DNA of 64,000 bases, taken from Desmonostoc muscorum FACHB-395. Its GTDB lineage: Bacteria > Cyanobacteriota > Cyanobacteriia > Cyanobacteriales > Nostocaceae. Both the position numbers and the translations under genes were made by a program. The DNA lies in the NCBI RefSeq assembly GCF_014698035.1, contig NZ_JACJSF010000028.1, positions 1 through 64,000 on the forward strand. The letters are read 5' to 3'. Within the stretch, counting starts at the first letter, position 1. Every line of letters begins with the position of its first letter. Below, piece after piece: positions 1 to 64,000 of this stretch. The notes under the pieces are model-generated. The model had not been told where the DNA came from. It saw nothing but the letters and a program-made list of their open reading frames with translations, and ran no database searches.

Positions 1-43
1 CATCAACAATTTTCTGGCGCAAGTCGAGAGAGTAAGCTTTCAT
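1..43 (-). mobile_element. IS630-family transposase, N-terminal fragment at window edge
   Basis: Reading the minus strand from the ATG at 43 to the window edge gives MKAYSLDLRQKIVD. This is the characteristic start of IS630-family (Tc1/mariner-like) transposases of cyanobacteria, where it opens the helix-turn-helix DNA-binding region. Only 14 codons lie in the window, so whether the element is intact cannot be judged. Its outer end should lie in the non-coding stretch 44-150, but I could not place the terminal inverted repeat. The neighbours (solitary HicA, broken DUF4351 gene) fit an accessory segment. Confidence 0.7.
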
Positions 44-153
44 CGCCACCAATTATCAGTAGAATTGCTCTCTTCTAGTGTACTGAACTAGACTAATAAC
101 CGCTATAGCTGAACAATTTAACTATCCTTTAGTTGTAGGTCAGTAGTTAATTC

Positions 154-381
154 ATGGGACGGCTAGCTGGGTTTAGCTATAGACAGATTATCAAAATATT
201 AAAAACCTTTGGCTTTGTTTTTCATCGTCAAGCCGCAGGGAGTCATGAAATCTGGTTTAATCCTGAAACTAATCGTTACACTACTATTCCCAATCATTCT
301 GGTGATATGCCAGAAGGAACATTACGTGCAATTTTAAAGCAAGCTGCTATTGAACCTGAAGATTTTCTTAACCGCTCTTAG
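154..381 (+). CDS. HicA-family (YcfA-type) toxin, solitary
   Basis: This 75-residue protein has the short double-stranded-RNA-binding fold of HicA mRNA interferases. The family hallmark GSH is at residues 29-31 (His31 is the expected catalytic residue), followed by the conserved IPNHSGDMPEGTLRAILKQA stretch near residues 46-65. Length and start match the family (MGRLAGFSYRQ...). HicA toxins normally pair with a HicB antitoxin. None is visible: downstream is the DUF4351 remnant on the other strand and upstream is the IS630 end. It may be an orphan left after loss of HicB, or be controlled in trans. No strong ribosome-binding site is visible. Assignment is from sequence pattern; toxicity is not shown. 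Confidence 0.85.
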   Translation: MGRLAGFSYRQIIKILKTFGFVFHRQAAGSHEIWFNPETNRYTTIPNHSGDMPEGTLRAILKQAAIEPEDFLNRS

Positions 382-409
382 TAATAAAGGGGATTTTTAT
401 TCATTTTGA

Positions 410-711
410 TTAAGCTTGTTCCTGCTGTTCTAACCAAGCTACTAAATCAGCAACTTCAGAAAAATCAAGCAAATCTTCTCCCAAATTTTCTAACTGTTCA
501 GCAGATAAATTCCGAACCTGCTCACCTAATGATCCATCAATATCACCAAAACGCCGTTTAAGTAGACGACTTATTAATTTAAAAGCTTCTTTTTGAACGA
601 TATCTTGATAAATTACAGATTATTTCATAATATCCCCCCGTAAAAATTGCCGTACCAAATCCTTTTCAAACCACAAACCCGCAAAGCTAAATATTTACAA
701 GCCTTGTCGTA
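410..711 (-). pseudogene. Decayed DUF4351 / Rpn-type PD-(D/E)XK nuclease-like gene
   Basis: The minus strand encodes a recognisable C-terminus with the DUF4351 signature: SRLLKRRFGDIDGSLGEQ, then LSAEQLENLGEDLLDF and a final VADLVAWLEQQEQA before the TAA at 410-412. Going upstream the frame continues through FEKDLVRQFLRGDIMK, but an in-frame TAA (near 630) sits where homologues usually carry Glu (MKESVIYQ). Further upstream a second frame holds YDKACKYLA, resembling the N-terminus of the same family. The central region (about 200 residues in intact members) is missing. It therefore looks like an internal deletion plus a frameshift and a nonsense codon. Intact relatives are Rpn/PD-(D/E)XK-like proteins common in cyanobacteria. 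Confidence 0.75.
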
Positions 712-799
712 ACTCACCCTCTTCCTCTTCTTTTGACACAAAAAACAGCCCCCTCCATAAAGGAAGCAGCTGTTTTTCAACTTATGTAACTACAAAGTA

Positions 800-2533
<1,734 letters not shown>

Positions 2534-2535
2534 CA

Positions 2536-2847
2536 CTAAATAACGACTGCTAAAATATCTTTTTCAGAAAGCAGTACATATTCTTCGGTGCCGAGCTTGA
2601 TGTCAGTGCCAGCGTACTTGGAGTACAACACTTTATCGCCGACTTTAATTTCCAATTCCTGACGGCTACCGTCTTCGTTACGCTTGCCAGGGCCAAGGGC
2701 AACTACTTCCCCTACCTGGGGCTTTTCCTTGGCGGTATCGGGCAAATACAGACCACCTGCGGTCTTTTCCTCTGAGGCGTTCACTTTTACGAAAACGCGA
2801 TCGCTCAAAGGTTTAACTGTAGAAACGCTTAAAGATAAGGCTGCCAT
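2536..2847 (-). CDS. groS: Co-chaperonin GroES
   Basis: A 103-residue co-chaperonin that caps the GroEL ring. It has the family core: [27 protein letters not shown] (about residues 12-38; the mobile loop is within TAGGLYLP), the [12 protein letters not shown] turn and the closing [14 protein letters not shown]. The start ATG at 2845-2847 has a GGAG-type ribosome-binding site about 9 nt upstream (complement of 'tctcc' at 2856-2860). First gene of groES-groEL, directly behind the CIRCE element. Confidence 0.97.
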
Positions 2848-2865
2848 AATTATTTTCTCCAGAGA

Positions 2866-2892
2866 TTAGCACTCTCAACCCCTGAGTGCTAA
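2866..2892 (-). promoter_or_regulatory. CIRCE operator (HrcA-binding site)
   Basis: The sequence ttagcactc, nine bases, then gagtgctaa is a perfect 9-9-9 inverted repeat matching the CIRCE consensus. It sits 19 bp upstream of the groES start codon, where HrcA binding would block groESL transcription at normal temperature. The element is read directly from sequence. HrcA control is established for cyanobacterial groESL operons; the hrcA gene is not in this window. Confidence 0.95.
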
Positions 2893-3212
2893 TTTACCTA
2901 AAATTGGCATCCAATGGCAAGAATTGCTTGAGTACGGGTTCCCGAACTAGAAGAGCGTTGATGTACTTAAGTATTAATGCCTAATTATTTATATCCTTCG
3001 GGTTCTGCTCTGTAAGTTACGTATATTTTTATATGGTCATAGGGAGTCGGGAGTAGTGAAGAGTTTTCCCAATGCCCAATACTTATATTTGAGAGACTCT
3101 GCTCAGTACAAGTTGCCCAATGCCCCATTCTCTTCTCAGTCAACTTTATTTGCAAAGCTGGGAAATTGTTATAGAACTGTAATCAGGGAGCTGCTCGATA
3201 AGTAACAATACA
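2893..3212. other. Intergenic region upstream of groES and the ferredoxin gene
   Basis: A 320-bp divergent spacer. It should contain the groES promoter close to the CIRCE element and the promoter of the ferredoxin-like gene. I see no hairpin, RNA gene or reading frame I can support. Confidence 0.4.
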
Positions 3213-3674
3213 GTGATCCAGTCAAGCCATCAAATCCCCAAAGCCACTAAATCTCTAGTAGAATATAATGCCCTGAGTAATTGTGTAGAAAGTTTTGGAC
3301 TTGCAAAAATTCAGCGACACATTTTTATTTGCGCTGACCAGACAATTGCTAATTGCTGCTCAAAACGAGCTAGTCTGGAATCCTGGGAATACTTAAAAGA
3401 GCGACTTAAAGAGTTAAAACTTGATGAGTCGCAACAGAATTATTCCTTATGCGTCTACAGAACTAAAGCCAACTGCTTGCGCGTTTGTTGTTCTAGACCC
3501 ATAATGGTGGTTTACCTTGATGGTGTCTGGTATCGCCAAGCAAACCTGGAAGTTATTGAGCGGATCATCCAAGAACACTTAATAGGCAATAAGGTGGTAA
3601 AAGAATATGCGTTTTTCAACCATCCTTTGCCAGAAACTTCCCTAGTTTCTTGTGAACACCTCATAGAGGCTTAA
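3213..3674 (+). CDS. Thioredoxin-like [2Fe-2S] ferredoxin-domain protein
   Basis: A 153-residue protein with the cysteine spacing of thioredoxin-fold [2Fe-2S] ferredoxins (NuoE / Azotobacter FeFd-type): Cys40 in FICADQ, Cys48/Cys49, then Cys88 and Cys92/Cys93 in KANCLRVCCSRPIMVVYLDGVWY. The C-terminal VWYRQANLEVIERIIQEHL is typical of the stand-alone cyanobacterial family, which usually annotates as (2Fe-2S) ferredoxin domain-containing protein. The start used is GTG at 3213; no ATG lies near enough upstream of the domain. It is a soluble electron carrier of unknown partner, transcribed alone, divergent from groES. Confidence 0.85.
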   Translation: MIQSSHQIPKATKSLVEYNALSNCVESFGLAKIQRHIFICADQTIANCCSKRASLESWEYLKERLKELKLDESQQNYSLCVYRTKANCLRVCCSRPIMVVYLDGVWYRQANLEVIERIIQEHLIGNKVVKEYAFFNHPLPETSLVSCEHLIEA

Positions 3675-4003
3675 CAACCGAAGGATATGGAACAGCAGTA
3701 AGCTTTAAGAAAGTGCGGGTTGGTTTTGAGGTAGGGTCATCTTTAAGCCAATACTTACTTGTGAGTCAGAAGGATTATTATTTAATCAGTGTTTTTTCGC
3801 CCGCCACTTTCAATGCGATATATAATAGCGCATTATAGATACTACTGCTATACGTATCCTTGCTGGACTTTTGCTATCGAGCTATTAGTCTCTTGAAAAT
3901 GCTCGGCATTTTTGAGACTTCGAGACAGCAAAGGCAAGTTAAGTAGGAAAAAGGACAACATCTCAAAATAACCCACCATAGAGGATAAATATTCAAGACT
4001 TTG
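3675..4003. other. Intergenic region upstream of the response regulator
   Basis: A spacer of about 330 bp between two plus-strand genes. Small open frames on either strand do not look coding. It probably contains the response-regulator promoter, but I cannot assign a specific -10 or -35. Confidence 0.35.
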
Positions 4004-4681
4004 ATGGACCGAAGCGCGACAAGTGCCACTGCTATGAAAGAGCCCAGCATGAAAGATCACAAACGACTTCTATTGATTGATGATGACCCTAACCTCATCT
4101 TGCTGGTGAAGGATTACTTAGAATTCCGGGGATACGAAGTCATCACCGCCGAAAATGGACGTGAAGCTCTGGAAATTTTAGAGCAAGATGTTCCAGACAT
4201 GATTATCTGCGATGTGATGATGCCGGAAATGGACGGATATACTTTTGTGGAACAAGTCCGGCAAAACGAACGCACCAGTTGGATTCCGGTTCTTTTCCTT
4301 TCAGCTAAGGGACAAAGCGCAGACCGAGTTAAGGGTCTGAATAAAGGTGCTGATGTTTATATGGTCAAGCCCTTTGAACCAGAAGAACTCGTAGCCCAAG
4401 TTGAATCCTCGCTGAAACAAACTATCCGTTGGAAAGAACACCAAGCAAAAGGAGGCGAAAATGGTTCCCGCATCCAGGTTCCCTTCGATGTGCAATTAAC
4501 CCCAACAGAACTGAAAGTAGTCCAGTTTGTCGCTAGGGGTTTAGCTAACCGGGAAATTGCTGAAGAACTAAATGTTAGTCAGCGCACAGTTGAAAGCCAT
4601 GTGTCCAATATGTTGGGCAAAACCAATCTCCATAACCGCACTGAACTAGCGCGGTGGGCGATTGAAAATCAAATGGCCTAA
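4004..4681 (+). CDS. NarL/LuxR-type response regulator
   Basis: A two-domain DNA-binding response regulator of 225 residues from the ATG at 4004. The receiver domain has the acidic pair in LLLIDDDPN, the phospho-acceptor Asp70 in ICDVMMPEMDG, and Lys122 in VKPFEPEE. The C-terminal helix-turn-helix reads LTPTELKVVQFVARGLANREIAEELNVSQRTVESHVSNML, the LuxR/FixJ signature. The start is uncertain: in-frame ATGs at 4034 and 4049 (MKDHKRLLLIDDD) are equally plausible, and no strong Shine-Dalgarno decides. No histidine kinase is adjacent on the same strand, so its partner is unknown; a chloroplast Ycf29-like role is possible but unproven. Confidence 0.9.
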   Translation: MDRSATSATAMKEPSMKDHKRLLLIDDDPNLILLVKDYLEFRGYEVITAENGREALEILEQDVPDMIICDVMMPEMDGYTFVEQVRQNERTSWIPVLFLSAKGQSADRVKGLNKGADVYMVKPFEPEELVAQVESSLKQTIRWKEHQAKGGENGSRIQVPFDVQLTPTELKVVQFVARGLANREIAEELNVSQRTVESHVSNMLGKTNLHNRTELARWAIENQMA

Positions 4682-4705
4682 AATCTGTAACGAGTGCTGA
4701 GTGCT

Positions 4706-4734
4706 GAGTGCTGAGTGTTTTTGACTCAGCACTC
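4706..4734 (+). terminator. Repeat-derived hairpin downstream of the response regulator
   Basis: Tandem 'gagtgct' units end in gagtgctgagt - gtttttg - actcagcactc, an 11-bp perfect stem 25 bp after the stop codon. It sits between convergent genes and could terminate either strand, although the T-run is in the loop rather than after the stem. Confidence 0.55.
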
Positions 4735-4758
4735 ATAACTCAGGACAGAGAACTCAAT

Positions 4759-5067
4759 TTACCAACCATCTTCTTCAGGGCTGGATTGGTGCAAAACTTC
4801 TAAATCCAGTTCATCCAGGTAAGTTAGGGCACTTTCAATCTGAGAAACAGTACCTCGCAGTTCCAGATCGAAGCAGCTATATTGTGGCACGTTTGCGCTT
4901 ACCTGAGCATCAGCAATAATAACAGTGATCCCATAGTGAGAAACCAGTCGTGAAATGACTGGTTCCTCATGCAAGTCTTTAGGAATACGAACCTGGATGC
5001 GAGTTTGGGTGCGTCTATTATCTAAAATATCTGTATTAGATTTTACTTCTTTATTTGGAATTGCCAT
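4759..5067 (-). CDS. NIL-domain protein
   Basis: A 102-residue protein whose residues 22-95 match the NIL domain: TRIQVRIPKDLHEEPVISRLVSHYGITVIIADAQV, then FDLELRGTVSQIESALTYLDELDLEV. NIL is an ACT/ferredoxin-like alpha-beta fold first seen at the C-terminus of methionine-transport ATPases. In cyanobacteria it occurs as small free-standing proteins and fused to ferredoxins. No ATPase or permease adjoins it, so a transport role is not indicated. The N-terminal 20 residues are polar and the C-terminus acidic. Convergent with the response regulator; function unknown. Confidence 0.85.
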   Translation of the reverse strand: MAIPNKEVKSNTDILDNRRTQTRIQVRIPKDLHEEPVISRLVSHYGITVIIADAQVSANVPQYSCFDLELRGTVSQIESALTYLDELDLEVLHQSSPEEDGW

Positions 5068-5602
5068 TCTAGCTTCCTACTCGACTTCTGGGATGAGGGT
5101 TTTAGTTTGCACGATTTCTTTTAACACTAGCGTCACTTATCCCACGCAGGCAAGCAAGAAAGTATTTACCTTTGCAAACTATTAATCTACATATAGTCAA
5201 TGTAAAGAATTGCTCATAATTCGGTAGTTATGAAGTTAATTGTTATTCTATAGTGGTTTTTGAGCAGATTGAATATAGCGTTTTGTAGGGTTACAACAAT
5301 TGTTGTAACCCTAATTTATTTATGTATAAAAAAATATTATTGCAGGGAGGTATCCTAAGTATTATATGTTACTTTTTCAGAGTTTTAGGGAACTCTATTA
5401 CTAGAAATTACGAGCCATAATTCAATTAGTTTGTAGCTATCTGCTAAAAAGGTAAGTAAAGTAGTTTTTAAAACACATTTATATAAATTTATTAGTAAAC
5501 AATTTTCTTTGGAGGAAGTTTTCTTAAGAGAACTATCTAAAAAACTATACCAATAAACCAGTTTCCCTAAAAATTTGCTTTTATCCCGTACCCTGCATCT
5601 AT
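5068..5602. other. AT-rich divergent intergenic region
   Basis: 535 bp between the NIL-domain gene and the hybrid kinase. It holds a perfect 28-bp palindrome (5286-5313). The one sizeable open frame (minus strand 5385-5612) has no recognisable features and is probably non-coding. The rest should include the promoters of both divergent genes. Confidence 0.4.
5286..5313. repeat. Perfect 28-bp palindrome
   Basis: tagggttacaacaa followed directly by its exact complement ttgttgtaaccctA, with no loop base. It lies in the gap between two divergent genes, where it could be a cruciform, a dimer-protein operator or a member of a dispersed palindromic repeat family. There is no T-run on either side, so a terminator role is unlikely. 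Confidence 0.85.
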
Positions 5603-6742
5603 ATGACTTCACAATCTTCTCGTTCTGGCAAAATTCTGGTAGTTGATGACTCTCCTGATAACGTGTTTTTGATCAAAACTATCTTGGAGGAAGAAGGTTA
5701 CACGATTAGCACCGCAGAAAATGGGATTTCGGCTTTAGCAGAATTGAAAGCTTCTCCTTGTGACTTGGTTCTGCTGGATCTGATGATGCCAGATATGGAT
5801 GGGTACGAAGTCACCAAGCACATTCGCGGTGATATGAAACTGCCGCAATATATCCCCATACTGCTGATTACTGCCCACGATGCACCCAACGTTGCTCACG
5901 GATTAGACTTGGGTGCTGATGATTTTATCCGTAAACCTGTAACTGTGGATGAATTGCTGGCACGAGTGCGATCGCTCCTACGTTTGAAGCATAGTATGGA
6001 TGAACGTGATGAAATTGCCCGCCAGCGAGAAGATTTTGTCTCTCGTCTCACCCACGATTTACGCACTCCCTTAGTGGCGGCCGATCGCATGTTGATGCTA
6101 TTTCAGCAAGGTGCATTGGGAACATTATCACCACAAATGCAGGAAGTAATCACCATTATGGCCCGTAGTAATATCAACCTGCTTACTATGGTCAATACCT
6201 TATTGGAAGTTTATCGCTTTGAAGCAGGTCGCAAAAGTTTGGCATTTCAACCAGTTAATTTGGGACGTTTGCTAGAAGAGGTGACTGGAGAATTAGCACC
6301 ACTAGCTCAAGCTAAAACACTGTCGCTAAATTTGGATTTTACTGAAGAGTCAAATACAGTTATGGGCGATCGCTTAGAATTGCATCGTCTATTTACAAAC
6401 CTGATCGGCAATGCAATCAAATTTACCGACTCCGGGTCTGTGACTATTCGTTTTACTTCTCAACGACAGTTAGACAAAAGTAGCCAATCTCAGTTATCTG
6501 GAAAATCCAATCCCGTTGAATATATTAGCATTGCGATCGCGGATACTGGCCCAGGGATTCCCACCGAAGAACAGTCCACCATATTTGAACGATTTCGTCA
6601 AGGTAGTCACAAGAGTTCTGGTAGTGGCTTAGGACTCTACCTTGCTCGTCGAATTGTCGAGGCACATCAAGGTATTATTTTGCTGAATTCTGAATTGGGG
6701 AAAGGTAGTGTATTTATTGTCCTTTTACCCGCCACAACATGA
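5603..6742 (+). CDS. Hybrid histidine kinase with N-terminal receiver domain
   Basis: A 379-residue soluble sensor kinase. Residues 10-127 form a receiver domain (ILVVDDSPDN, phospho-acceptor Asp59 in LLDLMMPDMDG, Lys111 in RKPVTVDE). A short linker leads to a HisKA helix with the H-box LTHDLRTPLV (His151). The HATPase domain follows, with N-box NLIGNAIKFTD (Asn270), G1 ADTGPGIP and G2 SGSGLGLYLARRIVEAH. There is no transmembrane or sensory domain, so the receiver is probably the input, as in cyanobacterial phosphorelays. It is flanked by divergent and downstream genes with no obvious operon partner. A strong AT-rich hairpin follows the stop. Confidence 0.92.
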   Translation: MTSQSSRSGKILVVDDSPDNVFLIKTILEEEGYTISTAENGISALAELKASPCDLVLLDLMMPDMDGYEVTKHIRGDMKLPQYIPILLITAHDAPNVAHGLDLGADDFIRKPVTVDELLARVRSLLRLKHSMDERDEIARQREDFVSRLTHDLRTPLVAADRMLMLFQQGALGTLSPQMQEVITIMARSNINLLTMVNTLLEVYRFEAGRKSLAFQPVNLGRLLEEVTGELAPLAQAKTLSLNLDFTEESNTVMGDRLELHRLFTNLIGNAIKFTDSGSVTIRFTSQRQLDKSSQSQLSGKSNPVEYISIAIADTGPGIPTEEQSTIFERFRQGSHKSSGSGLGLYLARRIVEAHQGIILLNSELGKGSVFIVLLPATT

Positions 6743-6754
6743 GAAAATTAGCAA

Positions 6755-6806
6755 TTATAATTTATGAATTACGGGATATTTTATCCTGATATTTCATAAA
6801 TTATAA
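6755..6806 (+). terminator. Long hairpin after the hybrid kinase gene
   Basis: A 14-bp perfect AT-rich stem (ttataatttatgaa / ttcataaattataa) encloses a loop that itself pairs (ggata / tatcc), starting 13 bp past the kinase stop codon. Likely a transcription end or 3' stabilising structure. Confidence 0.6.
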
Positions 6807-6936
6807 CTTTACTAATATCTCCCCATAATTCCAAGTAAATATTTTAATTAGAAAGTCAAACGCTAAAAAATGACAAATTAAATATGCTGAGATAGCAACG
6901 CCACATTAAAAACATAGTTTTTGAGGATACCCAACA

Positions 6937-8319
6937 ATGATTACCACTGAATTATCTAAGATTGGCGATATTATCCAGAATCAGCGAGAGTTTTTTGAAA
7001 CTGGTAAAACTAAAGATGTTACTTTTCGTATTGAACAACTTAAAAATCTCAAGCAAGCCATAATTGAGCATGAACAAGCAATAGTCGAGGCATTAAAAGC
7101 AGATTTACATAAACCAGAATTGGAGATTTACATTACAGAAATAGGTGTAATTAAGGAAATTGATTATGCTATAAAACATATCAATACCTGGACTAAGCCC
7201 AAAAAAGCACCAGTTTCCTTTGATTTTTTTTCCTACTCAGCAAAAATTTATCCAGAACCTTTAGGGGTTGTTTTAATCATTGGCCCTTGGAACTATCCAT
7301 TTCAGTTAATTATCTCACCGTTAGTAGGTGCGATCGCAGCCGGGAATTGTGCAATTATCAAGCCTTCAGAAATTGCTTCTTATACCTCTGATGTCATTGC
7401 TAAGATTATTACCAAACATTTTGACCCAGCTTATATTGCAGTCGTAGAAGGAGATGTGGAAGCAAGTCAAAAACTACTTGCAGAAAAGTTCGATCATATC
7501 TTTTTTACTGGTGGCACAGCTATCGGCAAAATTATTATGGCAGCAGCAGCCAAATATCTCACACCAGTGACTTTAGAATTAGGTGGTAAAAGTCCTTGTA
7601 TAGTAGATACTGATATTAATCTTGAACACACTGTCAGACGAATCACTTGGGGCAAATTTATTAATGCTGGACAAACTTGTATCGCCCCTGACTATCTTTT
7701 AGTTAATAAAAAAATCAAAAAAGATTTAATAGATGGGCTGAAAAAATGCCTAAAAGAGTTTTATGGTGATAATCCTGTCAGTAGTCCTGATTATGCCAGG
7801 ATTATCAGTCAAAAACACTTTGATAGATTGGTTAGTTTTCTCAAAGACGGTGAAGTTATCATCGGTGGAGAAAATCAATCTTCAGAGCGTTATATCGCTC
7901 CCACAGTGATTGATAATGTCTCTTCGGAAGATTCTGTAATGCAGGAAGAGATTTTTGGGCCAATTTTACCAATTATTGAATATACTGACGTTGCCGAAGC
8001 GATCGCGTTGATTAACTCTAAACCTAAACCTCTGGCGTTATACTTATTTTCTCAAAACAAAAATCTGCAAAAGCGAGTTTTACAGGAAACTTCATCTGGT
8101 GGGGTCTGCATCAATGACACAGTGATGCAGGTTGGTGTCTCGTCTTTACCATTTGGTGGTGTAGGAGATAGCGGCATTGGCAACTATCACGGCAAAGCTA
8201 GTTTTGACACTTTTTCCCATAACAAAAGTGTATTGCAAAACTCCTTCTGGCTCGATTTAAAATGGCGATACGCTCCTTATGAGGGCAAATTACCATTCAT
8301 AAAGAAACTTTTGGGTTAA
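6937..8319 (+). CDS. Aldehyde dehydrogenase (class 3-like)
   Basis: A 460-residue NAD(P)-dependent aldehyde dehydrogenase of the short class lacking the long N-terminal extension. Visible motifs: GPWNYPFQL (oxyanion Asn119), TLELGGKSP (general-base Glu214), nucleophile Cys248 in NAGQTCIAPDYLL, and EEIFGPILPI. Cyanobacterial relatives (Synechocystis Slr0091 type) oxidise fatty aldehydes and apocarotenals; a similar role here is inferred. No N-terminal signal is present; the C-terminus is basic and aromatic (NSFWLDLKWRYAPYEGKLPFIKKLL), as in membrane-associated class 3 enzymes. Single gene followed by a terminator hairpin. Confidence 0.93.
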   Translation: MITTELSKIGDIIQNQREFFETGKTKDVTFRIEQLKNLKQAIIEHEQAIVEALKADLHKPELEIYITEIGVIKEIDYAIKHINTWTKPKKAPVSFDFFSYSAKIYPEPLGVVLIIGPWNYPFQLIISPLVGAIAAGNCAIIKPSEIASYTSDVIAKIITKHFDPAYIAVVEGDVEASQKLLAEKFDHIFFTGGTAIGKIIMAAAAKYLTPVTLELGGKSPCIVDTDINLEHTVRRITWGKFINAGQTCIAPDYLLVNKKIKKDLIDGLKKCLKEFYGDNPVSSPDYARIISQKHFDRLVSFLKDGEVIIGGENQSSERYIAPTVIDNVSSEDSVMQEEIFGPILPIIEYTDVAEAIALINSKPKPLALYLFSQNKNLQKRVLQETSSGGVCINDTVMQVGVSSLPFGGVGDSGIGNYHGKASFDTFSHNKSVLQNSFWLDLKWRYAPYEGKLPFIKKLLG

Positions 8320-8322
8320 AAA

Positions 8323-8360
8323 AATTAGGAGTTAAGGATAAAAATCCACAACTCCTAATT
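8323..8360 (+). terminator. Hairpin between aldehyde dehydrogenase and the convergent oxidoreductase
   Basis: aattaggagtt (8323-8333) pairs perfectly with aactcctaatt (8350-8360), five bases after the stop codon. It belongs to the 'ttaggagt' repeat class and lies between convergent genes. Confidence 0.65.
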
Positions 8361-8394
8361 ATGCCAATTTTGGATTAAAGAAGAAATTTAAAAT

Positions 8395-9000
8395 CTAAAA
8401 TCCAAAAGCGTTGCTGTAACGCTCCTCAGCCCAAGGTTCACCACGGCGATGGTAGCCATTGCGCTCCCAAAAACCAAGTTCTTCACCAGCTAAAAACTCT
8501 AAACCATTAATCCACTTAGCACTTTTCCAAGCGTAGAGGTGGGGAACAACTAGCCGCATCGGGCCACCGTGTTCAGATGGAAGGTCTTCACCAAAGACTT
8601 TAAAGGCAAAGAAGTTTTCTTCCCGGATGAAATCTTCTACAGAAATATTTGTAGTGTAGCCGCCGTAGCAGTGTTCCATAATGTGGGCTACTTTCGGATC
8701 TAGCTCAATCAGATCCATGAAATCTGTAACTTTAATGCCAGTCCATTTGACATCAAGCTTAGACCAGCGCGTTACACAGTGGAAGTCTGCCGTAAATTCG
8801 TGTTGAGGTAGCGCCATAAAGTCTGACCAGCTAAAGGTAGCAGGTTTTGCCAAACCCCAAACTCGAAACTCCCATTCCTCAATGCTGACTTGAGGAGTTG
8901 CGCCGTAAGTTAGTACGGGGAAACCTTTTGCTAAGTGTTGACCAGGAGGAACCCGTTCCCCCTCTTCTTTCCCTGGTTTTTGAAAAAATTTTCCTAGCAT
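8395..9000 (-). CDS. Sulfite-oxidase-fold molybdopterin oxidoreductase
   Basis: A 201-residue protein with the oxidoreductase molybdopterin-binding domain. The molybdenum-ligand cysteine is Cys75 in DFHCVTRWSKLDVKWTG. Further family motifs are HCYGGYTTN, the GGPMRLVVPHLYAWKSAKWI stretch and FWERNGYHRRGEPWAEER near the C-terminus. There is no Tat or Sec signal and no dimerisation domain, so it is a short cytoplasmic type like bacterial YuiH-like proteins rather than periplasmic MsrP. Its physiological substrate is unknown. No heme or membrane partner gene is adjacent. Confidence 0.88.
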   Translation of the reverse strand: MLGKFFQKPGKEEGERVPPGQHLAKGFPVLTYGATPQVSIEEWEFRVWGLAKPATFSWSDFMALPQHEFTADFHCVTRWSKLDVKWTGIKVTDFMDLIELDPKVAHIMEHCYGGYTTNISVEDFIREENFFAFKVFGEDLPSEHGGPMRLVVPHLYAWKSAKWINGLEFLAGEELGFWERNGYHRRGEPWAEERYSNAFGF

Positions 9001-9275
9001 AGTTGGAGAAAAATAAGTTTTCTCAAGGTGTTTACAAGCTTTCTTGCTGAATTGCCAACACTACCAGATGTTTTACTTTTATATGATTTGATTATCACTC
9101 ATCAGTGATAGGTAATGGGTAATGGATGTTCCCAATTACTCACTACCAATTTTTATCGAGCTAATGAGCTTGTGTAGAGTCTTTATGATTCAAAATGCAA
9201 TCAGGAAAGCTAATAAAAAGCGTTGATCCAGTAGTAAGAATATTGGTGCTGTTTATGCTTTGCCTGACTGGGAAA

Positions 9276-9449
9276 TTATGATTCTTCTTCCTCTTCTTCA
9301 GCCGTTGGATACACAAATGTAGAACGTCCAGTCAAAATTGACTTACCCAGAGAGAGGGCTTTCTGAGCTTCGACGACGGCTTTGTGCCTCCAGGTAGCTC
9401 GACGTTTATCTCGTTTTGATTTGGAAGTTTTCTTCTTAGGAACAGCCAT
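9276..9449 (-). CDS. rpmF: 50S ribosomal protein L32
   Basis: A 57-residue basic protein starting [20 protein letters not shown], the standard cyanobacterial/plastid L32 N-terminus. The frame is open nine codons further upstream, but the family start is the ATG at 9447-9449. It lacks the paired CxxC zinc motif, as cyanobacterial L32 usually does. The C-terminus is a poly-Glu tail. It is a structural component of the large subunit near the peptidyl-transferase exit region. Monocistronic as far as can be seen. Confidence 0.95.
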
Positions 9450-9782
9450 GTCAGCAGATATCGCGATTCTTGACAACCTTCTTATTCTAGGCCATCCACT
9501 GACGCGAAGAACAACAGGTAAGTTGAATTGATAGGTTGAGATTGAAGTAGAACACAGAAATAGAGGGAATTATTTAAGTATTCCACTCTTTACGTCTCCG
9601 TGTCTAACTCAACGAATAAGCAGGGAGAAGAGGGCAGGGAGCGGGGGGAAATGACCCCTTCATCCTTGGATCTGAGCCCCCACTTCTGTTAAGTGGTTCT
9701 GGAACAGGGAGGGGTCGAATCCCCTTTCTGTTCTATTCCCCCTGCTCCCTGCTCCCTGCTCCCTTGCCTCTTCTTCAATCCT
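9450..9782. other. Intergenic region with 'ctccctg' tandem repeats
   Basis: 333 bp between two minus-strand genes. It carries purine-rich runs near 9620-9650 and a tract of repeated 'gctccct' heptamers at about 9740-9766, both typical cyanobacterial short tandem repeats. No gene is seen; the L32 promoter should lie just upstream of 9449. Confidence 0.5.
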
Positions 9783-10265
9783 TCATTTTTTGCTTGATAC
9801 ACCGTTAGCTGCTGTAGAGCTATTGTCAAAGAAAAGTAGCGATCGCGCAGTTTTGAAGTAAGTAGCCCAGTTTTGGGCATCGGGACGCGATCGCCATTGG
9901 GGACGACTCACATCTAATGCCAGAACTGGTGCGATCGCTCCAAAATTTTGTACGGATACAATGATTGAAACATCTGTCACCAAGATATCTTGGTCGAAGC
10001 TCCTTTGGGCGGCTGCTCTAGCGGCCGCTTCCGCTCTCCGTAGAACGGTTTCATAGTTTTCTTCCGGCAGGCGGTCAATAGCTAGATCGACTCTCGCGGT
10101 GTAAGCTCGTACAACCTGGGGCGCGATCGCTTCCGTCAAAAACCACGCAGGAACAGTGGATATGAGCAAAATTAATAAAGGAACTATCCGGATTCTTCTG
10201 GCAATTTGGCTAATAACTGAAAAGGGAGTGATCGATGATGGTAGGTGAGCAGCAATCTTGCTCAT
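9783..10265 (-). CDS. Conserved membrane-anchored protein of unknown function
   Basis: A 160-residue protein with one hydrophobic segment (IVPLLILLISTVPAWFL, about residues 27-43) preceded by arginines, giving an N-in signal-anchor topology with the remainder on the thylakoid-lumen or periplasmic side. Residues 68-90 are rich in Ala, Arg and Glu (RRAEAAARAAAQRS) and look helical. The end (NWATYFKTARSLLFFD) resembles cyanobacterial hypothetical proteins. I recognise no enzymatic motif. It diverges from the caspase-fold gene, with which it shares a 200-bp promoter region. Confidence 0.7.
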   Translation of the reverse strand: MSKIAAHLPSSITPFSVISQIARRIRIVPLLILLISTVPAWFLTEAIAPQVVRAYTARVDLAIDRLPEENYETVLRRAEAAARAAAQRSFDQDILVTDVSIIVSVQNFGAIAPVLALDVSRPQWRSRPDAQNWATYFKTARSLLFFDNSSTAANGVSSKK

Positions 10266-10465
10266 GACCTTCTATCTCCTTAGTGATGATCTGTTATTGA
10301 AATTAGGTAAAAGGTATTTTCCGACTAGCTAACGTAATAAAAATTACATTCTAGCTTAAGATTCGATGAGAATCACCTAGACTATAAGACATAGGTTAGC
10401 TTTGTTTTTTTGGCAAAGCCAACCGCAATTTTAAGACCAGCAAACAATAACTGACAAAGAGCGGG

Positions 10466-12346
10466 ATGGCAAATTACTGGGCGATCGCGATTGGCATCAA
10501 TCACTATCAGTTATTTCAACCTTTAAGTTGTGCCCAAGCCGATGCTGAGGCACTAGAGGATTTTTTGGTGACAGAGGCAGGCTTTCTCCCCAAACATTGC
10601 CTGCTAATGACGGATACTTCGCCGCCAATTGGAGATCGATCAACTTATCCAACTAAAGAGAATATTCTGCTGCTGCTTGAGGATTTGGCAGCTACAAGTT
10701 GGCAACCGGAAGACTATCTGTGGTTATTCTTTAGCGGTTATGGAGTCAATTACAAGGGCAAAGATTACTTAATGCCAGCAGAGGGCAACCCCGAACTCGT
10801 GCAAGAGACTGGCATCGAATTGCGATCGCTAATGCAAAGTCTCCAACTTGCTGACTTGAATGTATTGCTACTACTCGATATCAACCGCGCTTTTGGCACT
10901 CAAGCGGATGCTCCCGTTGGTGAAGAAACAATAGAACTAGCCCAAGAACTACAACTAGCGACAATTCTTTCTTGTCAACCAGAACAATTTTCCCACGAAA
11001 GTAGCGAATTAGGTCACGGATTCTTTACAGCAGCTTTATTAGAAGCTTTGCGTTCTGGTAATGGCAGTAACCTGTCAGATTTAGAAAGTTACCTAAGTCT
11101 GGTCATGCCAAAATTATGTCACCACCACTGGCGGCCTGTCCAAAACCCTGCAACTATTATCCCATCAAGGGCGCAGATAATCTTGCCAGAATTGGCAATA
11201 GAAAATGGCTTTGAAGCAAATCCGGTGATTTATCCCGAAGAATCTTTTGCTGTTGCTCTTGCAGCCCCTCCCCTTGACGATTACCCCAGAACTTCAGCAC
11301 AACGGGGTAGATGGGGAGAAGCTACTGTGAACTCTTCTCAGCAGGTGAAGGCTTATAAGGTTGAGAAGCCTAAAGCTCAACCAGTCCAGGAGTCAGCTAC
11401 TAGCTTAGTTTCCCAGCCAATGGCGGAAACTTCTTTAGGAGCGAATCCCAAGGGAAGATTTATCCCCAATTCCTCCAAAGGTTACGTCTCTCGATTGCCA
11501 TCAAATCAGCCAAGTCTCCCTTTTTGGAAACAGTTTATCTTGTGGGGCGGAGGCAGCTTGCTAGTAGCAGGTTTAATTGCCGTAGTTTTTCTTCGCAATC
11601 AAGAAACTTTTAGAATTAAGCAAATATCAACTGCATCGCCTAGTGCTACTGCTAGCGATCGCCAGATTATCGAGAACTTACCAAGTGATAGTACTTCAGT
11701 AGTTAGACTTAACAATCAATCTAGCGCCCAAATCATCTCTAGTTCCGAGTCGAAAAAGCGGAATCAAGCAGTATTAGACTTGGCGAAAATGTCGCTCAGA
11801 CAAACTCAGGCTAGTGATTTGAGTATGGCGATCGCTACAGCCCGGAAAATTAAACCTGGTGAGCCACTGTACGAACAAGCTCAGGAAAATATTAAGATTT
11901 GGAGCCGAATGATTTTAGATTTAGCAGAGGGTCGTGCTAAACAAAGACAATATGCTAGTGCCATTGCCGCCGCTCGATTAATTACCAAAGATGAAGCCCC
12001 CTACGCCAAAGCACAAGCAGCAATTAACCTGTGGCGGCTAGAGGGCAAGCAGTATGTGAGTAACAAAACTCTTTTAGATGCAGCTAATGCCTTAATTAAG
12101 TCTGGACAGGCATCTACCTACAATCGGGCGATCGAAGTTGCCAAGAAAGTACCAGCAGGTCAACCAGGCTTTGATAGTGCCCAAAAGTCGATCAATAAAT
12201 GGAGTGAGAAAATTTTAGACATGGCCAAGCGTCGCGCTGCCGAAGGAGATCGTAGTGCCGCAATTGCGACCGCTGCGTTAGTGCCAGAGGAAACAGCCGC
12301 TTATGAAGATGCTCAGGATGCCATTCAAAAATGGCAAAAGAAATAG
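10466..12346 (+). CDS. Caspase-fold (orthocaspase-like) membrane protein, predicted catalytically dead
   Basis: A 626-residue protein. The peptidase C14 p20-like domain spans about residues 1-235 (WAIAIGINHY, ADAEAL, KENILLLLEDL, DYLWLFFSGYG, VLLLLDINRAFG). The catalytic His of the SGHG motif is Tyr92 and the position of the Cys in DxCR is Asn140, so the dyad is missing. A linker leads to one membrane segment (FILWGGGSLLVAGLIAVVFL, about 352-371). The C-terminal 200 residues carry about four helical repeats of the type A-x-A-R-x-I-x-P-(G/x)-x-P-x-Y-x-x-A-Q-x-x-I-x-x-W. Cyanobacterial pseudo-orthocaspases are known; function here is probably binding or scaffolding rather than proteolysis. Transcribed alone, with a repeat-rich hairpin downstream. 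Confidence 0.88.
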   Translation: MANYWAIAIGINHYQLFQPLSCAQADAEALEDFLVTEAGFLPKHCLLMTDTSPPIGDRSTYPTKENILLLLEDLAATSWQPEDYLWLFFSGYGVNYKGKDYLMPAEGNPELVQETGIELRSLMQSLQLADLNVLLLLDINRAFGTQADAPVGEETIELAQELQLATILSCQPEQFSHESSELGHGFFTAALLEALRSGNGSNLSDLESYLSLVMPKLCHHHWRPVQNPATIIPSRAQIILPELAIENGFEANPVIYPEESFAVALAAPPLDDYPRTSAQRGRWGEATVNSSQQVKAYKVEKPKAQPVQESATSLVSQPMAETSLGANPKGRFIPNSSKGYVSRLPSNQPSLPFWKQFILWGGGSLLVAGLIAVVFLRNQETFRIKQISTASPSATASDRQIIENLPSDSTSVVRLNNQSSAQIISSSESKKRNQAVLDLAKMSLRQTQASDLSMAIATARKIKPGEPLYEQAQENIKIWSRMILDLAEGRAKQRQYASAIAAARLITKDEAPYAKAQAAINLWRLEGKQYVSNKTLLDAANALIKSGQASTYNRAIEVAKKVPAGQPGFDSAQKSINKWSEKILDMAKRRAAEGDRSAAIATAALVPEETAAYEDAQDAIQKWQKK

Positions 12347-12363
12347 TAAAAAAATAATAAAAA

Positions 12364-12450
12364 ATGGTTAGGAGTTAGGAATTAGGAGTTATATTATTGA
12401 TCCCCGACCTCTTACTCCTGACTCCGACCTCTTACTCCTGACTCCTAACT
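12364..12450. terminator. Repeat-built hairpin between convergent genes
   Basis: gttaggagttaggaattaggagt is mirrored by repeated actcctgact and actcctaac followed by tttttcc. It forms a bidirectional hairpin after the caspase-fold gene, made from 'ttaggag' short tandem repeats. Confidence 0.55.
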
Positions 12451-12476
12451 TTTTCCTCAGCGTTCATATCTCAGTA

Positions 12477-12854
12477 TTAGCAGTACTGCGATACATCTTC
12501 GCCACACTCGTCGGCTAGATAGCACAACGCTCGGAAACGTAAACCAACCACTTCTTCATATAAGGGGTTGAGCTTGCACATGGGTGGGATGTGAAACAAG
12601 GTCTTCCCAAATACTTTGACATCGCGCTCAAAGGGGCATTGAGATGGGATCAGTTTGCACAAACGATGAGCTAATTGGCGATCACGGACTTGAATGTTTT
12701 CTACTCGTTGCCGTAGGGGTTGGAGAATATCCCAGTAAGGCTTGGAAGGAGAATGGTTAAGCTGGCTTACTTTATGGTCAGTAGTCTCTGCTTGATTGAT
12801 TGACACCCAGCTCGCCAGAAAAATCTTTTTCGTGGTATTGTCGAATACCTTCAT
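12477..12854 (-). CDS. Mo-dependent nitrogenase C-terminal-domain protein
   Basis: A 125-residue soluble protein whose residues 38-125 match the cyanobacterial family named after the Mo-dependent nitrogenase C-terminus: PFERDVKVFGKTLFHIPPMC, then KLNPLYEEVVGLRFRALCYLADECGEDVSQYC. Several conserved cysteines (Cys66, Cys74, Cys93, Cys111, Cys117, Cys125) are present. Despite the name, members are widespread small proteins, including in non-fixing strains, and no nif gene is near. Role unknown. Convergent with the caspase-fold gene. Confidence 0.85.
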   Translation of the reverse strand: MKVFDNTTKKIFLASWVSINQAETTDHKVSQLNHSPSKPYWDILQPLRQRVENIQVRDRQLAHRLCKLIPSQCPFERDVKVFGKTLFHIPPMCKLNPLYEEVVGLRFRALCYLADECGEDVSQYC

Positions 12855-13608
12855 GGTTAATCCTCTGTGTTATTGAGGTTATTCACCTTTTTGATGAATA
12901 TATACAACGTGGCAACGAACTTTCCCGGAAAAATCGCGTTCTGACTGCGATATAATGTAATACCTGATTAGCCACTTAAGTCAGAACCTAATTTATTACT
13001 ACGTCAAGTTAATCGCAAATTTCTGGGGATCGGTAGTGTAATATTACGATCTTGTTCATAACTTGACACAGTTTAAATTCTAATAAAGACATCCATCATT
13101 GGATAGGTTTTAGTGTAACATTTACAGAACTTAATATAAGGTCTTTCTAAAAGAATTTTTGCTAAGTATAAACATCAGTAATACCCTAGAAGGCATTTTT
13201 CCTCTCTGTGTTCCCACTTTCTCACGTAAGTGTGTCGTATTCATAGCTGGCTGAATGCCTTAAAAGTAGGATTTTTGAGCGAGTAGAATCGATTGCATTT
13301 CACAAAACTTACGTTGCCAGTGGCAATTTGAGAATCATACAGTCTAACGCATTAAAATCAGGTGAACTTGCTTATGGGTGTTTTTGTACTCTACAGCGCA
13401 ATCCATGCTGGCAGTACGCTGTACGCACGCCTTCAGTGACAGCAACCTAACAAGTTAGATCGAAGAACTATAGGCAAGCTCTATACCCATGAGAAAAGAA
13501 AGCGCAAAGACGTTCAGAAAAATTCTGTGTCTTTGCGCCCATCGAAGTTTGAGCGGTGAAAGCCACTGCTCAAACTTCTCTCTGTATGAGATTTTTACCT
13601 TAAATTCT
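12855..13608. other. 754-bp intergenic region with two hairpins
   Basis: The longest gene-free stretch in this part. The right end carries two consecutive hairpins (13502-13538 and 13544-13578) beyond the RNase J stop codon. The left end should hold the promoter of the Mo-nitrogenase-domain gene. The middle (12950-13480) is AT-rich with no supportable frame; an unannotated small RNA is possible but nothing specific identifies one. Confidence 0.4.
13502..13578 (-). terminator. Tandem hairpins downstream of the RNase J gene
   Basis: First from the gene: gaagtttgagc (13544-13554) with gctcaaacttc (13568-13578), 11 bp perfect with a further gtg/cac in the loop. Second: gcgcaaagac (13502-13511) with gtctttgcgc (13529-13538), 10 bp perfect around an A/T-rich loop. 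They lie about 30 bp past the RNase J stop on its strand. No long T-run follows, so they may act as a 3' end or as RNA-processing structures. Confidence 0.55.
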
Positions 13609-15378
13609 CTATGATGCTACCTGAGCAGCAGTCCGAGTCCGCCGTCTTCTGCCATCGGCAACTTTTACAGGTGGCTCATCAGGGATTTGCATCAACAAAG
13701 TCACAGATGGCTGACATTGCAATTCTCGACGGATGGAACGTTGCAATTCTCGTTCTAAAGTTCCTTGCAATCCGCCCCAGTCTATATCTGCTGCTTCACC
13801 GCCAGGAGCAAATTCTGTCCAGCGCACAGTGAGGATTTCTTCAATGCGTTGTTTTACCCAGGTTTGTAGCAGCGATCGCTCTACAGTTGTAACTACACCC
13901 CGCAGGTGAGTTTCTGGTTTCGCCAACAGTTTACCATTCCAATCAATTGCAGCTGCGATCGTGATAATGCCTTCTGAAGCCATACGTTGCCGTTCTTGTA
14001 AAACTTTGGCGCTTACCATACCCGAACTGGTAGTATCCACCAATTCGATACCAGATGGCACTTTACCAGCAACGCGAATAGCATCTTCAGTCAGTTCGAC
14101 AATATCACCATTTTGAATAATGATCATATTTTCTGCGGGAATACCCATACTCTGAGCCGTTTCTGCGTGCTTCACTAGCATCCGATGTTCGCCGTGAAAT
14201 GGCACAAAGAACTTGGGTCGAGTTAAGGCAATCATCAGCTTTTGCTCTTCCTGACAGCCGTGACCGGAGACGTGAATCCCTTTATCCCGACCGTAGACTA
14301 CTTTTGCACCCTGAATCATCAATTTATCAATGGTGTTGACTACTGCGATCGTATTTCCGGGAATTGGGTTAGCAGAGAATACTACTGTATCTCCTTGGCG
14401 GATTTTGATGTGAGGATGTTCTTTGTTGGCAATGCGGGTCATTGCTGCCATCGTTTCACCCTGAGAACCTGTAGTTAAGACTAAAACTTTTTCGTCAGGG
14501 AGATTACGAACTGCGTGCAATGGTTGCAGCAAATTATCTTCACACTTGATGTAACCTAAATTGCGGGCATGAGCAATCAAGTTCAGCATAGAACGCCCGA
14601 CAACCGTTACTACACGGTTCTGCTTCTTGGCGATATCCAAAATCATATTGATGCGATGCACGCTAGAAGCAAAGGTCGTGACGAATAATCGCCCAGTGGC
14701 TTGACTAAATACTCTCTCTAGGTTTGGATAAACCGAACGTTCTGAAGGTGTAAATCCTGGTATCTCAGCGTTAGTGGAATCACTTAGCAGGCAAAGAACG
14801 CCTTTTTCACCATGTTCTGCTAGTCGTTGCAAATCAAACTTTTCACCATCTACTGGGGTATGGTCAATTTTGAAATCCCCGGTGTGAATGACTACACCAA
14901 GGGGAGTATGAATGGCAACAGTGAAACTATCAGCGATGGAGTGGGTGTTGCGGATATATTCCACTAAAAAGTTTTTGCCAATCCGCACTACATCACGTGG
15001 TAAAACTGTTCTGATTTCTGTGCGATCGCGGACTCCTGCTTCTTCCAATTTACCCTCTAGCATCGCCATTGCTAGCCTAGGCCCATAAATCACGGGGATA
15101 TCAAACTGCTTGAGATGGAAAGCAATCCCACCGATATGGTCTTCATGACCGTGAGTAACGATCATCCCCTTAATTTTGTGGCGATTTTCGCGTAGATAGG
15201 TCGTATCTGGCAAAACAATATTTACTCCATGCATCGCCTCTGTAGGAAAAGCCAATCCTGCATCTAATAGGATGATTTCATCGTCATACTCAAAAAGACA
15301 GGTATTTTTCCCAATTTCGTGCAAACCGCCCAAAGGAATAATTTTCAAGGCGGAATTATTAGCTTCGTTTTTAGCCAT
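13609..15378 (-). CDS. rnj: Ribonuclease J
   Basis: A 589-residue metallo-beta-lactamase/beta-CASP nuclease for mRNA and rRNA processing, with 5'-to-3' exo- and endonuclease activity in the family. The zinc motif VTHGHEDHIGG gives His76, His78, Asp80 and His81. GDFKIDHTPVDG, SDSTNAEIPGFTPSE and the beta-CASP segment with TTGSQGE are conserved, as is FVPFHGEHRML. The C-terminal ~130 residues (after about 450) are the family's dimerisation region, ending in a basic tail (DGRRRRTRTAAQ) that may contact RNA. It is downstream of dapA on the same strand with a 279-bp gap, so it may have its own promoter. Confidence 0.95.
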   Translation of the reverse strand: MAKNEANNSALKIIPLGGLHEIGKNTCLFEYDDEIILLDAGLAFPTEAMHGVNIVLPDTTYLRENRHKIKGMIVTHGHEDHIGGIAFHLKQFDIPVIYGPRLAMAMLEGKLEEAGVRDRTEIRTVLPRDVVRIGKNFLVEYIRNTHSIADSFTVAIHTPLGVVIHTGDFKIDHTPVDGEKFDLQRLAEHGEKGVLCLLSDSTNAEIPGFTPSERSVYPNLERVFSQATGRLFVTTFASSVHRINMILDIAKKQNRVVTVVGRSMLNLIAHARNLGYIKCEDNLLQPLHAVRNLPDEKVLVLTTGSQGETMAAMTRIANKEHPHIKIRQGDTVVFSANPIPGNTIAVVNTIDKLMIQGAKVVYGRDKGIHVSGHGCQEEQKLMIALTRPKFFVPFHGEHRMLVKHAETAQSMGIPAENMIIIQNGDIVELTEDAIRVAGKVPSGIELVDTTSSGMVSAKVLQERQRMASEGIITIAAAIDWNGKLLAKPETHLRGVVTTVERSLLQTWVKQRIEEILTVRWTEFAPGGEAADIDWGGLQGTLERELQRSIRRELQCQPSVTLLMQIPDEPPVKVADGRRRRTRTAAQVAS

Positions 15379-15657
15379 TTTCTCCTTAGATTGTTACTTG
15401 TAGTTAATTAAGTTGAAGTTAACTTTCCTTGTATTTAAGACAACATCATCTGTCTCTTAAGTCTGAAAGCAATCAAGTTTTAATTGAAATTTTCAATTTT
15501 TTATTCAATAAAATCGACTGTACACTTAAGGATTCATAGTATATCTATCAGTCCTAGCACAGGTTTTTAAATTGCAACTTATGTATGAACAATTATGGTC
15601 ATTGTTTATATCTATCTTTAGAAAGCAGGAGACTACCAACGTTTAACTGGATGGTCG

Positions 15658-16542
15658 CTAGATTAAACTAAGTTCTTTCAGAACCGCTTCTAACTTTTGA
15701 CTTACTTCTAAATCAGCTTCACATAGCGGTGGACGAGTTGAACCAACCTCCCAACCTTGGAGTTTCAGCGCTTTTTTCACTGGAATAGGATTTGAAGTGA
15801 GAAATAAAGCTTTAAACAACGGGAAGAGTTGCAGATGAATCTCGCTTGCTACCTCAATTTTTCCCGCACTAAAAGCTTGGATCATCTGCTGTAGTTGGTT
15901 TCCTACCAGATGAGAAGCCACACTCACCACACCCTTTGCCCCGATCGCTAACAAAGGCAAAGTCATGTAATCATCACCAGAATAGATGTGAAATTCTTTT
16001 GGTGTCAAGCGACGAATTTCGCTTGCCTGGTCTATGCTACCAGTGGATTCTTTAATCCCGACAATATTGCTAACCTCAGCTAACCGGGCAACTGTTTCTG
16101 GCTGAAGGTTTTGTCCGGTACGACCTGGGACATTGTATAACAACAATGGTAAGTCGGGACAGGCTTGTGCTATTGCCTGAAAGTGCGCTTCCAATCCCGC
16201 TTGCGGCGGTTTGTTGTAATAAGGAACAACTTGTAAGGAACCATGTACTCCTATCTTAGACGCTTTTTGGGTGGCAGCGATCGCTTCTTTGGTGGAATTT
16301 GAACCACAACCTGCGATCACCTTGGCTTTTCCTGCCACGGACTGCAATACTTCGACAAACAACTGGTATTCCTCATCCCAACTCAAGGTAGGGGATTCTC
16401 CTGTTGTGCCGCACATCACCAATGTATCTGTACCGTTGTTAGCTAGATGCACTGCCAGTTCTGCCGCTACACCATAATCTACACTACCGTCTGCTTTAAA
16501 CGGTGTAATCATAGCGGTTAAAACATTACCAAAATCTCCCAC
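15658..16542 (-). CDS. dapA: 4-hydroxy-tetrahydrodipicolinate synthase
   Basis: A 294-residue class I aldolase that condenses pyruvate with aspartate semialdehyde, the first committed step to diaminopimelate and lysine. Motifs: [13 protein letters not shown] (Thr46/Thr47), [12 protein letters not shown], Tyr136 in [11 protein letters not shown] with Arg141, and the Schiff-base Lys164 in VGIKESTG; the GDD segment that follows is also typical. Asd, which makes its substrate, lies immediately upstream on the same strand (127-bp spacer with short tandem repeats), so the two form a lysine/cell-wall pathway unit. Confidence 0.96.
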
Positions 16543-16620
16543 CCTGTTTTCACTCCTGATTGCCCATGTTTTTGTATCTTGGTGGTTTCCTATTGTAATA
16601 ACCTATCTGCAAATTGCTTT

Positions 16621-16684
16621 CAAGTGTCATTTGTCATTTGTCCTTTGTCACTTACCAATGACCAATGACTAATGACTAATAGCT
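16621..16684. repeat. Short tandem repeats that reach the asd stop codon
   Basis: gtcatttgtcatttgtcc followed by aatgacc/aatgact units. The last asd codons (Ile-Ser-His-stop, ATT AGT CAT TAG on the minus strand) are themselves part of the repeat. Confidence 0.85.
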
Positions 16685-17706
16685 AATGGTTTGAGTAGAT
16701 TTTTTTCTACTAGTAACTCGGCGATTTGTATTGCATTCAATGCTGCGCCTTTGCGGATTTGGTCGCCGCACAACCATAATTCCAAGCCACAAGGATGAGA
16801 AATGTCCTGACGGATTCTTCCCACTAAAACTTCATCTCTACCTGTTGCTTCAATTGGCATCGGAAAATGATTAGTTTCCCAATCTTCTACCAATTTCACT
16901 CCAGGGGAGGAATTTAAAATTTCTCTGGCTTCCTCGGCACTAAAGGGAGTCTCAAATTCTAAATTAATGGCTTCTGAATGGGCGCGGAGTACGGGAACCC
17001 GTATACAGGTCGCAGTGATTCTGATTTGCTGCGTGCCAAATATTTTTCGGGTTTCGTTGACCATTTTCATCTCTTCCTCACAATAACCCAAATCATTTAA
17101 TGGTGAGTTGTGGGGAAATAAATTAAATGCCAATGGGTAAGGCAATACCTCAGCAACTGGCGGCTGTCCTTGTAGTATAGCGCTTGTTTGGGCTTTGACT
17201 TCTGCCATTGCCCTAGCCCCTGCACCACTAGCAGATTGGTAGGTTGAAGCCACGATACGTTGCACTGGTTTGACTTTATGCAATGGCCATACTGCCACAG
17301 TCATCAAAATCGTTGTGCAGTTAGGGTTAGCAATAATGCCTTGGTGATTGGCTGCGGCTTGTGGATTAACTTCTGGCACTATTAGAGGAACTTCTGGGTT
17401 CATCCGAAAGGCACTGGAGTTGTCAATTACCACTGCACCCTTTGCCACGGCAACTGCTGCCCAAGTCTTAGATGTGGAACCACCCGCGCTAGCTAGTACT
17501 ATATCGACATTTTCAAAGGCACGATCGCTCACTGGCTCTACTGGGATATTTTCTCCTTTAAACCGTAGCGATCGCCCAGCACTCCGCTCTGATGCCAATA
17601 ACTTCAAGTCAGCAATCGGAAAATTACGGCTTTCTAATAATTCCAGCAACTCTGTGCCAACTGCACCAGTAGCTCCCAAAATAGCTAAACGATAGGATTT
17701 CGACAA
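16669..17706 (-). CDS. asd: Aspartate-semialdehyde dehydrogenase
   Basis: NADPH-dependent reduction of aspartyl phosphate to aspartate semialdehyde, the branch point to lysine/DAP, threonine and methionine. Using a TTG start at 17704-17706, the protein has 345 residues and begins MSKSYRLAILGATGAVG, the usual family N-terminus. A GGAGG ribosome-binding site lies 8 nt upstream. A longer frame from 17739 would add 11 residues unlike the family. Nucleophile Cys130 is in ANPNCTTILM; the Rossmann motif GATGAVGTELL and QSASGAGARA are conserved. The last codons are made of short-repeat sequence. Divergent from tig; dapA follows. Confidence 0.94.
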   Translation of the reverse strand: MSKSYRLAILGATGAVGTELLELLESRNFPIADLKLLASERSAGRSLRFKGENIPVEPVSDRAFENVDIVLASAGGSTSKTWAAVAVAKGAVVIDNSSAFRMNPEVPLIVPEVNPQAAANHQGIIANPNCTTILMTVAVWPLHKVKPVQRIVASTYQSASGAGARAMAEVKAQTSAILQGQPPVAEVLPYPLAFNLFPHNSPLNDLGYCEEEMKMVNETRKIFGTQQIRITATCIRVPVLRAHSEAINLEFETPFSAEEAREILNSSPGVKLVEDWETNHFPMPIEATGRDEVLVGRIRQDISHPCGLELWLCGDQIRKGAALNAIQIAELLVEKNLLKPLAISH

Positions 17707-18591
17707 ACTTGCTTCCTCCTTTAAAAGACTTATCTGCAATTTTTTGGAACAATTGACAATTTATTTATATTTAAATAGCGATCGCAGTCTTGAAATGAAT
17801 TTTGAATAGATTGAGATTTTCTCTAATTTAGTCTATCTTTAATAGATTTAATAAATTTATTTACGTAGGTTATTTAATAAGTTAAGTGATGTTGCATTTG
17901 ACAACAACCGCCATCCAACTTTATTCATTTATCTAAAACTATATTATATTATTGTACAACAAAGCGCCATCTAGCAGAAAAATACATATATCTGCACTTA
18001 GACATTTGACCTGTAAGGTGAATAAACGTCTTGGCTGTAAAGTGAGTTGCCAGCACGATGAATGTACTATGATGCAAATGGTATAAAATTCGCAACCGAT
18101 AAAATCGAGCTATGCGGCTAGGCAGCCTGTTTAATCCTGTACCAAAATATAGCTAGACTCAATGCTATAACTTTGAAGTAATAAACTACTGACTGAAAAT
18201 CAGAATATCACGGTCTTAGCCCACCGAATAATGAATTCTTGACTTTCCAGTGCTAAATTCAGACTAACTGAAAATTACGGACTGGGGAATAAGGATAAAA
18301 ATCTTCCCAATCCGCAATGATTCAGCGCTTATTACAAATATTAGGCAAGAAACCCCAGACGTTCTTAGCCCTGGGAGTGTCAATAATTGTTATGACGGTA
18401 AATTGTCAAGTCCTTGGCCATTGGCAGTAAACTGGATCTCTGTGCCAAGACACACAATCCATCCTTGGATGTCATAAAGCCTTGTGACAAACTCCCCCTC
18501 CTCCCTAAGAGACATCAAGCCATAAACGCGAAAAATTATTGCGTCTTGTGTGTACTCGGAGATTAAAATACCAGAAAACTAGAGACGAAGC
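17707..18591. other. 885-bp divergent region between asd and tig
   Basis: No credible protein frame. It contains an imperfect hairpin at about 18273-18318 (attacggactggggaa against ttcccaatccgcaat), a short cccag/ctggg pair near 18352-18384, and AT-rich sequence near 17760-17960. The tig promoter probably lies near its 3' end: taaaat at about 18566 is a candidate -10. The size and structure leave room for an unannotated RNA. Confidence 0.4.
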
Positions 18592-20028
18592 ATGAAAGTT
18601 ACCCAGGAAAAACTTCCCGCCAGCCAAATTGGCCTGGAAATAGAGATTACGCCGGAAATTACCAAGCAAACTTACGAACAGGTCATTAAAAACTTAGCGA
18701 GTACTGCCAATATTCCTGGGTTTCGTAAAGGCAAGGTACCTCGGCCGATATTACTACAAAGGCTGGGTACAACTCGTATCAAGGCAGCAGCGCTGGAAGA
18801 ACTAATTCAAGACGGCATTGAGCAAGCAGTTAAACAAGAAGCTATCCCGGCAATCGGTCAGCCGCAATTGCGCTCCTCATTTGAGGATTTGATTAATAAT
18901 TATGAACCTGGAAAACCTCTGACGATTTCGGCCGCTGTCGATGTAGAACCAGAAGTAAATCTAGTGCAGTACACTGATTTGCTTTTCCAAGCCGAAGAAG
19001 TCAAGTACGATCCAGAACGAGTGGATAGTACCCTTGAGAAGGAACGTCAAGAATTAGCGACATTAATTCCTGTGGAAGGACGTTCAGCCCAAATCGGTGA
19101 TATTGCCGTAGTCGATTTTAAAGGCTCATTTGCTAAAGCCGAGGGTGAAGACGAAACAGCCGAACTAGAACCTATTCCGGGAGCCGAAGCAACTGATTTT
19201 CAAGTTGAATTGCAGGAAGATAAGTTTATCCCAGGCTTTATATCGGGAATAGTAGGGATGAATCCTGAAGAAACTAGAGAAATCGCGGCTCAGTTCCCAG
19301 ATCCTTATGCTAATGAGGATTTAGCTGGAAAAGCAGCAACTTTCACAGTGACGCTCAAAGAACTGAAGGAAAAGGAACTACCAGAGATAAATGACGATTT
19401 CGCCCAGGAAATCAGCGATTTTGAAACTTTAGAGGAGTTACGCGCTTCTTTGGTAGAGCGATATCAAAAAGAGGCGGATGACAAAACAAAAACAAATAAG
19501 CAGGAAGCCTTGTTAACGGAACTGCTCAAGCACGTAGAAGTCGACTTACCACTAACCTTAGTTGAGCAAGAAGTGGATGCAATGCTAACGCAAACAGCAA
19601 TGCGCCTGTCTCAGCAGGGATTAGATGTGAGGAAGTTGTTTACTCAAGATATTATTCCTCAATTGCGGGAGCGATCGCGTACTGAGGCCATCGAACGCAT
19701 CAAACGTTCTTTGTCCTTGCGGGAAGTCGGTAAACGCGAATCTATTGAGGTAACACCAGAAGAAATCGCAGCCAGAGTCAAAGAACTTTTGGAACAGTAC
19801 CCAGAAGAAAAAGAGGTTGATGAAGATAGACTGCGCTCCATCGTGGAAAACGAACTATTAACCGAAAAAACCATCGATTGGCTCTTAGAACATTCCTCAG
19901 TTGAACTTGTACCCGAAGGCTCCTTGAGTCCCGCAGAGGAAACGGAAGGCGCAGAATCTGATGCTGATGTATCTCAGACAGAGGAAGAAAACAGCGAACC
20001 TTCTACAACAGAAGTCACAGAAGGATAA
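18592..20028 (+). CDS. tig: Trigger factor
   Basis: A 478-residue ribosome-associated chaperone and prolyl isomerase that meets nascent chains at the tunnel exit. The N-terminal ribosome-docking signature GFRKGKVPRPILLQRLG lies at about residues 43-59. The FKBP-like domain (about 160-250) contains VVDFKGSF and IPGFISGIVGMNPEETREIAAQFPDPY. The C-terminal arms follow, ending with an acidic tail after residue 430 that is Glu/Ser-rich and likely disordered. It heads a plus-strand protein-quality group with clpP and clpX, a common cyanobacterial order. Confidence 0.96.
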   Translation: MKVTQEKLPASQIGLEIEITPEITKQTYEQVIKNLASTANIPGFRKGKVPRPILLQRLGTTRIKAAALEELIQDGIEQAVKQEAIPAIGQPQLRSSFEDLINNYEPGKPLTISAAVDVEPEVNLVQYTDLLFQAEEVKYDPERVDSTLEKERQELATLIPVEGRSAQIGDIAVVDFKGSFAKAEGEDETAELEPIPGAEATDFQVELQEDKFIPGFISGIVGMNPEETREIAAQFPDPYANEDLAGKAATFTVTLKELKEKELPEINDDFAQEISDFETLEELRASLVERYQKEADDKTKTNKQEALLTELLKHVEVDLPLTLVEQEVDAMLTQTAMRLSQQGLDVRKLFTQDIIPQLRERSRTEAIERIKRSLSLREVGKRESIEVTPEEIAARVKELLEQYPEEKEVDEDRLRSIVENELLTEKTIDWLLEHSSVELVPEGSLSPAEETEGAESDADVSQTEEENSEPSTTEVTEG

Positions 20029-20051
20029 TAAAAAATCCCAAAGCCATAAGT

Positions 20052-20080
20052 TCACCAGTCCTGAGTTAAAGTACTGGTGA
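20052..20080 (+). terminator. Hairpin after tig
   Basis: tcaccagt (20052-20059) pairs with actggtga (20073-20080), 24 bp past the tig stop. No T-run follows, so it may be an attenuating or 3'-stabilising structure rather than a full terminator. The remaining 250 bp before clpP carry no other feature I can name. Confidence 0.45.
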
Positions 20081-20337
20081 AATGGGTAAGTAAGGGAACA
20101 GGGACAAAAATAACCAATCCCCAATACCCACTGGGATAAAGTCAAAATAATTTAAAGAATTAATGAATTTTTGGCAAATTGTGACACATGTTATGGACTG
20201 AGCTTGATACTGTGTTACACGAGAGGAAGTTATATGAGGCATAATGGTTAACACGTAGCTATAAAAATTCGATTCGTCGAAAAGGCAGTATTTGCTGCTG
20301 AAACATTTGTCCTAAATTACCGTCATAGAAAGCCTGT

Positions 20338-21036
20338 ATGTTTGTATCGCAGTCGGGAAACTACCCCATCAGCAACCAAAGTCGAATAAACATTAACTCC
20401 CAGTTGAACAGCCCTAGCAACATCGTGCCGATGGTGGTAGAACAGTCTGGCATGGGAGAAAGGGCTTTCGACATCTACTCCCGCCTGCTGCGAGAGCGGA
20501 TTATCTTTTTGGGAACGCCAATAGACGATGCCGTAGCCAACTCAATTGTGGCTCAATTGTTATTCCTAGATTCCGAAGACTCAGAGAAAGACATTCAAAT
20601 GTATGTCAATTCTCCTGGTGGCTCGGTCTACGCAGGGATGGCAATCTATGATACAATACAGCAAATTCGCCCTGATGTTGTTACCATCTGTTTTGGATTA
20701 GCCGCGAGTATGGGGGCATTTTTGTTAACAGCAGGGGCTGCCGGTAAGCGAATGTCTCTGCCTGACTCCCGGATTATGATTCACCAACCACTTGGTGGCG
20801 CTCAAGGTCAAGCTATTGACATTGAAATTCAAGCCAGAGAAATTCTTTACGTTAAGGCTAAGTTGAATCAGTTAATGGCTCATCATACTGGTCAACCCTT
20901 AGAAAGAATTGAAGCAGATACTGAGCGCGACTTTTTCATGTCGGCAGAAGAGGCGAAAAACTACGGTTTGATTGATCAGGTCATTTCCAGGCAAAATCTT
21001 CCCACAGCAGGGGAAAACGTCACCATTCTGAAATAA
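20338..21036 (+). CDS. clpP: ATP-dependent Clp protease proteolytic subunit
   Basis: A 232-residue serine protease subunit that assembles into the tetradecameric Clp barrel. The catalytic Ser124 is in [13 protein letters not shown] and His149 in [31 protein letters not shown] is conserved. The N-terminus is about 30 residues longer than the minimal family form, so the mature subunit may begin later or be processed. ClpX starts 9 bp downstream, so the two are co-transcribed and ClpX is the likely unfoldase partner of this ClpP paralogue. Confidence 0.95.
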
Positions 21037-21045
21037 GAGGCTGGT

Positions 21046-22386
21046 ATGTCTAAGTACGACTCCCATTTAAAATGTTCGTTTTGCGGCAAGTCTCAGGAGC
21101 AGGTGCGTAAATTAATCGCAGGGCCGGGAGTCTACATCTGCGATGAATGCGTTGACTTGTGTAATGAAATACTAGACGAAGAGTTACTCGATACCAATGG
21201 TGCGGCAGCACAACCCGCACCGAGAGCAGAACCACCTCAAAAACGGCGTACTCAATCTTCTAGTATTTCGTTTAATCAAATACCCAAGCCAAGAGAGATT
21301 AAAAAGTATCTAGACGAACACGTTATTGGTCAAGACGAAGCCAAGAAAGTCCTGTCAGTAGCCGTTTACAATCACTACAAGCGGTTGGCAGTCATTCAGT
21401 CTAAAGCCAGTGGAAAAGGTGGGGCGGATGATGCTGTAGAACTGCAAAAGTCCAACATTTTGTTAATCGGCCCAACTGGTTGCGGCAAAACTCTCTTAGC
21501 GCAAACCTTAGCGAAAATCCTGGATGTACCTTTTGCCGTCGCCGATGCTACGACGCTGACGGAAGCAGGGTATGTGGGAGAAGATGTGGAAAATATCTTG
21601 CTGCGACTGTTGCAAGTGGCAGATTTGGATATAGAGGAAGCGCAACGAGGAATTATCTACATTGATGAAATTGACAAAATTGCTCGCAAGAGTGAGAACC
21701 CGTCAATTACCCGCGACGTTTCTGGCGAAGGCGTGCAGCAAGCCTTGTTGAAAATGTTAGAGGGAACGATCGCCAATGTACCACCCCAAGGAGGGCGCAA
21801 GCATCCCTATCAAGACTGTATCCAGATTGATACAAGTAATATTTTGTTCGTCTGTGGTGGTGCTTTCGTAGGCTTAGAAAAGGTTGTAGATCAGAGAGTT
21901 GGCAAAAAAGCAATAGGCTTTGTGCAACCTGGAGAAGGCCAAACGAAAGAAAAGCGGGCAGCAGATACTCTCCGCCATCTAGCGCCGGACGATCTAGTAA
22001 AATTTGGCATGATTCCAGAATTTATTGGACGCGTGCCAATGGTAGCAGTAGTAGATCCGCTAGATGAAGAAGCGCTAATGGCGATTCTCACCCAGCCACG
22101 CAGCGCCTTAGTGAAGCAGTACCAAAAACTGCTGAAGATGGATAATGTCCAGTTAGATTTTAAACCAGATGCTTTACGAGCGATCGCTCAAGAAGCTTAC
22201 CGCCGTAAAACTGGTGCTAGAGCATTACGCGGTATTGTCGAAGAACTAATGTTGGATGTTATGTATGAGTTACCATCCCGTAAGGATGTGACACGTTGTA
22301 CAGTAACACGGGAAATGGTCGAGAAGCGATCAACTGCGGAACTGATAATCCATCCATCTTCACTACCGAAACCAGAGTCAGCCTAA
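21046..22386 (+). CDS. clpX: Clp protease ATP-binding subunit ClpX
   Basis: A 446-residue AAA+ unfoldase. The N-terminal zinc-binding domain has Cys10, Cys13, Cys32 and Cys35 (CSFCGKSQ ... [10 protein letters not shown]). A variable linker (about 48-75, Gln/Arg/Pro-rich) precedes the AAA+ module with Walker [13 protein letters not shown], Walker [11 protein letters not shown] and the sensor region FVCGGAF. The ClpP-docking tripeptide follows as IGF in [10 protein letters not shown]. Translationally coupled distance to clpP (9 bp). A short-tandem-repeat tract begins immediately at its stop codon. Confidence 0.96.
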
Positions 22387-22500
22387 TAGTCATTAGTCAT
22401 TAGTCATTAGTCATTGGTTATTAGTCAAAAACTAAAGACTAATAACCATGTAATAAGGGAAAATGACTAATGACAACTGACAAAGGACTAATGACTAATG
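22384..22500. repeat. Short tandem repeats filling the clpX-hydrolase spacer
   Basis: cattagt units downstream of clpX are followed by inverted aatgact units that end in the ATG of the next gene (..actaATGcc). The two orientations can pair, making a large hairpin that is both the clpX 3' end and the 5' leader of the hydrolase. Confidence 0.85.
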
Positions 22501-23418
22501 CCTTATATTAAAGTTCGTGGCGTTGACCATTACTATGAATGGGTGAAAAAACAATCTGGTTCTTTGGTAAAACCAGTAATGGTTTTTATGCACGGTTGGG
22601 CTGGTTCGGCTAGGTATTGGCAAAATACCGCTAATGCTTTATCAGAGCAATTTGATTGTTTACTCTACGATATGCGGGGATTTGGCCGTTCTGGTGGTAA
22701 GCCAACCATAGCTCAAGCAAGTGAAGCTGTTGCTGACTCTAAGTCCCCGCAGGAAGAATCAGAGGCAATCAGAGAGTTAAGTTATGAATTAGAAGAATAC
22801 GCTGATGATTTGGCAGCTTTGTTAGATGGGTTGCATCTTCAGCGTGTCTATATCAATGCTCACTCGATGGGCGCGTCTGTTGCTACTTTATTTTTTAACC
22901 GCTACCCCCAACGAGTAGAACGAGGAATTTTAACCTGTAGCGGCATTTTTGAGTACGACGAAAAATCTTTTAGTGCCTTTCATAAATTCGGTGGCTATGT
23001 AGTGAAATTCCGTCCCAAATGGTTAAGCAAAATTCCATTTGTTGACCGGATGTTTATGGCGAGATTTTTATATAGTTCAATACCACATTCTGAACGCCAA
23101 GCTTTTTTACAAGATTTTCTTGAAGCAGATTACGATGCAGCTTTGGGTACAATTTTTACTTCCGTTAGTAAAGCTCAATCTGAAGTGATGCCGCTTGAGT
23201 TTGCCAAGCTGACAGTGCCGACTCTGCTCGTGGCGGGAGAGTATGACAAAATTATCCCAGCCGAGATGGGGCGTAAAGCAGCTGCACTGAATGACAAAGT
23301 TAAGTTTGTGATGATTCCTAACACAGCACATTTCCCAATGTTGGAAGCTGCTCCAACTTATATGCAAGTGGTGCAAGAATTTTTGCAAATTAATATTCCA
23401 CAGCCACAAGTTAAATAA
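22498..23418 (+). CDS. Alpha/beta hydrolase
   Basis: A 306-residue alpha/beta-hydrolase-fold protein. The oxyanion segment FMHGWAGSARYW is at about residues 30-41, the nucleophile elbow AHSMGAS at 121-127 (Ser123), the acid near EYDKIIP (about 245) and the base His in NTAHFPMLEAAP (about 278). A polar insertion at 73-96 precedes the elbow. The substrate cannot be deduced. The start codon is formed at the end of a repeat tract with no Shine-Dalgarno, so translation may depend on upstream clpX or be weak. Confidence 0.88.
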   Translation: MPYIKVRGVDHYYEWVKKQSGSLVKPVMVFMHGWAGSARYWQNTANALSEQFDCLLYDMRGFGRSGGKPTIAQASEAVADSKSPQEESEAIRELSYELEEYADDLAALLDGLHLQRVYINAHSMGASVATLFFNRYPQRVERGILTCSGIFEYDEKSFSAFHKFGGYVVKFRPKWLSKIPFVDRMFMARFLYSSIPHSERQAFLQDFLEADYDAALGTIFTSVSKAQSEVMPLEFAKLTVPTLLVAGEYDKIIPAEMGRKAAALNDKVKFVMIPNTAHFPMLEAAPTYMQVVQEFLQINIPQPQVK

Positions 23419-23432
23419 CTTCTGGCGGTTTT

Positions 23433-24629
23433 TTACACAGTTAAATGAACCTGTGTGATACCTTGACGCATTTTATATTGTCGCTTTAACCAAGACTTTT
23501 TAATTATTTTACGGAGCAAGGGAGCGAGTTGACTCAACAGCGATCGCAACAGTGCATTTTTTCGCAGTAGTTCGCCTTGTTTAGCTTCCTGTAACTGGAG
23601 TTGCTGGGCGCGGATAATTTCTGGCTCACGTTCTGCTTGGATGTGCGATAGTGCCATATCAATGTCCTTGTGTTCGGCTTCTTTGTGCAACAGTGGCACA
23701 AGGTGATTAGCAGCGACAATGACATCACGCAATGCTAAATTAATTCCTTGAGCGCGGACAGGAGACATTGGGTGTGCCGCGTCACCCAGAAGTAGTACCC
23801 CTGGTGCGTGCCATTGTGGACAATAACCAACTACAACAGAAAGCCGAATCGGGGATTCAATGGTGTCTGCATGATTACGGAAATGTTCTGCTAGCCATGA
23901 GGGTGATAATGAAGCAAAAGTCTCTGCCCAGTTAGCTTGCTTGAAGTCAGTGTTTTCGGTTGCGGACATCACCCAAGCTAGATGCAGTTTTCCTGATTCT
24001 GCTCCGTGAAAGATGGTAAATACGCGATCGCCATTTACAATAGTACGAAATACATTATCGGCTGCAAACTCAGGGCTGGCGGCAAGTTTAAACCAGAGAA
24101 TATCAATATTTTTGGGCTGGCGTACCAATTCCAATCCTATACGTTGCCGCACAAGAGAATTTCGACCATCTGCCCCAATTACTAGGTCAGCAGTTAGTTC
24201 TCTCCCATCGCTCAATACTACACCTGCGACACGTTGATTACTCCAACGTAAATCTTTGACTGGAACACCCTGGATAAATTCAAACCCATCATTGGTTTGA
24301 GCTTCCGAAATCAGTGCTTTGAGTAGCGGTGGTTGTGAAACCAGTGTACAGGGTCGGCTTGCTCCCATTGGTTCTTCGACTCGAAACAATTGCTTGTCCC
24401 CCACAATGAATTCCCATGCGTCGAGTTGTCGGTGGGGAATATGCTCTAACAATGGCGATAGACCCATTTGCTCTAGTGCATCTAATCCACTGGGCATTAA
24501 TCCTTCGCCGCGAAAAACACGATGAAAGTCTTTTGCTGCTTCAATTAAGGTTACAGCAATACCACGTTGTGTAAGGAGCAGGGCAAGGGTTACACCTGTT
24601 GGGCCTGCGCCTACAATCACAATCTGCAC
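23433..24629 (-). CDS. FAD-dependent monooxygenase (UbiH/PHBH-like)
   Basis: A 398-residue flavoprotein aromatic hydroxylase. The dinucleotide-binding motif IVGAGPTGVTLALLL starts at residue 4. The second FAD/NAD(P)H motif is LVIGADGRNSLVRQRIG (about 153-169), and the third is LLLGDAAHPMSPVRAQGINLALRD (about 277-300). The family hydroxylates aromatic or polyketide substrates, or acts in quinone synthesis; nothing nearby fixes the substrate. The C-terminus is basic (LRKIIKKSWLKRQYKMRQG), suggesting peripheral membrane association. Convergent with the hydrolase, 14 bp apart. Confidence 0.88.
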   Translation of the reverse strand: MQIVIVGAGPTGVTLALLLTQRGIAVTLIEAAKDFHRVFRGEGLMPSGLDALEQMGLSPLLEHIPHRQLDAWEFIVGDKQLFRVEEPMGASRPCTLVSQPPLLKALISEAQTNDGFEFIQGVPVKDLRWSNQRVAGVVLSDGRELTADLVIGADGRNSLVRQRIGLELVRQPKNIDILWFKLAASPEFAADNVFRTIVNGDRVFTIFHGAESGKLHLAWVMSATENTDFKQANWAETFASLSPSWLAEHFRNHADTIESPIRLSVVVGYCPQWHAPGVLLLGDAAHPMSPVRAQGINLALRDVIVAANHLVPLLHKEAEHKDIDMALSHIQAEREPEIIRAQQLQLQEAKQGELLRKNALLRSLLSQLAPLLRKIIKKSWLKRQYKMRQGITQVHLTV

Positions 24630-24718
24630 TACCTTAGCCCTCCCGTATCAGTTGCTCTCAAAGATGTTAGTTGAATTACCTTGATATTAGAGACTTCCAG
24701 TTAAAAAAATATCCCGTC

Positions 24719-24746
24719 GTAGGGGCGCAAGGCGTTGCGCCTCTAC
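24719..24746. repeat. Palindromic dispersed repeat (gtaggggcgcaa type)
   Basis: gtaggggcgcaa and ttgcgcctctac form a 12-bp stem with one mismatch and a 4-base loop. This is a familiar type of dispersed palindrome in filamentous cyanobacteria. It lies between the monooxygenase and plmA and may serve as the plmA 3' hairpin. Confidence 0.6.
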
Positions 24747-24880
24747 AAATCCATAAATAATTTGGGATAATTTATTTTTTGCAAGTCCCTTAATAGATTT
24801 TACGTTACGGAATAACGAACCACAGAGGCGCAGAGAACACAGAGAAATGAGAGTTTGAGAGTATTTTACGTAAGTCGTAA

Positions 24881-25870
24881 TTAACTCAAACCTAGTTCTC
24901 GTTTGAGCAAGTTAATCGAGTTAGTACCGATATAATTTTCAACCTTAATCAGCTTTGGGGGACGAATAATATCTTCATCAGATGCTTGCACGGCTGCTTG
25001 CACTGCTGCAAAACTGGCTTGATCGCTGATGATGACCTCAGCCCGTTTAACCATAGCCTGAAGTTTATAGGCATCTTTTGGTTGCGAAGTCATTACTAGT
25101 AGTTCATCTCCCCGCAAACCGTGGAGGATGACTTCTGCTGCTCGTGCAATCCCGGAACTGAGGCTAACTATACCTACACAATTTTCTTTTGGTAGGGTTT
25201 TTAAGAGGCTGAGTTCTTTGCTGTAGTCGTAGATATCTAGAGGAATTACTCGTGCAGCTTTAGGAGCTGCGATCGCTTCCACATTACTGATAAAATACCG
25301 ACTTGTAACTACTGTCGCAGAGGTAGTTTTATCTAACACTGCTGTTAATTCTTCCATTGCGACCAACTGGACTGGTATTTTTAGTGATCGCTCTAATTCA
25401 TAGACCATCAACTCACCAGCACCCATGTCATAGGATGGAACTGCAACCAGTACCCGCGCACTACAACGCAAGCGCCAGTCGATTTCCGCTAAAAATAGCT
25501 CTCTGGCTTGATTGAGCGAACATCCTTGAGAGAGCAGATCGTCAAGTGCTTGCTGGACAACTTGATATGCGTCAGGATTTTGTTTGAGAATTGGTGATTG
25601 CAGCCGACTACCGCCCTCATGACCTTGGGCACGAACATAAATACCCGAACCAGCCATACTTTCAACAAATCCGTCTTCCTCCAGTTGACGGTAAACTTTG
25701 CTAATGGTATTACGGTGTAATCCCGTTTGCATTGCCAGCGCTCTTGTGCTTGGCAATTTGTAAGCAGGGGGATATTGCCGAGAAGCGATCGCAAAGCGGA
25801 TTTGATTAAACAGCTGGGTTGATGCGGGAATTTCGCTGTCTGGCTGAATACGGAATTGAATCACCACCAA
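24881..25870 (-). CDS. plmA: GntR-family regulator, PlmA type
   Basis: A 329-residue transcription factor. The N-terminal winged helix of GntR type covers about residues 10-80 (STQLFNQIRFAIASRQYPPAYKLPSTRALAMQTGLHRNTISKVYRQLEEDGFVESMAGSGIYV in outline). The C-terminal region is an alpha/beta effector domain with no aminotransferase lysine site. This arrangement and wording match PlmA, the GntR regulator found in nearly all cyanobacteria, described in Anabaena for plasmid maintenance and later linked to the PII-PipX complex. Divergent from the dienelactone hydrolase, so local control of that gene is possible. Confidence 0.82.
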   Translation of the reverse strand: MVVIQFRIQPDSEIPASTQLFNQIRFAIASRQYPPAYKLPSTRALAMQTGLHRNTISKVYRQLEEDGFVESMAGSGIYVRAQGHEGGSRLQSPILKQNPDAYQVVQQALDDLLSQGCSLNQARELFLAEIDWRLRCSARVLVAVPSYDMGAGELMVYELERSLKIPVQLVAMEELTAVLDKTTSATVVTSRYFISNVEAIAAPKAARVIPLDIYDYSKELSLLKTLPKENCVGIVSLSSGIARAAEVILHGLRGDELLVMTSQPKDAYKLQAMVKRAEVIISDQASFAAVQAAVQASDEDIIRPPKLIKVENYIGTNSINLLKRELGLS

Positions 25871-26130
25871 ACCTCCTGAATACTAAGTGCTGAGTGATAA
25901 GTGCTGATTTTTGGGTATTAAGTGTTACTTCTATACATAGCACTCCTTTAGTGACCAGCTGTATTTGCTACATATCAAAATATTTGATTTACAAATAAAA
26001 TTTTTCTGGTAGAAATTTTTAATGCGCTCACTATGGTATTTGGTAATTCTATTGGAAATAACCTCGGCATACTGGCATAGTTATATCAAACAAACACACC
26101 GTTAATCACATAACACGGGTAAAAATTATT

Positions 26131-26871
26131 ATGGCAGAGCAAGCAATAATTACCACAACGGTTAATCTTTTGCAAGATAATATTCAAGTGTCAGCATATC
26201 TGGCAGAACCAAAAGAACCTGGATCTTACCCAGGAATCGTTGTATTACAAGAGATTTTTGGTGTCAACGTTCACATTCGGGATGTTACAGAACGGATTGC
26301 CAAACTTGGGTATGTAGCGATCGCACCTGCACTTTTTCAACGCACTGCTCCTGGCTTTGAAACCGGATACACACCCGAAGATATTGAAACGGGCAGAGGC
26401 TATGCTATGCAAACTCAAGCATCAGAGTTATTGAGCGATATTCAATTAGCAATTGACTACCTCAAAAATCTGCCTCAAGTCAAAAAAGATAGTTTTGGTT
26501 GTATTGGCTTCTGCTTTGGCGGTCATGTTACATATCTTGCAGCCACTTTACTAGATGTTAAAGCTACGGCTTCCTTCTACGGTGCTGGAATTACCACCCG
26601 CACGCCAGGAGGTGGCCCTCCCACTGTTAGCCGCACCAGAGAGATTCCAGGCACTCTCTATGCCTTCTTTGGTAAAGAAGATGCTAGCATCCCACCCGGA
26701 CAAGTAGATGAGATTGAAGCAGAGTTAGAAAAATATAAAATTCCTCATCGTGTGTTTCGCTACGATGGAGCTGATCACGGATTTTTCTGTGACCTTCGTG
26801 CCAGTTATAATCCTAAAGCTGCTGCTGATGCTTGGGAGCAAGCCAAACAACTCTTTAGTCAACTGAACTAG
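26131..26871 (+). CDS. Dienelactone hydrolase family protein
   Basis: A 246-residue alpha/beta hydrolase with the cysteine nucleophile of dienelactone hydrolases: Cys128 in GCIGFCFGGHVTYLA. The expected Glu lies in LQEIFGVNVHIRD (about 41) and the His in YDGADHGFFCD (about 216). The active-site set is complete. Cyanobacterial members have no known chlorocatechol pathway, so the natural substrate is unknown. It is divergent from plmA and followed by a short-repeat tract, then the S1-domain gene. Confidence 0.9.
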   Translation: MAEQAIITTTVNLLQDNIQVSAYLAEPKEPGSYPGIVVLQEIFGVNVHIRDVTERIAKLGYVAIAPALFQRTAPGFETGYTPEDIETGRGYAMQTQASELLSDIQLAIDYLKNLPQVKKDSFGCIGFCFGGHVTYLAATLLDVKATASFYGAGITTRTPGGGPPTVSRTREIPGTLYAFFGKEDASIPPGQVDEIEAELEKYKIPHRVFRYDGADHGFFCDLRASYNPKAAADAWEQAKQLFSQLN

Positions 26872-26930
26872 TCATTAGTCATTAGTGAATAATAAAGGAC
26901 AACTGACAAATGACAAGTGACTAATGACAA
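26869..26930. repeat. Short tandem repeats after the dienelactone hydrolase gene
   Basis: cattagt units start within the stop codon region (..aactagtcattag) and are answered by gacaaatgac and actaatgac units, the same family as between groES and groEL. Confidence 0.75.
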
Positions 26931-26979
26931 TCAAAACTCCAGTTGCACCATCTCAAATAACAATTAATCTTCAAAAGTC

Positions 26980-27882
26980 ATGAATTCCGAATCGAAACTT
27001 TCTCAAACAGCCAATTCGTCATTTACGATGGACGATTTTGCCAAAGCGCTAGAAAAACACGACTACCAGTTTCAAAAGGGACAGGTTGTACATGGCAAAG
27101 TGTTCCAACTTGACCATGATGGAGCTTATGTCGATATTGGTGGCAAGTCGTCAGCTTTTCTACCGCGCGATGAGGCTTCTTTGAGAGCAGTTACCGATTT
27201 ATCGGAAGTGCTGCCATTGCAAGAGGATATGCAGTTTTTGATTATCCGAGATCAGGATGCAGAAGGTCAAGTCACCCTTTCTCGCAAGCAGTTGGAAATT
27301 CAGCACATCTGGGAACGACTGGCCGAAATGCAGGAAAATGCTCAGACTGTGCAAGTAAAGGTTATGGGTGTGAATAAAGGTGGTGTCACCGTCGATATTC
27401 TCTCCTTGCGGGGGTTTATTCCGCGATCGCACCTGGCAGAGCGTGATAACTTAGACGCACTCAAAGGTCAAAATCTGACTGTGGGCTTTTTGGAAATTAA
27501 TAAAAACACCAACAAACTCATCCTTTCTCAGCGATTAGCAACTCGTTCTAGCAACTTCAGCTTATTAGAACTAGGTCAACTGGTGGAAGGCAAAGTTACT
27601 GGCATCAAACCTTTTGGTGTGTTTGTCGATTTAAATGGAATGGGGGCTTTGCTTCATATCAAGCAGGTAAGCCAAAAATTCATTGATTCTTTAGAAAAGG
27701 TATTTAAAGTTGGTCAGCCAATTAAAGCTGTAATTATTGACTTGGATGAAGGTAAAGGGCGGGTTGCTCTTTCTACCAGAGTTTTGGAAAACTTCCCTGG
27801 TGAAGTGTTAGAGAATATGGATGAGGTGATGGCTTCGGCTGAGGCGCGTGCTAATAGAGCTAATAATAAAGCTGCTGAATAG
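26980..27882 (+). CDS. S1-domain RNA-binding protein (30S ribosomal protein S1, short cyanobacterial form)
   Basis: A 300-residue protein with three S1 (OB-fold) modules: about residues 34-104 (GQVVHGKVFQLDHDGAYVDIGGKSSAFLP), 120-187 (VQVKVMGVNKGGVTVDILSLRGFIPRSHL) and 203-272 (GQLVEGKVTGIKPFGVFVDLNGMGALLH). This is the shortened S1 of cyanobacteria and plastids, which usually have two paralogues; length and lack of a C-terminal extension suggest the Rps1B type. It binds mRNA leaders on the 30S subunit or acts in RNA stability. A strong terminator follows. Confidence 0.88.
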   Translation: MNSESKLSQTANSSFTMDDFAKALEKHDYQFQKGQVVHGKVFQLDHDGAYVDIGGKSSAFLPRDEASLRAVTDLSEVLPLQEDMQFLIIRDQDAEGQVTLSRKQLEIQHIWERLAEMQENAQTVQVKVMGVNKGGVTVDILSLRGFIPRSHLAERDNLDALKGQNLTVGFLEINKNTNKLILSQRLATRSSNFSLLELGQLVEGKVTGIKPFGVFVDLNGMGALLHIKQVSQKFIDSLEKVFKVGQPIKAVIIDLDEGKGRVALSTRVLENFPGEVLENMDEVMASAEARANRANNKAAE

Positions 27883-27950
27883 TTTTGAGGTGGGCTGCTT
27901 GCACAAAGCGTTTAAATTGCCATGTGAAACAATTTTGAATTGTTAATACT

Positions 27951-27984
27951 CCCCCCTGCATCTACAAAGATGTGGGGGGATTTT
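27951..27984 (+). terminator. Rho-independent terminator after the S1-domain gene
   Basis: cccccctgcatct - acaa - agatgtgggggga followed by tttt. It is a GC-rich stem with one asymmetric mismatch, 69 bp past the stop codon. A near-identical copy ends the gene at 28850-29227. Confidence 0.85.
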
Positions 27985-28016
27985 AAATTGGGAAAACTTT
28001 TTACAGGTTAAGGCAA

Positions 28017-28126
28017 GAGACGCGATAAATCGCCGTTTCTACAAAGGACTGATTATTGTAAAGACAGCGATTTATCAGGGTTTTGCGATCTTGGGCGTGT
28101 CATCAAAAAACCTTATCTGAACCGTT
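28017..28126. repeat. Dispersed repeat, copy 1 (gagacgcgataaat ... ttatctgaaccgt)
   Basis: gagacgcgataaatcgccgtttctaca at the left and ttatctgaaccgttt at the right. The same two motifs, in the same order, occur at 45584-45635. The copy here is longer, with extra 'gcgatttatc' sequence between. It resembles palindromic mobile-like repeats common in filamentous cyanobacteria. Confidence 0.6.
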
Positions 28127-28243
28127 TGGTGTGAACAGTTAATTAGAATTATTGCTAAATCAATCGTAACAACTAAAGCAGTATTTTTTTATTTGGGAGT
28201 CGCTAAAGTCGAATTTAATAAGCAAAATGGCATTTGACTTATT

Positions 28244-28450
28244 CAAAAGAAGCTTTTACTTTCTCAAACCCCAGTTTGCTTTCTCATTTCAGTGTTTTCC
28301 GCAAGCAAAAGAAGCTTTTACTTTTTCAAACCCCGGTTTGCTTTCTCATTTTGGTGTTTTCCGCAAGCAAAAGAAGCTTTTACTTTCTCAAACCCCGGTT
28401 TGCTTTCTCAAACCCCAGTTTGCTTTCTAATTTCGGTGTTTTCCGCAAGC
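28244..28450. repeat. 62-bp tandem repeat, about three units
   Basis: Units beginning caaaagaagctttta start at 28244, 28306 and 28368 (period exactly 62 bp) and end with gtgttttccgcaag. The third unit contains an internal 20-bp duplication of caaacccc(a/g)gtttgctttct. Each unit can form two small hairpins (aaaag/ctttt and caaacc/ggtttg). All three plus-strand frames are open with shifted copies of one Phe-rich peptide, as expected from a repeat whose period is not a multiple of 3; it is therefore not a gene. Confidence 0.9.
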
Positions 28451-28486
28451 AATCAAGTATATTACTTTGTCAATATGCTTGATTGC
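28449..28486. repeat. Inverted repeat closing the tandem array
   Basis: gcaatcaag at 28449-28457 pairs with cttgattgc at 28478-28486; the pairing extends inward through atatt/aatat with one mismatch, for a stem of about 15 bp. It begins inside the last repeat unit. Confidence 0.6.
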
Positions 28487-28534
28487 TGAATCATTGCAGT
28501 AATTTCCACACTCGTGACAACTATCCCTTTGAGA

Positions 28535-28723
28535 TTACTGTTCTCTATCTTTATCTAATGCTTCTTGGATTGCACGACGGCAAAATTCTGGAGGATCATC
28601 CTTGGTAGATAGTTCTTCCTTCATAGTTTTGGTAATGCGTAGGTTAATTCTTTCTGTTAATGATTCTTCTCTATTTGATTTAATTGGTTGTAAATTTTGT
28701 GGGTTCCCTTTAGGATTAGGCAT
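28535..28723 (-). CDS. Small protein, possibly ribbon-helix-helix-like
   Basis: A 62-residue polar protein (MPNPKGNPQNLQPIKSN at the start). Residues 21-37 (LTERINLRITKTMKEEL) resemble the strand and first helix of small ribbon-helix-helix DNA-binding proteins, and the end (CRRAIQEALDKDREQ) is helical. I cannot name a family with confidence. No toxin-like gene is on its strand; the neighbour at 28850 is divergent. The setting, an island with a tandem repeat, fits a recently acquired gene. Confidence 0.5.
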   Translation of the reverse strand: MPNPKGNPQNLQPIKSNREESLTERINLRITKTMKEELSTKDDPPEFCRRAIQEALDKDREQ

Positions 28724-28849
28724 TATTGAGAAATATAAATAAGACTTGATTTACTTGGTGCCAAAACAATAATTTTTTTTAGTGGTTGTGACAACTTGCC
28801 GGAAGTACAACCACTAATATCCAATTCAAAAAATGGACACTACTATTTT

Positions 28850-29227
28850 ATGTTCACGCGTTCCGAACTTGAAATCAAGACTATTAAAGAATTACGCGAT
28901 TTATGTCGCAGATACGGTGTAAAACCTACCGGGAATGCAGGATACAAAACCTCGTACATCGTAACTCTGATGGCATTTCCACTTTTAGCCCTCCAACAAA
29001 TGAAGCTAGGTAAAGGGTTAAAATCCCCTAACTTTAACGCTATCCAGGTAATCAGTTCTGCTATTGAGGAGATGAATTCACCCACAGACGAACAAACAGC
29101 ACTGATTCGGATAACTTTGGAAGGCAGAAAAATGAGCTATCCTGACCGATATCAGCAAGAGAATTTGCTGAACTTACACAAGGCTAAGATGTCACTTGAA
29201 CAAGCTATCGACTTTTTGAGCCAATAA
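28850..29227 (+). CDS. Hypothetical protein with a SAP-like helical N-terminus
   Basis: A protein of 125 residues from the ATG at 28850 (a TTG at 28796 would add 18 residues of low-complexity character). Residues about 8-33 (ELEIKTIKELRDLCRRYGVKP) look like a SAP or Rho-N type helix-extended-helix, a nucleic-acid-binding motif. The rest is mostly helical with no recognisable active site. No Shine-Dalgarno is visible at either start. Followed 18 bp later by a strong terminator that duplicates the one after the S1-domain gene. Function unknown. Confidence 0.6.
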   Translation: MFTRSELEIKTIKELRDLCRRYGVKPTGNAGYKTSYIVTLMAFPLLALQQMKLGKGLKSPNFNAIQVISSAIEEMNSPTDEQTALIRITLEGRKMSYPDRYQQENLLNLHKAKMSLEQAIDFLSQ

Positions 29228-29244
29228 AACTGATTTTATTAACC

Positions 29245-29283
29245 TATCCCCTGCATCTACAAAAATGTGGGGGATAATTTTTT
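29245..29283 (+). terminator. Rho-independent terminator, second copy of a duplicated cassette
   Basis: tatcccc-tgcat-ctacaaaa-atgt-ggggata followed by attttttt. Its core cccctgcatctacaaa(a/g)atgtggggg repeats the terminator at 27951 with essentially one base changed. Confidence 0.8.
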
Positions 29284-29399
29284 GAGATTAAGATAAATAA
29301 GGTGTGACCAATTGGCTTAGTTGGCGTGAGGATATCTTGAGCATATATCGGGCATTTTGACAACTATAAACGCTGCAACTATTCAATTTAGGTATTTAT

Positions 29400-30275
29400 A
29401 TGTTTCTAGTAACTGGAGCAACTGGAGGAATTGGTCGCAGAGTTGTGCGACTGCTACGGCAACGAGAACAGTCTGTGCGGGCATTTGTTCGCCTTACCTC
29501 GCGCTACAGCGAGTTAGAACACCGGGGTGCAGAAATCTTTATCGGTGATTTGCTGCGGGAAAAAGATATTCAAAAAGCTACTCAAGGTGTGAAGTATATT
29601 ATCAGCGCTCACGGTTCTGATAGCGATGCTTTATCCTTAGATTACCGCGCCAATATTGAACTGATTGACCAAGCAAAAGCCAATGGCGTAGAGCATTTTG
29701 TCTTCATTTCGGTATTGGGAGCCGATCGCGGATATGAAGACGCGCCTGTGTTCAAAGCCAAACGAGCAGTAGAGCAATATTTGGCAGCTAGTGGCTTGAA
29801 TTACACAATTTTACGCCCATCTGGATTAGCATCTAACTTGCTGCCACTGGTAGAACGATTTCGGGAAACGGGATTGTATCTGCTGATTGGCGATCGCAAA
29901 AACCGTACCTCAATTGTCAGTACCGATGATTTGGCAAGGATAATAGTCGATTCTGTGACTGTTGCAGGCGCTCGTAACCAGATTTTACCAGTGGGAGGCC
30001 CGGAGATTTTATTACGAGAAGATATTCCCCGGATTTTTGGTCGGATTTTCGCCAAAGAGCCAGTAATAATTAATTCACCACTATTTTTTATTGATGGATT
30101 ACAAGGTGCATTGGGTTTATTTAATCCCCAAGTCCAAAAAGCTTTGGGAACTTATCGCACATTGCTAGCAAATGAATTTTTCTGTACAAAAGATGAAATT
30201 GCCAATTTAGAAGCGATTTTTAACTTCAAATTGGAGACATTAGAAAACTTTTTGCGGCGTTATTTAGCAGTTTGA
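29400..30275 (+). CDS. NAD(P)-binding atypical short-chain dehydrogenase (NmrA-like)
   Basis: A 291-residue Rossmann-fold protein. The N-terminal MFLVTGATGGIGRRVVRLL carries the TGxxGxxG motif of extended/atypical SDRs. The later segments FVFISVLGAD and FKAKRAVEQYLAASGLNYTILRPSG replace the classical YxxxK with the atypical NmrA/Ycf39-like layout. Substrate unknown; relatives act as NAD(P)H sensors, isoflavone-reductase-like enzymes or photosystem assembly factors. No operon partner is clear: the HlyD gene follows after 98 bp of repeats. Confidence 0.85.
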   Translation: MFLVTGATGGIGRRVVRLLRQREQSVRAFVRLTSRYSELEHRGAEIFIGDLLREKDIQKATQGVKYIISAHGSDSDALSLDYRANIELIDQAKANGVEHFVFISVLGADRGYEDAPVFKAKRAVEQYLAASGLNYTILRPSGLASNLLPLVERFRETGLYLLIGDRKNRTSIVSTDDLARIIVDSVTVAGARNQILPVGGPEILLREDIPRIFGRIFAKEPVIINSPLFFIDGLQGALGLFNPQVQKALGTYRTLLANEFFCTKDEIANLEAIFNFKLETLENFLRRYLAV

Positions 30276-30283
30276 ATTAAACA

Positions 30284-30355
30284 CAAGTCATTAGTCATTG
30301 GTCATTAGTGAATCACCAAGAACAAATGACAAAGGACAAATGACTAATGACAAAT
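30284..30355. repeat. Short tandem repeats between the SDR and HlyD genes
   Basis: cattagt/cattggt units, then inverted gacaaatgac and actaatgac units, the same family as elsewhere in the window. Confidence 0.8.
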
Positions 30356-30373
30356 AAAAAAGGATAAAAATAT

Positions 30374-31855
30374 ATGGTAAATGCTGCTCAAGCCCGTCAG
30401 ACAAAAGAGCGATTCGCCCAACCAGAGGAACAACTCACTTATGAATTAGGGAAGGCGGTACAGGAATTACCACCCCTGTATACGAGATTATTAGCGGGAA
30501 CGATGAGCGCCATTGTATTTGGAGCGATCGCTTGGGCGTACTTCTCGCAAATAGATGAAGTAGCAACAGCGCCAGGGGAATTAATTGCTTCTACACAGGT
30601 TAGGCCAGTGACATCCTTGGGTGGGGGGTCAATTGTCGGCGTGAAAGTGCAAGAAGGCGATCGCGTCACCAAAGGTCAAATTCTGATTCAAAAAGACCCT
30701 GACTTACAAATAACTGATGTTTCCCGCCTAGCCAAATCAACTAGATTGATTCAAGACGATTTGCAACGTTTGGATGCAGAACGTCTTGGAGGCAAAACAA
30801 CTGGGACTAAACTACAAGATGAACTTTTAACTTCCCGCCTGCAAGACTACCAAGCGCGTCAAGCAGGAGCAGAAGCAGAAGCAAATCGCCAAATAGCACT
30901 CATCAATCAAGCCAAAGTCCGCTTGACTCGATTGCAAGAGAACTTAGCTAATGCCAAAAGCAGCTTTGCTAATGCCAAAACCAACCTTGCCAACGCAGAC
31001 AGCATCCGCATTAAAATTGAAAGTAATTTGGCACTTGCACAAGAAAGGGAAAAAAGCTTACGCACCCTAATTACTACTGGTGCTGTACCTCGTGTCGATT
31101 ACTTGGATGCTCAAGAAAGATTGACTCGTGCAAAGACAGAAATTACCAGATCGCAAGATGAAGTGACTAACGCCCAAAATAGAATAACAGAGGCTCAAGA
31201 TAAAGTCACATCATTAGAAAAAGATATTGCTGCTCAAGCCCAAGAAATTCGCCAAGCAGAACAAGCTTACAACGCTGCCCGCAGTCAGGCCCAGCGTGTC
31301 GCATCAGAACGCCAAAGTGAAATATTGACACAGTTCAACAAACGTAAAGAAGAACTGACAACTGTTCAAGGTCAATTAGAGCAGGCGAGGAAGCAGCAAG
31401 CTTTAGAAACGATTGAGGCTCCCGTTGCAGGTACGATTTACAGAGTCAAAGCCACTAAGGGGCCAGTCCAATCTGGTGAAGAATTGCTGTCAATTTTGCC
31501 AGAAGGCGAAGAAATGCTTCTAGAGGTGAAAGTTCTTAACCGCGATATTGGGTTTATTCGTCAAGGCATGAAGGCAAAAGTGAAAATGGCGACTTTCCCC
31601 TTCCAGGAATTTGGCGTTGTGGAGGGCGAAGTCATGCAAGTCAGTCCGAATGCAATTATTGATAAAGAATTGGGTTTAGTTTTTCCTACAAGAATTAAGC
31701 TAAATAAACATTCAGTGAATGTTCGTGGTCAAGAGGTAGAATTTACACCAGGAATGTCTGCTACAGGTGAAATTGTCACTCGTAAAAAGTCAATTCTGAC
31801 ATTCATCACTGAGCCTGTGACGCGGCGGTTCAATGAAGCATTTTCTGTTAGGTAG
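30374..31855 (+). CDS. HlyD-type membrane-fusion adaptor of a type I secretion system
   Basis: A 493-residue periplasmic adaptor. A short cytoplasmic N-terminus is followed by one membrane span (LLAGTMSAIVFGAIAWAYF, about residues 39-57). The split biotinyl-lipoyl motif is SLGGGSIVGVKVQEGDRVTKGQILIQKDP (about 82-110) plus AGTIYRVKATKGPVQSGEELL. Between them is a long coiled-coil hairpin (about 130-345), rich in Gln, Ala and Glu. The beta-barrel region RQGMKAKVKMATFPFQEFGVVEGEV closes the protein. It would link the ABC exporter at 37.9-40.6 kb to an outer-membrane TolC-like channel, which is not in the window. Ends with a hairpin terminator. Confidence 0.9.
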   Translation: MVNAAQARQTKERFAQPEEQLTYELGKAVQELPPLYTRLLAGTMSAIVFGAIAWAYFSQIDEVATAPGELIASTQVRPVTSLGGGSIVGVKVQEGDRVTKGQILIQKDPDLQITDVSRLAKSTRLIQDDLQRLDAERLGGKTTGTKLQDELLTSRLQDYQARQAGAEAEANRQIALINQAKVRLTRLQENLANAKSSFANAKTNLANADSIRIKIESNLALAQEREKSLRTLITTGAVPRVDYLDAQERLTRAKTEITRSQDEVTNAQNRITEAQDKVTSLEKDIAAQAQEIRQAEQAYNAARSQAQRVASERQSEILTQFNKRKEELTTVQGQLEQARKQQALETIEAPVAGTIYRVKATKGPVQSGEELLSILPEGEEMLLEVKVLNRDIGFIRQGMKAKVKMATFPFQEFGVVEGEVMQVSPNAIIDKELGLVFPTRIKLNKHSVNVRGQEVEFTPGMSATGEIVTRKKSILTFITEPVTRRFNEAFSVR

Positions 31856-31930
31856 ATTGATAGCCTCTCTTGTTCTTATAGCTATTTCAAAAACAATGCC
31901 TACGCATTCCACAAGCCACACCTAAAACGT

Positions 31931-31955
31931 AAGGGTTTAGCATTGCTAAACCCTT
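31931..31955 (+). terminator. Terminator after the HlyD gene
   Basis: aagggtttagc - att - gctaaaccctt, an 11-bp perfect stem followed by aaatttatttg, 75 bp past the HlyD stop codon. Confidence 0.75.
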
Positions 31956-32037
31956 AAATTTATTTGTAACAGACGAGCGGTTTGGTTTATTTTTCTAACC
32001 GAGCAGTATTTGACTGAACTACAAATCGCTATAATTT

Positions 32038-33924
32038 TTAAGCGATACCTAAGAATTTTTTATACTGATCCATTTGTTTTTGCATCCCTTCTAGTAGTTT
32101 CCAAAAATCAAGATTATTCTCATTTTTGTTATCATCATTGCTATCCGTATTGATGCCTGTAATAATCTGACCGATGAGAGAAGCGACATCAGAATTATTA
32201 AGAATAGCAATAGTCTCTGGTGTGAGATATTTTGGTGTTTCTGTAATTGCCTGACCAATTAGAGAACCAACATCAGAATTATTCAAACTAGCAATAGTCT
32301 CTGGCGTGAGATAATTTGCTGTTTCTGTAACAGTCTGACCAATTAGAGAACCGACATCAGAATTATTCAAACTAGCAATAGTCTCTGGCGTGAGATAATT
32401 TGCTGTTTCTGTAACAGTCTGACCAATTAGAGAACCGACATCAGAATTATTAAAACTAGTAATAGTCTCTGGTGTGAGATATTTTGCTGTTTTTGTAATA
32501 GTCTGACCGATTAGAGAAGCGACATCGGAATTATTAAAACTAGCAATAGTCTCTGGTGTGAGATAATTTTTGGTTTGTGCATCGATATGTAGCAGGTTGT
32601 CGCCAGACATCACTTGCTTTGCCAGAGAACTGACATTAGAAATATTTAAACTAGAGATTGTAATTTGTGAACTATTTGCTGCTGTGTCTGCGTAGCCCGT
32701 CGTAGACATCACTTGCTTTGCTAAAGAACTAACATTAGAAATATTTAAACTAGAGTTTGTACTTTGTGTGCTATTTGCTGATGTTTCTGCCACAATCTGA
32801 CGTACTTGGGCATCAGTCAAGCTGGGGTTAGCACTAAGCATCAGGGCAACTACACCAGCCACATGGGGAGTAGCCATAGATGTGCCGCTATAAGTGGCAT
32901 ACTGATTATTCGGAACTGATGAATAAACCTTGACTCCTGGGGCTGTGACATAAGAAATTTGATTTGTTCCAGAGCGGTTAGAGAAATCAGCCATATTATT
33001 ATTTTTGTCTACTGCCCCAACAGCAATTCCCGACTTGGAGGCATAGCGGGCAGGATAGTCTGGTTCTGATTCACCATCATTACCTGCTGCCATGACGATA
33101 ATCACTCCTTTACTACTGGCATAGTTAATGGCTGACTCCAGAGTCCGATTGGAAGATGTGCCTCCTAAACTGAGGTTAATCACATTCGCTCCATTATCCA
33201 CAGCGTAGCGAATACCCTTAGATATCGAGCTATAGGAACCAGAGCCAGACTCATTCAAAACTTTGACAGGCATAATTTTGGCATCATAAGCAATACCAGT
33301 GACACCATAGTTATTATTTTCTCCTGCGATCGTGCCAGAAACATGAGTACCGTGACCATTGTTATCTAGCGTGTTGTTGTTTTGATCCGCAAAGTTCCAG
33401 CCGTAATTATCATCAATATAGCCATTGCCATCATCATCTATACCGTTACCTGCAATTTCCTTGGTATTCGTCCAGATATTATTTTTTAAATCCTCGTGGT
33501 TATAGTCAACCCCAGTATCTATAACAGCGACAACAACGCCTTTACCTGTGTATCCTTGTGCCCAAACTTCTGGTGCTTTAACAAGGTCTGCTCCCCAATT
33601 ATTACCACCAAGATCGGGAACATCAGCAAAGGTATTCTGATTAGTAGCTTTAGCCACTGCTGCTGCTGCATTAATTAAGCCATAGCCATTGGTGGAGTTA
33701 TAACTTTGCGTCGTAAAAGCATTAGTCGTAGCGTTACTGCTATTTTCGTAGTTACTATTATTTAGTAACTGCACATGAGAATCAGCTGAGTTGTAGCTAC
33801 TACGTCTGCTTAAGTTGAGGCTGGTGTCATTCTTAGTATTAAATGTATCCAATGAAGAGATTGAAGTAGAATTTAAGCTTTTATTAGTAGAAAATAAATT
33901 GTTATTAGTATTATCATTGAGCAT
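32038..33924 (-). CDS. S8 family serine protease (subtilase) with C-terminal 28-residue repeats
   Basis: A 628-residue protein from the ATG at 33922-33924 (MLNDNTNNNLF); the open frame extends 22 codons further, with an unlikely leader. A Ser/Asn-rich N-terminus (1-80) has no signal peptide. The catalytic domain has Asp136 (VAVIDTGVDYNHED), His191 (NGHGTHVSGTIAG) and Ser349 (SGTSMATPHVAG). Next come two copies of SSLNISNVSSLAKQVM (about 391-440) and five 28-residue repeats (about 454-591) of the form YLTPETIxxxNNSDVxSLIGQ. The Asp/Asn-rich tail ending in an amphipathic stretch resembles type I secretion signals. Likely exported by the neighbouring HlyD/ABC system; substrate unknown. Confidence 0.9.
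   Translation of the reverse strand: MLNDNTNNNLFSTNKSLNSTSISSLDTFNTKNDTSLNLSRRSSYNSADSHVQLLNNSNYENSSNATTNAFTTQSYNSTNGYGLINAAAAVAKATNQNTFADVPDLGGNNWGADLVKAPEVWAQGYTGKGVVVAVIDTGVDYNHEDLKNNIWTNTKEIAGNGIDDDGNGYIDDNYGWNFADQNNNTLDNNGHGTHVSGTIAGENNNYGVTGIAYDAKIMPVKVLNESGSGSYSSISKGIRYAVDNGANVINLSLGGTSSNRTLESAINYASSKGVIIVMAAGNDGESEPDYPARYASKSGIAVGAVDKNNNMADFSNRSGTNQISYVTAPGVKVYSSVPNNQYATYSGTSMATPHVAGVVALMLSANPSLTDAQVRQIVAETSANSTQSTNSSLNISNVSSLAKQVMSTTGYADTAANSSQITISSLNISNVSSLAKQVMSGDNLLHIDAQTKNYLTPETIASFNNSDVASLIGQTITKTAKYLTPETITSFNNSDVGSLIGQTVTETANYLTPETIASLNNSDVGSLIGQTVTETANYLTPETIASLNNSDVGSLIGQAITETPKYLTPETIAILNNSDVASLIGQIITGINTDSNDDNKNENNLDFWKLLEGMQKQMDQYKKFLGIA
32155..32565 (-). repeat. Five 84-bp in-frame repeats in the subtilase gene
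   Basis: 84-bp units encoding YLTPETIASxNNSDVGSLIGQTVTETAN variants. The second to fourth units are nearly identical at DNA level (for example ctaacgtc-free blocks around 32270-32420), indicating recent expansion or recombinational homogenisation. Confidence 0.85.
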
Positions 33925-34123
33925 AATTGTTTTTTCTAAAAAATAGAAATGCTTTTTAACAGCTAAAATTCTTAGAACTTTTTTTAACAAAAGTTCTAAC
34001 GTGTGAATAAGCCGTATTGTTAATAATTACTATGAAATTTAATAATAAAATGCTAATTCTATTACCAAAAAAATATTATGAGAATAATGCTTTTTGTGAA
34101 TAGCTATTTAGAATACGCTTAAT

Positions 34124-34173
34124 TATAAAAAAAGCGGCAGAATGAGTGGCATTTGCTGCTCATTCTGCCGCTT
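34124..34173 (-). terminator. Terminator after the CARDB-subtilase gene
   Basis: aagcggcagaatgag (34132-34146) pairs perfectly with ctcattctgccgctt (34159-34173). On the minus strand the stem is followed by a run of seven T's, 47 bp past the stop codon of the gene at 34221. A textbook intrinsic terminator. Confidence 0.9.
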
Positions 34174-34220
34174 ATAGAAATTGCATTTTACCTTTGATAA
34201 ACGACACTTAAGGGATGATT

Positions 34221-37200
34221 CTATGCCAAGCTATTTGCTGCTGTCGTTGTGACAATCTGACGCACTTGGGCATCAGTTAAACCTTTCTTAGCACTGAGCA
34301 TCAGCGCAACTACACCCGCAACATGGGGAGCTGCCATAGATGTTCCACTTTCAAAACCATACTTGTTACCCGGAAGTGTCGAATAAATACCAATTCCTAG
34401 ATCCCCATCACCTTCAAAGTATCCTCCAGGAGCTGTAACGTATGTGAGTGGAGTTGTTCCAGCCCGATTGGAGAAGTCGGCTAATGTCCTATCATAGTAG
34501 ACTGCTCCAACAGCAAGTCCCAATTGGTTAGCATAGCGAGCTGGGTAGCTTGGTGCTGACTCACCATCGTTGCCTGATGCTGAGACGACAATTGCCCCTT
34601 TGCTAACAGCATATTGAATTGCTGAGAGTAGCTCATTACTAGCAGGACTTTTTAAACTGAGGTTAATGACGTTAGCTCCATTATCTGCTGCATAACGAAT
34701 TCCATTAGGTATGGCAGTAATATTACTTATGCCATTATCATCAAAAACTCTCACTGGCATAATCTTGGCATTATAAGCAATACCCGTAACACCAAAGTTA
34801 TTTTTTACTGCCGCGATCGTACCAGCAACATGAGTACCATGACCATCTACCAAATCTAGAGTATTGTTATTGTTGCCAACGAAATTCCAGCCGTAGGCAT
34901 CATCAATGTAACCGTTGCCATCATCATCTTTGCCGTTACCAGCGATTTCCTTGGTATTCTTCCAGATATTAGCGTTCAAGTCAGGGTGATTGTAATCCAC
35001 CCCACTATCTACTACAGCGACGATCACACCTTGACCAGTGTATCCTTTTGCCCAGACTTCCGGTGCTTTAATTGCATCGGCTCCCCAATTATCACCATCT
35101 AAGTCAGGAACATCAGCAAAGGTACTCTGACCTAAAGCTTTCGCTACTGCGGCTGCGGCATTAATTAAGCCATAACCTGTAGTTGAGTTAAATCCGCCAC
35201 CATTGACAGGATTTAAGGTAATTGGTGTGGTGATGTAAACGCTGTTGTTACCTTCATTGCTTTCAACAACATTTCCTGGCCCATCGGCTTTAAATATCAG
35301 GTAGTATTTACCAGCACTAATAGTAGGAGCAAGCGTAATAGATGTGGAGCGAGAAGTAACGGCTGAAGGTGCCAGAGTAGAACTAGCCTCAATTTCGGTA
35401 CCTAAGCTGATATCATCATCGTCACCAAATGTTGTGTCTCGTGAAAGATAAAAACTTGTCTTACTCCCTCCAGCACTGCCATTACCTTGGTTTTTAAGTT
35501 GATAATTAACTAGGAATGTAGTACCAATAGCAGCACTACTAGCAGCAGACGTAGCATTTTGTATTACTAAGTCTGGTGCAGTAATTGCGATCGCTTTGGC
35601 AACGACGTTGTTATTTTCATTGCTTTCTCTCAATGACCCAAAACCATCAGCTTGGTATAGGAGATAGTAACTACCGGGAGTAATAGTGCTGGAAAGATAT
35701 AGGGATACAGACTCGGAAATTACAGCAGAGGGAGCAATGTCAGAGATACCGATAATATCCGAACCGACTGAAATGTCCTCACTACTAAGGCTGGTATCTT
35801 TAGAAAGATAAAAGCGTGTCGTGTTAACACCAGCTTTACCATTACCTTGATTTTTCACCTGATAGCTTAGTTGGATTGTTGTACCAATGTTGGCGCTAGC
35901 AGGAGCCGAAGGATTTTGTATTAATAGGTCTGGTGCCGCAATCGTAATTGCTTTGGCCGTAACGTTATTGTTTTCATTACTTTCAAAAATTTCGCCATTG
36001 CCATCGGCTTGTAATAGCAGGTAGTAATTTCCAAAAGTAATATTACTGCTGAGTATTAAATAGTAAGACTCTGAACTATATTTACTAGCGCCTAATCCAG
36101 AGTATAAGTAGCTTCGGGAATAGCTTAAGTATGTGTCATCGCCGCTCAAGGTCGTATCTTTAGAAAGATAAAATTTCGTTGTACTAGAACCAGCACTGGC
36201 AGTACCTTGATTGGCTAGTTGATAATTGACAGTGATTAAGTTACCTGGGTCAACAAGACTAGGAGCCGAAATATTTTGGATAATTAGGTCTGGTTTCGGG
36301 CCGTTAATAGCGATCGCTTTGCTGACAATATTATTAGTTTCGTTACTTTCGCCAACATTGCCATTAGCATCGGCTTTATACAACAAATAATAGTTGCCTG
36401 CGGCGATCGCATTGTTGATGATCAGCGATGCTGTCTCTGAGCTAGTAGCACCTGCGGCAATAGCGTTAACGCCATCGGAGCCGAGCAACACATCATCATT
36501 ACTAAAGGCATTATCCTTGGATATATAAAACTTGGTGGTAGTTGCAACAGCACCACCAACACCTTGATTTTTGACCTGATAACTTAGTTGAATAGTGCTA
36601 CCAACTGATGCTGTACTAGGGGCTGAGGTATTTTGAACTATCAGGTCTGATTTTTGAGTTGGAGTAATGGTGATTACTCCGGCAATACCGTTGTTAGTTT
36701 CATTGCTTTCAGCAACATTCCCATCAGCATCGGCTATATATGCTAAGTAATAATTCCCAGCAGTGATGTTACTGCCAAAACTGAGTGTGGTTGACTCGGA
36801 ACTATAACTACCCGCAGCAATGCCGCTAACGTAGTCATAGCCCAAGTACAAATCTTCGTTTCCGATATTTAAATCTTGGGAGAGATAAAACTTGGTGTTA
36901 CTAGCAACAGCACTGGCATTGCCTTGGTTTTTGATTTGATAGTTTACTTGAATGCTACTTCCAGCCGCCGCCGAACTAGGATTTGAGGTATTTTGTACTA
37001 TCAGGTCTGGTTTAGTAATATTAATTACGTCAGCAACAGCGTTGTTGTTTTCGTTGCTTTCGGCAACATAGTTATAGCCATCGGCTTGATACACCAAATA
37101 ATAGCTACCTGCGGCGACGCTATTGCTGATGGTGAGTGTGGTTGACTCTGACCGATAGTAACCAGATAGGATGTTATCAACATAGTCATCGCCTAAAAAT

Positions 37201-37634
37201 ATATCTTCACTCCCTAAAGAGAGATCCTGAGACAGATAAAACTTGGTATAGCTATAACCAGCACTGGCATTGCCTTGGTTTTCAATTTCATAGCTCAGTT
37301 GAATAGTACTGCCAGCTGCGGCAGAACTGGGAGTTGAAACGGTACGTGCTATTAGGTCTGGCTGAATAGCAGCGATCGCTTGAGTAGTATTTTCGTTGCT
37401 TAAACTACTCTTCTTGGCATAATTGTTTTTAACTCCGAAAGCGTCGATTTCCGTAGAAGTATAACTACTGCGATCGCTGGCTCTAAAACTATTTACACCA
37501 CTCAGACTGAAGCTAGAGTCAGTATTCTGATTATCAAAAATATTAGATTTTTTTGATGATACAAGGCTGGCTTTTACACCAGAATTTTCATTAATAGAGT
37601 TACAGCCTTTGGTAAAAAACATTAGTAGTTTCAC
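34221..37634 (-). CDS. S8 family serine protease with six N-terminal CARDB domains
   Basis: A 1137-residue protein. About 90 polar residues with no signal peptide are followed by six CARDB (cell-adhesion-related, APHP-type) modules at about 92-206, 209-324, 329-443, 448-564, 568-684 and 687-805. Each has the form PDLIxQNxSxPSxAxxGSxIQxxYQxxNQG ... TKFYLSxD ... ESNExNN in outline. The subtilisin domain is C-terminal: Asp876 (VAVVDSGVDYNHPD), His932 (DGHGTHVAGTI), Asn1022 and Ser1099 (ESGTSMAAPHVAG). The linker GYGLINAAAAVAKA and the whole catalytic domain closely match the subtilase at 32038. Probably secreted by the same type I system, with CARDB domains binding surfaces or glycans. Confidence 0.9.
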   Translation of the reverse strand: MKLLMFFTKGCNSINENSGVKASLVSSKKSNIFDNQNTDSSFSLSGVNSFRASDRSSYTSTEIDAFGVKNNYAKKSSLSNENTTQAIAAIQPDLIARTVSTPSSAAAGSTIQLSYEIENQGNASAGYSYTKFYLSQDLSLGSEDIFLGDDYVDNILSGYYRSESTTLTISNSVAAGSYYLVYQADGYNYVAESNENNNAVADVINITKPDLIVQNTSNPSSAAAGSSIQVNYQIKNQGNASAVASNTKFYLSQDLNIGNEDLYLGYDYVSGIAAGSYSSESTTLSFGSNITAGNYYLAYIADADGNVAESNETNNGIAGVITITPTQKSDLIVQNTSAPSTASVGSTIQLSYQVKNQGVGGAVATTTKFYISKDNAFSNDDVLLGSDGVNAIAAGATSSETASLIINNAIAAGNYYLLYKADANGNVGESNETNNIVSKAIAINGPKPDLIIQNISAPSLVDPGNLITVNYQLANQGTASAGSSTTKFYLSKDTTLSGDDTYLSYSRSYLYSGLGASKYSSESYYLILSSNITFGNYYLLLQADGNGEIFESNENNNVTAKAITIAAPDLLIQNPSAPASANIGTTIQLSYQVKNQGNGKAGVNTTRFYLSKDTSLSSEDISVGSDIIGISDIAPSAVISESVSLYLSSTITPGSYYLLYQADGFGSLRESNENNNVVAKAIAITAPDLVIQNATSAASSAAIGTTFLVNYQLKNQGNGSAGGSKTSFYLSRDTTFGDDDDISLGTEIEASSTLAPSAVTSRSTSITLAPTISAGKYYLIFKADGPGNVVESNEGNNSVYITTPITLNPVNGGGFNSTTGYGLINAAAAVAKALGQSTFADVPDLDGDNWGADAIKAPEVWAKGYTGQGVIVAVVDSGVDYNHPDLNANIWKNTKEIAGNGKDDDGNGYIDDAYGWNFVGNNNNTLDLVDGHGTHVAGTIAAVKNNFGVTGIAYNAKIMPVRVFDDNGISNITAIPNGIRYAADNGANVINLSLKSPASNELLSAIQYAVSKGAIVVSASGNDGESAPSYPARYANQLGLAVGAVYYDRTLADFSNRAGTTPLTYVTAPGGYFEGDGDLGIGIYSTLPGNKYGFESGTSMAAPHVAGVVALMLSAKKGLTDAQVRQIVTTTAANSLA

Positions 37635-37806
37635 CTCGTATATTCAAGTAAATTTGCACCAAAAAAAGTACTCAAATCCTTGATATATAAGGGATTGAGC
37701 CGGGAGATATTTCTTTGTAAGACAGGTGCTACAAATACACTTAACTATAAAATCACGTAATTAGCAAGTAAGATTACAGTTTTCTGCATACTTAAGCAAT
37801 TTAAAA

Positions 37807-37833
37807 GGCGAATGGAGTATAACTCCATTCGCC
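37807..37833 (-). terminator. Terminator after the ABC exporter gene
   Basis: ggcgaatggagt - ata - actccattcgcc, a perfect 12-bp stem; on the minus strand it is followed by tttt, 62 bp past the exporter stop codon. It separates the isomerase-exporter operon from the CARDB-protease gene. Confidence 0.85.
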
Positions 37834-37894
37834 AAAGACTATATTTAAGCTGCTTTTCAGGGATCAAATAAACACAAGTTGCTTGTTAAAGCTA

Positions 37895-40594
37895 CTAAAT
37901 ATTTGCTTGCTGCCGTTGATATAGTGACCAATACAAACCCTTTTGTTGCAATAACTCTGAGTGAGTACCACGTTCGGCAATTACGCCTTGTTCTAATACC
38001 AAAATCAAATCGGCACGTTTGAGAGGGGCAAAGCGGTGAGCAATCAGAAACACAGTGCGGTTAGCGGAAACTTTTTGCAAGTTTTGTAGTACTTGTTGTT
38101 CAGTTTCACTATCCAAAGCACTGGTAGCTTCATCCAAAACTAAAATTGGTGCTTGGGAAAGAAATAATCTTGCGAGGGCAATACGTTGTCTTTGTCCGCC
38201 AGATAAAGCTGTACCGCGTTCACCCACATTGGTTTCGTAACCGTAGGGTAATTGACTGATGAAGTCGTGTGCTACTGCTAGTCTTGCCGCCTCTACCACT
38301 TGTTCTGCGGTAATGTCGGGAGTACCGAGAGTGATATTTTCCAATATGGAACCGTTGAATAAAAAGTCTTCTTGGAGAACTACACTAACTTGTTGCCGCA
38401 ATGACGCTAAATCGGCACTTTTAATATCAAAACCATCAATTAAGATGCGTCCTGATTCAATTTGATAAAGGCGTTGTAATAGCTTAGACAGGGTACTTTT
38501 CCCAGAACCGCTACGTCCGACAATGCCAACAAATTGCCCTGGTTCAGCATTGAAAGAGATTCCCCGCAGAATTGCTTCAAAGTTCGGGCGGTAGCGGAAA
38601 AATACTTGCTCGAAGGTGACTTGTCCTTTCAGTGGTGGTAAAACTAGACCAGTTCCTAGTTCAGCTTCTGGGGAGACGTTGAGAATATCACCAATGCGAT
38701 CTACAGAAAGTAGCACTTGTTGGAGGGTCTGCCATAACTGTACTAAGCGCAAAAGTGGGCCCGTAACTCTGCCAGATAGCATTTGAAAGGCAACTAACTG
38801 TCCAATTGTGAGCTTTTGTTCGATGACTAATTTGGCTCCAAACCAGAGAATCAGCATGGTGGAAAAATTGGTGAGGAAGTCACCAATGTTGCTGCTGATA
38901 TTGGAGGTGGTAGAGGCTTTAAAACCTGTGCGGATGAAGCGAGCAAATAAGCCTTCCCAGCGATCGCGGGCTACTGGTTCGGCTGCATGGGCTTTAACGG
39001 AATGAATCCCCGTGATTGTCTCTACTAAAAAGGATTGACTATCGGCACTCCGGTTAAAAGTTTCGTTGAGCCAGTTACGCAGAATTGGTGTTGCAACTAT
39101 CGTCAAAGTCGCAAATAGCGGCAGTACTGCTAAAGCCACAAAGGTGAGTGGGACATTATAGTAAAACATCAATGCTAGGTAAACCACAGCAAAGATGCTA
39201 TCTAGAATCACAGTTAATGCTGTACCTGTGAGGAACTGACGAATTTGTTCGAGTTCCTGGACTCGTGCTACTGTGTCTCCGACGCGCCGCGACTCAAAAT
39301 AAGCTAAAGGCAGGCGCATCAGATGGCGAAATAGCTGTGCTGATAAACTTAAATCCAGACGACGGGCTGTATGGGTAAAGATGAATAGGCGCAGAATGCC
39401 AAGTACGGACTCAAATATGGCTACACAAAGAAGTGCGATCGCCATAACATCAAGAGTCGGCAAACTCCCCTGCACCATTACTTTATCAATAACTACTTGC
39501 GTAATGAGTGGTGTTGTTAACCCCAAAAGCTGCAAGGTAAAAGATGCTAATAATACTTCTGTTAGTAATCCCTTATACTTCCAAACTGCTGGGGTGAACC
39601 AACTAAGGTTAAATGTTTCTTGTTTAGATATGAGTTCTACTTGCCACAATCGTCCATCCCACGATGCCTCAACTATGGATTGCGGTAAGCTTTCACAAAT
39701 GCGATCGGGATTTAGAGGGTTAGCGATAATTAAGCGATCGCCCTTAACTCCATAAGCTACCACCCAGGATGGACTCTGGGGTGAGTCAGAATTCCACAAC
39801 AGTAAAGCTGGAAATGACAGTTGTCGCAACTCACCCCAACTCACTTGTAACCGCCGCAACACTAACCCTAACTTTTCTCCTGCTTCCACAACCTGTTTTG
39901 GGCGTTGTCCTCTGAGTTGACGTTGCACCCATTCCAGTTGCACAGAGTTTTCTAGCTGTTGCGCCACCATTGTTAAACAAGCAGCCGCAGTGTTCCAACT
40001 AGCAACAAATGGATAATTTGAGATGATTAAATTCGCGGCTGGGAGTCGTTTTTGGGGTTGGAGGCTGTGAGGGCTGGAAGTCCCATCTGAGACTGTTACT
40101 GAAGGAGTGGAAGAGAAGGAAAATGTCTCTCTTTCTCCCTCCATATCCACTGGTAAGACTTGCCAAAATTCCTGAATTTGTGGGTTAGAAAATTCTGTCC
40201 ACAGGGCTGTATCCCAACACACTACTATTACTTCTTTGCTAGCAGCTACAGCTTTAAAATCCGCAGACAACTTTTGTAAATCACCAAACCAATCCCCTAC
40301 TTCTAGGGCTGCCAAAGGTTTGCCAACTCCCTCTTCCCGTAAGCGAACTTTTCCAGCCACAATTAAGAATTGGTAACGACCGACATCGTTAGACCAAATT
40401 TTTTCTCCCAAACGATACTGACGAGTTTGACACTCATTTTCCAATTGAGATTGTTGTTCGGGAGTCAGCCAGCATAGCGGCGGCTGATTCCAAGGCAAAG
40501 AAGCTAGCACTTTTAATCGTAAAGATTCATTATCCAGAATTTTTAACTCACTTGTAGCTTGACTGTCAGTTTTTGAATTTTCTCTGCTAGCCAT
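37895..40594 (-). CDS. Type I secretion ABC exporter with cNMP-binding-like and degenerate C39-like domains
   Basis: An 899-residue exporter. Residues about 45-140 resemble a cyclic-nucleotide-binding domain (YQFLIVAGKVRLRE ... LEVGDWFGDL), but the usual phosphate-binding Arg is not evident. Residues about 193-325 are a C39-like peptidase domain in which the catalytic Cys position is Thr202 (NTAAACLTM), the His position is Ser276 (PSWVVAYG) and the Asp position is Asn292, so it should not cleave. Membrane spans cover about 340-600. The ATPase has Walker A GRSGSGKST (693-701), signature LSGGQRQR (798-805), Walker B ILVLDE (817-822) and His853. Its first 52 bp overlap the isomerase gene. It would energise export of the adjacent proteases. 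Confidence 0.93.
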   Translation of the reverse strand: MASRENSKTDSQATSELKILDNESLRLKVLASLPWNQPPLCWLTPEQQSQLENECQTRQYRLGEKIWSNDVGRYQFLIVAGKVRLREEGVGKPLAALEVGDWFGDLQKLSADFKAVAASKEVIVVCWDTALWTEFSNPQIQEFWQVLPVDMEGERETFSFSSTPSVTVSDGTSSPHSLQPQKRLPAANLIISNYPFVASWNTAAACLTMVAQQLENSVQLEWVQRQLRGQRPKQVVEAGEKLGLVLRRLQVSWGELRQLSFPALLLWNSDSPQSPSWVVAYGVKGDRLIIANPLNPDRICESLPQSIVEASWDGRLWQVELISKQETFNLSWFTPAVWKYKGLLTEVLLASFTLQLLGLTTPLITQVVIDKVMVQGSLPTLDVMAIALLCVAIFESVLGILRLFIFTHTARRLDLSLSAQLFRHLMRLPLAYFESRRVGDTVARVQELEQIRQFLTGTALTVILDSIFAVVYLALMFYYNVPLTFVALAVLPLFATLTIVATPILRNWLNETFNRSADSQSFLVETITGIHSVKAHAAEPVARDRWEGLFARFIRTGFKASTTSNISSNIGDFLTNFSTMLILWFGAKLVIEQKLTIGQLVAFQMLSGRVTGPLLRLVQLWQTLQQVLLSVDRIGDILNVSPEAELGTGLVLPPLKGQVTFEQVFFRYRPNFEAILRGISFNAEPGQFVGIVGRSGSGKSTLSKLLQRLYQIESGRILIDGFDIKSADLASLRQQVSVVLQEDFLFNGSILENITLGTPDITAEQVVEAARLAVAHDFISQLPYGYETNVGERGTALSGGQRQRIALARLFLSQAPILVLDEATSALDSETEQQVLQNLQKVSANRTVFLIAHRFAPLKRADLILVLEQGVIAERGTHSELLQQKGLYWSLYQRQQANI

Positions 40595-41325
40595 TTCTCA
40601 AATAACTCATTTTGTAGTGCTTGCTTGAGTTGAGTATCTTCTAAAGACGCTGGCAGAAATTGTTCTACTCGAAACAAACCATAAGGTCCTTCTCCTTGGG
40701 GAGAGTCTTTGCCAACGATTTCTATTGGTCCTATTAATTGTCCAGGACTAGCCACATCAATAGCTGCCCGTAATATATCTGGCATACTTCCTCGGCTGAC
40801 TATTCCCATCATGCCGTTCACAATTCGGTCATCTGAAAGTGAATACTCTTTAGCTAGTTGCTCAAAACTACCTCCTTCTTCAATTTGGGTTTGTAGTTCG
40901 TCTGCCAATTCTCGATTATTAACAACTATCCGAGAAAGTACCACCCGATCCAAAAAGATTTTGCGCTCAATAAAATATTCTTGGATTTTTGCTTCCGTGA
41001 CTACAGCTTTCAGCTTTTCTAACTTGTAACCAAAAGTAACTGATGTATGGAATGCGGCATAATCTGTGTTATTGGTTTTTAACCATTCTTGAAAACTTTG
41101 AGGATCGGTCAGTTGATTTTTCAGTCTAAAGTCAATAATGGACTGTTCGGTTATTGCTGTACCAATTTCAATATCGTCTCGTGTTCGGATTTCTTGCTCA
41201 ATTACGTGCTGGCGGAGAATATCCCCAATGAACTGCCCCAATTTTCCAGAGGCTTGCAGGTACTTTACAGCTTCCTCAATAGAAATTATTTGGTCATTAA
41301 TTGTCAAAAATGATAAAGATTCCAT
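40543..41325 (-). CDS. Parvulin-type peptidyl-prolyl isomerase linked to the exporter
   Basis: A 260-residue protein with a SurA-like helical N-terminal region (about 1-125) and a PpiC/rotamase domain (about 126-230: FLDRVVLSRIVV, then GGSFEQLAKEYSLSDDRIVNGMMGIVSRGSMPDILRAAI and GEGPYGLFRVEQF). There is no signal peptide, so it should act in the cytoplasm, holding or folding a substrate before export. The last 17 codons overlap the ABC exporter gene, indicating coupled translation. A 26-bp stretch spanning its start codon is duplicated about 100 bp upstream. Confidence 0.9.
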   Translation of the reverse strand: MESLSFLTINDQIISIEEAVKYLQASGKLGQFIGDILRQHVIEQEIRTRDDIEIGTAITEQSIIDFRLKNQLTDPQSFQEWLKTNNTDYAAFHTSVTFGYKLEKLKAVVTEAKIQEYFIERKIFLDRVVLSRIVVNNRELADELQTQIEEGGSFEQLAKEYSLSDDRIVNGMMGIVSRGSMPDILRAAIDVASPGQLIGPIEIVGKDSPQGEGPYGLFRVEQFLPASLEDTQLKQALQNELFEKWLAEKIQKLTVKLQVS

Positions 41326-41436
41326 GAATTAATTATGTGAAAATGGTTAAACACTTATAGGACTTTTAAATTAAATCATATAGAGATCATCTGGTTGTTG
41401 ATGAATAACAATGATAAAGATTCCATGAACTAATTA
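41310..41436. repeat. 26-bp direct repeat around the isomerase start codon
   Basis: atgataaagattccatgaa(t/c)taatta occurs at 41310-41335, covering the isomerase start codon, and again at 41411-41436 with one base changed. The second copy recreates an ATG and four codons of the gene start upstream of the real one. Confidence 0.8.
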
Positions 41437-41732
41437 CATCTAAACGGTCAAAAAATTATATAGCTACTCAATACAATAATTTTCCATGATTATGTTTACA
41501 GTCTAGCGGGGACAAAACAGGATTGAAAATATCATCGGTAGTGCAGTAGTAAAGCAGATTGCTTATTTTCTACCACTGGCTCTCATGAGTATTGGGTATT
41601 GGGCGCTGTTAGCAGTAGCGGGGCCTTTAGACCTTGCTTCGTACTGAGTGGAGAATCTCACTTCTTTACTCAGAACTCACAGAAGAGGAACCGTTTTACT
41701 CAATTCCCAATGCCCAATTCCCAATGCTCAAT
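41437..41732. other. Intergenic region upstream of the secretion operon
   Basis: About 300 bp with short repeats of the 'cccaatgcccaattccc' type at about 41700-41725 and no supportable frame. With 41326-41436 it makes up the 407-bp gap that should contain the isomerase-exporter promoter. Confidence 0.35.
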
Positions 41733-42536
41733 CTACTTAATGATATTTACCCAAGTCCAGGAAAGTAGCACAGCCGCGATCGCACCGATTAATGTATTAA
41801 AAATATTTACTACCTCATTGGTCAGCCAGGTATACTTAGATTGCAGTGTTGCCCCAATCACACTTTCTAAGTTAGTGGCAATAAATGCTGCCAGTACACA
41901 CCAAGCGACTCCTAATAGATCGATTAAACCAACTCCCCAACCAACAAATGCGATCGCTACAGAAGCCACAATACCAGCTAAAGTCCCCTCCAAGCTGACC
42001 GCTCCTTCTGTACCGCGAGGCACTGGTTTGAGTGTAGTAATTAGAAAGGTGCTTTTACCATACGCTTTACCAACTTCACTTGCAGTAGTGTCAGCCAGTT
42101 TGGTACTGAAACTTGCTACATAGCCTAGTAATAATAGAGACTGGGGATTGGGAACTAAAGATTGGGAACTAGGTACGAGAAATCCCGAATTTATTATCCC
42201 TACTCCCAAGGCACACAGCGCCCCGGTCAAAGCTGACCCCCAGACATTCTCAGGGCCCCTTGCTCCAGAACGCTTTTCGGCAATTCCTTCAGCCTCTTTC
42301 TGCGCCATACCGATGCGGGTAACACCAGAACCAACCAGAAAATAGAACATTACTACTGTATATCCTTGCCAGCCTAGAGTTACCCAAATTAGGATGGCCA
42401 GAAACCACGCATGAAATGATCCAGCAGGCGTAAGTAGCTTTTTCGGGGCAATCCAAGCTAAACCCAATAGAATTGTGTTTAATACTACTGCCACCAACCA
42501 GGGATTAACAGAATCAATTAAGGATGACATCAGCAA
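41733..42536 (-). CDS. DUF92 / TIGR00297 membrane protein (VTE6-like)
   Basis: A 267-residue polytopic membrane protein with about six to seven hydrophobic segments. The conserved DUF92 core includes FYFLVGSGVTRIG, the EKRSGARGPENVWGSALTGALCA loop, SFSTKLADTTASEVGKAYGK and FITTLKPVPRGTEGAVSLEGTLAG. The family includes plant VTE6 and Synechocystis Sll0875, phytyl-phosphate kinases that recycle chlorophyll phytol into tocopherol, so the same activity is likely. The segment VPSSQSLVPNPQS (about 122-134) is encoded by 'ttcccaatc' repeats and looks like a repeat insertion in a loop. Confidence 0.85.
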   Translation of the reverse strand: MLMSSLIDSVNPWLVAVVLNTILLGLAWIAPKKLLTPAGSFHAWFLAILIWVTLGWQGYTVVMFYFLVGSGVTRIGMAQKEAEGIAEKRSGARGPENVWGSALTGALCALGVGIINSGFLVPSSQSLVPNPQSLLLLGYVASFSTKLADTTASEVGKAYGKSTFLITTLKPVPRGTEGAVSLEGTLAGIVASVAIAFVGWGVGLIDLLGVAWCVLAAFIATNLESVIGATLQSKYTWLTNEVVNIFNTLIGAIAAVLLSWTWVNIIK

Positions 42537-43270
42537 TTAATCATGAGTAATTTTGTCTTAACATGAACAGAATAACGAATTTGTCATGCTTAGTGCTTAG
42601 TTCCTAAAACCTCTCCAGTTAAAGTAATATGTTTGTATTGTTAACTAAATTGCATCCCATCACCCTCAAAGCTGAGTGTAAAACCACAAACAACGTTTTA
42701 CATATAGACTGCAATATTTATTAAAAGAGGTGGATTAAACAAAATGCAAAAATTTTGTTTATTTGAGTGGACTCCAATACTTGTCGGTTAAAGGGAAAAG
42801 GGGAAGGGGAAAGGGAAAAGAAAAAACCTTTAACCTTTACCCTTTAACCTTTTCCCAAAACCCAATTCCGAGTTAAAAATGCAAAACCCGAGCAGTATTG
42901 GGGTGGACTCTTCTAGTAACTGATCCAAAGCACTTTATTATGGTGCATTAAGTTTTCAACACACCATCTATCATAAAGTTGTCAGCTTTGAAATCTCCGT
43001 TACTGAGTGTCTGACCAGGCAAACATAAATTAGTATACCTGCACAAGAGAAAGGAGTCACCTAAAGAATTAAGTGTAAATTATGTAAATATAGGGCGAAG
43101 TCTTTAGCCACAAGTTGCAGTGACTGAATGGTACTCAGTTCCTAGTTTTAGTTATAAAGATCAAGGATATAAATTATTGTCAGCTAAAACTGTGTTCAAG
43201 TTGACGACAATCAAAACTTAACAGAATAAATTGTAGATAGCATCAACTACTAATATCTTTCCCAAAAGCT
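42537..43270. other. 734-bp divergent intergenic region with a polypurine inverted repeat
   Basis: Contains aaaggggaaggggaaaggg purine repeats followed by acctttaaccttt pyrimidine repeats; ggttaaaggg (42786-42795) pairs with ccctttaacc (42840-42849). Similar gagtggactccaatact and agtattggggtggactc motifs flank it. No gene is seen; it should contain the promoters of the DUF92 and VOC genes. Confidence 0.5.
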
Positions 43271-43702
43271 ATGAGCCAAACTTTATTCCATCTTGCTTTC
43301 CCTGTAACTGACATTGCCCAAACAAAAGCATATTACGTGGATGGATTGGGCTGTATTCCTGGTCGTGAAAACCATCACGCGCTGATTCTAAATCTCTATG
43401 GTCATCAACTAGTGGCTCACATAACCAAAGAACCCTTGATACCACAACACAGTATATATCCCAGACACTTTGGACTAATTTTTACCCAAGAACATGACTG
43501 GCAAGACTTACTAGAAAGGGCACAACAACAACAGCTACTTTTTCGCGAAGAAACCAAAAATCGCTTTGTCGGTTCTCCTCTTGAACATCGCACTTTCTTT
43601 TTAGAAGATCCTTTTTATAACCTTATGGAATTCAAGTATTATCGTCACCCAGAGGCGATTTTTGGGAGTTACGAACATACGCAAATTGGGGATAGAACTT
43701 AA
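43271..43702 (+). CDS. VOC (glyoxalase/dioxygenase-fold) family protein
   Basis: A 143-residue protein with the two beta-alpha-beta-beta-beta modules of the vicinal oxygen chelate fold: FHLAFPVTDIAQTKAYYVDGLGC at the start, HFGLIFTQEHDWQDLLERAQ in the middle and RTFFLEDPFYNLMEFKYYRHPE at the end. Metal ligands expected from the fold are His8, His67 and Glu124. It is close to cyanobacterial proteins annotated as glyoxalase/bleomycin-resistance/dioxygenase superfamily members. The reaction is unknown. Transcribed alone. Confidence 0.9.
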   Translation: MSQTLFHLAFPVTDIAQTKAYYVDGLGCIPGRENHHALILNLYGHQLVAHITKEPLIPQHSIYPRHFGLIFTQEHDWQDLLERAQQQQLLFREETKNRFVGSPLEHRTFFLEDPFYNLMEFKYYRHPEAIFGSYEHTQIGDRT

Positions 43703-43753
43703 GTAATTCGTAATTAAAGATGAATAGATTCAGGGTGGTAAGTATCTTGGCTA

Positions 43754-44386
43754 CTAACTGGATGCTTTTTTAAGGAAGGGTAGCTTAATAGGCTTTGTTA
43801 AAGCTGCTTTTACTGCTGCTAAACTCCTTGGGTCTGTTAGCATCCAAGGGTGTAGGGGAACTGGTACTATTACTTCGCTTCCTACGGGCATTTGTGAACT
43901 ATTCGCTGGGACAATCATCAAATCATAAGGTGTCCAGATCGAAGTAAAATCTAATTGCTCCAATATTACAGCATCAGAATTTAAATCCTTGAGAAAAATG
44001 CTGTCGGGGCGCATTTGCACGCAACCAGGACGCTGGGAACCATAAGCAACCACAGTTCCATTATGGGGTGAAGAGATCGTAATAAATCTCTGAATACGGT
44101 TAATTCCTCCCAGTCGCTGGATATAGTAACGGCTGACAATTCCTCCCATACTAAAGCCTATTAAATCTAGCTCTTGTTCTGGTGCAAAGGTGTCTGTAAC
44201 ATAATCGGCTACCTGTTTTGCCAATTTATCAAGGCCCACATCACCATTATTAGGAACCAGATCCAGAGAATATACAGACCACCCCTGTAATCCTAAGTAA
44301 CCTGCCATTTCATGAAAAACCGCCTCCCTATCGTCAATGCCGTGTACCAATAGCACAGGATTGCGCTGCTGATTTTCAGTATTCAT
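43754..44386 (-). CDS. Lipase-like alpha/beta hydrolase
   Basis: A 210-residue alpha/beta hydrolase of the bacterial lipase (LipA/EstA-like) type. The oxyanion segment is VLLVHGIDDRE (about residues 11-21), the nucleophile elbow is LIGFSMGGIVSRYYIQRLGG (Ser97 by count, within GFSMGG), and the acid and base are in the later VPANSSQMP and PLHPWMLTDP segments. There is no signal peptide, so it is probably cytoplasmic. Substrate unknown. Convergent with the VOC gene, 51 bp apart. Confidence 0.88.
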   Translation of the reverse strand: MNTENQQRNPVLLVHGIDDREAVFHEMAGYLGLQGWSVYSLDLVPNNGDVGLDKLAKQVADYVTDTFAPEQELDLIGFSMGGIVSRYYIQRLGGINRIQRFITISSPHNGTVVAYGSQRPGCVQMRPDSIFLKDLNSDAVILEQLDFTSIWTPYDLMIVPANSSQMPVGSEVIVPVPLHPWMLTDPRSLAAVKAALTKPIKLPFLKKASS

Positions 44387-44787
44387 CTCTCACATCTGGC
44401 TAAATGAAGTCTGTACAAAATGTAACTGAGTGCTGTTGCTATCTGCGAACAATCTATGACACTCCTCCCACTGGTTAAAAGTAAACCGCTTGCTTTTTTC
44501 CAATCAATAATTTGTCAAACGAAGAAGTGTTAATTTTTATAAAGCTTGCTTTCAGAATCTTGCTCTTAGTTACAGTAAAATTTAATAATTAGTTCTCGGT
44601 GTATGAAGGTCGCAAGTGCTTGCATAAAGAACATTTGCCCTATAGTTTTACTACAATGTTGATTAAGCACAAATCTATAATGGTTGTCACCAGAATGAGT
44701 TGACACCAATGCAGAAAATGTTACATTTTTTCGTAATTTTTAACAATTACGGTCGAGTTCCAAATATACAAGGCAGGAGTAATTGTA
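44387..44787. other. Intergenic region upstream of the Ala/Lys-rich protein
   Basis: 401 bp of AT-rich divergent spacer. A partly self-complementary stretch, cgtaatttttaacaattacgg at about 44733-44753, lies close to the start of the downstream gene. No gene or RNA is supportable. Confidence 0.4.
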
Positions 44788-45252
44788 ATGGATTTTATCA
44801 AAAAGTTAATTTCAGGGATTCTCGGTTTCGTAACTGGGATTCTTGGTTTCGTGACTGGGTTGTTACCTGGTAAAAAACAAAGCAATGGTTACTTCTTAGA
44901 ACTGGACGAAGCAACCAGTCAATCGAAACCAGCAGCATCAAACGGTAAAAAGGCTACGGCACCAGCAGCTTCTCCGGCTGCAAAAAGCCCTGAACCTCAG
45001 ACTGCTAAAGCAACCACAACTGCGACAAAAACCAAAGTAGAAGCATCTCAGAATGGTAAAGCTGTCAAAGCTGAACCCGCTAAAGCAGCCGCCACCGCTA
45101 GCCAAAAAACACCTGCTGAAACCACTTTTGCACCAAAATATCTTGCTCCTTCGACTACTAGCTCTAATGGTCGTCGTCGTCCAGGTGCGAATATGAGTGC
45201 TTACCTAGACATGGCACGTCAGGTTAAAACGCCTAACACATCTAACAATTGA
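44788..45252 (+). CDS. Ala/Lys-rich protein with an N-terminal amphipathic repeat
   Basis: A 154-residue protein. The N-terminus is hydrophobic and repeated (GILGFVTG twice, residues 10-25), followed by GLLPGKKQ, so it could be a membrane-binding hairpin. Residues 40-115 are a low-complexity Ala/Lys/Thr/Pro segment that should be disordered and positively charged. The C-terminus (GRRRPGANMSAYLDMARQVK, about 131-150) is conserved-looking. It has a good AGGAG ribosome-binding site 8 nt before the ATG. I recognise no family with a known function; similar proteins occur across cyanobacteria. A nucleic-acid- or membrane-associated role is speculative. Confidence 0.75.
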   Translation: MDFIKKLISGILGFVTGILGFVTGLLPGKKQSNGYFLELDEATSQSKPAASNGKKATAPAASPAAKSPEPQTAKATTTATKTKVEASQNGKAVKAEPAKAAATASQKTPAETTFAPKYLAPSTTSSNGRRRPGANMSAYLDMARQVKTPNTSNN

Positions 45253-45283
45253 TAGAGAGGCGAAATTTGCCCGTATCTACAAG

Positions 45284-45544
45284 TTAAATCTGAATCCGCA
45301 AGGTTAAGATAGCTTTTCCAGTTGTAGATGGAGAAACTCTCCAAACTAGGAGCGATCGCTTAATTTTCTCCACTACAACTTCATATTTTACGGAAGAGGC
45401 TTTTTCATCCAAAACTACTCTTCCTGAGATTCTGGCATTTTGCCGGAATTTACCAATTATTTGGTCTTTTAGGCTGATGATAAATGTTTTTAACTGGATT
45501 TTTATTGATCCCCAAAGTTTAAAAACCTGGCGATTATAAATCAA
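45284..45544 (-). CDS. Possible small hypothetical protein
   Basis: An 86-codon frame with a basic, Ile/Lys-rich product (MIYNRQVFKLWGSIK at the start). It has no recognisable domain and no clear ribosome-binding site, and it begins next to a dispersed-repeat element (45543-45638). A HIP1 octamer lies inside. It may be a real small gene or chance; no homologue is recognised. Confidence 0.25.
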   Translation of the reverse strand: MIYNRQVFKLWGSIKIQLKTFIISLKDQIIGKFRQNARISGRVVLDEKASSVKYEVVVEKIKRSLLVWRVSPSTTGKAILTLRIQI

Positions 45545-45638
45545 TACGGTTCAAAGCGCTACTTGTACAAAATCGTGGGTTTTGAGACGCGATAAATAGC
45601 CTTCTCTACAAGTTTTTTGGTCTTATCTGAACCGTATT
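45543..45638. repeat. Dispersed repeat, copy 2, bounded by an 11-bp inverted repeat
   Basis: aatacggttca (45543-45553) is the exact inverse complement of tgaaccgtatt (45628-45638). Between them lie gagacgcgataaatagccttctctaca and ttatctgaaccgt, the motifs shared with 28017-28126. The bounded form suggests a small non-autonomous element. Confidence 0.65.
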
Positions 45639-45669
45639 GGATTATAAATGGCCAGGTTTACAAATTTAA

Positions 45670-47061
45670 CTAAAATTCAGCACTTTGTGGTGTACGCGGA
45701 AAAGGAATCACATCGCGGATATTTCCCATACCCGTCATAAATTGCACGAGTCGTTCAAAACCCAGTCCGAAACCAGCGTGGGGAACAGTACCATAACGAC
45801 GTAAATCAAGATACCACCACAAATCTTCTGGCTTTAATCCTTGCGCTAACACGCGGCGTTCTAAAACTTCTAGGCGTTCTTCACGCTGGGAACCACCTAC
45901 AATCTCGCCAATTTTGGGTGCGAGAATATCCATTGCGCGGACGGTTTTTTCATCGTCGTTCAAGCGCATATAAAAAGCTTTGATTTGCGCTGGATAATCT
46001 GTGACAATTACTGGCTTTTTAAACTGTTGTTCAGCTAGGTAGCGTTCGTGTTCTGATTGTAAATCTAAACCCCAACTCACAGGATATTCAAATTTAACAT
46101 CAGCTTTTTCTAAAACTTTGATGGCTTCTGTATAAGTTAAGCGCTCAAACTGATTATTAATAATATTTTCGGCTGTTGCCAACACAGACTTATCAATGCG
46201 TTCATTGAAAAATTCCATATCTTCTGGGCAAGTTTCCAACACATATTTAAAAATGTGTTTGAGAAACGCCTCAGCTAAATCCATATCGCCTTCTAAGTCA
46301 CAAAAAGCCATTTCCGGCTCAACCATCCAAAATTCTGCTAGGTGGCGCGAGGTGTTGGAATTTTCGGCACGGAAGGTAGGGCCAAAGGTGTAGACGTTAC
46401 TAAACGCCATTGCCATCACTTCCGCTTCCAACTGGCCGCTAACTGTTAAATATGTGGGTTTCGCAAAAAAGTCTTGGCTGTAATCTACTGCTTGGTTTTC
46501 TGTGCGGGGGATATTCTTTAAATCTAAACTGGTAACGCTAAACAGTTCACCTGCGCCTTCACAGTCGCTAGCAGTGATGATAGGGGTGTGTACCCATAAA
46601 AACCCTCTTTCTTGGAAAAATTGGTGAATTGCTGCCGAACAAGCATTTCTGACGCGGAAAACTGCACCAAAAGAATTAGTCCGCGATCGCAAATGTCCAA
46701 TGGTTCGCAGAAACTCAAAGGAATGGCGTTTCTTTTGTAGGGGATATGTATCGGGATCAGCTTCGCCGTAAACTTTCACGGACTCGGCTTTCAACTCAAT
46801 TCGTTGTCCTTTACCAAGAGAAGCCACTAGTACCCCTGTAGCCTCAACAGCAGCACCTGTATTCAGTTTTTTCAATATAGCTTCATAGTCTGGCAAATCC
46901 TGATTAATGACGACTTGCAAATTAGCTAGTGATGAGCCGTCATTGACTTCAATAAAAGCAAACCCTTTAGACTCGCGCTTCGTCCGCACCCAGCCTTGAA
47001 CTAGGAGAGACTCATCAGGTTGGCCACTTCGCAATATTTCTGCAATCCGTCGATTTACCAT
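45670..47061 (-). CDS. asnS: Asparaginyl-tRNA synthetase
   Basis: A 463-residue class IIb synthetase charging tRNA-Asn. The N-terminal OB-fold anticodon-binding domain is at about residues 15-105 ([24 protein letters not shown]). Class II motifs follow: motif 1 around [26 protein letters not shown], motif 2 [24 protein letters not shown] and motif 3 [29 protein letters not shown]. The PHAGFG and SRHL details favour Asn over Asp specificity. It follows a small coiled-coil membrane protein gene with a 2-bp gap, so they are co-transcribed. Confidence 0.97.
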
Positions 47062-47063
47062 AT

Positions 47064-47426
47064 TTACCCAGCATAAGACTTTAATATCCAGCCTATGATA
47101 ACGCCCATTCCACCAAAGCGGACGACTTGCCAGAAAGGTTTTTTGAGGCTACGCCAAGAAAATAACTGGCTTTCTAAGTTTAGTTCTAGCCTTTCCAACT
47201 GCTGTTGAATGTGCCGTAACTCTGCTTTGATTTCTGGTGTCTGAGATTTATTGTGCTTTAGTTGATCGCGGTGCTGTTGCCATTGTGCCTGTTGTTGGCG
47301 ATCGCGTTGCACTTGATCGTAACGCTCTTTTAAGGATAGGAGCGATCGCTCTACTTCCTCTAATTCTTGTTCAAAATCTGGTTCTTGATTTTCTGCTGAC
47401 GACTGTGATTGTTTTGGCGGCTTCAT
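47064..47426 (-). CDS. Coiled-coil protein with C-terminal membrane anchor
   Basis: A 120-residue protein. Residues about 16-85 are Glu/Gln/Leu-rich with heptad character (coiled coil), including [15 protein letters not shown]. The C-terminus has a hydrophobic stretch ([18 protein letters not shown], about 101-118), giving a tail-anchored topology. It is immediately upstream of asnS (2 bp) and divergent from the DUF6439-like gene. No function is recognised. The linkage to asnS may reflect only transcription. Confidence 0.7.
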
Positions 47427-47470
47427 TTACAAGTAGTAAAGTAGAAGTAAATGCAAATGTGCCAATAGTT

Positions 47471-47746
47471 ATGTCCCAATCTACCCAGCTGCCGAAAACC
47501 AGTCAACTGAATGAACTTAGTACTCTGGAACTAGCTCAAGCCCTCATGGAAAGACTGAGTATTTCCCCTAACGATTGGCATCGCCTCAAGTCTAACCGCA
47601 ATTCTCGCGCTAATGAACAAGTGGCAGCAGCAATTGTGTATCTTTTAAAGAATCAGCCACAAGAAGCTCAAGCTAGATTAGAACAGGCAATTGGTTGGTT
47701 AGATCGCTCAATTTCCGCGCCTCCCTGTCCAACTCACGGCAAGTAG
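47471..47746 (+). CDS. DUF6439-like conserved cyanobacterial protein
   Basis: A 91-residue soluble protein starting at the ATG 47471 (MSQSTQLPKTSQLNELSTLELAQALMER). The open frame extends 78 codons upstream, but that part is the antisense of the coiled-coil gene. The conserved core SPNDWHRLKSNRNSRANEQVAAAIVYLLKNQPQEAQARLEQAIGWLDRSISAPPCPTHG in outline (about 32-90) is a family confined to cyanobacteria; I believe it is DUF6439 but could not check. Mostly helical; function unknown. Confidence 0.75.
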   Translation: MSQSTQLPKTSQLNELSTLELAQALMERLSISPNDWHRLKSNRNSRANEQVAAAIVYLLKNQPQEAQARLEQAIGWLDRSISAPPCPTHGK

Positions 47747-47809
47747 ATAATGGGGAATGGGGAATAAAAATCAATCAAATAATAACTTTCCCCATTCCCA
47801 ACTCCCTTT

Positions 47810-48259
47810 TTATCGTCGCAGAGATAGTCCACGGCGAGTTTCCATTTGTTTACAAAGCCTTAATTCTGTGCCTTTGCGGTTCCACTCTACCTGATCAAAA
47901 ATTTGATGGAGAAGACATAAACCACGACCACTTTCTGATTCATCTGGTGGTAAATAGTCTGTTGGCTCTTCTTCAATAGTAGATGAAGGAGTAAAGCCAC
48001 TACCCTGGTCTGATATTATCCACCAATATTGATTATCAATTAAAGAAAAACGGACTACAACTGTTTTACTTGGGTCAAGATTATTGCCATGTTTAGCTGC
48101 ATTTACTAGGGCTTCTTGAAGTCCTAGCCGCAGTTCTGCTTGTAATTTTGCTGGAATTTCTGCCAACAGTAAATCTAAGATTGGACAAAGGTAGAGGGTT
48201 GAGGCAAAACTAATAGTGCCCCAATAACGTGCAACTGGACGGAGTGAAATTGTAATCAC
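47810..48259 (-). CDS. RsbW-like ATP-binding protein (anti-sigma factor kinase family)
   Basis: A 149-residue single HATPase_c domain of the RsbW/SpoIIAB type. The N-box is ELRLGLQEALVNAAKHGNNLDP (Asn52 in EALVNAAKHG), the G1 box IISDQGSGFTP and the G2 region ESGRGLCLLHQIFDQVEWN. In the partner-switching model such kinases phosphorylate STAS-domain antagonists and may bind sigma factors. No STAS or PP2C gene is adjacent. The C-terminus (METRRGLSLRR) is basic. The gene ends close to the convergent DUF6439-like gene. Confidence 0.88.
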   Translation of the reverse strand: MITISLRPVARYWGTISFASTLYLCPILDLLLAEIPAKLQAELRLGLQEALVNAAKHGNNLDPSKTVVVRFSLIDNQYWWIISDQGSGFTPSSTIEEEPTDYLPPDESESGRGLCLLHQIFDQVEWNRKGTELRLCKQMETRRGLSLRR

Positions 48260-48650
48260 AAGAGAAACCCCATAGCTTTCAGTTAGCTAGACATCAGTTT
48301 GCTATTACAGGCACCCTGATAAAACTTGAGGTGGTCATGCTGCCTTCAAACTTGCGTCTTTAAAACTAAATTTTGAAAATGCTAGGGAGCATTAGCCCTA
48401 TAGTATGAGTTGAGATTGTTTGGATATATAACGGCTGCAATAGTTTTGATAATGATGTTAGCAACTTAAAAAGATGCTAGTAATTTGACCGAGTATTGGG
48501 ATACTCTAGTTAATTGCCGATTTGTCATTTACACAATCCAATTCATATTTATAAGAACCTATGCAACTTGAATTTATTTAAACGAAAAGGAATTTTTATT
48601 TTCAGCTTAATTCAATTTTAGCATCTTTAGTATGCACTAGACTAAAATTT
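48260..48650. other. Intergenic region between rlmD and the RsbW-like gene
   Basis: 391 bp, AT-rich, both flanking genes on the minus strand. It should carry the RsbW-like gene's promoter and the rlmD 3' end. No hairpin with a T-run and no coding frame stands out. Confidence 0.35.
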
Positions 48651-50057
48651 TCAAATTTCAGTTTTTGTAAAGGAATTACTATCCTTGTGCAAATGTGATA
48701 GCACAAGAAATGCGGCAGCTTCAACATGAGCAGTTTGAGGAAAAAAATCAGCAGGTTGTACCCGTGTGATGGTATATTGTCCATCTTCACAAAGCAATTT
48801 CAGGTCACGGGCGAGGGTAGCTACTTTACAACTGACGTAAACTATCCGAGATGGTTTCAGTTGCCGTAAAGTGTCTATGACAGCCCGATCGCACCCCTTA
48901 CGTGGCGGATCGAGTATTACTACTTCTGGTATTGTGCCCATTTTGGGAAGCAATTTCTCTACTGCGCCGACTTGGAATGTCACATTATCAATTCCGTTGC
49001 GGTGGGCATTCAAAATAGCTTGTTCTACTGCTGCTGGTTGCACTTCTAATCCTGTAGCAATCCGTACTTTTTTGGCGAGGGGTAAAGTTAAAGTCCCAAT
49101 ACCACAGTAGGCATCAACTAGCAACTCATGCCCTTGAAGATTGAGTTCTGATTGAATTATCTGCAATAGTGCCTCTGCTGTTTCTGTATACACTTGGAAA
49201 AATGTATCTGGGCGTACTTGAAATTCCAGTCCAGCAAAGTTTTCACGCAGGTGGGGGACTCCAGCGATGCAACGAGTTTCTGATCCGAATATAGCATTTG
49301 TGCGATCGCCATTGCGATTGAGCGACACTCCCACTAACTGCGGATAACGCTTTAACCATTCCTGTGCTTGGGTTTCAATTCCTGATAAATTCCAGTCTTT
49401 TACGACCAAAGTCAACAACATTTCTCCAGTGTGTCGGCCAATGCGTAAACCCAGATGGCGAATTTTTCCCCGATGGTGCTGTTCGTCATAAATTTGCCAA
49501 CCTTGTCGTTGAATATCTTGCTTAACTTCGGCAAGTAAGGGATTTAATCGCACATCTTGAACTGGACATTGATTTAAATTAATTAATTGGTGACTACCTT
49601 TTTGGTAGTAACCAGCTTGTACCTGTCCTGTTGTCGATATGCCCAAAGGATATGTAGATTTATTACGGTAGCCTAAAGCAGAAGGGGCAGCAAGTACCGG
49701 ATCTACTGGTGGTTGGACAAAACCGCCAATGCGCTCTATTGCTTGGATAACTTGATTTTGCTTGGCTACTAGCTGGTAGTCATAATTAACATGCTGCCAC
49801 TGGCAACCACCGCATTTGTCCGCCACAATACAATTGGGTCGGATACGGTGGGAGGATGGCTCTAATAGCTCCTGGAGCTTCCCGTGGGCGTATTTTGGTT
49901 TCACATGAACCAAGCGGATAATGGCGCGATCGCCCGGTACAGTATCTGGGACAAACACTACACGCTCATCAGCGCGTCCCACCCCATCACCTGTATCACT
50001 CAGGTTAGCGATCGTCACTTCAATTAATTCACCCTGTTGCCAAATTATTTTAGTCAT
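48651..50057 (-). CDS. rlmD: 23S rRNA (uracil-5-)-methyltransferase RlmD-like
   Basis: A 468-residue RNA m5U methyltransferase of the TrmA/RumA family. The N-terminal TRAM domain (about 8-65) is followed by a [4Fe-4S] cysteine cluster (Cys76, Cys82, Cys85 in NCIVADKCGGCQWQH, and a fourth in LNQCPVQ). The SAM-binding segment is LVDAYCGIGTLTLPLA, the catalytic core VVILDPPRKGC and the nucleophile Cys in RIVYVSCKVATLARDL. The family methylates 23S rRNA U1939 or U747; one cyanobacterial paralogue may do both, so the position is not certain. Its ATG is the last unit of a 'catta(gt)' repeat tract. Confidence 0.92.
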   Translation of the reverse strand: MTKIIWQQGELIEVTIANLSDTGDGVGRADERVVFVPDTVPGDRAIIRLVHVKPKYAHGKLQELLEPSSHRIRPNCIVADKCGGCQWQHVNYDYQLVAKQNQVIQAIERIGGFVQPPVDPVLAAPSALGYRNKSTYPLGISTTGQVQAGYYQKGSHQLINLNQCPVQDVRLNPLLAEVKQDIQRQGWQIYDEQHHRGKIRHLGLRIGRHTGEMLLTLVVKDWNLSGIETQAQEWLKRYPQLVGVSLNRNGDRTNAIFGSETRCIAGVPHLRENFAGLEFQVRPDTFFQVYTETAEALLQIIQSELNLQGHELLVDAYCGIGTLTLPLAKKVRIATGLEVQPAAVEQAILNAHRNGIDNVTFQVGAVEKLLPKMGTIPEVVILDPPRKGCDRAVIDTLRQLKPSRIVYVSCKVATLARDLKLLCEDGQYTITRVQPADFFPQTAHVEAAAFLVLSHLHKDSNSFTKTEI

Positions 50058-50092
50058 TAGTCATTAGTCATTAGTCATTTGTTATTGGGCAT
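50053..50092. repeat. Short tandem repeats forming the rlmD start region
   Basis: tcattagtcattagtcattagtcat directly overlaps the ATG (50055-50057 on the minus strand) and supplies the leader sequence. No Shine-Dalgarno remains. Further repeats of 'ctccccctg' type follow at about 50198-50262. Confidence 0.8.
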
Positions 50093-50359
50093 GAGGCATT
50101 GGGCAAAACAGTTCCGTTAGCGATAGCGGGGCGTTTAGCCCGTGCTGTTAGCGGATAGCTAAGGTTTAGCCCGTGAAGAGTTAGGGGTTACGAATTCTCC
50201 CCCTGCTCCCCCTACCTCCCCTGCTCCCCCTGATCCCTCATCCCCTATTCCCCATTCCCCAAAAGTTTCAATTCAATACATAAGTAGCTCCTATCTCTTC
50301 ACTTGTGTACCTCCGACTCGCTAAACTAACAGATAATATTTCAGGTGATTTCAATCATC

Positions 50360-50845
50360 ATGACTGTAATTAGCCAAGTTATTCTCAAAGCCGACGACGA
50401 ACTGCGTTATCCCAGCAGTGGCGAACTTAAAAATATCAAAGACTTTTTGCAAACCGGGGTACAACGGACGCGGATTGCGGCTACCTTAGCCGAAAACGAA
50501 AAAAAGATAGTTCAGGAAGCAACCAAACAACTTTGGCAGAAGCGTCCTGACTTTATCTCCCCCGGAGGTAATGCTTACGGAGAACGTCAACGTTCTCTGT
50601 GTATCCGCGATTTTGGCTGGTACTTACGTCTAATTACTTATGGTGTGCTTGCTGGCGACAAAGAGCCGATTGAAAAAATCGGTTTGATTGGTGTGCGGGA
50701 AATGTACAATTCATTGGGCGTTCCCGTGCCTGGAATGGTAGAAGCGATCAATTCCCTCAAAACAGCCTCTCTTGGCTTATTGAGTGCGGAAGACGCTGCT
50801 GAAGCAGCACCCTACTTTGATTACATCATCCAAGCGATGTCTTAA
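50360..50845 (+). CDS. apcD: Allophycocyanin-B alpha subunit (ApcD)
   Basis: A 161-residue phycobilisome-core subunit carrying one phycocyanobilin; a terminal emitter passing energy to photosystem I/II. The sequence follows ApcD rather than Apc[21 protein letters not shown] near the start, [50 protein letters not shown] (chromophore Cys in LCIRDF, about 80) and a C-terminal [11 protein letters not shown]. The start [10 protein letters not shown] at 50360 has AGGTGA upstream and gives the standard length; the in-frame GTG at 50345 is not needed. Single gene ended by a strong hairpin. Confidence 0.95.
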
Positions 50846-50947
50846 TACAAAGTGTGTGTTGGTTGTAGGAGTATACTTCCAATCTAGTAGAGTGAGTGCA
50901 AGATACTAGCACTCGATAGGGATAAGATACCGAATTTGATCATACCC

Positions 50948-51011
50948 TCCCCACAATTGGTAGTGGCTGTGGCAAAATATCTGTCAAGTTACCAACCAGT
51001 TGTGGGGAAAT
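50948..51011 (+). terminator. Terminator after apcD
   Basis: tccccacaattggta (50948-50962) pairs with taccaaccagttgtgggga (50990-51008), allowing a 4-base bulge, followed by aatttattt. It is about 100 bp past the apcD stop. Confidence 0.75.
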
Positions 51012-51069
51012 TTATTTAAGTAGATAGTTATGGGGCATTTCTCAAAGGATGAAGGATATACAGACATAA

Positions 51070-51100
51070 AAAACCGACAGTCCTTAGTTAAGGCTGTCGG
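51070..51100 (-). terminator. Terminator of the minus-strand RTX-like gene
   Basis: ccgacag-t-cctta - gt - taagg-ctgtcgg; read on the minus strand the stem is followed by tttttt. The closest minus-strand gene is the one at 51387, about 290 bp away, so its transcript may have a long 3' tail. Confidence 0.7.
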
Positions 51101-51386
51101 CAATTAAGTGTGTTCCCTATTAATGACTCGGCTAGAGTTCAGTTGTCATTAATTATGCCTAGTTAGCGATCGCAGAGAGACGATCATAATCATAGATATG
51201 TGTGATTCTCGTCACTTGATTGTTACAGCTAAACTGCATACACCCGAATAATCTCTGAGTCTTAGTAAATCTATGCAAATTTGGAACTAAGAATATATAC
51301 GCTAGTAGATAATTTGTCAGGTTAAGAGCAAATAACACCGATTAGACACTTACAACGTAAAACACGAGACGCAGGAATTCACAAAC

Positions 51387-51707
51387 CTATGCCCCGTTTG
51401 CCAAACTGCTGTAGCAGAAAGAGCTATCTGCAAAGACAAATTTCTCAAAGCCTGTCGTAGACAAGCTAATGGAGTTTCCATTGCTGTTGAAAGTGATATT
51501 GGCATTCCCACCCTCAATGGAGCCGCCGATGCCGCCGATGCTACCAGTACCCGTGCCCTGAACGGTGTCATTCCCTGAGCGCGTACAAATGAAACCTCCA
51601 GTTAAAATATCAATACCTATTGCTGGAGATGCATTTAATTGTTCTCCAATCAGAGTGTCAGAACCGGGGGTGCCGATGAAATTGGGTGGAACGGTAAGTT
51701 TAGGCAT
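51387..51707 (-). CDS. Small Gly/Asn-rich protein with RTX-like motifs
   Basis: A 106-residue protein from the ATG at 51705-51707 (MPKLTVPPNFIGTPGSD); an upstream extension of the frame is not protein-like. It contains GTPGSDTLIG and SGNDTVQGTGTG, resembling single hemolysin-type Ca-binding repeats (GGxGxDxLxG), and a Gly/Asn-rich middle (IGGIGGSIEGGNANITFNSN). There is no signal peptide. Proteins with such motifs are usually type I secretion substrates, so it may be cargo of a system like the one at 30-41 kb. Followed by a terminator at 51070-51100. Confidence 0.6.
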   Translation of the reverse strand: MPKLTVPPNFIGTPGSDTLIGEQLNASPAIGIDILTGGFICTRSGNDTVQGTGTGSIGGIGGSIEGGNANITFNSNGNSISLSTTGFEKFVFADSSFCYSSLANGA

Positions 51708-52221
51708 GATCAAAATCCTCGCTATTAGATTTAGTGCGGTCAATTTACTAATTGGAATGAGTAGTTTCTCAAAAAAATAAATTTCCAGAATCCTTTCTTC
51801 AAAAGCCACTCAGTGATTGAGTTTGCTGTTATATGAGTCACTTCAAGCGAATGAAATGCCAACGAGATAATTTAGATTGCAGGGCATTAAAACTTGCGAT
51901 CGCATCGCATCCTATGAATTTTTTCTGCATTCAACTAGTAGAGCATCTGACAGGCTGATAGCCATTTCTATAATCTGGAAATGACCTATGCATATTACAA
52001 GGGAATAAAATTTTATTACTTCACTTTTATCAGTATATTTACCAGTAATTCAGCGTTGAATACAATCTCTCTTTAGGTGTACAAAAATATGTATCTTTAA
52101 GTAAATTTATTTATTTATTTAAATTTTCAGCGTTATATAGTTATGAACCATGCTAACAAATCCACCTACAGGGCAAGTAAATCGGTAGAATAATGCTCTG
52201 TACAATTGGTGCATAATTTCC
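51708..52221. other. Divergent intergenic region upstream of purL
   Basis: 514 bp, AT-rich towards purL, with a cluster of gatcgcatcgcat-type sequence at 51898-51910. No gene, hairpin or RNA can be supported. It should contain the promoters of purL and the RTX-like gene. Confidence 0.35.
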
Positions 52222-54597
52222 ATGACCGCCACATCTCCTGCTTTTTTTTCCCCTCAAGAAATCGCTGCTGAAGGTCTTAAACCAGAAGAATACGCAGAAA
52301 TTGTCCGTCGGTTAGGCCGTCATCCCAACAAAGCTGAACTGGGAATGTTCGGGGTAATGTGGTCAGAGCATTGCTGTTACAAAAATTCTCGGCCTCTACT
52401 CAAACAATTTCCGACTGAGGGGCCCCGCATCCTCGTAGGGCCTGGTGAAAATGCTGGTGTTGTAGATTTGGGTGACGGACTCCAACTAGCTTTTAAGATT
52501 GAATCTCACAACCACCCATCAGCTGTAGAACCATTTCAAGGTGCAGCAACGGGAGTAGGCGGTATTCTTAGAGATATTTTTACAATGGGTGCGCGTCCCA
52601 TTGCTCTATTAAATTCCCTGCGTTTCGGTTCTCTAGAAGATGCCAAAACTCGAAGGTTGTTTCAAGGTGTAGTGGCTGGGATTTCACACTATGGTAATTG
52701 TGTGGGAGTACCCACCGTTGGCGGCGAAGTTTATTTTGATCCGGCTTATTCTGGTAATCCCCTAGTGAATGTTATGGCACTGGGGTTAATGGAAACCCAG
52801 GAAATCGTTAAATCTGGGGCATCTGGCTTAGGAAACCCCGTGCTGTATGTTGGTTCTACCACTGGGCGCGATGGTATGGGAGGCGCAAGTTTTGCTAGTG
52901 CAGAATTGAGCGATCAGTCAATAGACGATCGCCCCGCTGTGCAAGTAGGCGATCCATTTTTGGAAAAGTCGTTAATTGAAGCTTGTCTAGAAGCGTTTAA
53001 AACGGGTGCAGTTGTCGCCGCCCAAGATATGGGAGCAGCTGGAATCACGTGTTCTACTTCAGAGATGGCGGCAAAAGGTGGAGTAGGAATTGAACTAGAT
53101 TTAGACAAAATTCCCGCCAGAGAAACGGGGATGGTTCCTTATGAATATCTGCTTTCGGAATCTCAAGAACGAATGCTGTTTGTTGCCCATAAAGGGCGTG
53201 AGCAAGAATTAATCGACATTTTCCATCGTTGGGGACTTCAAGCCGTTGTCGCTGGTACTGTCATCGCTGAACCCATTGTGCGGATTCTTTTTCAGGGTGG
53301 AGTAGCAGCAGAAATTCCCGCCGAGGCTTTGGCGGAAAACACCCCACTATATAACCGTGAATTGCTGGCAGAACCGCCAGAATATGCTCGTCAAGCTTGG
53401 GAATGGACTCCTGATTCTTTACCTGCTTGCACAACCTCTGGCATAGAACTCAAAGGAGGTGTGCAAAATTGGAATGATATTCTGTTAACTTTGCTCGATA
53501 CACCCACGATCGCATCTAAGAACTGGGTATATCGTCAATATGACCATCAAGTACAGAATAATACAGTCATACTACCAGGTGGCGCTGATGCGGCTGTTAT
53601 CCGGTTGCGCCCTCTTGAAGAAATTCCCAATCTCAAATCTAAAATCCCAAATCTAAAATTAGGGGTGGCAGCAACAGTCGATTGCAATCCTCGTTATGTT
53701 TATCTTGACCCCTACGAGGGAGCTAAGGCAGTGGTGGCAGAAGCTGCACGCAATCTTAGCTGTGTGGGTGCAGAACCTCTGGCGGTGACGGATAACCTAA
53801 ATTTTGGCTCTCCAGAAAAACCAATTGGTTATTGGCAATTAGCAGAAGCTTGTCGCGGTTTGGCGGAAGGTTGCCGAGAATTGGCGACACCAGTCACAGG
53901 TGGAAATGTCTCTTTATACAATGAAACCCTTGATTCTCAAGGCATTCCCCAACCCATTTATCCCACTCCTGTAGTGGGGATGGTGGGCTTGATTCCCGAT
54001 ATCACCAAAATTTGTGGACAAGGTTGGCAAGCATCCGGCGATGTGATTTATCTTCTCGGATTGCCTCTAGCATCCAAAATCAGTTTGGGAGCATCTGAGT
54101 ATTTAGCTACTATCCACAATACTGTTGCCGGAAAACCGCCACGGGTAGATTTTGACTTGGAACGCCGCGTCCAAAAAGTTTGTCGGGAAGGAATTCGTAA
54201 TGGTTGGATACGTTCAGCCCATGATTCTGCTGAGGGGGGAGTGGCGATCGCACTTGCCGAATGTTGTATTGCTGGAAACCTTGGTGCCGAAATCAATTTA
54301 GAAATAGCAACAACGCAGTTAAACCGCCTGGATGAGGTACTGTTTGCCGAAGGTGGTGCCAGAATTTTAGTCTCTATAGCATCAGAACAACAAGAAATTT
54401 GGGAATCATACTTACAGAAACATCTGGGTAAAGAATGGCAAAAACTCGGTATAGTCGATAATTCTCACATCGGTTTGGGGGTTTTCACCACTGATAACCA
54501 AACCTTAATCAAAGTTACGATCGAAGAGATGAACGATCGCTATTTCCATGCGATCGCTAGGCGTATCGCCAACCAAACCACTATTTCTGAGTCCTGA
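52222..54597 (+). CDS. purL: Phosphoribosylformylglycinamidine synthase subunit PurL
   Basis: A 791-residue FGAM synthetase of the small (multi-subunit) type, needing PurQ and PurS from elsewhere. Motifs: [21 protein letters not shown] near the N-terminus, the ATP/Mg region [64 protein letters not shown] and [14 protein letters not shown] stretch at about residues 468-480 ([12 protein letters not shown]) is encoded by 'aaatctaaaatcccaaatct' repeats and looks like a repeat insertion between conserved blocks. PurF follows 170 bp later on the same strand, so the pair forms a purine unit. Confidence 0.96.
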
Positions 54598-54767
54598 GTA
54601 TTTAGACTTCACTCAGAAATCAGCACTAATCACTCAGAACTATTAGCGTCTCTGGGCATAATTACGGTACTGTTTTAATAGATGGTTAAAGATTTATTAA
54701 GAAATCAACAACTATCTATAGACATAATCCCAGTGACTTGACCCCCCCCACCAGGAGCAAAGCTAGC

Positions 54768-56267
54768 ATGATATCTATTCATTCTGTCACTTCGGATGAA
54801 TACCCCGACCCTACCAACAACCCAATCAATAGTCATGAAAATCAGCCTGACAAGCCAGAAGAAGCTTGTGGTGTTTTTGGCATCTACGCACCAGGAGAAA
54901 ACGTTGCTAAACTGACCTACTTTGGATTGTATGCCCTCCAGCATCGGGGTCAAGAATCAGCTGGGATTGCTACCTTTGAAGGTACAAAAGTCCATCTCCA
55001 CAAAGATATGGGCTTGGTGTCTCAAGTTTTTAATGAAACCATCTTGGATCAATTGCCTGGTAGCCTTGCTGTTGGTCACACTCGCTATTCCACCACAGGT
55101 TCTAGCCGCAAAGTTAATGCCCAACCCGCAGTCCTGGAAACTCGCTTAGGTTCACTAGCTCTTGCACACAATGGTAATTTAGTCAATACAGTGCAACTAC
55201 GTCAAGAGTTGCTTGAGAAAAAATACAACTTAGTCACCACAACAGACTCAGAAATGATTGCTTTTGCGATCGCAGAAGCCATCAATGCTGGTGCAGATTG
55301 GCTAGAAGGTTCAATTCAAGCATTTCATCGTTGTGAAGGAGCCTTTAGTTTAGTTATTGGCACTCCTAACGGTGTTATGGGTGTCCGTGACACCAACGGT
55401 ATTCGTCCTCTAGTAATTGGGACTTTAGCAGGTAATCCAGTTCGTTATGTTTTGGCATCCGAGACTTGTGGTTTAGACATCATTGGAGCCGAATACCTGC
55501 GAGATGTAGAACCAGGTGAATTAGTTTGGATTACTGAAGAAGGTTTAGCTTCCTATCATTGGAGTCAACAGCCCCAAAGGAAATTGTGTATTTTCGAGAT
55601 GATTTACTTTGCCCGTCCTGATAGCATCATGCACAACGAGAGTTTGTACAGCTATCGGATGCGCTTAGGACATCAACTAGCTAAAGAATCTTGTGTCGAT
55701 GCCGATATTGTCTTTGGTGTTCCTGATTCTGGTATTCCTGCTGCGATCGGATTTTCTCAAGCTTCTGGTGTAGCTTACGCTGAAGGACTGATTAAAAACC
55801 GCTATGTTGGACGAACCTTTATTCAGCCAACTCAAACCATGCGCGAGTCAGGTATCCGTATGAAACTTAACCCGCTTAAAGATGTGCTGGCGGGTAAACG
55901 AGTAATTATTGTTGATGACTCCATTGTGCGGGGTACTACCAGCCGGAAACTAGTCAAAACCTTGCGTGAAGCGGGTGCAGTGGAAGTACACATGCGAATC
56001 TCTTCCCCACCAGTAACTCATCCTTGCTTCTACGGCATCGATACCGATTCTCAGGATCAGCTGATTGCTGCTACCAAGTCAGTAGCAGAAATCGCCAAGC
56101 AACTAGAAGTAGACAGCCTCGCTTATCTCAGTTGGGAAGGAATGCTAGAAGCGACACGAGAAGATACCAATAGTTTCTGCTCTGCCTGCTTTACTGGAGA
56201 TTATCCCGTAGCGATTCCTGAGCCAGTGAAGCGTTCTAAGTTGAGTTTAGAAAAGGTAGTGGTTTAG
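54768..56267 (+). CDS. purF: Amidophosphoribosyltransferase
   Basis: A 499-residue enzyme that makes phosphoribosylamine from PRPP and glutamine, the first step of purine synthesis. Start ATG 54768 has AGGAG 11 nt upstream; the frame's extra 10 codons upstream are not needed. A propeptide of 33 residues precedes Cys34 (EEACGVFGIYA), the Ntn-hydrolase nucleophile exposed after cleavage. The PRPP motif is VIIVDDSIVRGTTS. Cysteines in the C-terminal part (HPCFYGI, FCSACFTGD), together with upstream ones, fit the [4Fe-4S] form of the enzyme. Downstream of purL. Confidence 0.96.
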   Translation: MISIHSVTSDEYPDPTNNPINSHENQPDKPEEACGVFGIYAPGENVAKLTYFGLYALQHRGQESAGIATFEGTKVHLHKDMGLVSQVFNETILDQLPGSLAVGHTRYSTTGSSRKVNAQPAVLETRLGSLALAHNGNLVNTVQLRQELLEKKYNLVTTTDSEMIAFAIAEAINAGADWLEGSIQAFHRCEGAFSLVIGTPNGVMGVRDTNGIRPLVIGTLAGNPVRYVLASETCGLDIIGAEYLRDVEPGELVWITEEGLASYHWSQQPQRKLCIFEMIYFARPDSIMHNESLYSYRMRLGHQLAKESCVDADIVFGVPDSGIPAAIGFSQASGVAYAEGLIKNRYVGRTFIQPTQTMRESGIRMKLNPLKDVLAGKRVIIVDDSIVRGTTSRKLVKTLREAGAVEVHMRISSPPVTHPCFYGIDTDSQDQLIAATKSVAEIAKQLEVDSLAYLSWEGMLEATREDTNSFCSACFTGDYPVAIPEPVKRSKLSLEKVVV

Positions 56268-56557
56268 GGGCTAGTAGTATTAGGGACATTAGGGAGTAGA
56301 AGGAGCAAGGGGTGAGTAACAACTCTTAACTCTCAACTCCCAACTCCCAACTAATGCCCCATTTCCACTCAAGCTAAAATAGGGAAATCCCCTAACAAAA
56401 TACAACTTTGCAGAATTGCCGTAATTTTTTAGTATTCGCAATTTTTAATAAATAGTGATGAACACTAATTTGGCGGATGCCCAGTAGGGGTTGAGGTGTA
56501 TCTTGTGTTTAAATTTAAAATCCTCTTAATTCACTTGTGCAGAATTTGGAGGATTAA
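56268..56557. other. Intergenic region with short repeats between purF and the GNAT gene
   Basis: 290 bp between convergent genes. 'aactctcaactcccaactcccaact' repeats lie at about 56325-56352. No distinct terminator with a T-run is recognised. Confidence 0.45.
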
Positions 56558-57067
56558 TTAATCTATAAGGTTTGCTCGAATATCTTTTAAAGTCATCATT
56601 AGCGTTAATGGTTCTATTGGCGAGGGTTGAAACCCGTATTTTAAATAAAATCTTTTGGCTTCTTCATCCTTAGCATGAACCAAAACACATCTAATACCCG
56701 CCATTTGGGATACTGTTAAAGTACGAATAATAGCATCTTTTAATAAACCAGACCCTATACCCCGTCCTTCCCATTTAATGTCTACAGCAAGTCTTCCGAT
56801 AAGCATACACGGTATAGGGTCTGGTGCGTTCCGTTTAGCTTTGCTAACAGCTATTAAATGAATTACAGAAGCAGTTGCTAAACAGTAATAGCCTATTACT
56901 TTATTTTCAATAGTTACTACAAAAGTTCTAGCCGTATCTCCCTCATTTTTCAAAGCTTTCTCCTTCAGCCAATTATTCAAAGCTTCTGATTTAGATTCAA
57001 ATTCTAATACATCATGCTTAAGAGTAAGTGGCTGAGGAGGATTAATAATTTTTGTTTGTTTCATCAT
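56558..57067 (-). CDS. GNAT acetyltransferase, toxin of a TacAT-type pair
   Basis: A 169-residue GCN5-related acetyltransferase of the type II toxin class that acetylates charged tRNAs (TacT/AtaT family). The first start ATG at 57065-57067 overlaps the antitoxin stop as TAATG. Domain features: TARTFVVTIENKVIGYYCLATASV, the acetyl-CoA site LIGRLAVDIKWEGRGIGSGLLKDAIIR (Q/RxxGxG/A loop) and VHAKDEEAKRFYLKYGFQPSPIEPLTLMMTL. Cotranscribed with a DUF1778 antitoxin. Toxicity is inferred from family and pairing. Confidence 0.88.
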   Translation of the reverse strand: MMKQTKIINPPQPLTLKHDVLEFESKSEALNNWLKEKALKNEGDTARTFVVTIENKVIGYYCLATASVIHLIAVSKAKRNAPDPIPCMLIGRLAVDIKWEGRGIGSGLLKDAIIRTLTVSQMAGIRCVLVHAKDEEAKRFYLKYGFQPSPIEPLTLMMTLKDIRANLID

Positions 57068-57357
57068 TAATCCCAAGGAGATTTAGCTGTTAATAATTTA
57101 CGAATTTCTTCATTTGTTTTAGGTGGTGAGTCCAAAATAGCAAGGAATTTTTGATATCTTTCCTCGTCTAACGCAAAGAAAGTCTTGTTACAGATGACTT
57201 TTTCTGCTTCTCGACAGGCAACTTCTAACATAAAGTCAGAACGGTTCTTGCCAAGAATCGATGCAGCATTATCAATTAAATCCCGTTGTTGTTCTTGAAC
57301 TCTAATATTAATTACTTGGTTACGACCAAGGTTATCCATTTTAGAACGGGCAAGCAT
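57067..57357 (-). CDS. DUF1778 antitoxin
   Basis: A 96-residue ribbon-helix-helix protein that should neutralise the GNAT toxin and repress the operon. The start at 57355-57357 (MLARSKMDNLG) is chosen because GGAAG lies 8 nt upstream; the frame runs nine codons further. The RHH core NQVINIRVQEQQRDLIDNAASILGKNRSDFMLEVACREAEKVI in outline (about residues 12-55) is followed by the toxin-binding tail FFALDEERYQKFLAILDSPP. Its stop overlaps the toxin ATG (TAATG), giving translational coupling. Confidence 0.88.
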   Translation of the reverse strand: MLARSKMDNLGRNQVINIRVQEQQRDLIDNAASILGKNRSDFMLEVACREAEKVICNKTFFALDEERYQKFLAILDSPPKTNEEIRKLLTAKSPWD

Positions 57358-57386
57358 TGGGTATCTTCCATGTGTGTGTCTCATTT

Positions 57387-57427
57387 AGCATTGCTGAATT
57401 AAGTTTCAAGCTTTATTCAGCAATGCT
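57387..57427. promoter_or_regulatory. Inverted repeat upstream of the toxin-antitoxin pair (probable operator)
   Basis: agcattgctgaat (57387-57399) and attcagcaatgct (57415-57427) form a perfect 13-bp inverted repeat with a 15-bp spacer, 30 bp upstream of the antitoxin start. RHH antitoxins of this class autorepress by binding palindromes at this position; binding here is inferred. Confidence 0.65.
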
Positions 57428-57603
57428 TAATATCTAATATAGAATATTGTGTATACAACGTCAACACAAATTTTATGGTTTAATCAGTTGTGTAATTACG
57501 GATACTTGCCATAGACAAGAGGACTTTTCAAATATACTCTTAAACAAATTAGCAAGCGATGTCTGACGACAAGCCGAAGGAGCATTTACGCTAATCCATA
57601 AAT

Positions 57604-57885
57604 TTAACTGTGCTGCAAAAACTCAACCTTTGGTAATAACGGGTCAGTCACAATACCCACACCGCTAAAACCCCAACGTTTGAGCAGGTTTCCCAACTGT
57701 GTACGTGGAATAGATTCCACAGTAAAGCGGTTTGCAACTTCTGCTGCGTGGGTGTTGAGATAGCTAAGGGCATCAAAGTTTTCCTGAAACAGCAATAAAT
57801 AACCTGATGTTTCGGTGTCAGGACGAGCTATCAAATAATTACCGTCAGTTTTTGAGCGCACCAAGTAATAGACTTCGGACAGCAT
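57604..57885 (-). CDS. Conserved cyanobacterial hypothetical protein
   Basis: A 93-residue soluble protein (MLSEVYYLVRSKTDGNYLIARP) with mixed alpha/beta content: a two-strand start, YLLLFQENFDALSYLNTH in the middle and GNLLKRWGFSGVGIVTDPLLPKVEFL at the end. The pattern is typical of a small cyanobacterial family without assigned function. It is upstream of nothing on its own strand except the permease gene 66 bp further on, so co-transcription with the permease is possible. Confidence 0.7.
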   Translation of the reverse strand: MLSEVYYLVRSKTDGNYLIARPDTETSGYLLLFQENFDALSYLNTHAAEVANRFTVESIPRTQLGNLLKRWGFSGVGIVTDPLLPKVEFLQHS

Positions 57886-57915
57886 GGAGATGGAGATGGG
57901 GAGAGTGGGACTAAA

Positions 57916-57956
57916 CCAATGACAAATGACAAATGACCAATGACCAATGACTAATT
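57916..57956. repeat. Short tandem repeats adjoining the permease stop codon
   Basis: caaatgacaaatgaccaatgaccaatgactaat runs directly into the TAG/TAA region of the permease gene. Confidence 0.75.
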
Positions 57957-58997
57957 GAGATTTTCTAGCCGAATGCGTGGATCGGCAGCTTTTAGCATCA
58001 AATCGGCGATTAAATTACCAGCAATTAGCAACACTGCGCCCATTACCAAGCTTGCCATTAACAAATATAAATCTTGAGCTTGTAAAGCTTGTAAGGTCAA
58101 CCTTCCTAAACCGGGCCAGTTGAAGAAAAATTCGGCAATGAAAGCACCGTTTAATAAACCAGCTAATTCAAAACCCAATAAGGTAATCAAGGGATTTACG
58201 GCGTTACGAAGTGCATGAACGTAGATGACGCGGTTTTCTGGCAGACCTTTGGCACGAGCCGTTTGGATATAATCTTGACGCAGCACATCCAATAATTCGC
58301 CGCGAGTGATGCGTTGTAAACCAGCAAAACTAGTAATTGAGAGGGCAATCGTAGGTAAAATCATGTGCCAGCCGACATCTAAGATTTTGCCAAACCATGT
58401 TAGTTCTGAGTGATTGATGCTAGTCATGCTACCCACTGGGAATAACGGCGAGGTGATTTGGGCTAAAACCAGCAGCGCTAAGGCAGTTATGAAACTGGGA
58501 AAGCCTTGTCCGGCATAGCTAATAACCTGTAAAAGCCTATCTGATAGCTTATTTTGGTTAACAGCAGCAAAAATCCCTAGAGGGATGGCGATCGCCCATG
58601 TGACAATTAAAGATGCGATCGCTAATAGCAAAGTAGCTGGTACTCTTTCCCACAACAGCGATGCCACTGAACGTTGATAAATAAAACTCGTGCCAAAATC
58701 TCCTTTTGTCAAGATTCGCCATAACCATAGCCAAAATTGCTCTGGCCAAGACTTATCAAGACCAAACTGCCGCTTTATTTCCTCAATTCTTTCTGGAGAT
58801 ATCTTCGGGTTTTGCCGCAGCGTATCTACATAATCCCCTGGAGCGAGTTGAATAATGAAAAACGATAATGCTGATGCCAAAAACAGAGTCAGTAGTGCCT
58901 GCAATACCCGCTTTGCCACATAAATAAAAGTTTCGCTCGTGACTAGCCTGATTAGCCAATCCCGACCTGTCTCCAAGGAAATTTTCGTAGATGTCAT
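57951..58997 (-). CDS. DppB-type ABC transporter permease
   Basis: A 348-residue inner-membrane permease of peptide/nickel/opine importers. The chosen start is ATG 58995-58997 (MTSTKISLETG); the frame extends 14 codons upstream through short tandem repeats (MTNDKGQK...), which do not look protein-coding. Family features: LQALLTLFLASALSFFIIQLAPGDYV, six spans, and the EAA loop RITRGELLDVLRQDYIQTARAKGLPENRVIYVHALRNAVNPLI in outline. The usual DppC, ATPases and binding protein are absent nearby, as often in cyanobacteria. Substrate not deducible. Confidence 0.92.
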   Translation of the reverse strand: MTSTKISLETGRDWLIRLVTSETFIYVAKRVLQALLTLFLASALSFFIIQLAPGDYVDTLRQNPKISPERIEEIKRQFGLDKSWPEQFWLWLWRILTKGDFGTSFIYQRSVASLLWERVPATLLLAIASLIVTWAIAIPLGIFAAVNQNKLSDRLLQVISYAGQGFPSFITALALLVLAQITSPLFPVGSMTSINHSELTWFGKILDVGWHMILPTIALSITSFAGLQRITRGELLDVLRQDYIQTARAKGLPENRVIYVHALRNAVNPLITLLGFELAGLLNGAFIAEFFFNWPGLGRLTLQALQAQDLYLLMASLVMGAVLLIAGNLIADLMLKAADPRIRLENLN

Positions 58998-59080
58998 TTG
59001 TCTTTTGTCATTTGTCTTTTGTCCTTTGTCATTTGTCATTTGTCATTTGTCCTTTGCTAATGACCAATGACAAATAACTA
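58995..59080. repeat. Short tandem repeats between apt and the permease gene
   Basis: gtcatttgtcttttgtcatttgtcttttgtcctttgtcatttg followed by aatgaccaatgac. The tract covers the whole spacer and overlaps the permease start codon. Confidence 0.85.
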
Positions 59081-59596
59081 ATATTCAATTAGAGAGATAA
59101 TCGGCACGTCTGGCAGATATTTACGCCCTTCTAAATCCCGTAGCTCGATAATAAACCCAAATCCTACTAATTCGCAGCCAATCTTCTGCACTAACTTTGC
59201 TGTTGCACTCGCAGTTCCACCCGTGGCAATCAAATCGTCCACAATCAAAACTCGGCTACTTTCATGTAAAGCGTCTTGATGCAGTTCCAGACAGTCAGTA
59301 CCATACTCTAGATCATATTCAATTGAGTGAACTGCTGCTGGTAACTTACCTTTTTTGCGGATGGGAATAAAACCAGCCCCTAATTGATAAGCCAGAGGTG
59401 AGCCAAAAATAAATCCTCTTGACTCTATACCAATTACATAATCTGGTTTTATTTCAGCTTCGTTGCATTTTTGTGTTAAAAAGTCAATAGTATAGCGTAA
59501 TCCCTCTGGATCGCGCAGTAATGTAGTAATATCCCGAAATAAAATTCCGGGTTTGGGAAAATCTGGAATGTCACGAACGAGAGACTTCAAATCCAT
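59078..59596 (-). CDS. apt: Adenine phosphoribosyltransferase
   Basis: A 172-residue purine-salvage enzyme making AMP from adenine and PRPP. The start is ATG 59594-59596 ([23 protein letters not shown]); the frame runs 38 codons further through 'ggatggg' repeats and is not part of the protein. Conserved: [22 protein letters not shown], the base-binding [12 protein letters not shown] and the PRPP motif [14 protein letters not shown]. Downstream of a 430-bp region that contains those repeats; short repeats separate it from the permease gene. Confidence 0.95.
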
Positions 59597-60026
59597 AAAA
59601 TGGGAATGGGGGATGGGGGATGGGGGATGGGGGATGGGGAAGAAGAGGAGCAAGGTAAGTATGGGAAAAAAGTATTGATTATTGACCAATTCCCAATTCC
59701 CAATCCCCAATCCCCAATTTTCAGATACCTGAAAAATCGTACACTATAATGTCATACGCTGGGGGTCGAAGCTTCAGCTTCGTCCTTTGTTGACGATAAT
59801 TAGAATCTAAACCAAGCTAGAAAAGGTATTACATTCAGAAATGAGGTGAATTAACTTATGTTTTAAAACTTTGATTTCAATATAGGGAAAACTTTGAGTA
59901 GAAAGAGTTAAGTAATGTATATATCAGGTAGTCATGCTACTGCTACAAGTCTAATGCTTAAGTCTTGGCTACCGATCTTAAATTTGTTTTATCTAGTCTG
60001 TTGGAACCGCACAAGGTATTTATAGA
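59597..60026. other. Divergent region with 'ggggat' repeats upstream of apt
   Basis: 430 bp. Adjacent to apt are five or so 'gggatgg' units (59604-59640) and 'ttcccaattccc' units (59690-59720), then a small hairpin cgaagct-tc-agcttcg at 59767-59782. The remainder is AT-rich and should contain the promoters of apt and the DUF3038 gene. Confidence 0.5.
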
Positions 60027-60653
60027 ATGAATGTCTCAGCAAGTTTAACGCCGTTCAACAGTCCAACTCAAGATTCATTGCCGACGATTCTGGACACTTT
60101 GCCAGATCCTGCGATCGCTTCCAAGACTTGTCCTCGGAGAACGCGGTTGCAAATTGACCTGATTTTATTGGCAATTGAAGCTTTAGAGCTTGGTGGTTCG
60201 GAAGCAATCTTGAGTTTTGCTCAAGAGTTGGATCTTAAAGGAATTGTTAAAGACAGGGTGAATTTATGGCGGATGCGTAGCTCTAACCCGCTACGGAGAG
60301 CGCATATTCGCCGTCCCTTAACTATCATGGAAGCAAAAGCTCTGGTAGTCATTGCTTGCTACATAGCGCGGCGTTTAACTGTTGTCATTCGCCAGTTATT
60401 AATGATATGTCAACAAATGGAAGAAAAGCAGATTCCATTAGAACAGAATTTGCGTCTATCTAATTACCTAGAGCGGTTTAGAGCGCATTTTAAAAGCCGG
60501 ATGAATGCCCGACGTTCTGGTGTACTAGCATTAACTTCTGATGAAAAATTAGATGAGCTAGCTATAAATTTGTTAGGACAATTACTATTTTGTACGGGTA
60601 CAGCTGGAATGCAGCGATTCTGGATTAGTCTTTTTGACGGTGAAGTGGAATGA
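60027..60653 (+). CDS. DUF3038 protein
   Basis: A 208-residue, mostly helical, soluble protein of a cyanobacterium-specific family. Conserved parts are RLQIDLILLAIEALELGGSEAIL (about 40-62), NLWRMRSSNPLRRAH, LTIMEAKALVVIACYIARRL and the C-terminal ELAINLLGQLLFCTGTAGMQRFWISLFDGEV. The stop overlaps the start of the DUF4335 gene (gaATGA), so the two proteins are translationally coupled and probably act together. No activity is known. Confidence 0.88.
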   Translation: MNVSASLTPFNSPTQDSLPTILDTLPDPAIASKTCPRRTRLQIDLILLAIEALELGGSEAILSFAQELDLKGIVKDRVNLWRMRSSNPLRRAHIRRPLTIMEAKALVVIACYIARRLTVVIRQLLMICQQMEEKQIPLEQNLRLSNYLERFRAHFKSRMNARRSGVLALTSDEKLDELAINLLGQLLFCTGTAGMQRFWISLFDGEVE

Positions 60654-62080
60654 ATATTCAACGTAAGTACAGTCTACCTAATTGTACACTGCTTTTAGAA
60701 GGGTTAAGTGATGTCACTAGGGCTGCACAGTTCCAGGAAATGCGCCCGGAATTATCAATATTGGTAAATGCAGAATGCTATTTATCTGGTTATAATCAGC
60801 CCCTAACGGGAGGGCGGGAATTTTTTGAAAGTTTGGTGAGAGCTGTTAGTGGGTATGCCCAAGAATTTTTAAGTAGTGTACCTAATCCTCAAGCACACAA
60901 TCAGGAATCGGAGCTAGTAGAGTTTCGGAAAGTTGATAGCAACCGACACAGATTAATCATCCATTCCGAAGGAACTCCAGAAGGATTCGATCACTCTAAC
61001 AATTCCAAACGTCCGCCAATTGAGATAGATTTGAATACAGTGCAGTTGTTTGATTTAGTAGAAGCAGTGGATCAGTTTTTTGCTGATACCCAAACTTTAC
61101 CTGAACTTTCTCTAGAACTACAACCAGTTACCAGACGCTATGGCGGCGCTAGTCAAGCTTTGGTTCGGCAAGCTGTACCTGCTGCTGTGGGTGTATCAAG
61201 TTTAGCAGTGGCTGCGATCGCCTTTAACTTGATTCCACCTCCCCAACTACGTCCACCACAGCCAATAACAGATGAGCAAAGTAGCTCTACAATAAACAAT
61301 ATCACTCCTCCAGCATCAGCTGCTGCAACACCCATTGCTACGGCAAGGCCCACACTAACGCCTACAGCTAATGGAAAGCCGGCAGTTAAAGATTTAGAAG
61401 CACTTTTAAATACAGTTCCAGAAATTACCGATCCATCTCAGTTACGTGCATTGAATCGTCAAGTTTACAATCAAGTTCATCCAGCTTGGGCTAATCGCTC
61501 AGGATTGCAACAAGATTTGATTTACCGTCTGGGTGTAGCTGCGGATGGTGCGATCGTTGGTTATAAAGCGGTGAATAAAGAAGCGAATCTAGAAGTAGGT
61601 AAAACTCCTCTGCCTAACGTACTTTACAATCCAGCTACCCGTCCGACCATTTCCAATGAACCAATCGCCCAATTTCGTGTAGTATTTACTACACAAGGTG
61701 TCCTGCAAGTTAGCCCTTGGCGGGGATATGCTAGAACGCCAGAGGTAGTGGGCACAAAAATTACTGACTCTAATATAGTCAAAAATTTAAATCAAAAGCT
61801 TTATAGTACAGTTCGGCAAACTTGGAGTGGCAAACCCACCTTTACGCGAGATTTGAAATATCGGGTAGCAGTCAACAAAGATGGTGTAATTGCTGACTAC
61901 GAACCACTAAACCAAGTTGCCTTTGACTATTTTCGGGAAACACCCCTTCCCAAGATGTTCAATGCTATCTACGGCTCTAATGTAGCAGCCCCCAACGATA
62001 AAGAACCTCTCGCTCACTTCCAAGTGATATTCAAGCCTAGCGGCAACCTGGAAGTTACACCTTGGAGGGGATATCAATAA
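60650..62080 (+). CDS. DUF4335 protein
   Basis: A 476-residue protein. The N-terminal domain (about 1-165: NCTLLLEGLSD, LVNAECYLSG, LTGGREFFESLVRAVSGYAQEFLSS) defines DUF4335. A hydrophobic segment (AVPAAVGVSSLAVAAIAFNLI, about 179-199) is probably a membrane anchor, followed by a Thr/Pro/Ala-rich linker. Two related C-terminal repeats follow (about 245-360 and 365-476), each with LNxxxY...W, QDLIYRLGVAADGAIVGYKAVN-like and FxVxFxxxGxLxVxPWRGY segments. Overlaps the DUF3038 gene by 4 bp. Confidence 0.85.
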   Translation: MNIQRKYSLPNCTLLLEGLSDVTRAAQFQEMRPELSILVNAECYLSGYNQPLTGGREFFESLVRAVSGYAQEFLSSVPNPQAHNQESELVEFRKVDSNRHRLIIHSEGTPEGFDHSNNSKRPPIEIDLNTVQLFDLVEAVDQFFADTQTLPELSLELQPVTRRYGGASQALVRQAVPAAVGVSSLAVAAIAFNLIPPPQLRPPQPITDEQSSSTINNITPPASAAATPIATARPTLTPTANGKPAVKDLEALLNTVPEITDPSQLRALNRQVYNQVHPAWANRSGLQQDLIYRLGVAADGAIVGYKAVNKEANLEVGKTPLPNVLYNPATRPTISNEPIAQFRVVFTTQGVLQVSPWRGYARTPEVVGTKITDSNIVKNLNQKLYSTVRQTWSGKPTFTRDLKYRVAVNKDGVIADYEPLNQVAFDYFRETPLPKMFNAIYGSNVAAPNDKEPLAHFQVIFKPSGNLEVTPWRGYQ

Positions 62081-62141
62081 TAATTCGTGATTCGTAATTC
62101 GTAATCCGTAATTTTTAACTATGAAATTACAAATTACGAAT

Positions 62142-64000
62142 TTACCGCGTAATTCTCCGCATATAATTTCCCCACAACTGAGCGGCTTGAGCGCTGCTAC
62201 CAGATGTGGGGGAATTGTTGTCGTTTCCCAGCCAAACACCAGTTACAAGTCGCCGACTTGGGATAAAACCTATGAACCATAAGTCAACGTTTTTATCAGT
62301 CGTGCCTGTTTTACCAGCTTCTCCGAGTCCAATGGCAGCACTGCGACCAGTCCCTCTGGTGATGACACCACGCATTAAACTAGTCATCTCGTCGGCTACA
62401 CCACTTGGCAAAACTCGTTTGTTAGCATCTGGATCTTGGTCGAAGGAGTAAATTACACGGCAGGTTTTGATATCATTGCGATCGCTGCAATCACCACTGT
62501 CTAAAATTCGGTTAATCGCATGGGGAGGATTCCACACTCCACGATTGCCAATAGAGCCAAAAGCACCAGTCATTTCCAAAACATTGACCACACTTTGACC
62601 CAGTACTAAGCCAGGAACCGGATCGAGGTTTGACTTAATTCCCAAATTCTGAGCCATCGCCACTACTTTATTCAGCCCGATTTCTCTAGCAACTCCCAAG
62701 GCAATGGGATTTTCTGAAAGAGCCAGCCCGGTGGCAATATCTAAACTGCCAGCACCGGAACGACAGGGTTTGTAAGTGAAGCCTTGCCAAGTTAAAGGAG
62801 CGCAGGAATAACTCTTAGATGGTGAAATTCCCTGTTGAATAGCGGCAGTGTAAGCAAATATTTTGAAGGTGGAACCTGGTTGTCTTTTGGCTTGAACAGC
62901 ACGATTGAACTGACTTTTTTTGTAATCAGTTCCGCCTACCATTGCCAGGATGCCACCTGTACTGGAGTCAAGAGTTACCACAGCCCCTTGAGAAAAATTA
63001 AAATTTCCACCACTATTGTTGACTGAATTCCGCAACGCTGATTCAGCTTGGCTCTGGATCGCGGGATCAAGTTGGGTTTCAATAATATAATTCCCTTCGT
63101 TTGCGGCTCCCTCGCCCAAGATTGATTCAAGTTCAGAGAAGACGTAACTGTAAAAATAAGGAGCGATCGTCTTAGCCTGCTGTTCACAAACTTTAGGACT
63201 AACTTGAACAGTGGAACGTCTAGCTCGGTTCGCATCTTCAAGCTTAATTTTGCCCATTTCCAGCAACCGCTTAATCACACGATTCCGGTATTCAGCTGCT
63301 TCTAGCTTATTTGGCCCATCCCCACAAAAATCAAATGCGTTGGGAGCAGGTAAAATTCCTACCAAAGTTGCTGCTTCTGCCAAAGTTAATTCTTTAGCTG
63401 GCTTTTCAAAGTAATACCGAGCTGCATCCTCAAAGCCAGAGGTATCTCCCCCCAAAAAAACCCGATTTAAGTACATCAGCAAAATTTCGTCTTTGCTGTA
63501 AAAGGTTTCTAACTTTAAGGCGACAACTGCTTCCCGTAATTTGCGTCCAAGGGTGTCCTGTCTACCTACATACTCCCGGAACAAACTGCGGGCAACTTGC
63601 TGCGTAACAGTGCTGGCTCCTTGCTGCACATCTCCGCTACGGCTATTGATCAACACTGCTCGTAAAATCCCCAGAGGGTCAACCCCAAAGTGCCAGTAAT
63701 AACGACTATCTTCTGAAGCTACTACGGCAGATGGCAAATAAGGGCCAAATTCCTCTAAACGCTTCATATCTACGTGAGAGATAGTTCGAGGCTCTCTCAG
63801 AGGTGTGGCTCCATCACGAGCGTAAACAACTACTGGAGCGCGTGTAGCTGTAGGTAGGGGTCTAACTGAAAATTTCAGCCATTCTACGCCAATTACTAAG
63901 GCGAACAAGGCGCTGACACCACCAACACCATAAGCTGTCCAACTTGCAGCTTTGACATACCACGCTGGTGGATCGACGTATTGCAGGCGCACAGAAGCGG
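62142..64000 (-). CDS. Class A penicillin-binding protein (PBP1A-like), N-terminus beyond the window
   Basis: At least 616 residues of a bifunctional peptidoglycan synthase. The frame stays open to the right edge upstream of the GTG at 63990-63992, so the true start may lie outside. A membrane span (GVGGVSALFALVIGVEWL) leads to the glycosyltransferase domain (catalytic Glu in VASEDSRYYWHFGVDPLG, GASTVTQQVARSLF, REAVVALKLETFYSKDEILLMYLN). The transpeptidase domain has SxxK in PGSTFKIFAYTAA, SxN in ALSENPIAL and KTG in AGKTGTTDKN. Periplasmic wall synthesis. Convergent with the DUF4335 gene; 'attcgtaattcg' repeats fill the short spacer. Confidence 0.95.
   Translation of the reverse strand, partial: ASVRLQYVDPPAWYVKAASWTAYGVGGVSALFALVIGVEWLKFSVRPLPTATRAPVVVYARDGATPLREPRTISHVDMKRLEEFGPYLPSAVVASEDSRYYWHFGVDPLGILRAVLINSRSGDVQQGASTVTQQVARSLFREYVGRQDTLGRKLREAVVALKLETFYSKDEILLMYLNRVFLGGDTSGFEDAARYYFEKPAKELTLAEAATLVGILPAPNAFDFCGDGPNKLEAAEYRNRVIKRLLEMGKIKLEDANRARRSTVQVSPKVCEQQAKTIAPYFYSYVFSELESILGEGAANEGNYIIETQLDPAIQSQAESALRNSVNNSGGNFNFSQGAVVTLDSSTGGILAMVGGTDYKKSQFNRAVQAKRQPGSTFKIFAYTAAIQQGISPSKSYSCAPLTWQGFTYKPCRSGAGSLDIATGLALSENPIALGVAREIGLNKVVAMAQNLGIKSNLDPVPGLVLGQSVVNVLEMTGAFGSIGNRGVWNPPHAINRILDSGDCSDRNDIKTCRVIYSFDQDPDANKRVLPSGVADEMTSLMRGVITRGTGRSAAIGLGEAGKTGTTDKNVDLWFIGFIPSRRLVTGVWLGNDNNSPTSGSSAQAAQLWGNYMRRITR

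What the first reader, a model, noticed from the sequence alone, without database searches (positions are those of the whole stretch)
30374..41325. A compact type I secretion locus with its own prolyl isomerase and two protease cargos
Seen: an HlyD-type adaptor, two large subtilases without signal peptides, an ABC exporter and a parvulin overlapping the exporter gene, with no unrelated genes between. Known: HlyD/ABC pairs export unfolded proteins with uncleaved signals. Inferred: the parvulin keeps the proteases export-competent in the cytoplasm, and the proteases are dedicated cargo. A secretion system with a coupled cytoplasmic isomerase and multi-domain subtilases is not a standard described set.
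Basis: partly seen in the sequence, partly recalled or inferred. Interest (0 to 1): 0.7.

Follow-up and report, generated by a model that had tools for sequence, protein, structure and literature searches.

The report
Cyanobacterial protease exporter with rearranged subtilases
A gene group that probably pumps large proteases out of a filamentous cyanobacterium, listed in 2011 as a peptide-antibiotic cluster, includes subtilases whose usual end segment appears to have moved to the front.

Summary
In detail: HlyD, two subtilases, an HlyB-type ABC exporter and a parvulin at 30374-41325. HlyD is convergent with the rest, so this is not one operon. The gene set is described: Wang 2011 (PMC3140520) lists S8 + SurA + HlyD + long C39 ABC as 'group VI bacteriocin clusters'. 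That label fits badly: in 58 orthologous exporters the C39 Cys is lost in 58, Asp in 58, His in 57, while three paralogs keep all three, and no conserved precursor ORF was found around the parvulin-ABC pair. It reads better as an HlyB-like exporter of large proteins. Subtilases lie at 37 of 57 parvulin-ABC loci and 17 of 40 separate HlyD loci, favouring cargo. The parvulin's usual His is Arg in 58 of 58, so chaperone rather than isomerase. Two points I did not find in nine paper searches: the window's subtilase family has its domain-closing segment before the catalytic Asp (37 of 37), apparently a natural circular permutation; and proteases of three peptidase families beside this system share a signal-peptide-free N-terminal module, a candidate export signal. 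Secretion was not tested.

The parts
30374..31855 (+). HlyD-type membrane fusion protein (adaptor)
   Evidence: TIGR01843 275.9 bits, above cut-off 208.65; match in 142 of 145 family genomes at E<=1e-60
32038..33924 (-).
   Evidence: Peptidase_S8 E 1.2e-66; relatives start at the equivalent Met; no signal-peptide-like core
33793..33804 (-). RSSY motif of the N-terminal element shared with linked proteases in relatives
33640..33687 (-). GYGLINAAAAVAKA segment: usual C-terminal end of an S8 domain, here N-terminal (permuted)
   Evidence: block-mean pLDDT 76-92 in the model
32146..32565 (-). Five 28-residue repeats (YLTPETI...) in the C-terminal tail
34221..37634 (-). Larger subtilase: S/N-rich N-terminus with RSSY motif, six CARDB domains, permuted S8 domain at the C-terminus; likely cargo
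35130..35177 (-). Permuted GYG segment of the larger subtilase
37895..40594 (-). HlyB-type ABC exporter with an N-terminal region that is weakly cNMP-binding-like in an ortholog, and a degenerate C39-like domain
   Evidence: TIGR01846 784.7 bits; best solved relative HlyB, 598 bits
39650..40003 (-). C39-like domain with the catalytic Cys, His and Asp positions replaced
40543..41325 (-). SurA/PrsA-like parvulin protein without a signal-like segment
40543..40594 (-). 52-nt overlap of the parvulin and ABC genes
   Evidence: 54 of 57 loci

Best explanation
A type I secretion system conserved in Nostocaceae, with relatives in some other filamentous cyanobacteria, that exports large proteases. The HlyB-type ABC protein with a dead C39 domain and the HlyD adaptor, with a TolC-type channel encoded elsewhere, form the conduit. 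The parvulin protein, whose gene overlaps the ABC gene, acts in the cytoplasm as a SurA/PrsA-like holding chaperone, probably without isomerase activity. Cargo is recruited unfolded; the most likely address label is the N-terminal element common to the linked proteases (a PPC domain with GRSSF, reduced to a short S/N-rich stretch with RSSY in the window's subtilases). The window's subtilases are permuted: the segment that closes the subtilisin fold is at the front and must meet the end of the domain for the fold to close. Shown: genes, families, lost active-site residues, linkage, permuted order in sequence. Inferred: export, chaperoning, signal function, site of folding.
For: HlyB and HlyD models above cut-offs; HlyB is the best solved relative at 598.4 bits against 341.6 for the best 'ABC-type bacteriocin transporter' entry. 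C39 positions in 58 orthologs: Cys replaced in 58, Asp in 58, His in 57, while paralogs L092, L098 and L103 keep all three; PMC8277102 passages tie dead C39-like domains to large uncleaved cargo. No conserved GG-precursor-like small ORF around parvulin-ABC. S8 at 37 of 57 parvulin-ABC loci and 17 of 40 separate HlyD loci; 68 of 142 HlyD orthologs have one of the 150 listed S8 matches within 12 kb. Calpain- and clostripain-family proteases with a related N-terminal module near HlyD. Of genes that match the module from position 1, 18 of 23 lie within 20 kb of the parvulin or HlyD ortholog; without the 5 that seeded the model, 13 of 18. TolC-type proteins elsewhere in the genome.
Against: 20 of 57 parvulin-ABC loci and 23 of 40 separate HlyD loci have no S8 in the stretch fetched, so cargo need not be local or need not be S8. 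Outside Nostocaceae 0 of 12 loci have S8, and only 6 of 12 show the ABC gene beside the parvulin. There the C39 Cys is lost in 6 of 6, but His stays in 3 and Asp in 4. RSS[FYL] is strictly present in only 33 of 58 S8 ORFs; counting all module genes, 32 of 54 lie away from this system. Cargo of C39-like exporters usually has RTX repeats and a C-terminal signal; no RTX family was hit here. Many window-type subtilases end in a similar charged tail that could be a C-terminal signal. No secretion data.
Confidence: 0.58

Rival explanations
1. A bacteriocin cluster (Wang group VI): the ABC protein cleaves double-glycine leaders and the subtilases trim precursors.
For: The same gene composition was so named; a paralog in the same genome (L092) has an intact C39 domain.
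Against: C39 Cys and Asp lost in 58 of 58 orthologs, His in 57; NHLM exporter models below cut-off; no conserved precursor-like small ORF around parvulin-ABC (ATG starts only, HlyD side not searched); the paper lists only 2 precursors, both DUF37, for 6 group VI clusters.
Confidence: 0.1
2. The exporter's main cargo is encoded elsewhere (for example giant repeat or PPC proteins); the subtilases act outside on that cargo and leave the cell by this or another route.
For: 20 of 57 loci lack S8; a 2306-aa cadherin-repeat protein with the N-terminal PPC module adjoins the ABC gene in L270.
Against: Two S8 types and two other protease families gather at one or both halves of the system.
Confidence: 0.2
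3. The export signal is the C-terminal tail of the subtilases, as in HlyA, and the N-terminal element is only a PPC remnant.
For: Many window-type subtilases end in a similar charged tail; signals of C39-like exporters are usually C-terminal.
Against: The other linked S8 type has only 18-30 residues from its GYG motif to its end; the window's larger subtilase ends with its catalytic domain.
Confidence: 0.3

Closest known systems
Group VI 'bacteriocin' gene clusters (Wang, Fewer, Sivonen 2011, PMC3140520; Micallef 2015, PMC4558948)
   Same: S8 peptidase, SurA/rotamase, HlyD and long-type C39 ABC with N-terminal CAP_ED; found mostly in filamentous diazotrophs
   Different: The C39 site is dead and no precursor was found here, so the bacteriocin role is doubtful; identity with the published locus is inferred from composition, not compared by sequence
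E. coli HlyB/HlyD/TolC type I secretion
   Same: HlyB-type ABC with C39-like domain, HlyD adaptor, channel encoded elsewhere
   Different: Linked putative cargo without RTX repeats; extra N-terminal region in the ABC protein; overlapping SurA-like gene; adaptor often unlinked
PrsA / SurA parvulin chaperones
   Same: Sequence match over the helical part and the parvulin domain
   Different: No signal-like segment; the conserved His is Arg
Subtilisin BPN' and deseasin MCP-01 (S8A)
   Different: The C-terminal closing segment lies N-terminal (circular permutation)

Membership tests
Type I secretion system (HlyB/HlyD class) | HlyB-type ABC and HlyD adaptor | tested here: met
   TIGR01846 and TIGR01843 above cut-offs
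Type I secretion system (HlyB/HlyD class) | TolC-type outer membrane factor available | tested here: met
   Two ORFs with paired OEP matches elsewhere in the genome (C112, C237); no channel gene in the locus. Which one is used is unknown
Type I secretion system (HlyB/HlyD class) | Degenerate C39-like domain | tested here: met
   Cys lost in 58 of 58 orthologs
Type I secretion system (HlyB/HlyD class) | RTX-repeat cargo | tested here: not met
   No RTX family among Pfam hits at E<=0.01 of the two window subtilases or of eight linked proteases
Type I secretion system (HlyB/HlyD class) | Exporter-dependent secretion of the cargo | not testable with these tools
   needs mutants
C39 bacteriocin exporter cluster (group VI) | S8 + SurA + HlyD + long ABC | tested here: met
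   the CAP_ED part is only weakly seen, in ortholog L049
C39 bacteriocin exporter cluster (group VI) | Intact C39 active site | tested here: not met
C39 bacteriocin exporter cluster (group VI) | Double-glycine precursor gene | tested here: inconclusive
   583 ATG-started small ORFs around parvulin-ABC in up to 58 loci; only two families span more than 5 loci, the VOC gene and a 48-aa ORF whose example has no GG. The HlyD side and other starts were not searched
NHLM bacteriocin export (TIGR03796/03797) | Model cut-off | tested here: not met
   438.7 vs 853.3 and 421 vs 709.4
Parvulin prolyl isomerase | Parvulin domain | tested here: met
   PF00639 32.7 bits, cut-off 21.7
Parvulin prolyl isomerase | Conserved His of SHI (catalytic role recalled) | tested here: not met
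   SRI, invariant in 58 orthologs
Parvulin prolyl isomerase | Isomerase activity | not testable with these tools
   needs an assay
Subtilase S8 | Asp/His/Ser triad | tested here: met
   D136, H191 and S349 invariant in the 55-sequence alignment
Subtilase S8 | Canonical order of the domain | tested here: not met
   Closing segment 55-56 residues before Asp in 37 of 37

The most novel reading that the evidence does not exclude
A distinct type I secretion branch of filamentous cyanobacteria in which a dead-C39 exporter and an isomerase-dead cytoplasmic parvulin recognise an N-terminal, not C-terminal, module shared by exoproteases of three peptidase families, with naturally circularly permuted subtilases as a main Nostocaceae cargo, the permutation perhaps helping to delay folding until after export.
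Probability: 0.28. Interest if true: 0.72.

Novelty: new variant of a known kind. Interest (0 to 1): 0.5.

Why it matters
If true it would move part of a 'bacteriocin cluster' annotation to protein secretion, give these cyanobacteria a dedicated protease exporter with a testable N-terminal signal (signals of such exporters are usually C-terminal), and supply a natural circular permutation of one of the best-studied enzymes, subtilisin.

Tried and rejected
Bacteriocin reading: tested by C39 residues and by a small-ORF search; rejected as the main reading. Active isomerase: weakened. One operon: rejected; HlyD is convergent and within 25 kb of the parvulin in only 39 of 142 genomes (draft contigs may hide some). 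Parvulin model: poor (mean pLDDT 56.7, pTM 0.46), so its matches to SurA/PrsA (rmsd about 16-22 over the full length) count little beyond the parvulin domain. In VIA-align alignments to 275-residue subtilisins stop at about residue 259, as permutation predicts; that those last residues hold the matching motif is recalled. A pattern search within 90 aa after the Ser found the motif in only 9 of 21 canonical S8, although the motif starts 18-30 residues from the end in 21 of 21; for the window type the Ser pattern itself matched 35 of 37, and a search from GTS to the end of the protein found the motif in 0 of 37. One match from another phylum, L224, starts as early as query residue 12, but no GYG pattern was found in it. 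Motif control: the looser [RHKG]SS[FYL] is in 45 of 58 S8 and in 29 of 1029 other ORFs of 200 aa or more. Literature searches: no listing pointed to a natural subtilase permutation in cyanobacteria or an N-terminal PPC export signal, but only open-licence PMC papers are covered and most hits were seen as listings only. Anabaena exoproteome passages list proteases Alr1381 and Alr0996; not matched to this family by sequence. cNMP-binding domain: not found in the window ABC at E<=1, weak in ortholog L049 (2.1e-4, below cut-off). PMC3482391 was opened for one search hit and did not bear on this (passages).

Full report
Observation. The parvulin gene overlaps the ABC gene by 52 nt. HlyD is on the + strand, convergent with the smaller subtilase; the other four are on the - strand in the order parvulin, ABC, larger subtilase, smaller subtilase. 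The window lies in a 9.4-Mb genome. Nostoc sp. UCD121 (L159) has the same five genes in the same layout, so the source is probably a Nostoc (inference).

Conservation. The parvulin has a match in 144 of 145 family genomes at E<=1e-10; in 143 of them the best match is at 66% identity or more, while G024 has only a weak one and the 54%-complete G135 none. In a phylum-wide draw 43 of 292 genomes match at E<=1e-60, 32 of them in the same family. I fetched 57 orthologous parvulin-ABC loci (six from the window's genus; some stretches shorter than 19.5 kb) and three paralog loci of the own genome. The 52-nt overlap recurs in 54 of 57. A subtilase is present in 37 of 57: the window's type in 17, another type in 21, both in one. 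HlyD is present in 11 of 57. The other type is about 25-33% identical and lies on the far side of the DUF92 gene in 19 of 21 cases. HlyD orthologs exist in 142 of 145 genomes but lie within 25 kb of the parvulin in only 39 of 142. At 40 HlyD loci fetched from genomes where it lies apart, 17 have a subtilase. From about 9 S8 matches per genome roughly 2.4% per locus would be expected; the binomial figures printed ignore shared descent and are not used. Subtilases therefore accompany both halves of the system, also when the halves are apart. Some loci repeat genomes already sampled (L163 and L164 have the contig lengths of G142 and G134), so they are not independent.

What is known. Wang et al. 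2011 (PMC3140520; section 5 read whole, passages) divided 145 cyanobacterial 'bacteriocin' clusters into seven groups. Group VI, six clusters, is defined by an S8 peptidase and is said to occur mostly in filamentous diazotrophs; HlyD is in every group, and SurA and the long-type C39 ABC transporter in groups I, II and VI. Micallef et al. 2015 (PMC4558948, passages) report further group VI clusters.

Why not a bacteriocin exporter. In 58 orthologs the Cys position of the C39 site is Thr (55), Ser (2) or Ala (1), the Asp position is Asn (58), and the His position is Ser, Thr, Asn, Gly or Gln in 57 and His in one, L090. Paralogs L092 (own genome), L098 and L103 keep Cys, His and Asp; a further own-genome paralog, L093, has lost all three. 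In six exporters outside the family the Cys is lost in six, His is kept in three (L271, L272, L274) and Asp in four (these and L270), so loss of the Cys is the common feature. HlyB is the closest solved protein. PMC8277102 (passages) states that active C39 domains go with small leader peptides and C39-like domains with large RTX cargo, and that HlyB itself lost the Cys. Around the parvulin-ABC pair no conserved small ORF of precursor type was found, with the limits given in Membership tests.

The parvulin. It resembles PrsA and SurA by sequence (best E 7.3e-8) and shows no signal-like segment. PrsA's SHI aligns with SRI, and this Arg is invariant in 58 orthologs. Isomerase activity is thus doubtful; a holding chaperone is more likely. 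SecB serving HasA export is a precedent for a cytoplasmic helper (passage).

Permutation. The 21 other-type subtilases carry a GYG-type motif 18-30 residues from the C-terminus, as S8 domains usually do. A profile of that segment finds its best match in all 37 window-type proteins 55 or 56 residues before the catalytic Asp. Of these, 34 score above the best non-S8 ORF (3.1 bits; 2296 ORFs searched, 58 of them S8); the lowest three, 0.5-0.9 bits, do not. None of the 37 has the motif between GTS and its end. The same spacing is seen in named loci, Oscillatoriales and Microcoleus among them (L212, L216, L217), while matches from other phyla start at query residue 28 or later, L224 excepted. The model (mean pLDDT 75.2) gives this part block means of 76-92, and subtilisins of 275 residues align to model residues from about 105 to 387 only up to about residue 259. 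Triad residues are invariant. I read this as circular permutation.

Shared N-terminal module. RSS[FYL] occurs in the first 130 residues of 44 of 1087 ORFs of 200 aa or more: 33 are S8 (of 58; 20 window-type, 13 other-type), 5 are non-S8 with a PPC domain, 6 look unrelated. The five PPC proteins lie within about 5 kb of HlyD: four of the calpain family (L101, L116, L117, L132; L116 and L117 are from one genus) and one of the clostripain family (L112). A model of this module in 25 genomes gave 54 genes, 22 within 20 kb of the parvulin or HlyD ortholog and 32 not. Of the 23 that match from position 1, 18 are near and 5 far; without the five seeds, 13 of 18 are near. In the window only the short motif remains, in both subtilases, and the own genome's four module matches are all in one gene on another contig. 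The signal role is inference.

Mechanism. Most likely: the parvulin holds newly made protease, the C39-like domain receives it by the N-terminal element, ABC-HlyD-TolC carries it out unfolded, and the subtilisin fold closes outside when the front segment meets the end of the domain. Only the anatomy and the linkage are shown.

Noticed in passing
L281 2-17641 (own genome contig C198), beside L093: A very large ORF (5880 aa in the stretch read; 8169-aa open frame) with PPC matches lies next to a parvulin-ABC-HlyD paralog whose C39 site is also degenerate.
   Followed up: partly
window 32146-32565: Five 28-residue repeats in the tail of the smaller subtilase.
   Followed up: no
L116 13173-14936, L117 4204-6006, L132 12974-15073, L101 10986-12833, L112 10599-12095: Calpain- and clostripain-family proteases with an N-terminal PPC module near the HlyD gene.
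   Followed up: yes
window 41733-42536: A DUF92 membrane protein gene adjoins the parvulin in most of the 57 Nostocaceae loci mapped; role unknown.
   Followed up: no
L270 174-7094: 2306-aa cadherin-repeat protein with the N-terminal PPC module beside the ABC gene in a cyanobacterium outside the family.
   Followed up: partly
L098 3487-6564, L103 3460-6684: Paralogous ABC exporters with intact C39 sites a few kb from the HlyD ortholog of this system.
   Followed up: partly
ABC orthologs, residue after the C39 His position: Trp in 58 of 58 orthologs where the four paralogs have Tyr.
   Followed up: no
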